NCBI GenBank assembly: GCA_002698985.1
Contig: PAAY01000062.1
Coordinates: 1 to 35,886, forward strand
Length of the DNA: 35,886 nt
Origin: Saprospirales bacterium
Lineage (GTDB): Bacteria > Bacteroidota > Bacteroidia > Chitinophagales > Saprospiraceae
Reading direction: 5' to 3'
This document shows positions 1 through 35,886 of this stretch, piece after piece (the first letter of the stretch is position 1; each line of letters opens with the position of its first letter). The notes under the pieces were generated by a model. It saw only the letters and a list, made by a program, of their open reading frames with translations. It did no database searches and was not told where the DNA came from. A program made the position numbers and the translations under genes.

Positions 1-33
1 AATGAGGGAAATCATTGGTAATCAGTGTATTCA

Positions 34-65
34 CCCCCCTGTCCCCCCTCAAGGGGGGAGGAGGG
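34..65. repeat. C-run/G-run hairpin
   Basis: Six C residues at 43-48 face six G residues at 53-58 across a TCAA loop. Flanking C-rich (34-40) and G-rich (59-65) tracts could extend the stem. In my experience such C-run/G-run palindromes are common as dispersed intergenic elements in Bacteroidota. No other copy was noticed in this window. Confidence 0.5.
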
Positions 66-206
66 CTAGCAAAGGTGAACAGCCTTGTAACCATCGATAA
101 TTCAAGAATTCAGGGGAGGTTAATTCTTAAATGAACAATCGATTCCTTAAAAAAAGACTTTTTGCAGTGCACTCAGGAAGTGATCCGCCAGTTGGCGTAT
201 GAAGAA

Positions 207-234
207 CTGAGGGCACTTTTCGAAGTGCCCTCAG
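207..234. terminator. Perfect 12-bp hairpin with TTCG loop
   Basis: CTGAGGGCACTT (207-218) pairs perfectly with AAGTGCCCTCAG (223-234) around a TTCG tetraloop. It lies about 90 bp past the stop of the minus-strand beta-barrel gene. On the minus strand only a weak T-rich stretch follows, so termination is plausible but not certain. A structured RNA element is the alternative. Confidence 0.45.
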
Positions 235-324
235 TCGTTGGGAGAGGTTAGGTGTGAACTTCTCTCAACTTCTCTAAACCCCTCTCAACGAGTCCCGGTC
301 AGACGTTGCGGTGCAAGGTCTCTA

Positions 325-1023
325 CTAGAACATTACGCCTATTCTCAGGATGATGTGGCTGGTATAGCCTTTGGAATCGTCGTCAGAAACATCGCGGGTG
401 ACATCGGTGAAGATGCGCTGGTAGTTGATGCCGCCGACGAGGGAGGCGTTGGGGCTGAGTTCGTACTCAACGCCACCGCCGAGGCCCCATGACAGGGCGA
501 GGGCACCGACTTCTTTCTTGATGATGATCTTGTCTTTATTGGTGCCGGGCTGCATAATGGCGCCTCTGGCCTGTGAACGAAAGCCCAGGGTAAGTACCGG
601 GATTTCAGCCCAGTAGCGCAGGTAGCCAAAGGAATTGGTCCTGAACTTCAGACCGAATGGAATTTCAACGTACTGGATGTTGTACTTCAGGTCAACGCCC
701 GTGAAAAAAGTTGGATTAACGCCCTGGGGCAGCTCTGAGCGGGTCCAGATCTGTCCGCCCTGTTCGTGGCGGAGGGTTCCGCCGCTGTTAAAGGCAAAAC
801 CAAGTCCTGTAAAAAAGGCGTAGTTCTCCTGAAAATACATCTCTGCAATCATGCCGAGTTTCAGACCCAGGTTGGTGCCGTTGCTGTTGATCTGGTTGTC
901 GTCGGTGGCCATGAAGGAGAAGCTCGGACTCACCTGGAATCCCAGCCGCAGATCACTTGACTGGGCATTGAGCAGCGCTCCGAAGAAGAAGCAAAAAGAG
1001 GTGATTGCAACAATTTTTTTCAT
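325..1023 (-). CDS. PorT-family-like outer-membrane beta-barrel protein
   Basis: The 232-residue product begins with a clear signal peptide (Lys-Lys, then a hydrophobic run, cleaved near LLNAQ at residue 20). It continues as alternating beta strands rich in Gly and aromatic residues. The strand YNIQYVEIPFGLKFR near the middle is typical of the PorT-like outer-membrane beta-barrel family (PF13568-like), and the chain ends in a C-terminal Phe, as expected for an outer-membrane barrel. The gene is divergent from gldB, with about 170 bp between the starts. Family membership is recognised by eye. A specific role in T9SS, as for true PorT, cannot be claimed because this family is large and mostly of unknown function. 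Confidence 0.75.
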   Translation of the reverse strand: MKKIVAITSFCFFFGALLNAQSSDLRLGFQVSPSFSFMATDDNQINSNGTNLGLKLGMIAEMYFQENYAFFTGLGFAFNSGGTLRHEQGGQIWTRSELPQGVNPTFFTGVDLKYNIQYVEIPFGLKFRTNSFGYLRYWAEIPVLTLGFRSQARGAIMQPGTNKDKIIIKKEVGALALSWGLGGGVEYELSPNASLVGGINYQRIFTDVTRDVSDDDSKGYTSHIILRIGVMF

Positions 1024-1106
1024 CAGTTAATGAGTTAGGTTTTTGTGATTATCCGCCAGGGTTACGGGACTGAATTCCCGTTTACTCCGGTGATGCCTGA
1101 TTCAGC

Positions 1107-1114
1107 TACTTTTG
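1107..1114 (+). promoter_or_regulatory. Candidate -7 box for gldB
   Basis: TACTTTTG matches the Bacteroidota primary-sigma -7 motif TAnnTTTG. The start codon of gldB is about 75 bp downstream. No clean TTG -33 box is visible at standard spacing, so only the -7 element is supported. Confidence 0.4.
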
Positions 1115-1190
1115 CGGCCGCTCCCGGCAAAACCGGAGATTCAGCCTTTTGGACAAATTTTTCTAAACTCGTCACAAGAAAACCATCAGC

Positions 1191-2252
1191 ATGTTCAGAA
1201 AACACCTGATTAACGTGAAAAACCCACTGTTTCTTTTGCTGATCCTGATTGCACTGACGCAGGCATGTGAGTGCGGCAAAGGTAAAGATATTCCCGACGT
1301 GAGCAGCGTGGAAGCCGATGTGGAAATCAAGCGTTTCGAGCAGGACCTTTTCAATGCTGACACGCTCAACTTCGGCGCTGCCCTCCGCACCCTGGAACAG
1401 CAGTATCCTGAATTTGGCGACATCTTCTTCAACCAGATCATGGGGGCCAATGATCCCCGCATTGCGCCGCAGGGCGCCGAAGAATACATCGAAGGTTTCA
1501 TCACCGACGAGCGGGTACGCAAGCTCTACGACACAGTTCAGGTTGTATATCCGGACCTGGAGTGGTTTGAAAAAGACATCGAGCAGGCCATCAGATTTTA
1601 CCGGTACTATTTTCCGGAACAAACCCCGCCAAAAGAGGTGGTCACCTACGTGTCTGAATACACCATTGCCGGGTTCCTCTACGGCGACAACGACATTGCT
1701 GTGGGACTCGATTTCTTTCTTGGCGAGGACTACCCTTACCTGCTTTACAACCCCGGCAACCCAAATTTCTCAAAGTACCTCACCCGCACCTACAACAAAG
1801 ACCACCTGGTCATGCGCTGTGTGAAACTGCTGGTACAGGACCTCCTCGGCGAGACCAGCGGCACACGGATGATTGACCACATGATACACACCGGCAAAGA
1901 GCTATACATCATGGAACAGCTGCTGCCATACAGCCCCGACACGGTGATTTTTGAATTCTCAAAACCGCAGCTGGACTGGTGCCGTGACAATGAGGCCAAC
2001 CTGTGGGCCTATTTTCTGACGGAAAACCTGCTTTATTCTTCCGACTGGGGCAAGTTCAGGAAATACGTGGAATACAGCCCTAACTCCCCGGGCATGCCAG
2101 ACGAAGCACCCGGCCGCACCGGCTCTTACCTGGGCTACAAAATCGTGCAAGCCTACATGGAGCGCAATCCCGAAACCACCCTTCAGCAATTGATTGAAAT
2201 GGAAGATGCCCAGGCGATTGTGGAGGGGGCGCGATTCAAGCCATCGCGGTAG
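1191..2252 (+). CDS. gldB: Gliding-motility lipoprotein GldB
   Basis: The 353-residue protein carries a lipoprotein signal with the lipobox ending at Cys26 (ALTQAC), so it should be anchored in the envelope. The body matches my memory of GldB: an early segment VEIKRFEQDLF, then YPEFGDIFF, and a central VGLDFFLGEDYP block. GldB is one of the lipoproteins needed for gliding and T9SS-dependent surface adhesin movement in Bacteroidota; its biochemical activity is not established. No other gld or spr gene is adjacent here, so the gene is separated from partners such as gldC. A TAnnTTTG box lies upstream, and the stop codon runs directly into a heptamer repeat tract. Confidence 0.85.
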   Translation: MFRKHLINVKNPLFLLLILIALTQACECGKGKDIPDVSSVEADVEIKRFEQDLFNADTLNFGAALRTLEQQYPEFGDIFFNQIMGANDPRIAPQGAEEYIEGFITDERVRKLYDTVQVVYPDLEWFEKDIEQAIRFYRYYFPEQTPPKEVVTYVSEYTIAGFLYGDNDIAVGLDFFLGEDYPYLLYNPGNPNFSKYLTRTYNKDHLVMRCVKLLVQDLLGETSGTRMIDHMIHTGKELYIMEQLLPYSPDTVIFEFSKPQLDWCRDNEANLWAYFLTENLLYSSDWGKFRKYVEYSPNSPGMPDEAPGRTGSYLGYKIVQAYMERNPETTLQQLIEMEDAQAIVEGARFKPSR

Positions 2253-2328
2253 TGTAGAGTGTAGGGTGTAGGGTGTAGAGTTTAGAGTGTAGGGTTTAGG
2301 GTTTAGGGTTTAGAGTGTAGAGTTTGGG
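2252..2328. repeat. Heptanucleotide tandem array, consensus GTKTAGR
   Basis: Eleven consecutive 7-bp units can be read without a break: GTGTAGA, GTGTAGG (x2), GTGTAGA, GTTTAGA, GTGTAGG, GTTTAGG (x2), GTTTAGA, GTGTAGA and GTTTGGG. The first unit starts on the last base of the gldB stop codon. Variation is confined almost entirely to the third and seventh positions. The GTTTAGG units are a rotation of the plant-type telomere heptamer TTTAGGG, which is probably coincidental. Confidence 0.95.
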
Positions 2329-2341
2329 AGCGTGCTAGCCC

Positions 2342-2369
2342 TTTCATCCCTCATCCCTCATCCCTCATC
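2342..2369. repeat. Second heptamer array, CCTCATC units
   Basis: Three perfect CCTCATC units (2349-2369) preceded by one variant (TTTCATC) form a second tandem array with the same 7-bp period. It begins 14 bp after the first array and ends about 10 bp before the stop codon of the desaturase gene, which arrives from the opposite strand. Confidence 0.9.
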
Positions 2370-2379
2370 CATAAATCTC

Positions 2380-3369
2380 TCATGCTCCGGCAAGTGCCCC
2401 CTGCTGGCGTGTGTTTTCCCGGGGCTGGCGTTTCACGCGGCTGTACAATGAGTACTCCGGATTGGTGATGAATTCCCACATCAGCTTTGACCAGGATGGG
2501 TGCGATTTGAGGGTGTCGTAGTACTCCGGAGCTATTTTGCGGAGCTCTGTCAGTTTGTTCCAGGGTATTGAAGGGAAATCGTGGTGCTCCACATGGTAGC
2601 CGATGTTGAGGCCTATCTTGTTGATGGGACCGTAGTAGCTGTAGGTTTCCTGGTCGGGATCGAGGGTGTAGTGCTCCTGTATCCAGCGGGCGCCGAGGGG
2701 ATGGAAGCCGAGAGCAAACATCATGGACATGAACAGGTAGAACAAGGCATTCCAACCGAAGAAATACACCATTGCGAAGTCGAAGAGGAACACAGCTGCG
2801 ATGTTGATGTACATCCAGGTGGTCCAGGTATTCACCTTGTTGAGTCGGAAAGCGCGATAGATCTGGAAGACGGGAAAGAGCGCCAGCCAGATGGCTTTGA
2901 GCACGGAGTTGTTGCCCACGAGGCGTGCCTCCCAGGGTGAGGGCAGGTCGGCGTCGAGTTCCTCGTCACCCATGTAAGAGTGGTGCTTGAGGTGGAAGGT
3001 GGAAAAGGCACTGGCACCCGGCACCGTGTTTGGCAGATCGGCCAGAATGAGGCAAAGACGATTTGCCAGGCGGTTTTTGAAAATGAGGTTGTGGGTGGCC
3101 TCGTGGATAATGGCGTAAAGCGGATGTGTCAGGAATGCTCCCACGAAATAGGCCACCAGGAGGCTCAGCCACCAGTACTGCTCAAAACCCAGCCTGCCCA
3201 GCCAGGCAGCGATGGCAACCTGAGAGGCAACCAGAAATAGCAGGATGAAAAAAGTATTCGGATTGCGACCGATGAGGTTCTTGATCTGCGGGTATTTGCG
3301 GAGGATTTCAACTGCACGCTGCTGGTGCGGTTGATTGGCCGTGGAGAAATAAAAATTGGACTGGCCCAT
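2380..3369 (-). CDS. Sphingolipid delta-4 desaturase-like (DEGS-type) membrane desaturase
   Basis: This 329-residue membrane-bound desaturase has the three His boxes: HEATH at 89-93, HLKHH at 126-130 and HVEHH at 259-263, with hydrophobic segments near 40-80 and 185-222. It resembles eukaryotic dihydroceramide delta-4 desaturases over nearly its full length. Similar blocks are an N-terminal QPH..R..EILRKYP.IK segment, ETYSYYGP.N before the last box, EHHDFPSIP, RKIAPEYYD, and a tail of the form YSR.KR. Comparison is from memory of human DEGS1, not an alignment. Bacteroidota make dihydroceramide lipids, so the inferred reaction is introduction of the 4,5-trans double bond into a sphinganine-type base. 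Another acyl-lipid substrate remains possible. The gene is monocistronic with its own TAnnTTTG box. Confidence 0.8.
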   Translation of the reverse strand: MGQSNFYFSTANQPHQQRAVEILRKYPQIKNLIGRNPNTFFILLFLVASQVAIAAWLGRLGFEQYWWLSLLVAYFVGAFLTHPLYAIIHEATHNLIFKNRLANRLCLILADLPNTVPGASAFSTFHLKHHSYMGDEELDADLPSPWEARLVGNNSVLKAIWLALFPVFQIYRAFRLNKVNTWTTWMYINIAAVFLFDFAMVYFFGWNALFYLFMSMMFALGFHPLGARWIQEHYTLDPDQETYSYYGPINKIGLNIGYHVEHHDFPSIPWNKLTELRKIAPEYYDTLKSHPSWSKLMWEFITNPEYSLYSRVKRQPRENTRQQGALAGA

Positions 3370-3425
3370 TTTGTATTGTGCTTATTGGTGAAGTGTGTAA
3401 GAGCAAATTGAATAGAAAACAGCAG

Positions 3426-3433
3426 CAAATATA
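3426..3433 (-). promoter_or_regulatory. Candidate -7 box for the desaturase gene
   Basis: Read on the minus strand this is TATATTTG, an exact TAnnTTTG match, about 55 bp before the desaturase start codon. No TTG -33 box is seen at normal spacing. Confidence 0.4.
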
Positions 3434-3552
3434 GACGCTGGCTTTTGCATTGAGCCCTTTTTGCCGAAGGAAAGCGGCTGGTGGCTCATCTTGCTTCCGG
3501 GCGTGTGACCGCCGGAGGCAGTACATCGGGCGTTGTATTGGGAAAGAAGCGG

Positions 3553-4125
3553 TCAGTTTTTGATGCGTTCGAAAACGGGGCGGCCGGTGAGCATGTCGGT
3601 GCCGTGGAGGTCCACATGGAAAACTTTGGGCCAGGTGCCCGAGTTGTCGGCATAGACCCAGATGTAGTCGAGGCGAGCGTATTTGCCGTCGATGGTAAGG
3701 GTTGCCACGGGCTTGCCGCTGCTGTCTTTGTGGAGGTGGATCTTTCTGCCATCCCAGGCTGTGAGGGTCACCCAGTAGGATCCGTTCTTTTTGTCCCGTT
3801 TTGCGTTGTAACCGTAGGCAAAGGTGCGTTGCAACCAGGTGAGTTCTTTTCGTTCTCCGGTGGAGCCATAGCGCAGCCAATAAGCATCGATGGGGTCTGA
3901 CTGAAAGCTGCCGTCAGCATTCAGTTTTGCATCATAGACGATGGTGTTCTGGTTGAGGTTCCGCTGGATGAAAAAGAGGCGGTTTTTGGTTTTCGGAGGA
4001 GTTTTGTAATGGGCCGGTCGCCCGTTGGGCAATGCAGGCACGTCGGTAGCCGCAGTGCTTTGTGCCTGCCCTGGTGTTGCCCGAAGGGCGAGGAAAACGA
4101 GAAAAAAGAGGACAGTTCTGATCAT
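3553..4125 (-). CDS. DUF4833-like secreted protein
   Basis: The 190-residue protein starts with a signal peptide cleaved near residue 21 (GQAQ). Its core has the sequence features of the DUF4833 family: LFFIQRNLNQNTIVYDA, DPIDAYWLRYG and a charged, aromatic-rich beta-strand region to the end. The ATG at 4125 is chosen because it begins the signal peptide and overlaps the stop of the upstream phosphatidyltransferase gene in an ATGA junction (4122-4125), a sign of translational coupling. The open frame continues 5' to 4482, but that part lies inside the upstream gene and looks non-coding. No function is established for the family. The coupling suggests a role in the same lipid pathway, acting outside the cytoplasm. 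Confidence 0.75.
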   Translation of the reverse strand: MIRTVLFFLVFLALRATPGQAQSTAATDVPALPNGRPAHYKTPPKTKNRLFFIQRNLNQNTIVYDAKLNADGSFQSDPIDAYWLRYGSTGERKELTWLQRTFAYGYNAKRDKKNGSYWVTLTAWDGRKIHLHKDSSGKPVATLTIDGKYARLDYIWVYADNSGTWPKVFHVDLHGTDMLTGRPVFERIKN

Positions 4126-4826
4126 TGCTTTTCCAATTGTTTTTTGCTGTAGAGCAACCTTCTGATGGCAGTGAGGTTGGTGAACACGGCCAAAAACACA
4201 ATGGGGAGTGTAAAGACCGAGATGGTTTCGAAAACCGGTATGGGCCACCAGGGTTTCACGATGCGGATGTCGTTGCCGACGGTTGCGGAGAAAATGCCGC
4301 AACCAATGGCCGCCAGCCCAATGATGATGACTCGCTCGGGGCGTTGCATCATGCCCACATCGGCTTTGACACCAAGGCTCTCGGCCCGGGCCCTGATGTA
4401 GCTCACCATGATGGAGCCGATCATGGCGATGAAGGCGAAAAGCGAACTGAGAAAGTAGTTGTGTGCAACGAGGTACCAGCAAATACCAAGAAACATGATG
4501 AGTTCGCTGTAGCGATCGAGTACGGAATCGTACAATGCGCCAAAGGATGTGCTGTTGTTGCTCACCCTGGCCAGCCGGCCGTCAATCATATCGAAAAGCC
4601 CGGCTAGCAGGATGACCACCCCAGCCCAACCGATGTAAGAGTGGTCGTTGCGCAGGCCTTTTTCGGCTCCGTAAATAAAAATGCCTGCAGCAAGGGCATT
4701 GATCAGCAGGCCGATGGTGGTAATGGTATTGGGGCTCACCTTCCAGCGCACCAGCAGGTTGATCAGCGGGTGGATGACCTTGTAAACAAGTGGCTGTCCG
4801 TATTTCTTCAGAAGGTTTTCGCTCAT
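4122..4826 (-). CDS. CDP-alcohol phosphatidyltransferase family protein
   Basis: This 234-residue polytopic membrane enzyme has a complete CDP-alcohol phosphatidyltransferase signature. D79, D82, G83, A86, R87, G96, D100 and D104 fit D-x2-DG-x2-AR-x8-G-x3-D-x3-D. The family transfers a phosphatidyl group from CDP-diacylglycerol to an alcohol at the inner membrane. The substrate cannot be read from the motif; glycerol-3-phosphate, serine or inositol phosphate are all possible, and inositol-phosphate-type enzymes occur in sphingolipid-making Bacteroidota. It is the first gene of a two-gene unit with the DUF4833 gene, overlapping it by 4 bp. A TAnnTTTG box stands about 80 bp upstream. Confidence 0.85.
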   Translation of the reverse strand: MSENLLKKYGQPLVYKVIHPLINLLVRWKVSPNTITTIGLLINALAAGIFIYGAEKGLRNDHSYIGWAGVVILLAGLFDMIDGRLARVSNNSTSFGALYDSVLDRYSELIMFLGICWYLVAHNYFLSSLFAFIAMIGSIMVSYIRARAESLGVKADVGMMQRPERVIIIGLAAIGCGIFSATVGNDIRIVKPWWPIPVFETISVFTLPIVFLAVFTNLTAIRRLLYSKKQLEKQ

Positions 4827-4906
4827 GCTTTGATGGTTGAACCGTGTGATTTCGTCAGCAGGGACTATGCCCTGCCTGCCTGGTTCTCAGCGAATAAAAC
4901 TGGTTG

Positions 4907-4914
4907 CAAAAGTA
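4907..4914 (-). promoter_or_regulatory. Candidate -7 box for the phosphatidyltransferase unit
   Basis: The minus strand reads TACTTTTG, identical to the candidate box upstream of gldB. It lies about 80 bp before the start codon of the phosphatidyltransferase gene. No convincing -33 TTG is visible. Confidence 0.4.
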
Positions 4915-4945
4915 GGTACTTAGCTTTTGATTGAACCGTGCCCGC

Positions 4946-7525
4946 TCAAAACTCCACAGCTACCTTCATCCTGAGGCCCATTCCTTTCACGCCAAACATG
5001 TAAGGCACATCCGGATTGTCGAGATAGGTCAGGCGGCGCACCACATCGAAGCGCACAAACTTTAGGATATTGGCAACACCCACGCTGGCTTCCATGTAGG
5101 GTTTGCTGTCAAGGGTGTAGGTGATGGAGTTGCCCTCATTGTTTCTCAGAAATTGGAGCAACTCCGGGTTTTTGTTAGGGTTGTTGGCATCACTGAGCCT
5201 GCCGTAAACACCTTTGAAAGTGATTACTTCACGCAGTTTTGCCTTGCGCAACAAGGGTATTTTGTTGAAGATGAATCCATTGAAAAAGTGCTCGATGCTC
5301 AAGAAAGCATACTTGTCGGCAGCAAATTCCTGGTAATTCATCAGGTTAAAAGCTCCTGTGCGATAGGCAAAAGATTGGTTGGCCCGTGGAAGGTGCAGCA
5401 AGAAGTACGGCACGCCATTGCCCCAGATTTGCCCAACCTCTGTTTCAAAACGCATGGTTCCGAAGAAGGAGAAATAAAAGCGCTTGAAGATGTTCAGCGA
5501 TGCTTTCTGGTAGCTGTAATCACCGCCCAGCCAGTCTTTAAATCCTGCTGCCAGTTTCAGGGTGAATACCGGATAACGGTTGTAAATAGGTACCCGGTAG
5601 CTGCGGCCCTGGAGATACTGCTCGTTGGGAGCGAAGCGCATCTGCAGGCTGAGTTCGCTGGTGGTTATTTCTGGCAAACTGGTCAGTTCCTGGGTTTCAG
5701 GATCGTAATAATCAAAACGGAAAGTACCAACCGGTTGATGACGGGTATTGTCAAACACGAGGTCCCAGGACAGGTTGTTTTCCAACTCGAGGAAGTACTG
5801 AAGCTTGTACCTGTCCACCAGGGTCATCCTGGAAGTGGAGCCCCGTTGGAAGGAGATGAAAAAGTTATCCGTGCTGGTAAAGCGAAGGTACTGCCCAACT
5901 AGGTTGACTTCGTGCTGGTAGAAAATTCGGAAGAAGTGCTTTGGATTGCTTTTGAAATCATCCCGGAAAGAGTACAGCAGCGAACCGCCGTATTTGAATT
6001 CCTGGTCTTTGAAGCCATAAGCCACCAGCCCGGCCAACGACAATTTGGGATGAAACTTCAAATTTGTTTCCCCGCCAAATTTTACCCGGAAGCCCTCTAC
6101 ATCATTGAAGCTGTAGAATGAACCGATTGGCCCCATGTCGAAGGCGCCAAAGGCCTTGTATCCGGTAAACGCCAGGGTGAGAATATCCATGGCTGTGCGG
6201 AAAGCCGGTGCTTTCTGGAGGGTGTCTATCATCTCATAAATGCCCTCCTCTTGATGACTGAGTGTGTCGTGCCGGGCCTGTTGCCAGAATTCATCATCCT
6301 TTTCATAGGCATCTTTGGCGGCGATTACGTTTTCAGTGCCGGCATACAGCTTTTCCTCCCGTGGTGTATTGAAAATGTAATTCTTGTAAGAGACTGTTCT
6401 GGTTCCGTAAATGCCCGTTCCTTTTTTGAAGAGGCCAAAGTCAATTTTCAACTGGTCTTTGGTCATGACCATGACGCCGTCTTTGCGCTCGAATTCCTGT
6501 AAAAGATTTAGGTCGTGCACAAAGTTGACGTTGATCTGGCGGGTAATGCCCAGGTCGGCTTTTATCAAGGCATAAGTTGAATCCTTGGTGATGAAGAGAT
6601 CACCCTTGAAGGCAATGTTCTGGTTGTTCACCGGCATGAAGGAGATCTTGTTGCAGGGGATGCCATTGACAGCTGCAGTAGTATCAACCAGGTAAAAACG
6701 GTAGTAGGTATTGGCCAGAGGGTTCAGCGGGCTCATGAACGGCAGGTCGAGCAAGCGGATGTTGTCGTCGTAAATGTTGACATTCTGGTACAGCACATCC
6801 ATCATGGTAGTAAAGTCTTCCAGGTCGATGTAATCCTGGATGCCGGTAACCTTCACGCCCTGGCGGTATTCTTTTTTGCTTTCGGGTTCCTTGCGGTAAT
6901 AAACTTTGGCCGCTGTTTCCTGAATAAAGAAAGGCAGGAAAGGTTTTCCGTTGAGGTCGGAAGTATCTACGTAGTCAAAAATGAACTGGAACTTCTTCAT
7001 GGTCCGGCGCTTTTTCAGCTTTTCCGGATCGAAGTTGTTCAGGTCGAACTGAATCTTCTCGTATTTGTCGAACTCATAGAAATCGAGTGCTTCCAGCCTG
7101 TTTTTGTCTTTGTTGGCAATCACCTTTTTCATGATCTCCACAGCCGGATTGCCTTTGCGCTTGTACCCTTTTCTTTTGGCCTTGATTTCAACGGTTTGCA
7201 GGCTGAGGGCAAAGGGAACCAAAGCCACATTGACTACCTGCCGTTCAAATTTGGTGATCGGAAGTTTTTGAGACTGATATCCAACGTAAGAAATGATAAT
7301 GGAATCAGTGGCCCATTTTGATTCCAGCACGAAAGAGCCGTCGAAATCCGAGGTAGTTCCTATGGAGGTATTGACGAAGGCTATGTTTACGAGCGGAAGT
7401 GGTTCTTTGGTCTCAGCATCGATGACTGTACCCTTGACGACAGTCATCTTCTGGGCCGAAACAGAAACAGCTGCGACGATCAGGAACAGTAAAGAAAGAA
7501 AAGTTTTCAGCTTTGTCAGGTGCAT
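4946..7525 (-). CDS. DUF5686 and carboxypeptidase-regulatory-like domain outer-membrane protein
   Basis: The 859-residue protein has a signal peptide (about residues 1-24, ending VSAQ) and a carboxypeptidase-regulatory-like beta-sandwich at about 28-110 (KGTVIDAETKEPLPLVNIAF, SYVGYQ). A long region follows with the LDFYEFDKYEKIQFDL and FDYVDTSDLNGKPFLPFFIQET segments characteristic of DUF5686. The rest is aromatic-rich beta structure ending in Phe, consistent with an outer-membrane barrel. The N-domain is shared with SusC/TonB-dependent receptors, but no TonB plug is seen. The family is widespread in Bacteroidota and its function is unknown. The gene appears monocistronic, with a 345-bp gap upstream. 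Confidence 0.85.
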   Translation of the reverse strand: MHLTKLKTFLSLLFLIVAAVSVSAQKMTVVKGTVIDAETKEPLPLVNIAFVNTSIGTTSDFDGSFVLESKWATDSIIISYVGYQSQKLPITKFERQVVNVALVPFALSLQTVEIKAKRKGYKRKGNPAVEIMKKVIANKDKNRLEALDFYEFDKYEKIQFDLNNFDPEKLKKRRTMKKFQFIFDYVDTSDLNGKPFLPFFIQETAAKVYYRKEPESKKEYRQGVKVTGIQDYIDLEDFTTMMDVLYQNVNIYDDNIRLLDLPFMSPLNPLANTYYRFYLVDTTAAVNGIPCNKISFMPVNNQNIAFKGDLFITKDSTYALIKADLGITRQINVNFVHDLNLLQEFERKDGVMVMTKDQLKIDFGLFKKGTGIYGTRTVSYKNYIFNTPREEKLYAGTENVIAAKDAYEKDDEFWQQARHDTLSHQEEGIYEMIDTLQKAPAFRTAMDILTLAFTGYKAFGAFDMGPIGSFYSFNDVEGFRVKFGGETNLKFHPKLSLAGLVAYGFKDQEFKYGGSLLYSFRDDFKSNPKHFFRIFYQHEVNLVGQYLRFTSTDNFFISFQRGSTSRMTLVDRYKLQYFLELENNLSWDLVFDNTRHQPVGTFRFDYYDPETQELTSLPEITTSELSLQMRFAPNEQYLQGRSYRVPIYNRYPVFTLKLAAGFKDWLGGDYSYQKASLNIFKRFYFSFFGTMRFETEVGQIWGNGVPYFLLHLPRANQSFAYRTGAFNLMNYQEFAADKYAFLSIEHFFNGFIFNKIPLLRKAKLREVITFKGVYGRLSDANNPNKNPELLQFLRNNEGNSITYTLDSKPYMEASVGVANILKFVRFDVVRRLTYLDNPDVPYMFGVKGMGLRMKVAVEF

Positions 7526-7869
7526 GGTTAATGCGATTGTTCTTCGGTAACTATAACTTGTGCGGCAGACTGCGGCCCATCAGGCAAAGGGATAGGTTAA
7601 CGGGTTGCCGGTCACATCAAAATTTCAACTATTGGACCTGTTTAAGAAGTTCAGGAAGTACCTGAAAAGGACATTGTATTGAGTCGGGGTGACATCAGAA
7701 CGCATAAAATCTGGATGTCGTTTGCGAAAACTTGCAAACCTCAAAAAAGTTGCATACGCAATTGAATCGCCGGCAAAACTATTCAACAATTGACCGAAGG
7801 ACGATAAAATCTGATGGATTGATCCTGTTAGCGGATGCAGCTAAATCCTGATCTGTCGGGCAGACATCA
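7526..7869. other. Intergenic region upstream of the DUF5686 gene
   Basis: No gene is supported. On the minus strand TAGTTTTG at 7774-7781 fits TAnnTTTG, but it would give a leader of about 240 nt for the DUF5686 gene and has no suitable -33 element, so it is only a weak promoter candidate. No hairpin terminator is obvious for the regulator gene ending at 7870. Confidence 0.5.
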
Positions 7870-8757
7870 TCAGGCGGTAATGGAATCCAGAAAATGCTTC
7901 AAGCTGTCCAGGTCTGCGAAGGAATTTACATTATCCGGAAGGGCAAGGCCTTCGGCAGCCACCTGGTATCCACTCACCAGTACGGAAGCATCTGCGGCCA
8001 GGTCAGAAAGGCTGTTCAGGTACTGCTCCACCGGCACATCGGTAAAGGTTTCGGACAAGATGGTGAACAGGTATTGGGGTTTGTGAATCCTGAAGGCATC
8101 CTCGACGTCCATCAGGCCCGTGTCTTCTCCGATGTTGATGGGCAGGATGCCCCTGCGCCTCATCAGCAACTGCACCAGCAAGATGCTCAGTTCCTGTTGT
8201 TCTCCCTTCGGTAAATACAGCAGGCATTTGGCGGCATGTGCGTTGGATGGCAAAGCCGTTTTTTCGATCTCGGCAATCAGCTTGTTCCGGACCAATTGGG
8301 TGAAAAAATTCTCCTGCACGGGTTTGACCGCACCGGTCAGCCACATGAGGCTCAGCTTTTCAAGGAAAGGGTATATGACCTCCAGCAGGGTTTCTTCCAG
8401 GCCATTTATGGCCGCGTAGTGGTTGAATACCGTGTTGAATTTGTACTCGTCCATCTCCACAAAGGCGAGCGTCAGCAAATTCAAACTGGTGTCATGGCCG
8501 AGCTTGATCTGTGAAATGCGCTCGACCTCTGCACCGAGTTCCTCCAGGCTCATCTTCGCAATCTTTGAAATGCGGACGCCGCGCTTGTTCAGCAGAACTA
8601 CGTTGAGCAGGTATTGGAGGTCTTCATCTTCGTAATACCGTATCCTGGTATCGGTGCGTTTTGGATGCAATAGCCCATAGCGCTGCTCCCACATCCTGAT
8701 GGTGTGTGCTTTAATGCCGGACAGGCGCTCCAGATCACCGATTGAATAAATGGCCAT
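7870..8757 (-). CDS. MerR-type regulator with CarH-like cobalamin-binding fold, ligand His absent
   Basis: The 295-residue protein has a MerR winged-helix domain at about 2-70 (YSIGDL, KAHTIRMWEQRYGLL, RYY), a helical bundle at about 85-170, and a Rossmann-like domain of B12-binding type at about 175-290 (LPKGEQQEL, then LLMRRRG and NIGEDT). In the AdoCbl photoreceptor CarH the ligand lies in an E-x-H motif; here that position is Gln188 (E186-Q-Q). The helical-bundle signature W-x9-EH reads W139-x9-E149-N150. The fold therefore looks CarH-like, but the canonical cobalamin ligand and the second conserved His are missing. It may be a cofactor-independent or differently liganded regulator. Targets cannot be inferred; no carotenoid gene is nearby. 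Confidence 0.8.
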   Translation of the reverse strand: MAIYSIGDLERLSGIKAHTIRMWEQRYGLLHPKRTDTRIRYYEDEDLQYLLNVVLLNKRGVRISKIAKMSLEELGAEVERISQIKLGHDTSLNLLTLAFVEMDEYKFNTVFNHYAAINGLEETLLEVIYPFLEKLSLMWLTGAVKPVQENFFTQLVRNKLIAEIEKTALPSNAHAAKCLLYLPKGEQQELSILLVQLLMRRRGILPINIGEDTGLMDVEDAFRIHKPQYLFTILSETFTDVPVEQYLNSLSDLAADASVLVSGYQVAAEGLALPDNVNSFADLDSLKHFLDSITA

Positions 8758-9096
8758 TTTGAAGAATGAAAAAGTGGGCGAAAAACTGCCAGCTTGACAG
8801 CAAACAGAGATGGCAATGGTGCTAAATCCAACTGACCCAACAGAACCGCAAAGAAAAGGTTTATGAATTGCAAAACGCAGGACTAAACCCGGATAAACGC
8901 CCCACCTGCTATCGTTGTGAAATCATATAGATTTAGATTTTTATCTACTTTAGCCAATCCGCTGCGTACAACCCGTTTTTTTGAGGAGGATTTATCCCCG
9001 CCAGGTTGTTGCACCTGAGTTGTGAACCATTGAAAATCAATGGATAACCGGCAGGAGGAAGCAAGGATAACCAGACGAAATATTCAAAGCACACTT
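8758..9096. other. Divergent intergenic region between the MerR gene and a T9SS cargo gene
   Basis: No coding sequence is supported except an in-frame 5' extension of the T9SS gene from 9040, which I judge not to be translated. The region presumably contains promoters in both directions. Only one imperfect plus-strand box (8946-8953) was recognised. Confidence 0.5.
8946..8953 (+). promoter_or_regulatory. Weak candidate -7 box for the large T9SS gene
   Basis: TACTTTAG differs from TAnnTTTG by one base. It stands in a locally AT-rich stretch about 145 bp before the ATG at 9097. There is no TTG at proper spacing, so this is tentative. Confidence 0.2.
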
Positions 9097-11712
9097 ATGA
9101 AATTCACCGTTACGAAGCTGTTCAGACTGAAAAATGCGGCCATAGCCGCCATTGTCATTTTTGCCTTTCTTTTTGTTGGCCTCACCAAAGCAAACGCCCA
9201 AGCCACCTGTGTTTACACCATTGAAATGTTCGATTCATTTGGTGACGGATGGAACGGAGGTGTTCTGACTGTGATCGCCAACGGAGACACCACCACCCAC
9301 ACCCTGCTGACGGGAACCCAGGGTACGTCCTCGTTCACCGCTACTGATGGTGGCCCCCTGCTCATTTATTACGAGTCTGGCTCCTTAGACACGGAAGTAG
9401 CCTTTGACATTTACGACCCCGATGGCCTGCTCATTTACACCAGTGGCCCTACGGGATTTCCTGCGCCGGCCACCGGTTTGATCTTTGAAGGCCTTGCCAC
9501 CTGCCCGAATTGTCCCATTCCCAACCCCAACCTGGTGGCCATTTTTGACATCACCGACACTTCCGCCCATGTGAACTGGGTGGATGTGCCCGCAGCAGAA
9601 TACTATACCGTTGAATACGGTCCGCAAGGATTCCCGCTGGGATTTGGTTTGAGCTTTGACACCACCAGTTCCTCCGCCGATCTTTTCGGACTGAACCCTT
9701 GTGTCACATACGATGTGTACATCAGTGCCTATTGCGGTGTTGACAGCACCAGCAGTTACATCGGCCCCTACAGTTTCACAACGACCTTTGAGCCCGCTGT
9801 GCCCGGTGACACCTGCGTTTATACCCTTCAGTTGTTCGATTCATTCGGTGACGGATGGAACGGCTCTTTCCTGACCGTTGAACAATCAGGCAACAGCACG
9901 GATTACGGTATGACCACCGGCTCGGAGATCACCTATGAAGTATCTGTGATCGGAAACCTCCCCCTCAACATTTCTTACACCGCCGGTGCTTTTCAGAATG
10001 AAGTGTCGTACAAAATTCTCGACCCTTCGGGCAATGTCGTTTTCGAAGACGGGCCATTTCCTGCCACCGGGCTGGTGTACTCCACCATCGCATGCCCCAC
10101 CTGCCCGGGTCCGGTAGATGTATGGATGAGTGATGTCAATGCAACCAATGCCAACCTTGCCTGGCAAAACCTGGCTGGCTTCCAGGATGCTGGCCCTTAT
10201 GTGATTGAATTCGGCCCTCTGGGCTTCACACTCGGAACCGGCGTAACGGATACCGTTCCGGGCTCCTTCAGTTCGCTCAACCTCTTTGGTCTCCAGGAAC
10301 ACACTTATTACGACGTGTACATCTGGCGACTTTGTGACACCCTCAGCAGCAAGGCTTTTGGCCCGGTCAGCTTCCAAACCCTTTGGCTGAATGACATCGG
10401 AGTTACTTCCGTTTTGGCTCCCGACCCTGAACTGAAATGCTACCTGGAACCCAACGATACCGTGACCATCGGCATTACCAATTTCGGCCAGAACCCACAG
10501 ACGCTGTTCGAATTCAACTACATGGTCAACGGCAACCTGGCTGGTGTATCCATGCCGCAGGACGGCCTTTACACCGGTGTGGTCGGAAATGACAGCACCA
10601 ATGTGATTTCCTTCGAAACCACCTATGATTTTTCAAGTCCCGGCACCTATGTCATCACTGCCTGGACCGCCCTCGAAGGTGATTCCGATCCATCGAACGA
10701 CACCACCACTTACATTTTGCAAACAGCGCTGCCAAAGCCATTGGCCGAAGATTTCGAAGACAATGCCGTGCCGGCAACCTGGGTACACGATGGCGTAATT
10801 TACGCACCCAATGCGCACAACAACCCAACTTATGTGCTGGCTGACAACCTGTTCTCAGGCGATCAGGAATTCAACCTGACCACCCAGAGGATCGGCCCCA
10901 TCGAAGACGGTGACTCTCTCACATTTGATTACCGCTACACCAACTGGTCAGCAGGCACCACGGCCACCCAAATCAGCGGCGACTCACTGATCGTTCAGGT
11001 TTCCACCGATTGCGAAGAAAGCTGGCAGACCATCCACGTCATCGATTCTACCAACCATGTTGACACCAACATTTTCACGCATGTGGTCATTGACCTGAGC
11101 GCATTTGCTGACAGTGCCATCACCGTCCGTTTCATCGGCAAATGGGCTGCCGGCGATTATTGGCTCGACCTCGACAATATCAACATCCTCGGTTGTCCGC
11201 CTTCACTCAACCTGGTAGGCCTCGTCTCGCCTTCCGTGGAAGGTTCCGCTACGGGCAAGATCAACCTGACGCCGTATTTCGGAACCGGGCCATTCTCGTA
11301 TGTATGGACCAATGAAATGGGTGACACCATTGCGACGACACAAAACGTGACCGGACTGGAAGGCGGAAACTACTTCGTGGAAGTTTTCGACGCCAATGGC
11401 TGTACCGACAGCAAGGCCTTTACCGTGGAGACCTTTACCGCCACCGAGCAAGTCGTCATCGCACCTGACATCCTTCTTTACCCGAATCCAACAAATGGAA
11501 TGGCAACGCTCGACATCCAGATGTCCGTCGCCAAAGCGGTTGACTTCAGGGTTTACGACATCAGCGGAAACCAACTGACGAGGGGTACGGCTCCAGCATC
11601 TGTCCATTCCACCAACACCATCGACCTGTCAGGTTTTTCTCCCGGCATGTACATCGTGCAGGTAATTGTGGAAGACCGGGCTTATCACGCCAGGTTGATG
11701 CTGGTAAGATGA
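9097..11712 (+). CDS. Large secreted T9SS cargo protein with duplicated DSFGDGWNG modules
   Basis: The 871-residue secreted protein has a signal peptide ending near NAQA. Two copies of a module follow, each opening with CVYT and DSFGDGWNG and followed by a fibronectin-III-like domain with the motif VEYGPQGF or IEFGPLGF (DNA about 9205-9785 and 9811-10380). Next come a CARDB-like segment (NDIGVTSVLAP), a jelly-roll-like domain starting EDFEDNAVPATW, one SprB-like repeat (GPFSYVWTNEMGD...NGCTDS) and a type-A T9SS sorting domain (LYPNPTNG ... SPGMYIVQV). ATG 9097 is preferred over an in-frame ATG at 9040 because it starts the signal peptide directly. The role is probably surface adhesion or matrix binding, inferred from domain types. 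A hairpin terminator follows. Confidence 0.85.
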   Translation: MKFTVTKLFRLKNAAIAAIVIFAFLFVGLTKANAQATCVYTIEMFDSFGDGWNGGVLTVIANGDTTTHTLLTGTQGTSSFTATDGGPLLIYYESGSLDTEVAFDIYDPDGLLIYTSGPTGFPAPATGLIFEGLATCPNCPIPNPNLVAIFDITDTSAHVNWVDVPAAEYYTVEYGPQGFPLGFGLSFDTTSSSADLFGLNPCVTYDVYISAYCGVDSTSSYIGPYSFTTTFEPAVPGDTCVYTLQLFDSFGDGWNGSFLTVEQSGNSTDYGMTTGSEITYEVSVIGNLPLNISYTAGAFQNEVSYKILDPSGNVVFEDGPFPATGLVYSTIACPTCPGPVDVWMSDVNATNANLAWQNLAGFQDAGPYVIEFGPLGFTLGTGVTDTVPGSFSSLNLFGLQEHTYYDVYIWRLCDTLSSKAFGPVSFQTLWLNDIGVTSVLAPDPELKCYLEPNDTVTIGITNFGQNPQTLFEFNYMVNGNLAGVSMPQDGLYTGVVGNDSTNVISFETTYDFSSPGTYVITAWTALEGDSDPSNDTTTYILQTALPKPLAEDFEDNAVPATWVHDGVIYAPNAHNNPTYVLADNLFSGDQEFNLTTQRIGPIEDGDSLTFDYRYTNWSAGTTATQISGDSLIVQVSTDCEESWQTIHVIDSTNHVDTNIFTHVVIDLSAFADSAITVRFIGKWAAGDYWLDLDNINILGCPPSLNLVGLVSPSVEGSATGKINLTPYFGTGPFSYVWTNEMGDTIATTQNVTGLEGGNYFVEVFDANGCTDSKAFTVETFTATEQVVIAPDILLYPNPTNGMATLDIQMSVAKAVDFRVYDISGNQLTRGTAPASVHSTNTIDLSGFSPGMYIVQVIVEDRAYHARLMLVR

Positions 11713-11731
11713 CCAGGAATAGGTCCTGAGC

Positions 11732-11766
11732 AAGATGCCCGTTCACGAGACGGGCATTTTGCTTTC
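11732..11766 (+). terminator. Rho-independent terminator after the T9SS cargo gene
   Basis: ATGCCCGT (11735-11742) pairs with ACGGGCAT (11750-11757) around a 7-base loop and is followed by TTTGCTTT. It lies 20 bp after the stop codon. Confidence 0.75.
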
Positions 11767-11857
11767 AACCAATTTAGGGTTCACTTGTACTTATTCAGTT
11801 GCATCCTAAAGGCGCTTACATTGCGCAGCGAAAAACATCCAGAACAATACCTTCCTG

Positions 11858-13006
11858 ATGAAAATCGGAATAGTCTGTTACCCAACGTTTGGTGGCAGTG
11901 GCGTAGTTGCCACTGAACTCGGTCTGGGGCTTGCCGAAAGAGGCCACGAAGTTCACTTCATCACTTACCGGCGCCCGGCAAGGCTTTCACACTTTCATGA
12001 AAATGTATTTTACCATGAGGTGACCGGCGAAGATTACCCCCTCTTCGAATACCCTCCGTATGATACTGCCCTGACCAGCAAACTGGTGGAGGTGGTCAAA
12101 TACCACGACCTCGACCTGCTGCATGTCCATTACGCCATCCCCCATGCCGCTGTGGCTTATATGGCAAAAAAGATCCTGCTGACGGACGGGCGATACATTC
12201 CCGTCATAACGACCCTGCACGGTACGGATATCACCCTGGTGGGAGTGAGCCCGGCCTTTAAGCCGGTGGTGGAATTCTCCATCAACAAATCGGATGGCGT
12301 CACTGCGGTCTCAAAATTCCTCAGGGACGACACTTACAAGCAATTCAATCTTCAGAATGAGATTGAAGTCATTTACAACTTCGTTGATTTCAGTCGCTTC
12401 CGCAAAACCAACAAAGACCACTTTAAAAAAGCCATTGCCCCGGAGGGCGAAAAGCTGTTGACCCACATTTCCAACTTCAGGAAGGTAAAACGGGTGGACG
12501 ATGTGATCAGGATGTTCCACCTCGTGCACGAAAAAATTCCGAGCAAACTCTTGCTCATAGGTGATGGCCCCGAAAGAAGGAAAGCCGAAGACATGTGCCG
12601 TGAGTACAACCTTTGTCACGATGTGCGGTTCCTCGGCAAACAGGATGCGGTGGAAGAACTGCTTGCCATTTCAGACCTTTTCATCATTCCTTCGGAAAAC
12701 GAGAGTTTCGGTCTGGCAGCCCTGGAAGCAATGGCCTGCGAAGTTCCCGTCATTTCATCCAATGCAGGTGGCCTGCCCGAACTGAACCTGCACGGCAAAA
12801 CCGGTTTTGTCACTGAAATCGGAGATGTTCAGTCCATGGCCGATTACGCCATAAGTTTGCTGAGCAATGAAGAACTCCACCAGGAGTTTCGCTCCAATGC
12901 CTACAACAGGGCCAAAGAATTCGACATCCAGGTCATCTTGCCCAAGTATGAATCGTATTACAAAACCGTACTCGAACGGTCAGTTTACAAACATACGGTT
13001 GATTGA
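11858..13006 (+). CDS. bshA: N-acetyl-alpha-D-glucosaminyl L-malate synthase (bacillithiol synthesis)
   Basis: The 382-residue GT4 glycosyltransferase matches BshA along its length. Its N-terminus is MKIGIVCYPTFGGSGVVATELG with the Gly-rich loop at 11-15. HGTD lies at 121-124, the nucleotide-sugar region GDGPERR at 236-241, and the EX7E motif at E282 and E290 (NESFGLAALEAMA). BshA transfers GlcNAc from UDP-GlcNAc to L-malate in the first step of bacillithiol synthesis in the cytoplasm. The length is typical. The bshB and bshC genes are not in the window, which is usual in Bacteroidota, where they are unlinked. The gene is preceded by the T9SS cargo terminator and looks monocistronic. Confidence 0.93.
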   Translation: MKIGIVCYPTFGGSGVVATELGLGLAERGHEVHFITYRRPARLSHFHENVFYHEVTGEDYPLFEYPPYDTALTSKLVEVVKYHDLDLLHVHYAIPHAAVAYMAKKILLTDGRYIPVITTLHGTDITLVGVSPAFKPVVEFSINKSDGVTAVSKFLRDDTYKQFNLQNEIEVIYNFVDFSRFRKTNKDHFKKAIAPEGEKLLTHISNFRKVKRVDDVIRMFHLVHEKIPSKLLLIGDGPERRKAEDMCREYNLCHDVRFLGKQDAVEELLAISDLFIIPSENESFGLAALEAMACEVPVISSNAGGLPELNLHGKTGFVTEIGDVQSMADYAISLLSNEELHQEFRSNAYNRAKEFDIQVILPKYESYYKTVLERSVYKHTVD

Positions 13007-13175
13007 TGCGGCATGAAGCTTGCTTTGATTGTATAACTCTCCCTTCTCGACAGGCCCGGGTAATTTGCCAGCGGAAATACACATTTGCTTTTTTTGCAAC
13101 CATTTCGTTTGGCTGACGTTTTTACCCCTTGAAGATGCAAAATTGCCTGCCGGCCAACTTCTTAACACAGTTCAT

Positions 13176-13205
13176 TTGCATAAACCCGGTGTACTGCCTA
13201 TTTTG
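13176..13205 (+). promoter_or_regulatory. Candidate promoter for the small sorting-domain gene
   Basis: A TTG (13176-13178), a 20-bp spacer, and TATTTTG (13199-13205) resemble the Bacteroidota TTG / TAnnTTTG promoter, with one base missing in the -7 box. The gene starts about 33 bp further on. Confidence 0.35.
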
Positions 13206-13237
13206 CAGACCGTTAGCACAAGCATAACCATCATGAT

Positions 13238-13564
13238 ATGAAGCAAACTTTACGATTAATTCCTTTTCTTCTCTTAATTGCCCTGTTCGCCTTTCAGGCA
13301 ACAGCGGCTCCGGGTCCCCAGCCAAAAGTTACCAAGATCAAGATTTACCCAAATCCTGCCACGGAGTTCATCAGCATTGACAACACGCAAGACGTCAAAG
13401 AATTATACATTCTCAACCTCGTTGGTCGCAAGCTCAAGGTCATTGAAAATGTTGAGCAGGATGTTCAATACGACATCAGCGATCTCCCCAATGGTATGTA
13501 CCTCGTACAGATCATAAGCCACAAGAACAAGATCATCACTACTCAGCGTTTGAGTAAACGTTGA
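13238..13564 (+). CDS. Mini T9SS protein: signal peptide plus a lone sorting domain
   Basis: The 108-residue product has a signal peptide (about 1-23, FQATAA) followed almost at once by a complete type-A T9SS C-terminal domain: KIYPNPATEFISI at about 35-47, ELYILNLVGRKLKVI, then DLPNGMYLVQI and a short Lys/Arg-rich tail. There is no room for a cargo domain. It could be an anchored surface peptide, a decoy or carrier for the secretion machinery, or the remnant of a larger cargo gene. A plausible promoter and a strong terminator flank it, so it is an independent transcription unit, which argues against simple debris. Confidence 0.8.
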   Translation: MKQTLRLIPFLLLIALFAFQATAAPGPQPKVTKIKIYPNPATEFISIDNTQDVKELYILNLVGRKLKVIENVEQDVQYDISDLPNGMYLVQIISHKNKIITTQRLSKR

Positions 13565-13583
13565 TGAATTACAGCTTGTAGTG

Positions 13584-13619
13584 AAAACCCTTTCTGGAGC
13601 TTTCCGGAAAGGGTTTTTT
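13584..13619 (+). terminator. Rho-independent terminator after the mini T9SS gene
   Basis: AAAACCCTTTC (13584-13594) pairs perfectly with GAAAGGGTTTT (13607-13617), with T residues continuing to 13619. It lies about 20 bp after the stop codon and before the O-methyltransferase gene. Confidence 0.88.
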
Positions 13620-13667
13620 GTTTGTTCCGGATTCATCTTCGGAATTTTGTGAAAACTTTTACACTCG

Positions 13668-14321
13668 ATGGCATCCAACCTGAAAAAGCTGACCGCCCTC
13701 TGCGAAAAATACACATCCGGTTTTTCGGAACTGCTGTACGAACTGGAGCGGGAAACCCACCTCAAAACGCTCAACCCCCAAATGCTGAGCGGACACCTGC
13801 AGGGCAGATTTCTTTCCCTGCTCAGCCGGCTGTTACAACCAAAGGCCATTCTGGAAATCGGCACCTTTACGGGGTATGCTGCCATTTGCCTGGCAGAAGG
13901 CCTTGCCGAAGGCGGTGTCCTGCACACCATCGAAGTGAATCCGGAACTGGAATACATCAGCCGGAAGTACTTCAGGAAAGCCGGCCTGGAAAACCGCATT
14001 CAACAGCACACAGGAAATGCCTTCGACATCATTCCGACGCTGAAAGAACAATTCGACATCGTTTTCATCGATGCGGGAAAACGGGATAACGCCGCCTACT
14101 TCGATCTGGTCATAGAGCGGCTGCGGCCCGGAGGATTCATCCTGGTTGACAATGTGCTGTGGAGCGGTAAAATAGGTCTGAAAGCAAGAGATGCCGATAC
14201 GCGCTCCATCCGGAACTTTCTTGAAAAAGTAAGATCGGATGAGCGGGTGGAAACGATGTTGCTGCCCGTCAGGGATGGCTTGCTGCTGGCAGAAAAAAAA
14301 CCACTTCAACAGCGGGGTTAA
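13668..14321 (+). CDS. Class I SAM-dependent O-methyltransferase
   Basis: The 217-residue enzyme belongs to the cation-dependent catechol/caffeoyl-CoA O-methyltransferase family. SAM motif I is ILEIGTFTGY (61-70), the ribose-binding acid is E89 (HTIEVNPE), and the metal-site residues appear as D135 (VFIDAGKRDN) and D161-N162 (LVDNVLWSG). The length is typical. The enzyme is cytosolic; the methyl acceptor cannot be told from sequence, though small catechol-like phenolics are usual. It is preceded by a strong terminator, so it has its own transcript, and is convergent with the DUF4097 operon. Confidence 0.88.
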   Translation: MASNLKKLTALCEKYTSGFSELLYELERETHLKTLNPQMLSGHLQGRFLSLLSRLLQPKAILEIGTFTGYAAICLAEGLAEGGVLHTIEVNPELEYISRKYFRKAGLENRIQQHTGNAFDIIPTLKEQFDIVFIDAGKRDNAAYFDLVIERLRPGGFILVDNVLWSGKIGLKARDADTRSIRNFLEKVRSDERVETMLLPVRDGLLLAEKKPLQQRG

Positions 14322-14359
14322 AGTGGTAGTTAAACTCTAAACGAAGTGGTTTGGGCGGC

Positions 14360-14388
14360 GATCCCGAATCCCGAAATCCTTCGGGATC
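14360..14388. repeat. GATCCCGAA / TTCGGGATC palindrome
   Basis: Nine-base arms (14360-14368 and 14380-14388) surround an 11-base loop that itself repeats TCCCGAA. An imperfect outer pairing between GTTTGG (around 14350) and CCAAAC (around 14395) could extend it. It lies in the convergent spacer between the O-methyltransferase and DUF4097 genes. Confidence 0.6.
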
Positions 14389-14518
14389 GGGACCAAACTT
14401 CCATCCCCTACTGGAGTTGAAAACTGGAAATCCACCTAACTACTTCGACTTCGGTATAAACAGAATTAGTATGAACAGTTGGGTGATTACCGGCAATGGC
14501 CGGCTCAATGAATCAGAG

Positions 14519-14557
14519 AATGGCCGGAGGGTAGTATAGGGCCCTCCGGCCATTTGC
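14519..14557. terminator. Bidirectional terminator hairpin between convergent genes
   Basis: AATGGCCGGAGGG (14519-14531) pairs perfectly with CCCTCCGGCCATT (14542-14554) with a 10-base loop. It sits next to the stop of the minus-strand DUF4097 gene and downstream of the plus-strand O-methyltransferase gene. The T tracts are short on both sides. Confidence 0.65.
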
Positions 14558-14558
14558 C

Positions 14559-15731
14559 TTATTGGCGCACTTTCAGGCCGCCGTATTCCAGGTTGGCCCT
14601 TATCACACTCCTGGCACCCGAAGTACCAACATGGCCTTTGACCGCCTGAGAAGTGCCTTTGTCTTTTTCGTAAGTAACATTCAGCCCGGCAGGATAGGCA
14701 ATGCCGGCGTAGTTGGTGGATGCGTCAAGCACATAGTTGGCCCCCGGTTCCACATAGATCTTAAAATCAGTGTATTTCCCTTTGAGGTCAACAGTCGAAA
14801 AACCTTTTGCCAGTTTTTCAACATAAAGCCCTCCATACTGAAGTTCGAAAACAGCACTGTTATCCAGTTCATGAACTTTAAAGTCTGTGTACCGGGCTGA
14901 GGCATTCAAGTCTTCTGCCTCCCTGATTTCAACATCACCATACTTGGCTTGAAGGTTCATCTTGTCCACCTTGCCGAGCAGAATGTTGTCATATTTTGAT
15001 TCACCAGTGATCAGGTCAGCTTTGTCTATTGAAATCTTTGAATACTTCGAAACCAGGCTGATGTCCTCGGCATCAGAAACATTCAATTTTCCATAGCCCA
15101 GGTCAGCGTTGATGTTACGGGCTTTCACGACAGTTCCGTTGCCATAGCCCAAAACAATGTCAAGGGAGTTGTCCACCCCTTCCAGCCGGATGTTGCCGTA
15201 TTTGATATCCACGCTGGTCTTTCCGGCGATGGGTTCCACAAATGAATCTCCGTATTTGTTGCGCAGCGACAGGGCGCAAGAAACAGGCATGAAGACTTCG
15301 TAATTGATTTGGAACTCAGCCTTGTCAGAGCCGGACCAGTCGAACCACGAGCTTTTCTGGGGTTCGATCCGGGTTTCAGCCGAAACGTAATCACTGCTGT
15401 TGGTGAAATCGATGTCAATCCGGTCGAAGATTTCATTAGCGTTGGATTCACTTTTTGCTTTCACGACAATGGTCACCTCGATTTTCACGCGGCTTTTGTC
15501 CCAGGTCTTTACCTCCACTTTCCCGTACTTGTTGGCCAGGCTAACGGTGCCGTCGGAGTTGATGGGAAAATCTTTGGTGATGGTTCTGGTAAACTCCAGC
15601 GAGCCATTTTCAATGGCATTTTGCCGGGTGGAGAAGGGATTGTCTGCTGATGTTGTGCCGATGGTGACTACCATCGCAAAGGCCACCAGTAACAGAGCCC
15701 TTAGGTTCTGATGATTAAATACTAACTTCAT
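14559..15731 (-). CDS. DUF4097-like secreted beta-helical putative adhesin
   Basis: The start is taken at 15731 because it begins a signal peptide (MKLVF ... TSADN). This gives 390 residues and overlaps the end of the upstream anti-sigma-like gene by 17 bp. The body consists of repeated short strands with the recurring pattern KYG followed by alternating hydrophobic residues (NKYGKVEV, NKYGDSF, IKYGNIRL, AKYGDVEI), ending LEYGGLKV. This is the parallel-beta, DUF4097-like putative-adhesin type. It would be exported to the periplasm or surface. It is the last gene of a sigma factor / anti-sigma-like / adhesin operon, so it may be a target or sensor of that regulatory pair. Its function is unproven. 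Confidence 0.75.
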   Translation of the reverse strand: MKLVFNHQNLRALLLVAFAMVVTIGTTSADNPFSTRQNAIENGSLEFTRTITKDFPINSDGTVSLANKYGKVEVKTWDKSRVKIEVTIVVKAKSESNANEIFDRIDIDFTNSSDYVSAETRIEPQKSSWFDWSGSDKAEFQINYEVFMPVSCALSLRNKYGDSFVEPIAGKTSVDIKYGNIRLEGVDNSLDIVLGYGNGTVVKARNINADLGYGKLNVSDAEDISLVSKYSKISIDKADLITGESKYDNILLGKVDKMNLQAKYGDVEIREAEDLNASARYTDFKVHELDNSAVFELQYGGLYVEKLAKGFSTVDLKGKYTDFKIYVEPGANYVLDASTNYAGIAYPAGLNVTYEKDKGTSQAVKGHVGTSGARSVIRANLEYGGLKVRQ

Positions 15732-16254
15732 TTCCCGCAGATTTTGGTGAAGTGGAATCGAGCAATTGGAGCTTTTGGAGCACTTGCTCGAGTATGTCAA
15801 TTTTTGCTTTGTAATTTTCGATCATGGCCTGAACCACCTGCTCCCTGTTACCTGCCGGGGTGTTCTTCAGTTCTTCCTGGAGTTCCCGGTAGATCTCATC
15901 GAGTTCATCGATATCGGTGACAACGGCATCGGCCTGGTTGTAACTGGCCAGTTGAGCCAATTTCGACTGTATCTGCTGGTCATAGTACTGCTGCATCTCG
16001 GCATATTCAGGAGATACATCGGCCAGCGCAGTCACATTGTTTTGCGAAGAGGACCAATAAACTCCCATGGCTCCTCCAGCAAAGAGCAGGGCTAAAACCG
16101 CTGCCGCAACCCGCAGGCGCCGGATCCACCTGACACGCGGTGCCGGCTTCTCATCCAGCTTTTCCTGGATGTTGGACCAGATGCTCAAATCGGGAACTTC
16201 CGAATCGAACTGCTGGCGGTTTTCGTGAATGAATTTTTCGAGTTTATCCATCAT
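15715..16254 (-). CDS. Membrane-anchored anti-sigma-factor-like protein
   Basis: The 179-residue protein has a cytoplasmic N-terminus of about 45 residues (LEKFIHENRQQFDSEVPDLSIWSNIQ), one transmembrane helix at about 48-67, and an extracytoplasmic part predicted to be helical coiled coil (residues 80-165, rich in Gln, Glu and Leu). The opening segment resembles the N-terminus of many small Bacteroidota inner-membrane proteins encoded after ECF sigma factors. There is no zinc-binding HxxxCxxC. Position right after the sigma gene (31-bp gap) and topology support an anti-sigma role. The sequence alone does not prove binding. Confidence 0.7.
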   Translation of the reverse strand: MMDKLEKFIHENRQQFDSEVPDLSIWSNIQEKLDEKPAPRVRWIRRLRVAAAVLALLFAGGAMGVYWSSSQNNVTALADVSPEYAEMQQYYDQQIQSKLAQLASYNQADAVVTDIDELDEIYRELQEELKNTPAGNREQVVQAMIENYKAKIDILEQVLQKLQLLDSTSPKSAGNEVSI

Positions 16255-16285
16255 TGTGTTAGATGATTGATTTGAGGTTAACAGC

Positions 16286-16873
16286 CTAAGCGCCGGCGTA
16301 TTTCCTTCCGCCCAACAATTCCCTCAGCTTCTTTTTTGCACGGCTGTACTGGCTTTTCGATGTTGCTTCGGTGATGTTCAGGATGTCGGCAATTTCCTTG
16401 TGGTCATAGCCTTCAAACATATACAGGGTGAACACCACCCGGTAGCCATCCGGCAATTGCGAGATGGCGTTTTTCACCTCCTTGACACCAAGGTGGCTTT
16501 CATGTAGATCGTCGTCAGGGTTTTCGGAAAAGCCCCCCATTCTTTCGTCGTCGAGGCTTTGGATGGTCAGGCGGCGTTTTTTCAGAAAGTTGATGCAGTT
16601 GTTCACTACGATTCTTTTGATCCACGCTCCTATTGATGATTCAAAACGGAAACTGTCCAACTTCAAAAACACATCTATGAAAGATTGTTGCAGCAAGTCT
16701 TCTGCATCTTCCTGGTCGTTCAGCATGCGAAGGCAAATGTTGTACATCGCTTGAGAATATAACCTGTACAATTCAAATTGCGCTTTTCTGTCGCCTGCCG
16801 CACACGCCTGAACTAGTTCTTTGTGGGTGCTGCCGTAGTCCAATCTCTCTGATTTTGACGCATTAATTGACAA
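16286..16873 (-). CDS. ECF-type RNA polymerase sigma factor
   Basis: The 195-residue protein has sigma region 2 at about 25-95 (YNICLRMLNDQEDAEDLLQQSFIDVF, then FRFESSIGAWIKRIVVNNCINFLKKRR). Region 4 is at about 138-187 (LPDGYRVVFTLYMFEGYDHKEIADILNI, then SKSQYSRAKKKLRELL). These are diagnostic for ECF sigma-70 factors, and no region 3 is present. It heads an operon with the anti-sigma-like membrane protein and the DUF4097 protein, so it probably responds to an envelope cue and may autoregulate. A near-match to the -7 box (TATATTTC, 16901-16908, minus strand) lies upstream, but ECF-specific promoters cannot be recognised here. Confidence 0.92.
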   Translation of the reverse strand: MSINASKSERLDYGSTHKELVQACAAGDRKAQFELYRLYSQAMYNICLRMLNDQEDAEDLLQQSFIDVFLKLDSFRFESSIGAWIKRIVVNNCINFLKKRRLTIQSLDDERMGGFSENPDDDLHESHLGVKEVKNAISQLPDGYRVVFTLYMFEGYDHKEIADILNITEATSKSQYSRAKKKLRELLGGRKYAGA

Positions 16874-16969
16874 TACACCTTGTGATAGGTTGCACTGCCG
16901 GAAATATATTTTATCAGTAGGAGACCGAAGCTAAGCCAATTGGGCGGGGCGCTCGCCTTTATTCCGACG

Positions 16970-17010
16970 AAAAAAGCGGAATCGCCTACCATGGCAACTC
17001 CGCTTTTGTT
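16970..17010 (-). terminator. Terminator of the OmpH/Skp gene pair
   Basis: On the minus strand AAAAGCGGA (17007-16999) pairs with TCCGCTTTT (16980-16972) around an 18-base loop and runs into T residues to 16970. It stands about 25 bp after the stop of the second OmpH-like gene and isolates it from the sigma operon. Confidence 0.7.
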
Positions 17011-17034
17011 CTGTTTTGGAAAATGTGGAGCTCT

Positions 17035-17550
17035 TTACATCTCCAGTTTTGCCTTCACCAGATCGGTCACATCAGCCGTTTCATCGGCGTAAAGGATGAC
17101 GCCTGACTGGGCATCAAAAATGAACTGGTAGCCATTTTCTTCGGCAACGGCCTTGATGGCATCGTTCACTTTTTTGAGGATGGGTTCCATCAACTCCTGT
17201 TGTTTGGCCATGATTTTCTGTTCCATCTCCTGTCCAAACTTGTAAATGGCTTCCTGTTCGGCCTGAAGGTCTTTGGTAACCTGCTCCTCCTCACGGGGAG
17301 TCATTTCACCACGCTGCTTCTTTTGCAATGCATCCTGTTCCTTTTTCTGGTAAGCCTGAACTTTTGCTTCCCCCTGCTTTTTGAGCTGGGTCTCGAATGC
17401 TTCGAGGGTAGAACGCATCTGCTCGACTTCCGGCAGGGTTGAAAGGATGGCTGCCGAATTCACATATCCAAATTTCTGAGCCTGAAGGGCACTGGCGGTC
17501 AAAAGCATCACCGCACTAAAGATGCTAAACTTCAAAATGAGTTTTTTCAT
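17035..17550 (-). CDS. OmpH/Skp-family periplasmic chaperone, copy 2
   Basis: The 171-residue protein has a signal peptide ending ALQAQ (about residue 25), the conserved first strand KFGYVNSAAILSTLPEV, a long charged coiled-coil hairpin (about 45-125, the Skp tentacles), and a final strand region GYQFIFDAQSGVILYAD. Skp-type proteins are trimeric holdases that carry unfolded outer-membrane proteins across the periplasm. The gene follows another OmpH-like gene of exactly equal coding length, but the 80-bp spacer contains a full TTG / TAnnTTTG promoter, so it can be expressed alone. The bamA gene often found next to this pair in Bacteroidota is not here. Confidence 0.87.
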   Translation of the reverse strand: MKKLILKFSIFSAVMLLTASALQAQKFGYVNSAAILSTLPEVEQMRSTLEAFETQLKKQGEAKVQAYQKKEQDALQKKQRGEMTPREEEQVTKDLQAEQEAIYKFGQEMEQKIMAKQQELMEPILKKVNDAIKAVAEENGYQFIFDAQSGVILYADETADVTDLVKAKLEM

Positions 17551-17611
17551 AAGTAAGATTCGATTTAGTCAAAGAGTCGGGGTGCCTCTTCCAGTGTGAT
17601 TTTTGCGGGCG

Positions 17612-17644
17612 CAAAGGTAGCCAAAAAGCTCAGTTCCGCCGCAA
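17612..17644 (-). promoter_or_regulatory. Promoter for OmpH/Skp copy 2
   Basis: On the minus strand TTG (17644-17642) is followed after 22 bp by TACCTTTG (17619-17612), a full match to the Bacteroidota TTG / TAnnTTTG pattern. The -33 end overlaps the last codons of copy 1. The copy 2 start codon is about 60 bp downstream. Confidence 0.55.
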
Positions 17645-18145
17645 TTTGTCAAGAATGTCATCGGTTTTGTCATAACTCGGATTGGCGAAGATCAAACCGA
17701 CAACCGTGCTTTTATCGAGGATGAAATCATAGCCCCGTTCGTTGGCGTATTCTTCAATGGTGGCGTAAACTTTATCCTGAATGGGCTGCACCAGCTCCTT
17801 GCGTTTTTGGAACAACTCGCCTTCCGGCCCGAACTTTTGTTTCTGAAGCTCACGCACCTGCTTCTCCATTTCCATGATCTCGTCTTCGCGTTCCCGGCGC
17901 TGCTCGTCGCTCAAAAGGACTTGCTCAGCCTGGTAGCGGTTGTACATACCTTTGATTTTGTCGTACTCCACGGCTATTTCCTGTCTCCATTTGGCGGCCA
18001 GTTCATCCAGTTGCTTTTGGGCATCCTGATATTCCTGGATGGTTTCCATGATAGCGGCTACATCTACATAGGCTATGCGCTGAGCGTTGGCAGATATGGC
18101 GGTAATCGTCAAAAACAGAAATGCCAGAATTGAATTCTTTACCAT
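17630..18145 (-). CDS. OmpH/Skp-family periplasmic chaperone, copy 1
   Basis: The start at 18145 is chosen because it opens a signal peptide (MVKNSILAFLF ... SANAQ, about 21 residues). Upstream in-frame sequence to 18277 has no coding character. The 171-residue product shows RIAYVDVAAIMETIQEY, a long Glu/Gln/Lys/Arg-rich coiled coil (about 45-125, with REREDEIMEMEKQVRELQKQ), and the C-terminal strand GYDFILDKSTVVGLIFANP. This is the Skp architecture. It is followed by a paralogue. The two share architecture but have diverged clearly in the coiled coil, which suggests different clients rather than a recent duplication. Confidence 0.87.
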   Translation of the reverse strand: MVKNSILAFLFLTITAISANAQRIAYVDVAAIMETIQEYQDAQKQLDELAAKWRQEIAVEYDKIKGMYNRYQAEQVLLSDEQRREREDEIMEMEKQVRELQKQKFGPEGELFQKRKELVQPIQDKVYATIEEYANERGYDFILDKSTVVGLIFANPSYDKTDDILDKLRRN

Positions 18146-18214
18146 GATTGCATTTTTGATAGTGAAAATTTTAGGTGAATCGTAATAGTGCTGGCCGGAT
18201 TTGCCAGCCGGGCT

Positions 18215-18222
18215 CAAAATTA
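18215..18222 (-). promoter_or_regulatory. Candidate -7 box for OmpH/Skp copy 1
   Basis: The minus strand reads TAATTTTG, an exact TAnnTTTG match, about 70 bp before the start codon. No TTG lies at normal spacing. Confidence 0.33.
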
Positions 18223-18425
18223 AGGCTTTCTTCAAGCCAGCCTGCTTTAAGACATTGCCGGCAGGCAAAAGGAACAAGGCACTTTCTTAACAGTAGATTA
18301 AGCCTGAAAGATAAACCCTTAATAACGTGCATTTTACGCCCGCATCCAATGGCCTGCCCGCACTGACCTTAACGAGGGTTTAACCCAGTGCAGGCGATCT
18401 TTAACGTGAAAGTGCCCCTGGAATT

Positions 18426-20216
18426 TTACTCGAAGGTGGGTTCAATGGCCACATCCAGTTCCCAGTTGGCTCTCATCTGCTCCAGTGCCTTCCGGAACAA
18501 GCGCTCCGGCTGCCTGTGCTCGTCGTAATTGCCGGTGGTCCATTTTCCATTGTTGTCCAGGTCTTCGATAATTTCCACTTCGTAAATACCCGGGGCCAGG
18601 GCGCCTTCCCTGATTACGGCTTCCTCTTTGCCGCTGACAGTAGTTGCGAAGACCTCCTTCTGGCTGCTGAGCAGACGAACCACATAATTTTTGTTGGCGG
18701 ACAAATCTTTTACCCGAAGGGTGAGCGAGCCGAAGTCTTTGCGCAGTTGAGTTTTAAAGGTCCTGACCAAGGTGTCAGCATTGGATATTCCGAAGAAAGT
18801 CGTCACCGCTCCGGGCAGCAGTGACAAGGTATAACTCCGCCCCTCTTTCCAGGCCGACCGGACGAAAAGCCGCCTGGGATTTTCTCCATCCTTTTGAATT
18901 CTGACGGTCAGGGTGGCTTTCGTTGAGTCGTCAGAAAGGATAAATGCACTTTCTTCCACTCCGCCAACAGGGAAGTTGAAATTGAGCGACAATGAGGTAT
19001 CGGGGTGGATCTCCTCAGCTTTGGGACCGCGCTCCGCTTGCAGTTTGACACGGGAGCCGGAAAGGAAAAGATCCCTGGGCCGCTGCTCCACTTCGATGGT
19101 ATCCGTTCTTTCCTCATCGATGCGGACGAACAACTTCCAAGTGGTATCTGCCGGGGTGTCGTACCAAACCACCACCGTATCTGCCCGCTGTTCCACCAGC
19201 ACTTTCTGGCCAATGTCTTCATGACCGAAGACGAGGCTATCTGGCTCCCGGCTGAAGACCAGTTTCACCTGGCCGTAGGTTCTGGTTTCCCTGTCTTTTA
19301 GGAACAGTGGAGCCTCCTCCTGGAAAAGCCTGATTCTAACCTTGTCGGGCAGTGCTCCGACCTGCGGCAGAGCCAGCGAATCAGAAACCAGCGCCAGGCT
19401 GTCAGCCTTTGCCGTATCCGCAGCTAGAGGCTTTGGCGGTGGCAGCACTTTGAGCAGGGTATCCAGAAAACCGATTTTTTCATTCTGACCGTCGTATTTG
19501 TAATTGAGGTTTTCATCCACCAGTGCAACGGCCTTGAACGTACCGGTTTTCACATTGCTAATGGTGAAATTGCCGTCCCGGTCGGTGCGGGCAAAGTAGA
19601 AGGGGCGCTCCGTCCTGACCACCGAATCGGCGGTGTTTTCATACAACATGAACAAGGCCTTCTCGACCGGTTTGCCGGTGTAGGCATCCACCACCGACCC
19701 GCTTACCGAAAGGGAATCAATGTAAGGTCCGGTGGAAAACACAAAGACGATCTCGGCGGGGTTGCTCTCGTTGAGGTCCACAATGGCATTGCCGAAATTG
19801 ATGACATAGGTAGCGCTGTCGCGCAATACTTCCTCGTCGTCAAAACGAAACCGGATGGACTTTTTCCGGCGTTCGATCACCGGGCGCTTAGCCAGCGGAG
19901 GGGACACCACCACCTGGTTGAAAACGTCTTTGAGCTGCACCCATTCATCGAAGTACAGTGCAATCTCCTGTTTTTTGAAGTTCGTCTGAAAGTTCCGGGT
20001 GGAGAGGGTGGAATCCAGTTTCGGCGGCTCGGTATCTTTTTCACCACCGGTTAGCGGGGTCTGGTTTGCGCAAGCGACCAAAAACAACAAGCCTCCGCAA
20101 AGGAGAACAGCCGGGGCAAAGTATTTCCGCAATAAATCCACAGTGTGAAAAGCAATTTTTCGAAGAAAGCAATAAAACGGCCCAAAGGTGCCCCATTTAC
20201 CGGGGTTTAACAACAT
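18426..20216 (-). CDS. Lipoprotein with N-terminal Big_5-type Ig-like domain
   Basis: The 596-residue product contains a lipobox (LLFLVAC, Cys49) followed by ANQTPLTGGEKDTEPPKL. A Big_5/SbsA-type Ig-like domain at about 60-160 follows (IALYFDEWVQLKDVFNQVVVSPPL ... YVINFGNAIVDLNE), then a prealbumin-like insert (SGSVVDAYTGKPVEKALF ... TDRDGNFTISNVKTG), and more beta-rich sequence to the end. It should be an envelope-anchored lipoprotein. The function of this common Bacteroidota architecture is unknown. ATG 20216 directly abuts the xerD stop (TGAATG), but it puts 48 residues before the Cys; GTG at 20141 would give a more usual signal length of about 23. Which start is used is open. Confidence 0.75.
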   Translation of the reverse strand: MLLNPGKWGTFGPFYCFLRKIAFHTVDLLRKYFAPAVLLCGGLLFLVACANQTPLTGGEKDTEPPKLDSTLSTRNFQTNFKKQEIALYFDEWVQLKDVFNQVVVSPPLAKRPVIERRKKSIRFRFDDEEVLRDSATYVINFGNAIVDLNESNPAEIVFVFSTGPYIDSLSVSGSVVDAYTGKPVEKALFMLYENTADSVVRTERPFYFARTDRDGNFTISNVKTGTFKAVALVDENLNYKYDGQNEKIGFLDTLLKVLPPPKPLAADTAKADSLALVSDSLALPQVGALPDKVRIRLFQEEAPLFLKDRETRTYGQVKLVFSREPDSLVFGHEDIGQKVLVEQRADTVVVWYDTPADTTWKLFVRIDEERTDTIEVEQRPRDLFLSGSRVKLQAERGPKAEEIHPDTSLSLNFNFPVGGVEESAFILSDDSTKATLTVRIQKDGENPRRLFVRSAWKEGRSYTLSLLPGAVTTFFGISNADTLVRTFKTQLRKDFGSLTLRVKDLSANKNYVVRLLSSQKEVFATTVSGKEEAVIREGALAPGIYEVEIIEDLDNNGKWTTGNYDEHRQPERLFRKALEQMRANWELDVAIEPTFE

Positions 20217-21152
20217 TCATTCACCGGAATGCCCTTGCCGCTTGCGGCGCATTTCCAGGTTGCGCGGGTGAAAGTTGAGTACGGTTTCCCGAAGGTAGGC
20301 GGTGTCCATGTGGGTGTACAACTCCGTGGTGGTAATACTTTCGTGGCCGAGCATATCCTGTACGGCTTTCAGGTCGGCGCCGCCCTCCACGAGGTGGGTG
20401 GCAAAGGAATGCCGGAATGTGTGCGGGCTGACCGTTTTTTCGATGCCGGCCAGTTGTGCCAGCTCTTTGATGACGTAGAATACCATGATGCGGCTCAACT
20501 TCTTACCCCGCTTGCTGAGGAAGACGAAATTTTCGTGATAGGGATCAATTTTCAGTTGCCGCCGCGCACCTTCCACATAAAAGCGGATGTGTTTGATGGC
20601 CTCCTCACCGATGGGCACCAGCCGTTCTTTGTCGTTCTTGCCGATCACCTTGATGATGCCAACATCCAGGTACATGTTGGTCATTTTCAAGTTGATGAGC
20701 TCGCTGACCCGCAGGCCGCAGGCGTAGAGGGTTTCCAGCATGGCCCGGTTTCGCTGGCCGTGAGGCTGGCTCAGATCGATGGCTGCCAGCATTCGCTGTA
20801 TTTCATCGTAGCTGAGCACTTCCGGTATCTTCCTGCCCAGTTTGGGCATTTCCAGCATTTCTGTGGGGTCATCTTCCCGCACGTCCTCCATGAGAAGGTA
20901 TTTGAAAAAAGCCTTCACGCCCGAGAGGATGCGGGCCTGTGATCGAATGTCCAGGCAAAGCCCGTTCAACCAAAACAGGAACTGCTCCAGGGTTTCGGAA
21001 CTGATCTTTTCAGGGCTAACACTGATCTGGTTCAGTTCCATGAAACTGACCAGCTTGGAAACATCGCGGACATAAGCCTGCACGGTGTTGTCAGACATGG
21101 AACGCTCCAGCTTCAGGTAGGCTTCAAATCCTTTTACAAACGATTCCCACAT
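20217..21152 (-). CDS. xerD: Site-specific tyrosine recombinase XerD
   Basis: With the start at 21152 (MWESFVKGFEAYLKLER) the protein has 311 residues, a normal Xer length. An in-frame ATG at 21206 is upstream but adds only atypical sequence. The N-terminal SAM-like core-binding domain is followed by the catalytic domain with R148 (ACGLRVSEL), K172 (GKNDKERLVP), H244 and R247 (HTFRHSFATHL), H270 (LGHESITTT) and the nucleophile Y279 (ELYTHMD). XerD with a partner resolves chromosome dimers at dif, activated by FtsK. The assignment as XerD rather than XerC is by overall resemblance. It is the first gene of a unit with the Ig-like lipoprotein, without any spacer. Confidence 0.88.
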   Translation of the reverse strand: MWESFVKGFEAYLKLERSMSDNTVQAYVRDVSKLVSFMELNQISVSPEKISSETLEQFLFWLNGLCLDIRSQARILSGVKAFFKYLLMEDVREDDPTEMLEMPKLGRKIPEVLSYDEIQRMLAAIDLSQPHGQRNRAMLETLYACGLRVSELINLKMTNMYLDVGIIKVIGKNDKERLVPIGEEAIKHIRFYVEGARRQLKIDPYHENFVFLSKRGKKLSRIMVFYVIKELAQLAGIEKTVSPHTFRHSFATHLVEGGADLKAVQDMLGHESITTTELYTHMDTAYLRETVLNFHPRNLEMRRKRQGHSGE

Positions 21153-21249
21153 GCCACAAAAATAGCGTTCCCGGCGACACAGCACAGCATTGGCGATTAT
21201 CAGCAATGCAAGCCGGCGCTTTAGCCACCATTCAGAAAGGTAAATGACT

Positions 21250-21257
21250 TAGCTTTG
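21250..21257 (+). promoter_or_regulatory. Candidate -7 box for the pheT-zapA-rny unit
   Basis: TAGCTTTG matches TAnnTTTG and is followed by CGCC, very like the box at 17612-17619 with its trailing CGCCC. The pheT start codon is 21 bp downstream, implying a very short leader. Confidence 0.42.
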
Positions 21258-21277
21258 CGCCTCAAATTTGAATAAGC

Positions 21278-23758
21278 ATGACTATATCACTGAATTGGCT
21301 GAGACAATACATAGACACCGACCTTGGTGCGGAAGAGATTGCCGATATGCTCACCAGCCTGGGCCTCGAGGTGGAAGGAATGGAAGAAGTAGAATCCATT
21401 AAAGGGGGCCTAAAAGGTGTGGTTATCGGCGAAGTGCTGGAAGCCAAAAAACACCCAAATGCCGACCGGCTGAGCCTCACCAGGGTAAACATCGGAAAAG
21501 ACGAGCCCCTGCAAATAGTTTGCGGCGCGCCCAATGTGGCCGCCGGCCAGAAGGTTCCGGTAGCACTGGTGGGTACCACCCTCTACCCGTCCGATGGTGA
21601 ACCCCTCACCCTGAAAAAAGGAAAAATCAGGGGGGAAGTGTCAGAAGGGATGATTTGTGCGGAAGACGAGCTGGGCCTCGGAACCGACCACAGCGGCATC
21701 ATGGTGCTGCCCGACGAGGCCAAAGTCGGCACGCCTGCCAGTGAGTTTTTCAAAGTTGAGAAGGATGTCATCTTCGAAATAGGGCTGACGCCCAACCGCT
21801 CTGATGCCACCTGCCACATTGGCGTGGCCAAAGACCTGGCTGCTGCCCTTCGCTTCAGAAATAACCAGGAAGCGAAGGTGAGAATGCCGGATGTCAGCAA
21901 CTTTCCCGAAAATGCTGAGGATAGAATACCTGTAGAGGTGATCGTCGAAAATACGGAAGCCTGCCCGAGGTACGCAGGCGTGGTCATCACCGGCCTGCAA
22001 ATCGGTGAGTCACCAGACTGGCTGAAAAACCGACTGAGGGCGGTGGGTGTAAGGCCCATCAGCAACATCGTTGACATCACCAACTTCATCCTGCACGAGT
22101 TGGGGCAGCCCCTGCACGCTTTCGACCTGGATGCCATCACCGGGCGAACCATCCGGGTAAAGACTTTGGCCGAAGGCACCAAATTCATCAGCCTGGACGA
22201 GCAGGAGCGCAGCCTGAGTGCCGAAGACCTGATGATCTGCGACGGAGACACCAACCCCATGTGCATCGGGGGTGTGTTTGGCGGATTGAACTCCGGTGTG
22301 AAAGACGGTACCACAGCCATCTTTCTGGAAAGTGCCCACTTCAACCCCACCTACATTCGACGCAGCAGCACCCGCCACAACCTGCGTACCGATGCTGCTA
22401 AAGTGTTCGAAAAAGGCAGCGACCCCAACATCTGCGTCTATGCCCTGAAGCGGGCCGCCATGATGATGGTTGAACTGGCAGGCGGTGAAATCGCCTCCAA
22501 AGTGGTGGACATCTACCCCAACCCGGTGGTGCCCAAACAAGTGACCTGCACCTACGATTACGTGAACCGCCTCATCGGCACCGATATGTCAAAAGAGGAC
22601 ATTCACAAAGTGCTGGAAGCGCTGGAGATGCCCATCGTTGCCGAAGACGAGGAGCGTTTCACCGTGGCAGTGCCCACCAACAAAGCCGACGTGACCCGCC
22701 CGGCCGACGTGGTGGAGGAAATACTGCGTGTCTATGGCCTGGACAATGTACCCGTGCCCGGCCAGATGCGCATCAGCATGATCCGCAACGAATATCCGGA
22801 AGCCAACCAGGTGAAGAATACCATTGCGGATTACCTGGCGTCCAACGGCTTTCACGAGATCATGTCGCTGTCGCTGACGCAAAGCACCTACTTCAAAGGC
22901 ATTTTGCCGAAGGAAGAAGATGAGCTGGTATTCATCAACAACACCTCCAATGCCACCCTGGACGTGATGCGCCCCACCATGCTCTTCAGCGGGTTGGAGG
23001 CCATCGTTCACAACCAGTCGAGGCAACAGACCGACCTCAAGCTGTTTGAGTTTGGCAAAACTTACCTTCGGAAAACGGATGCCGGAACCGACGAAAAAGA
23101 TGTAACCAAACTTTTCAACGAGACCCAGCACTTGTCGCTCTTCCTCTCCGGACGCAAATGGGCCGAAAGCTGGAGAATCAAAGAAAAACCTGAACCCAGG
23201 TCCGACTTTTTTACGTTGAAGACCTTCGTCATCAACATACTCGATCGCCTGGGTATCAAAGGATACCAGCAGTCGGAAGCCAATTCGGAAGCTTTGGCCT
23301 ACGGCATGCGCTTCCACCGGGGGCCACAAGAACTCGTAGTTTTCGGAAAGGTGAAACCAAGCCTCAGCAAGAAGGCCGGCGCCCGTGACGAGGTGTTCAT
23401 GGCAGATTTCAACTGGGACCTGCTGCTCAAACTGGCCGGAAAGCAAAACATCGCATTTCATGAACCAGGCCGCTTCCCCAGCACCAGAAGAGACCTGGCG
23501 CTCATCATCGGCAGCGACGTGAAGTTTGAAGACCTGGTCAAACTGGCTGGGAAAACCGAGAAAAAACTGCTCAAACAAGTCAACCTCTTCGACGTTTACG
23601 AAGACGAGGAAAAACTTGGGAAAGGCAAGAAATCTTATGCCATCAGCTTTGTCTTCCAACACGACGAACGCACCCTGAAGGACAAAGAAGTGGATAAGAT
23701 CATGGACCAGCTCATCCGGGTTTACGAAGAAAAACTGGGGGCGGTGGTCCGGAAATAA
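21278..23758 (+). CDS. pheT: Phenylalanyl-tRNA synthetase beta subunit
   Basis: The 826-residue protein has the standard bacterial PheT order. The opening MTISLNWLRQYIDTDL is followed by an OB-fold tRNA-binding domain at about 40-150 (VGEVLEAKKHPNADRLSLTRVNIG, VCGAPNV), the B3/B4 editing domain (about 210-390, ISNIVDITNFILHELGQPLHAFD), the B5 domain (about 405-480), the catalytic-like core, and a C-terminal ferredoxin-fold anticodon-binding domain (about 735-826, GRFPSTRRDLALII). It pairs with PheS, not in this window, to charge tRNA-Phe. It leads a plus-strand cluster with a small coiled-coil gene, zapA and rny, a gene order I associate with Bacteroidota. Confidence 0.96.
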   Translation: MTISLNWLRQYIDTDLGAEEIADMLTSLGLEVEGMEEVESIKGGLKGVVIGEVLEAKKHPNADRLSLTRVNIGKDEPLQIVCGAPNVAAGQKVPVALVGTTLYPSDGEPLTLKKGKIRGEVSEGMICAEDELGLGTDHSGIMVLPDEAKVGTPASEFFKVEKDVIFEIGLTPNRSDATCHIGVAKDLAAALRFRNNQEAKVRMPDVSNFPENAEDRIPVEVIVENTEACPRYAGVVITGLQIGESPDWLKNRLRAVGVRPISNIVDITNFILHELGQPLHAFDLDAITGRTIRVKTLAEGTKFISLDEQERSLSAEDLMICDGDTNPMCIGGVFGGLNSGVKDGTTAIFLESAHFNPTYIRRSSTRHNLRTDAAKVFEKGSDPNICVYALKRAAMMMVELAGGEIASKVVDIYPNPVVPKQVTCTYDYVNRLIGTDMSKEDIHKVLEALEMPIVAEDEERFTVAVPTNKADVTRPADVVEEILRVYGLDNVPVPGQMRISMIRNEYPEANQVKNTIADYLASNGFHEIMSLSLTQSTYFKGILPKEEDELVFINNTSNATLDVMRPTMLFSGLEAIVHNQSRQQTDLKLFEFGKTYLRKTDAGTDEKDVTKLFNETQHLSLFLSGRKWAESWRIKEKPEPRSDFFTLKTFVINILDRLGIKGYQQSEANSEALAYGMRFHRGPQELVVFGKVKPSLSKKAGARDEVFMADFNWDLLLKLAGKQNIAFHEPGRFPSTRRDLALIIGSDVKFEDLVKLAGKTEKKLLKQVNLFDVYEDEEKLGKGKKSYAISFVFQHDERTLKDKEVDKIMDQLIRVYEEKLGAVVRK

Positions 23759-23805
23759 CCACCGGTAAAGGGGATGGAAACCATTCCCTGAAAATCAAAA
23801 AAAAG

Positions 23806-24102
23806 GTGGATTTGAACGAGCAATTGAACATCATTGAACAAAAAGTGCAGCAAGTGGTAGAACAACTTCATACCTACCGCAAAGAAAATGCTGTACTTTT
23901 GGAGCAGAATAAACGCCTGGAAGGCAAGCTTGACGATAAAGATCAACTGCTTGCCAGGGCCATTGAAAAATTGACCGGCATTCAAAGGATGCTGGCTCAG
24001 CAGCCCGAAGGGCTTGAAGAAAGTTCCAAAGCATCGAATTCAACCGTCAAACAATGCCTCGAAGAATTGTCGGAGTGCATTGAGTGGCTGAAAACAGCTT
24101 AG
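23806..24102 (+). CDS. Small coiled-coil protein encoded before ZapA
   Basis: This 98-residue protein starts at GTG 23806; no in-frame ATG is available. It is almost entirely predicted coiled coil (residues 2-60: LNEQLNIIEQKVQQVVEQL, ENAVLLEQNKRLEGKLDDKDQLL) with a Ser-rich linker and a short helix at the C-terminus. No signal or membrane segment is seen, so it is cytosolic. It lies 47 bp after pheT and only 3 bp before zapA, which implies co-translation. In E. coli the coiled-coil protein ZapB binds ZapA at the Z-ring. A similar partnership here is a reasonable guess from size, structure and context, but there is no sequence proof. Confidence 0.7.
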   Translation: MDLNEQLNIIEQKVQQVVEQLHTYRKENAVLLEQNKRLEGKLDDKDQLLARAIEKLTGIQRMLAQQPEGLEESSKASNSTVKQCLEELSECIEWLKTA

Positions 24103-24105
24103 GAT

Positions 24106-24405
24106 ATGGAAGACCAGGACAGTAAGCGAATAACCATTACCATTGCCGGCCGGCCGTATCCTCTTAAAATAAAAGCGACAGACGAAGCTGTCATTCGCAA
24201 GATAGCCAGGGAAGTCAATGAAAAAATCAACCGTTTTCAACTAAGCTATCCCAATCGAGACAAACAGGATTGCCTCGCCTTAGCCCTTTTGGCTTATGCC
24301 GTTGACCTGTACAAGGCTAATCTTCGCTCCGATGCCCATTCTTCGAAGGAACTTTCCGAAAAGCTCTCCGGTATCAACGACCTGCTCGATCAGGTGCTGC
24401 AATGA
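24106..24405 (+). CDS. zapA: Cell division protein ZapA
   Basis: The 99-residue protein has the ZapA fold: a short beta hairpin start (KRITITIAGRPYPLKIKATDE), a helix with EAVIRKIAREVNEKINRFQLSYPNRDKQDCLALALLAYAVDLYK, and a C-terminal coiled coil. ZapA binds and cross-links FtsZ filaments at midcell. It lies 3 bp after the coiled-coil gene and 69 bp before rny. In many bacteria the 6S RNA gene follows zapA, but the gap here is too short for one. Confidence 0.9.
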   Translation: MEDQDSKRITITIAGRPYPLKIKATDEAVIRKIAREVNEKINRFQLSYPNRDKQDCLALALLAYAVDLYKANLRSDAHSSKELSEKLSGINDLLDQVLQ

Positions 24406-24474
24406 GCCATCCAAAGCTTGCCAGTTGATGAAACGCCAAAAGGCGATTCGTTAACCCTTTAACAAATTGACATT

Positions 24475-26124
24475 ATGGAAATAGGAACCGGATTAGTCAT
24501 CGGCCTCGTAGTAGGCGCGGTGGCGGGGTTCATCATCGTCAGAATGATGCTGGGCAAAAAGAAGCAGCAGCTCATCGACGAGATGAATGCCAAAGCCGAT
24601 CAGGAAATCAAACAAGCGCAACAAACCGCCAAGCGCATCATTCAGGAAGCAGAAGAGAAGAATGAGAGCATCAAGCGCAGAAAGATCCAGGAAGCCAAAG
24701 AGCGGTTCAACAAGATGCGTTCGGAATTCGAAGCCGAGAAGGCCCAGAAATTCGTATCGCTGAAAGAGCGTGAAGTGGAGATCAAAGGCCTGGAGAAAGA
24801 CCTCCAGAGCAAACAGGACAAGCTGGCTAACAAGGTCAAACAACTGGAAGCCCGGGAAGCTGACCTGGAACAGCGGGAGTCTGAAATCAACGCCATCCGC
24901 AGCAACCTGGAGAAGCAACTCAAGGTGGTTGCGAAGAAAAAAGAAGAACTGGAAGCCGCCAACGAACAGCGCATCAAGGCATTGGAGAACATCGCCAGGC
25001 TGTCGGAGGCTGAAGCCAAAGAACAACTGCTGGAAGCCGTGAAAGCCAAGGCAGAAACCGACGCCATGGCACTGGTAAAAGAAACCATTGCCCAGGCCAA
25101 AATCGACGCCAACAAAGAGGCCAAGAAGATCATCGTTCAGACCATCCAGCGGATGGCTTCAGAGTACACCATCGAGAATACCGTTTCGGTATTCCAACTG
25201 GAGAGTGACGACATGAAAGGCCAGATCATCGGCCGGGAAGGTCGTAACATCCGGGCCCTGGAGGCCGCCACCGGAGCCGAAATTGTGGTGGACGACACAC
25301 CCGAAGCCATCGTCATTAGCAGCTTCGACCCCATCCGCAGGGAGGTGGCCAGGCTGTCATTGAAAAAGCTGGTTGCCGACGGCCGTATCCACCCCGCACG
25401 CATCGAAGAGGTGGTGGCCAAAACCCGCAAGCAGATGGACGAGCAAATCGTTGAGATTGGTGAGCGCACTGTCATCGAACTGGGAATCCACGGACTGAAC
25501 CCCTACCTGGTAAAAATGGTGGGCCGCATGCGTTTCCGTTCGTCCTACGGACAAAACCTGCTCAAGCACTCCATCGAAACTGCCAACCTCTGCGGCATCC
25601 TGGCTGCCGAGCTGGGCCTCAACCCCAAACAGGCCAAGATGGCCAAGCGGGCCGGCCTGCTACACGACATCGGAAAGGTTGCCGAAGAAGAAACTGAGCT
25701 CTCACACGCCATCCTCGGCATGCAGCTCTGTGAGAAATACGGCGAGCACCCCATCATCTGCAATGCAGTGGGTGCCCACCACGACGAGATAGAAATGAAC
25801 AACATCATTTCGCCACTGGTGCAGGCTTGCGACGCCATCAGCGGTGCCCGGCCAGGCGCCCGTCGGGAAATCCTCGAAAGCTACCTCAAACGCATCGTGG
25901 AACTGGAAGAACTGGCCATGGCTCACGATGGCGTGCAAAAGGCTTTCGCCATGCAAGCCGGCCGCGAACTGCGGGTCATCGTCGAATCAGACAAAGTCTC
26001 CGACCAGTACGCCGACGACCTCGCCTTCATGATCTCACAAAAGATCCAGGACGAAATGCAGTACCCCGGTCAGATCAAAGTGACCGTGATCCGTGAAAAA
26101 CGGGCCGTGCAGTTTGCACGGTAA
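24475..26124 (+). CDS. rny: Ribonuclease Y
   Basis: The 549-residue protein has an N-terminal transmembrane helix (about 5-24), a long coiled coil (about 30-220), a KH domain (about 240-305, with [15 protein letters not shown] at 253-267), and an HD domain (about 360-455) with H365 and the HD pair H397-D398 in LLHDIGK. It ends with the usual RNase Y C-terminal domain ([12 protein letters not shown]). RNase Y is a membrane-bound endoribonuclease that initiates mRNA decay. All key residues are present and the length is normal. A strong terminator follows. Confidence 0.95.
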
Positions 26125-26144
26125 ATACCACAAGGCACAGACCC

Positions 26145-26192
26145 AACACAACGGGCTGTCCGGAATCTTCCGGGCAGCCCGTTTGTGTTGTT
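26145..26192 (+). terminator. Terminator of rny, first copy of a repeated hairpin
   Basis: The arms AACACAACGGGCTGTCCGGAA (26145-26165) and its complement up to 26189 give a stem of about 20 bp with one wobble and one bulge. Bases 26141-26163 recur exactly at 26905-26927. Confidence 0.85.
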
Positions 26193-26244
26193 AAAGATCT
26201 GCCTGCTAAATACACTAAACTAAACGTAGGATTCAGTTCCTCTG

Positions 26245-26574
26245 TTAAGGAAAACGCCACTCAGCAGGTTCTGAACAGCTAATGAATTTGCTGGTATTTA
26301 CTATTGTCGGATATAAAAGATATCCACTCTGTTGTTCAGCCTTGAAGCTGTGATTACCTTCAGAAAGTTCACGTGTCATTGACTTGTTTCCTCCCAAAGT
26401 AGTCACAAAATCCCCGTCGATATAAATTTCATAAGGGTTGTGAGACAAATTTACTAGCGTGATAGTGCCTTTTGAGCACCCTAGCACATCATCGAACGAA
26501 TCATCACTGCATGAATACAGAAGAGTGACAGAAAGTAGAATCGGAAAGATTAAGAATCGAAAAGATGTTCTCAT
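26245..26574 (-). CDS. Small unrecognised lipoprotein
   Basis: The 109-residue product has a lipoprotein signal with Cys22 (LLYSC) and then a small, mostly beta domain (GTITLVNLSHNPYEIYIDGDFVTTLGGNKSMTRELSEGNHSFKAEQ). The spacing of YEIYIDG, the turn, and the final GNHSFKAEQ strand resembles a PEGA-like or surface-exposed small beta domain, but I do not recognise the family with certainty. The gene sits alone, in DNA clearly more AT-rich than rny next to it, between two copies of a terminator hairpin. This suggests an insertion. No promoter box was recognised upstream. Confidence 0.65.
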   Translation of the reverse strand: MRTSFRFLIFPILLSVTLLYSCSDDSFDDVLGCSKGTITLVNLSHNPYEIYIDGDFVTTLGGNKSMTRELSEGNHSFKAEQQSGYLLYPTIVNTSKFISCSEPAEWRFP

Positions 26575-26904
26575 TTTAAAAAAAATTTTAATAGTTATGA
26601 GTTAGTTACAGGAGGTACTTATTTGGCTATTTGATTAAAGTAATACCAAGTCCTATACCAACGAAGCAGTGGTGATTCATCAATCTCTTACCGACGACTC
26701 AACAACAATCTTGCAACTATACTTTTCATTTGTTGAAGGCTTGACGTGAATAGCAAAAGGAATTGATGTCACAATTTTATATCCCGTTCAAACAATGTAA
26801 AGTGGCCAGACAATGGCCAACGACAAAAATGTAAACTCCTCAAAATGCTAATCGGCGCTCAACTTAACTTCGTTTTCATTCCTTAGCCCTTTGGGCAAAG
26901 AGCT
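26575..26904. other. AT-rich gene-free stretch between repeated hairpins
   Basis: No gene longer than a few dozen codons is credible. A short hairpin GTGGCCAGACAATGGCCAAC lies near 26805-26825. A short minus-strand reading near 26640-26690 (NHHCFVGIGLGITLIK) looks like the tail of a beta-strand protein, but a stop codon lies just upstream, so it may be debris of an earlier gene. Confidence 0.5.
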
Positions 26905-26908
26905 ACCC

Positions 26909-26950
26909 AACACAACGGGCTGTCCGGGAATTTCCGGGCAGCCCGTTTTG
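26909..26950. terminator. Second copy of the rny terminator hairpin
   Basis: The sequence repeats the rny terminator almost exactly: 23 identical bases (26905-26927 against 26141-26163), then a shorter loop and the same GGGCAGCCCGTTT arm. It lies about 50 bp beyond the stop of the minus-strand T9SS gene. On the plus strand it has no gene of its own to terminate. Confidence 0.75.
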
Positions 26951-26997
26951 TCTATCCAAATATCGTTACAAACTAAGATAGAGGCTTTAACAACTTG

Positions 26998-28638
26998 CTA
27001 TTCCAGTTTTAAAAACCTCTTGCGATAGACCACATTGTTTAACTCATTCTCAAAAACAAGCGTGTAAACTCCTGACTTCAAAAAATCAAAATTAAAGAAA
27101 TAAGCAAATGGCCTCTCCAATATCATTCTACCCATTGAATCGAAAATTGAAACTGATTTGATTTGTTGAACCAAAAAACCATTTTCACATTCGATGTGTA
27201 TAAGGCCGGTAGTTGGGTTAGGGTAAACCCTTATGTCATCCTCGAACCTTTTGTAATAGTCATTGACCAATACATCCGAACAAAGGTAATCGTTATCTGC
27301 ATCCAGGTCCATCAGGTTATCTGGATGTGATGTCCAAAAACACAAGCTATAAATATTGCCGGAAGGGTTTCCTGAAAATACAGTTCGTTTTACCTCATCA
27401 TAAACAAATATTTTTTCCTCACCGGGCTGCAATGACCAATCACCTATGAATGCAGGAGGAGAGGCATAGACCCTGAGCACAAGGCTATCCACTTGTTTGT
27501 TGCCAAAGTTCCTGATGGTAACCGGAATATTCCTGAAAAATACAACGTAATAATTGCCATTTCCTTGCTCTATCTCAATACTGGAAGGCTGACCAATATT
27601 TACGATTCCAATGTCATTACTCAGGTCAAAACCAAATCCATCAAAGGAGTATTCCTTGACAAAAGTAGCAAGAGTATGATGGGCTGGCTGATCACTTCCG
27701 TACCGTTCGGTTCCCGCCAACATGACATTGTCACCGTTAATGGATATGCAATCGAATTGCCCTTGATTGACGAGCTCAAAGCTGCTCAAAACACTTAATG
27801 AATCATTCAGAATAAACACGAAATCAGAGTCAGTCAGAACGGCAATAATGTCACCATCACAGTGAACATCTTCTACAAACCCATTAGGCACATCAATGCC
27901 GGACAAAAGATGAAAGTCAGATGATAAAACTGCTAACGCACCTCCGTTCACACCTATCCAACCACCATCTTGTTTTTCTATCATTTCACTGTACACCAAA
28001 TCAGGGAGTTGGCCAATTTCATTTCCATCGATGTCAAACAACAAAACACCATTTTGAGTGGCAATGACTATGGTATCTCCCTCTGTCACATTCAAATCAA
28101 AACATGGCACACCCAACCATTTTGTCCAAATTGTTTCATCCTGCAACACCCTTGAAACACCAGCAGATGTCGTCGTCATGAAGATGAAGGACCCATCGGA
28201 TGCTATGTCCAATTTATCGGTAGTCCAAAATGTCGAACCCGTCTGTTGCTGGATTGGATTCCACTCCTTATCAAATGAAAAGATTAGACGGGCTGACGTA
28301 CCGGTTCCAGAATTTGGATCAAAAAACAAGGCTTCTGCAAGCAAAGTAACAGAAGAGTCGGGCATGTTAATCAAATCCTTAAAATCTACGATCGTGTACT
28401 CATTGTCAACATCCAATCCATTTAAATGGAATACAATATTTCCGTTGGCGTCAAAAACGGTAAGCAAATGTCCTCCGTCCCCCTCAAACTCTGAATGAAT
28501 CAAGACAAACTGATTGAGGTATGTTTTAAAAAGTCTTCCGGCATATTGCGATTTGCTATCACTGCTGACCCATTCAACCTGGCTAATGGCCTCACTGGAA
28601 AAGAAAAGTAAAAACAATAAAACGTATGCGTTTTTCAT
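26998..28638 (-). CDS. Secreted T9SS cargo protein with repetitive beta (propeller-like) body
   Basis: Start 28638 is chosen because it opens a signal peptide (MKNAYVLLFLLFF ... AISQ); an ATG 8 codons upstream is also in frame. The 546-residue protein has a long N-terminal region of repeated four-stranded units with turns such as FDANGNIVF, FDIDGNEIGQL and LTDSDFVFILNDSLSVL, suggesting a beta-propeller. It ends in a type-A T9SS sorting domain (RVYPNPTTGLIHIE, SIFDSMGRMI, LKSGVYTLVF). Its role is unknown; it is presumably displayed or released at the surface. Codon use and base content are more AT-rich than the central genes, consistent with accessory DNA. Confidence 0.8.
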   Translation of the reverse strand: MKNAYVLLFLLFFSSEAISQVEWVSSDSKSQYAGRLFKTYLNQFVLIHSEFEGDGGHLLTVFDANGNIVFHLNGLDVDNEYTIVDFKDLINMPDSSVTLLAEALFFDPNSGTGTSARLIFSFDKEWNPIQQQTGSTFWTTDKLDIASDGSFIFMTTTSAGVSRVLQDETIWTKWLGVPCFDLNVTEGDTIVIATQNGVLLFDIDGNEIGQLPDLVYSEMIEKQDGGWIGVNGGALAVLSSDFHLLSGIDVPNGFVEDVHCDGDIIAVLTDSDFVFILNDSLSVLSSFELVNQGQFDCISINGDNVMLAGTERYGSDQPAHHTLATFVKEYSFDGFGFDLSNDIGIVNIGQPSSIEIEQGNGNYYVVFFRNIPVTIRNFGNKQVDSLVLRVYASPPAFIGDWSLQPGEEKIFVYDEVKRTVFSGNPSGNIYSLCFWTSHPDNLMDLDADNDYLCSDVLVNDYYKRFEDDIRVYPNPTTGLIHIECENGFLVQQIKSVSIFDSMGRMILERPFAYFFNFDFLKSGVYTLVFENELNNVVYRKRFLKLE

Positions 28639-28713
28639 AGTGCGTATTATTTGGTTATACATAAGGAAAATGAATTACCATTCCAAAAACATGACCTAAT
28701 CCTTTCCCCAAAC

Positions 28714-29007
28714 TTATCGGGCATAGATCAGCTCTTTCTCTTTGTCGATAACCGGTTTGAGATACTTTGACAGGCAGTTGGCAGACACCAAATCAACTTC
28801 GACCTGGAGCAATTCTTCCAAATCCAGTTTCATTTGAACGAACAATTATCCTATTGGCTTGCTGTAATCCAATTCAACCAAAATATCAATATCACTCGTG
28901 GCATCTGCATCTCCTCTGACGTACGAACCAAATAAATATGCTTCCTTGACCGGCTTGTCTGTCAGGTAGGATTTGATCATTTCTGTTTTTTTCTTGCTCA
29001 ACTTCAT
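28714..29007 (-). pseudogene. Minimal nucleotidyltransferase (MNT) broken by one in-frame TAA
   Basis: From ATG 29007 the frame encodes 53 residues with the MNT core: LFGSYVRG (G27-S28) and the metal-binding pair D39-x-D41 in SDIDILVELD. A TAA stop is at 28848-28846. The same frame continues without shift for another 43 codons as LFVQMKLDLEEL, VEVDLVSANCLSKYL and IDKEKELIYAR, which is the expected C-terminal half including the third acidic residue, and ends at TAA 28716-28714. A single base change (for example TTA Leu to TAA) explains the break. Intact MNT proteins are antitoxin-like or nucleotide-transferring partners of HEPN proteins. No HEPN gene is next to it, so this looks like a decayed orphan. 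Confidence 0.8.
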
Positions 29008-29099
29008 TGCCACAGTTTGCGTGCCGGCGGCTATCAGGCTGCTGCTCACCAGCTCAAATTTAACACCCGGTGCTGTAAACTAAAAACTTACCCTACACA

Positions 29100-29189
29100 A
29101 AGTGGATTGGGAAGACCATCCTCTTTCGTCCAGCGTGTATGGGGAGTTTGGGTACCGGAGCAAATCCGTGGTCGCTGCCCAATCCACTT
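29100..29189. repeat. 12-bp perfect inverted repeat around a 66-bp core
   Basis: AAGTGGATTGGG (29100-29111) is exactly complementary to CCCAATCCACTT (29178-29189). The interior contains a KpnI-like GGTACC palindrome and no obvious further long stem. It may be a small mobile-element remnant or a structured RNA. Confidence 0.7.
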
Positions 29190-29257
29190 CATTGAGGGTA
29201 TGACATGATTCATCGACTCCATTCTTGATTGCCCGAAGGGTGAAGAAAAACGAAAAG

Positions 29258-29300
29258 AAACGGACTGCCGGAGGTTTACATTCCCGGCAGCCCGTTTTGG
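29258..29300 (-). terminator. Terminator of the phosphomutase unit
   Basis: AAACGGACTGCCGG (29258-29271) pairs with CCGGCAGCCCGTTT (29284-29297) with one mismatch and a 12-base loop. On the minus strand the stem is followed by T-rich sequence. It lies about 70 bp after the phosphomutase stop and resembles the hairpins at 26145 and 26909 in its CGG.CTG.CCGG pattern. Confidence 0.65.
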
Positions 29301-29370
29301 TTTGTGAGGTCTTTCTTCAGAAAACAGGAGCCAACTAAAAGTTAGCGCCTGTCAGCTTTCGTGCATTTCA

Positions 29371-31575
29371 TCAATACTCCCCACTCCTCGGCGCTCCCAG
29401 CAGTTCCCGTATGTGGTCCGCAATTTTGACGGCCTGATCACGGATGGCCTTCTTGCGTTCCACCAGGGTGCTTTCCGACACATCGGTGGTGCGCATCTGG
29501 ATGTGCAGGCGCAGGGCGTTGCCAGTTCCGGAAGGCCGCACGGTCAGGTGGTTGTATTTGTCTCCAAAATAGAAACGCACGCCTTCATCGGGGAAGATCC
29601 AATCCGGCGTGGGCGGATATACGTGGTCGTATTTACCGGTGCGGTAGATGACAGCATCGCTGACGGGCAGGCCACCGATTTCGAGGCCACCGGCTTTGGC
29701 AATCTGGAAGTAGCCCAGGGCACGGCGCAGGATGGCTTTTTTCATTCGATCGCCTTCGATGCCCGGATACTCGCCGTCGATGGGATCCGGCTCGTAGTGG
29801 TTGTAAAACAGCCCGATGTCGGGATCGAGGTAAATGTGTTTGTCGATCAGCTCCAGCAGGCCTGCGCCCTGTTCCTTCGCCCACTGGGCAATTTCGGCCA
29901 CCAGGATGCTGGCAAAGGTTCCGTCCTTGTCGCGCACATGGCCTTTCACACCCAGGCTGCCTTTGTCTTTTGGCGGGTAGCCGAGCAGTGAGAAACCATT
30001 GCTCTGCTCAAAAGCACCGAGGTTGTACTTTCGCTGAGGCCCCATGCCGTAGGTTTCATGCACCACCATGTCAGACAGCGGGTCGTTCGGATTTTTTCTT
30101 CCTTCGGTCAATCCGCTTACCAGCTCGTCGTACCAGGCGTCGCGCACAGCGGCCGAGAGTGCTGCAAAACCCACCCAGGTGCGGATTACACCCACGCCGT
30201 ATTTCCGGGCCAGCAAAGTGAGGGCATCGGTGGTGGTATGCGACAACACGATGAAGGCATCATCCCGATTGATGTCCTTGTCAAACTGCAGGCGGTACCA
30301 CAGCAGCAGTGACCACACCTCATCTGCCGGTAGCAGGGTATAGTCAGCACCATAGATGCTTCGCTGAGCTTCGGGCACTTTCACGGTCACCCCGCATCGG
30401 TCGGCATCCGGGTCGGTGCCGATGAGGATGTCGATGTCATCCCATTTTTCTTTGCCGTATTCCTGAATGAAGGCGTTGACGGCAATTTTGGCTGCCCGGC
30501 GGTCGCCCGGGTCGGGTTGTTGTTCCTTGCCGGGGTCGTTGCAGAAGCTGGGGAACAGGCCATCCAGGTCGTAAAGGCCGTTGGCGTGAATGGTGTTGAT
30601 GTTTTTGAACCCGATATCACCCAACAACCTCGGAACCGCTTTGCGGCCGGCACCGTGGTAAGCACAGAAAGCTATTTCGAGGTCTTTTTCCGAAGAAGTA
30701 TCCTGCAACAGGAACTGCTTGATGTGCTCCCGGTGGGCACCGTGGATGTTCACCAGTTCATCGTGGCCGAAGTAGTTCACACCGTCCAGTTTTTGCTCGC
30801 CGCCCAGCCAAATCACACGTCCTTTGGGTGCCTCTTCCAGCGGCATCAGCTTGATGTCATCGCTGGTCACTTTCTGGATGTAGTTGTTGTACATATCGGT
30901 GCGCTCTTCCGGGTCAAACTGTGAGCCGTTGCCCGAGCAGAGTTTGTAGCCGTTGTAGCGGTAGTCATTGTGGCTGGCCGATAGCAGAATTCCCATGTCG
31001 GCCTTCACATGAGGTATTGCGAAGGTAACTTCCGGGAATGGACATGCCTCATCAAAGAGGTAAACCGTGAAGCCATAGGCCAGAAATTCCTGTGCAATCA
31101 GCTTGGCAAAATCACCGCCCCTGATGCGGCTGTCATAACCTATGACGATCTTCGAAAAACCGCGCTCCCGTCCAAACTGCGCCACTCCGGCGCTGGTCAG
31201 CAGCAGCACAATGTTGTTGATGGTGTTGGGGCCTTTGAGGATGGGAGCATCGAGCCCCTCCTCTTTCAGGCGTATGATGCTGTCGCGATCCATGGCCATG
31301 AAACCGCGGATGCCTCCCGTTCCGAAGCTCATTTTTTTGCGGAAGGTGTTCACGATGTCTTCCCAGCGGCCGTCTTCCACGGCTTTGTAGATGCCGTTGC
31401 GGACATTGGGAGAGATGCGCAGGAAGTTTTCATCCGTGAGCCATTCATCGAGGTATTTGATGCAATTGGCCTTCGCCATTTCGTAGCTCTGACTGTCGAT
31501 CTTGCCTGCTTCAAGAGCGTTGTCGAGGTAGCTGTAAACGCCTTCCTCGATTGTTTTGAATTCAATTTGTGCCAT
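29371..31575 (-). CDS. Phosphohexomutase (phosphoglucomutase/phosphomannomutase family), long atypical form
   Basis: The 734-residue cytosolic enzyme carries the four signatures of the alpha-D-phosphohexomutase superfamily: FGTGGIRG (84-91), the phosphoserine loop LLSASHN (S201), the metal loop DPDADR (388-393), the sugar-recognition loop as FEQSNG (522-527) instead of the usual EExxG, and the phosphate loop RPSGTGN (680-686) instead of RPSGTEP. SASHND has Asp where Pro is usual. It is about 150 residues longer than common 570-580-residue bacterial forms, with extra sequence spread through the chain. It probably interconverts sugar 1- and 6-phosphates, but the changed loops make substrate assignment uncertain. 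It lies 38 bp after the ElaA-type gene, likely in one transcript. Confidence 0.85.
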   Translation of the reverse strand: MAQIEFKTIEEGVYSYLDNALEAGKIDSQSYEMAKANCIKYLDEWLTDENFLRISPNVRNGIYKAVEDGRWEDIVNTFRKKMSFGTGGIRGFMAMDRDSIIRLKEEGLDAPILKGPNTINNIVLLLTSAGVAQFGRERGFSKIVIGYDSRIRGGDFAKLIAQEFLAYGFTVYLFDEACPFPEVTFAIPHVKADMGILLSASHNDYRYNGYKLCSGNGSQFDPEERTDMYNNYIQKVTSDDIKLMPLEEAPKGRVIWLGGEQKLDGVNYFGHDELVNIHGAHREHIKQFLLQDTSSEKDLEIAFCAYHGAGRKAVPRLLGDIGFKNINTIHANGLYDLDGLFPSFCNDPGKEQQPDPGDRRAAKIAVNAFIQEYGKEKWDDIDILIGTDPDADRCGVTVKVPEAQRSIYGADYTLLPADEVWSLLLWYRLQFDKDINRDDAFIVLSHTTTDALTLLARKYGVGVIRTWVGFAALSAAVRDAWYDELVSGLTEGRKNPNDPLSDMVVHETYGMGPQRKYNLGAFEQSNGFSLLGYPPKDKGSLGVKGHVRDKDGTFASILVAEIAQWAKEQGAGLLELIDKHIYLDPDIGLFYNHYEPDPIDGEYPGIEGDRMKKAILRRALGYFQIAKAGGLEIGGLPVSDAVIYRTGKYDHVYPPTPDWIFPDEGVRFYFGDKYNHLTVRPSGTGNALRLHIQMRTTDVSESTLVERKKAIRDQAVKIADHIRELLGAPRSGEY

Positions 31576-31613
31576 TGGTCTTTCTGTTGTGATGAAAAAA
31601 AATGAGTGCGAGG

Positions 31614-32063
31614 TCAGCCCCGCACCATGGGCAGGTGAGGGATGCCGTCTTCCAGGTACTCCTCACCCGACACTACAAATCCGAAATCTTCGTAGAACTT
31701 TCTCAAATAAGTCTGAGCACTGATCTTGATGCTCTCATTGGGGTAGAGCCTGTCGGCCCAATCGAGGGCATTTTTCATCAGCTCTTTGCCCAGCCCCCGG
31801 CCCCGCACAGAAGGCTTGGTAACTATCCGCCCCATGCTCGCATGGTGTTCGTAAGAAACTCCCTTCGGCAAAAGACGGGCATAGGCAACTGTATTTCCAT
31901 TGTCGTCATAACCGACGAGGTGGTGCGCTGCCAAATCCTTGCCATCGGCATCCAGATAGGGGCAGTTCTGCTCTACCACGAACACCTCCTGCCTAAGGGC
32001 CATGATGGCATACAGTTGCAGCAGATTGAGTTCATTGAAAGCTTTACAGCGGTAAGTGAGCAT
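31614..32063 (-). CDS. ElaA-like GNAT acetyltransferase
   Basis: The 149-residue protein matches the ElaA type of GNAT N-acetyltransferases: LYAIMALRQEVFVVEQNCPYLDADGKDLAAHHLVGY at the N-terminus, YARLLPKG, the acetyl-CoA loop GRIVTKPSVRGRGLGKELM (about 78-96, with the R-G-x-G-x-G-type pyrophosphate loop), and FYEDFGFVVSGEEYLEDGIPH at the end. The substrate of ElaA is not established. It is upstream of the phosphomutase in the same direction, and a TAnnTTTG box lies about 150 bp before the start. Confidence 0.88.
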   Translation of the reverse strand: MLTYRCKAFNELNLLQLYAIMALRQEVFVVEQNCPYLDADGKDLAAHHLVGYDDNGNTVAYARLLPKGVSYEHHASMGRIVTKPSVRGRGLGKELMKNALDWADRLYPNESIKISAQTYLRKFYEDFGFVVSGEEYLEDGIPHLPMVRG

Positions 32064-32213
32064 AAGAGGATCAGGGTAGCTGTTTCAAAGTTTGGGTACG
32101 CCCGGAAGCGATGCTTGCAAATTTCGTTCTTATTACTGTATTCCGCTATGCGAACATTGGATAATCCACCGATGAGAGCACCGCAAAAAATCACCTGAAG
32201 CCGGAGTCGTCTG

Positions 32214-32221
32214 CAAATGTA
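32214..32221 (-). promoter_or_regulatory. Candidate -7 box for the ElaA-phosphomutase unit
   Basis: The minus strand reads TACATTTG followed by CAG, an exact match to TAnnTTTG. The ElaA start is about 150 bp downstream, so the leader would be long. No TTG -33 is seen. Confidence 0.35.
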
Positions 32222-32278
32222 GCTGATTGAGAGGGGAATGTCAGGATCACAGAAACTGCGAAGGACGCTCTCTCAACC

Positions 32279-33292
32279 TCATACCTTCACCACCACTTTC
32301 CCGATGGTTTGCCCCGATTGCAAAGCACGCACAGCCTCCGGTAAAGCCTGAAAATCAAAGGTATGTCCTACGATGGGTTTGCCGATGTCATAAGCGCTGA
32401 TCTCCTCAAGGTAGCGATGCATGCGTTCCACCCTGTTGTAGAGGTAGATGAGGTTAAAACCGAGGATGCCCCGGTTGCCGTCGGTAAGTTTGAGCGGATC
32501 GATCAGCGGTCGGCGGAGAAATTTCCACAAAATTTTCAGGTAGTTGGGCCGGTCACCGGGGTGGACGAAATCAGCAGCGCTGTAAACGATGCTTCGCCCC
32601 TCCGGGGCAAGCCGTTTGAAACCCTCCAGCAGCACCCTGCCGCCGATGCACTCCATGATGAGGTTCAGCTCCCGCTCTTTCAGAATTTCATCCAGATTCC
32701 GGAAAAAATTCCCATCGCGCACCAGCGGGTAGTCCACGCCCTCTTTCCGAAGCAAGTCCAGCTTGGACGGATTGCCCACAGAACCGATGGTCACGCCGCC
32801 CATTTTCTTCGCCAAACGATTGGCCAGGGTGCCCACCCCTCCGGCCGCACTGTGGATGAGCACGGTGTAGCCCGGCTGCATATTGCCGAGGGGCTTCAGA
32901 CCGTAATAAGCCGTGAGCACCTGCACCGGATAGGCAGCCCCCTCCTCATAAGTCCACCCTTCGGGTAAATGCCGCAAGTAGCGCTCATCGATGTTCAGGT
33001 GGGTGGAATAGGCCCCAAAACGGGTGATGCCGTACACCTTGTCGCCCACTTTGTAATCCTTCACTTCGCTGCCGCAATGGGTAATCACGCCTGCGTATTC
33101 CAGCCCCGGCGTAAAAACACCTTTTGGCGTGGCGCTGTAAAGCCCCCAAATCACGGTAATGTCGGCAAAGTTCAGCCCGATGGCTTTCACCTCTACGGTC
33201 ACTTCTTTGGGGCCGGGAGCCGGCAGTTCGGTCTCCACCAGCTTCATGTTTTTGATGTTGCCTGCTTTGAGTTGGTATTGTTGGATGGTCAT
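32279..33292 (-). CDS. Zinc-free medium-chain NADPH oxidoreductase, VAT-1/quinone reductase type
   Basis: The 337-residue MDR-family protein has the GroES-like N-domain (about 1-125: NFADITVIWGLYSATPKGVFTPGLEYAGVI, VGDKVYGIT) and the Rossmann domain with the quinone-reductase nucleotide loop SAAGGVGT (148-155). The catalytic zinc-ligand pattern is absent. The stretch Y.KILWKFLRRPLIDPLKLTDGNRGILGFNLIYLYNR is typical of VAT-1-like members. Such enzymes reduce quinones or alpha,beta-unsaturated carbonyls using NADPH; the natural substrate is unknown. Directly 5' of its start codon lie short tandem repeats where a promoter would be expected. Confidence 0.85.
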   Translation of the reverse strand: MTIQQYQLKAGNIKNMKLVETELPAPGPKEVTVEVKAIGLNFADITVIWGLYSATPKGVFTPGLEYAGVITHCGSEVKDYKVGDKVYGITRFGAYSTHLNIDERYLRHLPEGWTYEEGAAYPVQVLTAYYGLKPLGNMQPGYTVLIHSAAGGVGTLANRLAKKMGGVTIGSVGNPSKLDLLRKEGVDYPLVRDGNFFRNLDEILKERELNLIMECIGGRVLLEGFKRLAPEGRSIVYSAADFVHPGDRPNYLKILWKFLRRPLIDPLKLTDGNRGILGFNLIYLYNRVERMHRYLEEISAYDIGKPIVGHTFDFQALPEAVRALQSGQTIGKVVVKV

Positions 33293-33358
33293 GTTGTGGT
33301 TGTGGTTGTGGAGGGTTATGGGGGATTATAAGGATTATTAGGGATTATGGAGGATTAT
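33293..33358. repeat. GTTGTG and GGATTAT repeat tracts upstream of the oxidoreductase gene
   Basis: Three perfect GTTGTG hexamers (33293-33310) are followed by four GGATTAT heptamers at 33323, 33332, 33342 and 33352, spaced 9-10 bp. The tract touches the start codon at 33292. Confidence 0.85.
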
Positions 33359-33508
33359 GAACAGTTCAGGTCTTCAAGTTCTTGGGTTCACTAAAAAAAG
33401 CGGCCACCTCGTCGAAAGATGTAATTTCTGTATGCAAATGTAGGCTCTGTCCGGCATTTGAAAATTCAAATTGACGTCGGTATTGATGAAGTGGGGGGTG
33501 CAGAGGAC

Positions 33509-34132
33509 TTATGAATTGGACTTTTTGCCCCGTGCCGATACCGATATTGGCATCCGGGTCCCTGTTCTGCCAGTAACCTCATCGAGGTTCAGAACCTCGC
33601 ATCCGGTCTCGCTGTCGGTGACCAGCACGGTATAGCTTCCCGGATCATAGATCAGCGGGTTGGCCACCGTTGGGTCACTAATCCCATTGCCGGGAGCCGT
33701 TTTCCACGCATAGGCGTAATTACCACTCCCCCCGGAGACTTCCACCTCGGCGCTGCCGTAGCCGCCGGGGCAGATGCAGGTGGGGGTGAGGGATTGGATG
33801 GTGAGTTCCGAGCCTACTACAAGGCCGCAGGATTGGGCACTGCAGCCATCGTCAGACGCTACCGTGACACAGTAATTACTGGGTGCAAGATTGGTCAGTA
33901 CACTGCTAACATCATTTTCCTCCACCAGCAGAACGTTTCCCTCGGTATCGGTCCAGGTGAACTGAAAAGGCGGGGCATAATCCTCTGTCAGGACTATCAG
34001 TTCAATGCCTCCATCGTTGGAGCAAGCATTGGTAATGTTGATGGAAAAGTCATTCTGCCCGGAAAGCCATGGAAAATATACAGCAAAGGCAAGGGATAAG
34101 AGGTAAAGCGTAAGGAATATGGTGGATTTCAT
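33509..34132 (-). CDS. Secreted protein with two SprB-like repeats, no sorting domain
   Basis: The 207-residue product starts with a signal peptide (MKSTIFLTLYLLSLAFAVYF ... SGQ). It has two repeats of SprB type: one with FQFTWTDTEGN ... LAPSNYCVTVASDDGCSAQS, the other with GSAEVEVSGGSGNYAYAWKTAPGNG ... DPGSYTVLVTDSETGCEV. Such repeats occur in the gliding adhesin SprB and many other T9SS cargo proteins. Here the protein ends shortly after the second repeat in a basic tail (RGKKSNS) with no T9SS sorting domain. It may be truncated or use another route to the surface. The plus strand past the stop shows no obvious sorting-domain remnant. Confidence 0.7.
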   Translation of the reverse strand: MKSTIFLTLYLLSLAFAVYFPWLSGQNDFSINITNACSNDGGIELIVLTEDYAPPFQFTWTDTEGNVLLVEENDVSSVLTNLAPSNYCVTVASDDGCSAQSCGLVVGSELTIQSLTPTCICPGGYGSAEVEVSGGSGNYAYAWKTAPGNGISDPTVANPLIYDPGSYTVLVTDSETGCEVLNLDEVTGRTGTRMPISVSARGKKSNS

Positions 34133-34196
34133 TACGATGGGTTTAGATTTTTGAAAATGAGATACTATCGTTGAAGTAAGCCGCTAGCTGACTGTA

Positions 34197-35327
34197 TTAA
34201 TTAGTCAATTGCTCAAGCAATTTGGCACCTAATTTTTTCACATGTACTGATGCATCTTGCCTTGGGAGTTTTTTTAGATGGGCTTCAATCGCTGCCTGTT
34301 CTAAATCACCGATATTCCCTTCCTTGATCAAGCGTTCATACTGTGCAATCACATCCTCATCTGAAAAAACGATCAAACCGTATAGTGCATTCAGCCGGAC
34401 CGTCTTGTTGTCACTCATAGTGCTTTGCAGTAGATAGGATTTGATGTTGTTTTTATATTCCTCATTTTTTATAAGCATAAATATACGTCCATGTACATAG
34501 GCTGGCTTACATCTTTTGTCAGTTAAAATCAATTGTACAAGTTTCTCATTGTAATTGGCATTTTCAACCAAAGAGATTAGCCCACATAAATAGTCAAGTT
34601 CATATTCTTCAAATGAAGGCTTGATGGAGAGATTTTCCGAATCGTTATTTTCAAAAAATGCAAAAAGATCATCAACAATCAGGCTGTCTATTTCGTGGAT
34701 ATATGGTTCAATGAAATTGAACTTGGTTAGGGGTGGTCCTACCCATTGCTTCAGTCTCAACTTAAGATAGTAGGGTGAGTAAATTTGCCAACCTTCAATA
34801 GCGCTACGCCAGCTACCAGGCTGATAGTAGTAATCATACTGGGATCGAATATATTTTTTAAAGTATTCCAGCTTTTCTTTTCTGTTCAAACCCAGGCTGC
34901 CGAATTTCAGGGAATGAATGGTTGTTTCAAATGCTTCCAATATGCTGAATTGTTCATTGGCAGTTTGACAGGCATAGTGGTTATTCCGGTGAACTGGTTC
35001 CCATTCTCTTTTGAAAAATTCCTGTTGCCTGTTGTAGCTGTCAATTATCTCTGGTACTAGATTGTATTCCTTTGAGTATGCAAGACTTTTAAGCAAAGGT
35101 AGAACGGAGTCTAAATCAGGTTGCACACTCCTGACATAGTACACGGAATCCAAGAACTGTTTTTCATTTCCGAAAAAGAAAGTAACTTCAATGCTATCTG
35201 TTGAAACAGGAAAAAGGACTGCCTCTAACCTTTCTACAAGATTGTTATTATAATTACTTTGTGCAGCACATATTCCTGCGGATAAAAGAAATAAAGTGAA
35301 CAAATAAAAACGATCAGGTAAATTCAT
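34197..35327 (-). CDS. Unrecognised secreted protein with HEAT-like C-terminus
   Basis: The 376-residue protein has a signal peptide (MNLPDRFYLFTLFLLSAGICAAQ) and no lipobox. The mature part is rich in aromatic and charged residues and predicted mostly helical. The last third (TVRLNALYGLIVFSDEDVIAQYERLIKEG, then LEQAAIEAHLKKLP) resembles HEAT-type helical repeats. I do not recognise the family. The gene lies in AT-rich DNA between the SprB-like gene and a transposase fragment, so it may belong to a recently gained segment. No function is proposed. Confidence 0.65.
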   Translation of the reverse strand: MNLPDRFYLFTLFLLSAGICAAQSNYNNNLVERLEAVLFPVSTDSIEVTFFFGNEKQFLDSVYYVRSVQPDLDSVLPLLKSLAYSKEYNLVPEIIDSYNRQQEFFKREWEPVHRNNHYACQTANEQFSILEAFETTIHSLKFGSLGLNRKEKLEYFKKYIRSQYDYYYQPGSWRSAIEGWQIYSPYYLKLRLKQWVGPPLTKFNFIEPYIHEIDSLIVDDLFAFFENNDSENLSIKPSFEEYELDYLCGLISLVENANYNEKLVQLILTDKRCKPAYVHGRIFMLIKNEEYKNNIKSYLLQSTMSDNKTVRLNALYGLIVFSDEDVIAQYERLIKEGNIGDLEQAAIEAHLKKLPRQDASVHVKKLGAKLLEQLTN

Positions 35328-35394
35328 GTCACAATTTTAAAAAAAAATCAACATTGATGCTGTATTCATGAAAAGGGTTGTTGCGGTATGATAA

Positions 35395-35778
35395 TCAACA
35401 ATTTAGGCAAAAATTCCAAAGACCTACACAGATGCCAGCCAACGAATTATAAAGTTCAATGTTTCTGCACCGCAAACGGTCAGACAAAAATCTATATCGT
35501 TTGAATCCTCCAATGGAGTGTTCAACTTTAATTCTGATGGAGTTACGCTGTTTGTTCTCTAATTTTTGATACTCCGTCAAAGCTTTGTTCTTTGATTTTT
35601 TAAACGGGATACTGAGCCTCTCAGTGGAATAATCCTTGTCAACACCCTGAAATCCAAGATCTATATGTAAATGATGTTCATCGAACCATAGATGGCTTTC
35701 GGGCGGTAGTTCAGTTTTTAAAATGCTGTAGTCATGAGAAGACCCAGAATAAGCTTCACTCAGGTATTTAATCTCCAA
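35395..35778 (-). mobile_element. 5'-truncated IS5-type (DDE_Tnp_4-like) transposase
   Basis: The 127-residue frame holds the C-terminal half of an IS5-superfamily transposase: YSGSSHDYSIL, IDLGFQG (an acidic residue of the DDE set), and IRIKVEHSIGGFKRYRFLSDRLRCR (containing the final Glu). The frame extends upstream only to a stop codon near 35810, and no N-terminal HTH domain or first catalytic Asp region is present within the remaining bases. A sequence like an IS end (GTTGTGCAAAACTC on the minus strand, about 35840-35855) lies 60-80 bp upstream, so an internal deletion is possible. The window ends too soon to decide. Confidence 0.7.
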
Positions 35779-35886
35779 CTTTTTGGTAGCAATAGTCCGT
35801 GAAAGTATTTAATGTATAAAAGGGTGAAAGTTCTAAGTTTGAGTTTTGCACAACTTACACGAAGAACAATCACCCAATGAGTACAA

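Follow-up and report, generated by a model that had tools for sequence, protein, structure and literature searches.

DES, a 329-residue protein of the sphingolipid delta-4 desaturase family encoded by an uncultured Saprospirales bacterium, most likely desaturates sphingoid bases, as judged from its family, from its co-occurrence with serine palmitoyltransferase (SPT) and from the cluster linkage of both genes in relatives. We give a probability of roughly 0.78 to the reading that the product of the DES gene is a di-iron desaturase of the DES/DEGS family that makes 4-sphingenine (ceramide-type) bases. The gene lies in a stretch of 35,886 nucleotides (contig PAAY01000062.1 of assembly GCA_002698985.1), hereafter the window. 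Sphingolipids of Bacteroidota are usually described as dihydroceramides, and the DES family introduces the hallmark double bond of ceramide in animals and plants. A bacterial DES gene inside an SPT cluster leads to the prediction that bacteria make ceramide-type (4-ene) bases, and it names the genes concerned. If true, this matters for environmental lipidomics, where 4-sphingenine serves as a marker of eukaryotes, for the exchange of sphingolipids between bacteria and their hosts, and for the origin of the eukaryotic ceramide desaturase. The DES family has a Pfam entry and many bacterial members, so the window gene adds one more to a known family; the interest lies in the linkage to SPT and in the predicted lipid.

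The open reading frame of DES runs from 3369 to 2380 on the minus strand and opens with an ATG. Membership of the family is demonstrated by two domains found in a Pfam scan: an N-terminal Lipid_DES domain (PF08557; residues 3-38, 3256..3363, minus strand) with 45.5 bits against a cut-off of 23 (5e-12), and an FA_desaturase domain (PF00487; residues 66-284) with 97.5 bits against a cut-off of 29.7 (1.4e-27). Both domains, their order and the three His boxes are shared with the eukaryotic DES/DEGS enzymes; unlike these, the window protein has a bacterial host, a gene-cluster context in some of its relatives, a predicted activity, and an identity of about 37% to an approximate human DEGS1 sequence. 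Lipid_DES exceeds its cut-off in all eight DES proteins scanned with Pfam. Its single match in the own genome, together with its absence from 14 well-known control genomes (0/14), indicates that the DES match is above chance. FA_desaturase gives four matches in the own genome, three of them over the cut-off, DES included. No NCBIfam model fits DES: the one match, to beta-carotene hydroxylase, scores 26.7 bits where the cut-off is 475.

The earlier note on this DNA had assigned the protein to the family from its His boxes and a series of conserved blocks, every one of which is present in the translation, and the profile scan has now added the Lipid_DES domain that it had proposed to look for. 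The blocks read QPHQQRAVEILRKYPQIK (from residue 13), QETYSYYGPIN (240), EHHDFPSIP (261), RKIAPEYYD (277) and YSRVKR (309), of which ETYSYYGP, EHHDFP and EYYD are presumably the blocks of DEGS1. The YSR.KR motif is thus confirmed, but it is not strictly terminal, as 15 residues lie beyond it. With a GC content of 54.5%, DES resembles its neighbours (48-55%), so there is no sign of a recent foreign gene or a contaminant.

The His boxes are HEATHN at residues 89-94 (HEATH at 89-93; 3088..3105), HLKHH at residues 126-130 (2980..2994) and HVEHH at residues 259-263 (2581..2595), all on the minus strand. Two 24-row alignments (A1 and A2) were built, each from the window protein and 23 bacterial homologues, whose identity to it is 32-80%, apart from a single row at 95%. 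In both of them, H89, H93, H126, H129, H130, H259, H262 and H263 are invariant, and H223 and H233 show no variation in A1 and very little in A2. The AlphaFold2 model of DES (mean pLDDT 90.2, pTM 0.88) and its fold matches are consistent with a membrane di-iron desaturase, although they do not amount to proof. A Foldseek search against the PDB gives modest matches at most: the top ones are chains of two FtsHi motor complexes (E 2e-5 and 3.6e-4, 14% and 12% identity), and AlkB (E 3.9e-3) and human stearoyl-CoA desaturase (E 0.095) follow as weak ones. The search of viral folds gave six matches at E<=0.001, which are desaturase-like proteins of giant viruses with 12-14% identity, and no sphingolipid desaturase by name among the best 50 matches. 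By sequence, no DES relative was found in the PDB, where two chance matches were obtained (E 0.52 and 0.59), and none of the 15 stretches that fit a pattern in a scan of viral contigs with alignment A1 encodes a relative.

A DES-family enzyme might also be bifunctional or hydroxylating (DEGS2-like), and yield 4-hydroxysphinganine (phytosphingosine-type) bases instead of, or besides, the 4-ene. C4-hydroxylases belong to the same protein family, and sequence alone does not discriminate between these activities; such an outcome is unlikely, albeit with some weight. For the desaturation proposed here as the preferred reading, the substrate would come from a sphingolipid pathway, whose genes are present.

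The search for sphingolipid synthesis genes elsewhere in the genome, which the earlier note had recommended, returned SPT together with an inositol-phosphoceramide-synthase homologue. In the own genome (4.83 Mb in 102 contigs, 95.5% complete), a search with the PLP acyltransferase family TIGR01825 recovers four loci. One of them encodes SPT (P0002; 681.1 bits on NF047600 against a cut-off of 640); among solved structures, its nearest relatives are SPTs as well (515 and 514 bits). Co-oriented beside it (L069) are the genes for a phosphoinositol dihydroceramide synthase (IPCS) homologue, with 340.2 bits on NF052609, below the cut-off of 480, a GNAT protein and a short-chain reductase (SDR) of the NAD-dependent epimerase/dehydratase type. 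DES and SPT are located on different contigs. The protein P0005 is a homologue of cysteate-C-fatty-acyltransferase (CapA; best match PDB 28eh, 634 bits), and its presence suggests that the organism may also make sulfonolipids, whereas P0007 is a glycine C-acetyltransferase (699 bits against a cut-off of 493). The fourth member of the PLP acyltransferase family, P0006 (L050:1429-2706), has no NCBIfam family over the cut-off. No myo-inositol-phosphate synthase (MIPS, PF01658) was found in this 95.5% complete genome, which makes the inositol head group uncertain, and a search run without a positive control found in it no fatty-acid hydroxylase of the type encoded next to DES in the relative L026.

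Across genomes, DES and SPT occur together. In a set of 60 genomes (the own genome and 59 relatives, none dropped), DES was defined by PF08557 and SPT by NF047600 at >=467 bits, the next match standing at 379 bits. DES is present in 20 of them and SPT in 22: both in 19, DES only in one (G032, 89% complete), SPT only in three (G013, of 78% completeness, G028 and G029) and neither in 37 (Fisher p 1.4e-11). By genus (46), the corresponding counts are 6, 1, 2 and 37 (p 2e-5). An order-wide sample of 248 genomes, with SPT taken at E<=1e-125, gives 48 genomes with both, 10 with DES only, 24 with SPT only and 166 with neither (p 2e-23), and 24, 3, 14 and 84 when counted by genus (125; p 6e-13). When the 12 genomes identified as also belonging to the 60-genome set are removed, the counts become 40, 10, 23 and 163 (p 9e-20), the last being an upper bound, as more shared genomes are possible among up to 170 unlisted ones. 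Kinship among genomes and genera is disregarded in all of these tests, which assume independent observations.

Some genomes count against the preferred reading. In the order sample, 58 genomes carry DES, and in 10 of these SPT is undetected at the threshold (G208, G448, G454, G484, G529, G582, G619, G629, G645 and G651); eight of the 10 are >=99% complete. One genus (g55) runs against the trend: its listed members comprise two with DES only (G208 and G629), four with SPT only (G440, G570, G601 and G631) and none with both. In a phylum sample of 395 genomes, Lipid_DES is found in 40 and matches to the SPT model at E<=1e-115 in 301; such a match is present in 34 of the 40 DES-positive genomes and missing at that threshold from six (G204, G208, G306, G428, G444 and G448). 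Among the SPT-model matches listed for the phylum, 18 are over the cut-off and the others score 482-526 bits, a range inseparable from paralogues, and the phylum-wide co-occurrence test was set aside as uninformative.

The same genomes bear on the question of whether DES acts instead on capnoid (sulfonolipid) bases supplied by CapA. Sulfonolipid (capnine) synthesis by CapA/SulA relies on an enzyme of the PLP superfamily to which SPT belongs, the own genome holds a clear CapA homologue, and the DES-positive genomes in which SPT is undetected would fit such a role. However, DES does not track CapA in the 60-genome set. Counted at E<=1e-100, CapA is present in 42 of the 60 genomes, with 13 holding both genes, 7 DES only, 29 CapA only and 11 neither (p 0.56, no association). 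Outside the own genus, CapA is found in 0 of 7 DES-positive genomes, as against 28 of 39 DES-negative ones, and the biosynthetic clusters that contain DES hold SPT. Activity on capnoid bases is, in our judgement, very unlikely.

Within the window, DES closes a run of four genes on the minus strand. In transcription order, these are a gene for a DUF5686 protein (7525-4946; PF18939, 210 bits), which heads the co-oriented run, a CDP-alcohol phosphotransferase gene (4826-4122), a DUF4833 gene (4125-3553) and DES (3369-2380). The phosphotransferase had been described as lying just downstream of DES, which is wrong with respect to transcription: it lies upstream, with the DUF4833 gene in between. 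It is likely a phosphatidylinositol-phosphate synthase (PIPS) of the BT_1523 type, with 335.2 bits on NF052561 (PIPSynBT1523), just under the cut-off of 350, and 64.9 bits on CDP-OH_P_transf; the PIPS homologue of L026 reaches 350.7 bits on NF052561. The stop codon of the PIPS gene and the start of the DUF4833 gene overlap by ATGA, the latter encoding a protein of 190 residues (PF16117, 120 bits for a slightly extended stretch, 3553-4137). The same gene order is found in L003, an independent assembly whose DES is 95% identical. DUF5686 lies upstream of DES in 11 mapped loci, of which nine are distinct: L070 is a repeat of L003 and L062 of L008, and the contigs of L003 and L008 are identical with contigs of genomes G003 and G002.

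The gap of 183 bases between the DUF4833 gene and DES contains one match to TANNTTTG, which we take to be the Bacteroidota-type -7 box motif. This match, TATATTTG (3426-3433, minus strand), lies 57-64 nucleotides upstream of the DES start. As the whole window holds 27 matches to TANNTTTG against 19.2 (sd 4.5) expected, a promoter box at this place is a weak possibility. A sigma-70 promoter scan of 2200-5000 found none, other promoter types being outside the scope of that scan. Further features of the region are a tandem array of 7 bases (consensus AGTGTAG, about 10 copies, 2251-2325) between the 3' ends of gldB and DES, followed, before the 3' end of DES, by about four perfect copies of TCATCCC (2344-2370). 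Upstream of the DUF5686 gene, a MerR-type regulator is encoded (7870-8757), with a weak B12-binding-like match of 17.5 bits, below the cut-off of 23.

In relatives, the linkage of DES to SPT is observed directly. Five contigs from Saprospiraceae (L004-L007 and L026) all hold a co-oriented run of DUF5686, PIPS, DES, FA_hydroxylase, IPCS, SPT and GNAT genes (5/5), which continues with SDR and then MIPS in four of the five, L004 ending inside the GNAT gene. The families of this cluster were checked on the proteins of L026, and those of L004-L007 were assigned by similarity. The DES proteins of these contigs are 56-57% identical to that of the window and form a sister clade in the tree (SH-aLRT 91); being close kin, they count as one linkage case. 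The other case comes from another genus of Saprospiraceae (L115 in G612 and L116 in G620), where the run consists of FA_hydroxylase, SPT, GNAT, DES and SDR. Here, SPT/GNAT and DES/SDR overlap by ATGA (4 bases) in both contigs, and the GNAT-DES junction is a 3-base gap in L115 and, taking the called start, a 32-base overlap in L116. Among the mapped neighbourhoods, the linkage is confined to the five-contig clade and this genus pair. In most of the mapped neighbourhoods, no SPT is labelled near DES within the fetched stretch (at most about 8-10 kb on each side), and the neighbourhoods outside Bacteroidota (L009-L025) contain no SPT homologue. DES is also encoded in L013, L017, L018 and L110, though it is unlabelled in the neighbourhood map, where an overlapping frame was chosen.

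The location of DES inside a sphingolipid gene cluster in some relatives suggests that bacteria with this arrangement probably make eukaryote-style ceramides. A link between such clusters and the window itself is provided by L131 (G015), where MIPS, SDR, GNAT, SPT, IPCS, DUF4833 and PIPS form a cluster apart from DES. The DUF4833 homologue of this cluster (82 bits) adjoins PIPS inside it, which ties the PIPS-DUF4833 pair of the window to sphingolipid clusters, and DUF4833 is a candidate accessory gene of inositol lipid synthesis. The FA_hydroxylase protein (PF04116) found near SPT and DES in two groups of Saprospiraceae has 208-220 residues (L026:8930-9592, 220 residues; L115:6882-7508), and is possibly a ceramide acyl 2-hydroxylase.

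In the proposed mechanism, the substrate would be made by SPT together with two linked enzymes, an acyltransferase of the GNAT type and an NAD-dependent SDR reductase, the roles of the last two being putative. DES, using O2 and electrons from a donor, would then take two hydrogens from the C4-C5 position of the sphinganine chain in (dihydro)ceramide, and the product would be 4-sphingenine-type bases; we infer which reaction takes place, where and with what geometry, whether the substrate is acylated, and the electron donor. The PIPS and IPC-synthase homologues would perhaps cap the ceramide with phosphoinositol. The first steps resemble the Spt-bCerS-CerR pathway of Caulobacter (PMC11087976), with which an SPT, an acyltransferase and a reductase are held in common, although the GNAT and SDR proteins described here are candidates by type rather than established bCerS/CerR orthologues. 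The accessible part of that text makes no mention of a desaturase.

The later steps resemble the inositol-lipid pathway of Bacteroides (BT_1522/1523/1525/1526, with the SPT BT_0870; PMC9246714), whose product is reported, in the accessible part of the paper, to be phosphoinositol dihydroceramide. Both systems have PIPS-type and IPC-synthase-type genes and SPT, the homologues of the own genome being under the respective cut-offs (PIPS 335/350 bits, IPCS 340/480 bits). What sets the relatives' cluster apart from the Bacteroides pathway is the addition of DES and of a gene of the fatty-acid-hydroxylase type; the own genome also differs in having no detected MIPS. The terms desaturase, double bond and unsaturat- are absent from the accessible text of PMC9246714.

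Unsaturated bacterial sphingoid bases are already suspected from ceramides of the sulfidic Black Sea. There, according to the accessible part of PMC11334938, a median of 46% of 57 ceramide structures carry one double-bond equivalent in the sphingoid base, and the authors argue for bacterial producers; this part names no gene for the double bond and does not contain the word desaturase. These ceramides come from oxygen-free water, however, where an O2-dependent DES would not be expected to work. Delta-4 sphingolipid desaturases have been reported to form their own cluster among membrane desaturases (PMC5037126, in part). As far as the accessible portions of the texts go, a desaturase is mentioned in PMC11765627 for DEGS1 and in the references, only once and in the reference list in PMC9278070, and desaturat- is absent from PMC10626005. 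Among open-licence papers in PubMed Central, judged by listings and the openings of abstracts, none was found that describes a characterised sphingolipid delta-4 desaturase from a bacterium, which is weak evidence of absence.

The scan of genome contigs for DES relatives yielded at least 26 loci, 25 of them matching at least 283 residues of the query, from Saprospiraceae, Bacteriovoracaceae, Rhodospirillaceae, Janthinobacterium, Sorangium, Myxococcales and others; the patterns used, built from one protein, recover part of the DES family. A profile of bacterial DES homologues gives 504.6 bits to the window protein, which is itself a profile member, and 19.8 bits to L111, the other full desaturase of the own genome, of the acyl-lipid type. 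An ordinary acyl-lipid or fatty-acid desaturase with a chance DES-like N-terminus, a notion that could draw on the large FA_desaturase superfamily to which DES belongs and on the order sample, where SPT is undetected in 10 of the 58 genomes with DES, is most improbable in view of the Lipid_DES domain in all eight proteins scanned, the separate family of L111 by profile, and the co-occurrence and cluster linkage of DES with SPT.

The earlier note had named placement with acyl-lipid desaturases in a tree as evidence against its proposal. The profile separates the two kinds of protein, whereas the rooted tree is saturated: rooting on L111 and L113 of the own genome was rejected, as both outgroup branches had a length of 10 and did not group. 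The suggestion that this organism may make ceramide-type bases is supported by the Lipid_DES domain and by SPT and the IPCS homologue in the genome, and is not contradicted by the profile scores.

In the quick, unrooted tree, from which repeat locus copies and the weak or partial L025, L027 and L084 were left out, the window protein falls inside a broad bacterial clade. A second bacterial clade consists of 15 rows (G001, G004-G011, G018, G050 and four f43 genomes) on one side of a branch with an SH-aLRT of 99. Its members score 56-69 bits on Lipid_DES, against 48 bits for the window protein in that comparison. The human DEGS1 sequence, used as an approximate query, is 36.7% identical to the window protein over 319 aligned columns and 43-49% identical to the second clade, which it joins as a long branch (16 rows, SH-aLRT 96), a position to be read as a lead only. 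The closeness of the window protein to the animal enzyme, which had been emphasised before, calls for correction, the second clade having the higher Lipid_DES scores and being nearer to the approximate human sequence.

A broader picture may be outlined, tentatively and with the odds clearly against it. Some Saprospiraceae would possess a eukaryote-style route in one cluster, where DES would provide 4-sphingenine, the FA_hydroxylase possibly a 2-hydroxylated acyl chain, and PIPS, IPC synthase and MIPS an inositol-phosphate head. Most of the DES family would then be bacterial, its members spread over Bacteroidota, Myxococcota, Bdellovibrionota and Pseudomonadota, and the DEGS enzymes of eukaryotes would have arisen inside this bacterial diversity, beside the second clade, which is present in the own genus. 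A separate observation concerns G012, a genome of the own genus, which encodes a second, divergent DES homologue (L063, G012:C92) that groups with Pseudomonadota and Myxococcota on a long branch.
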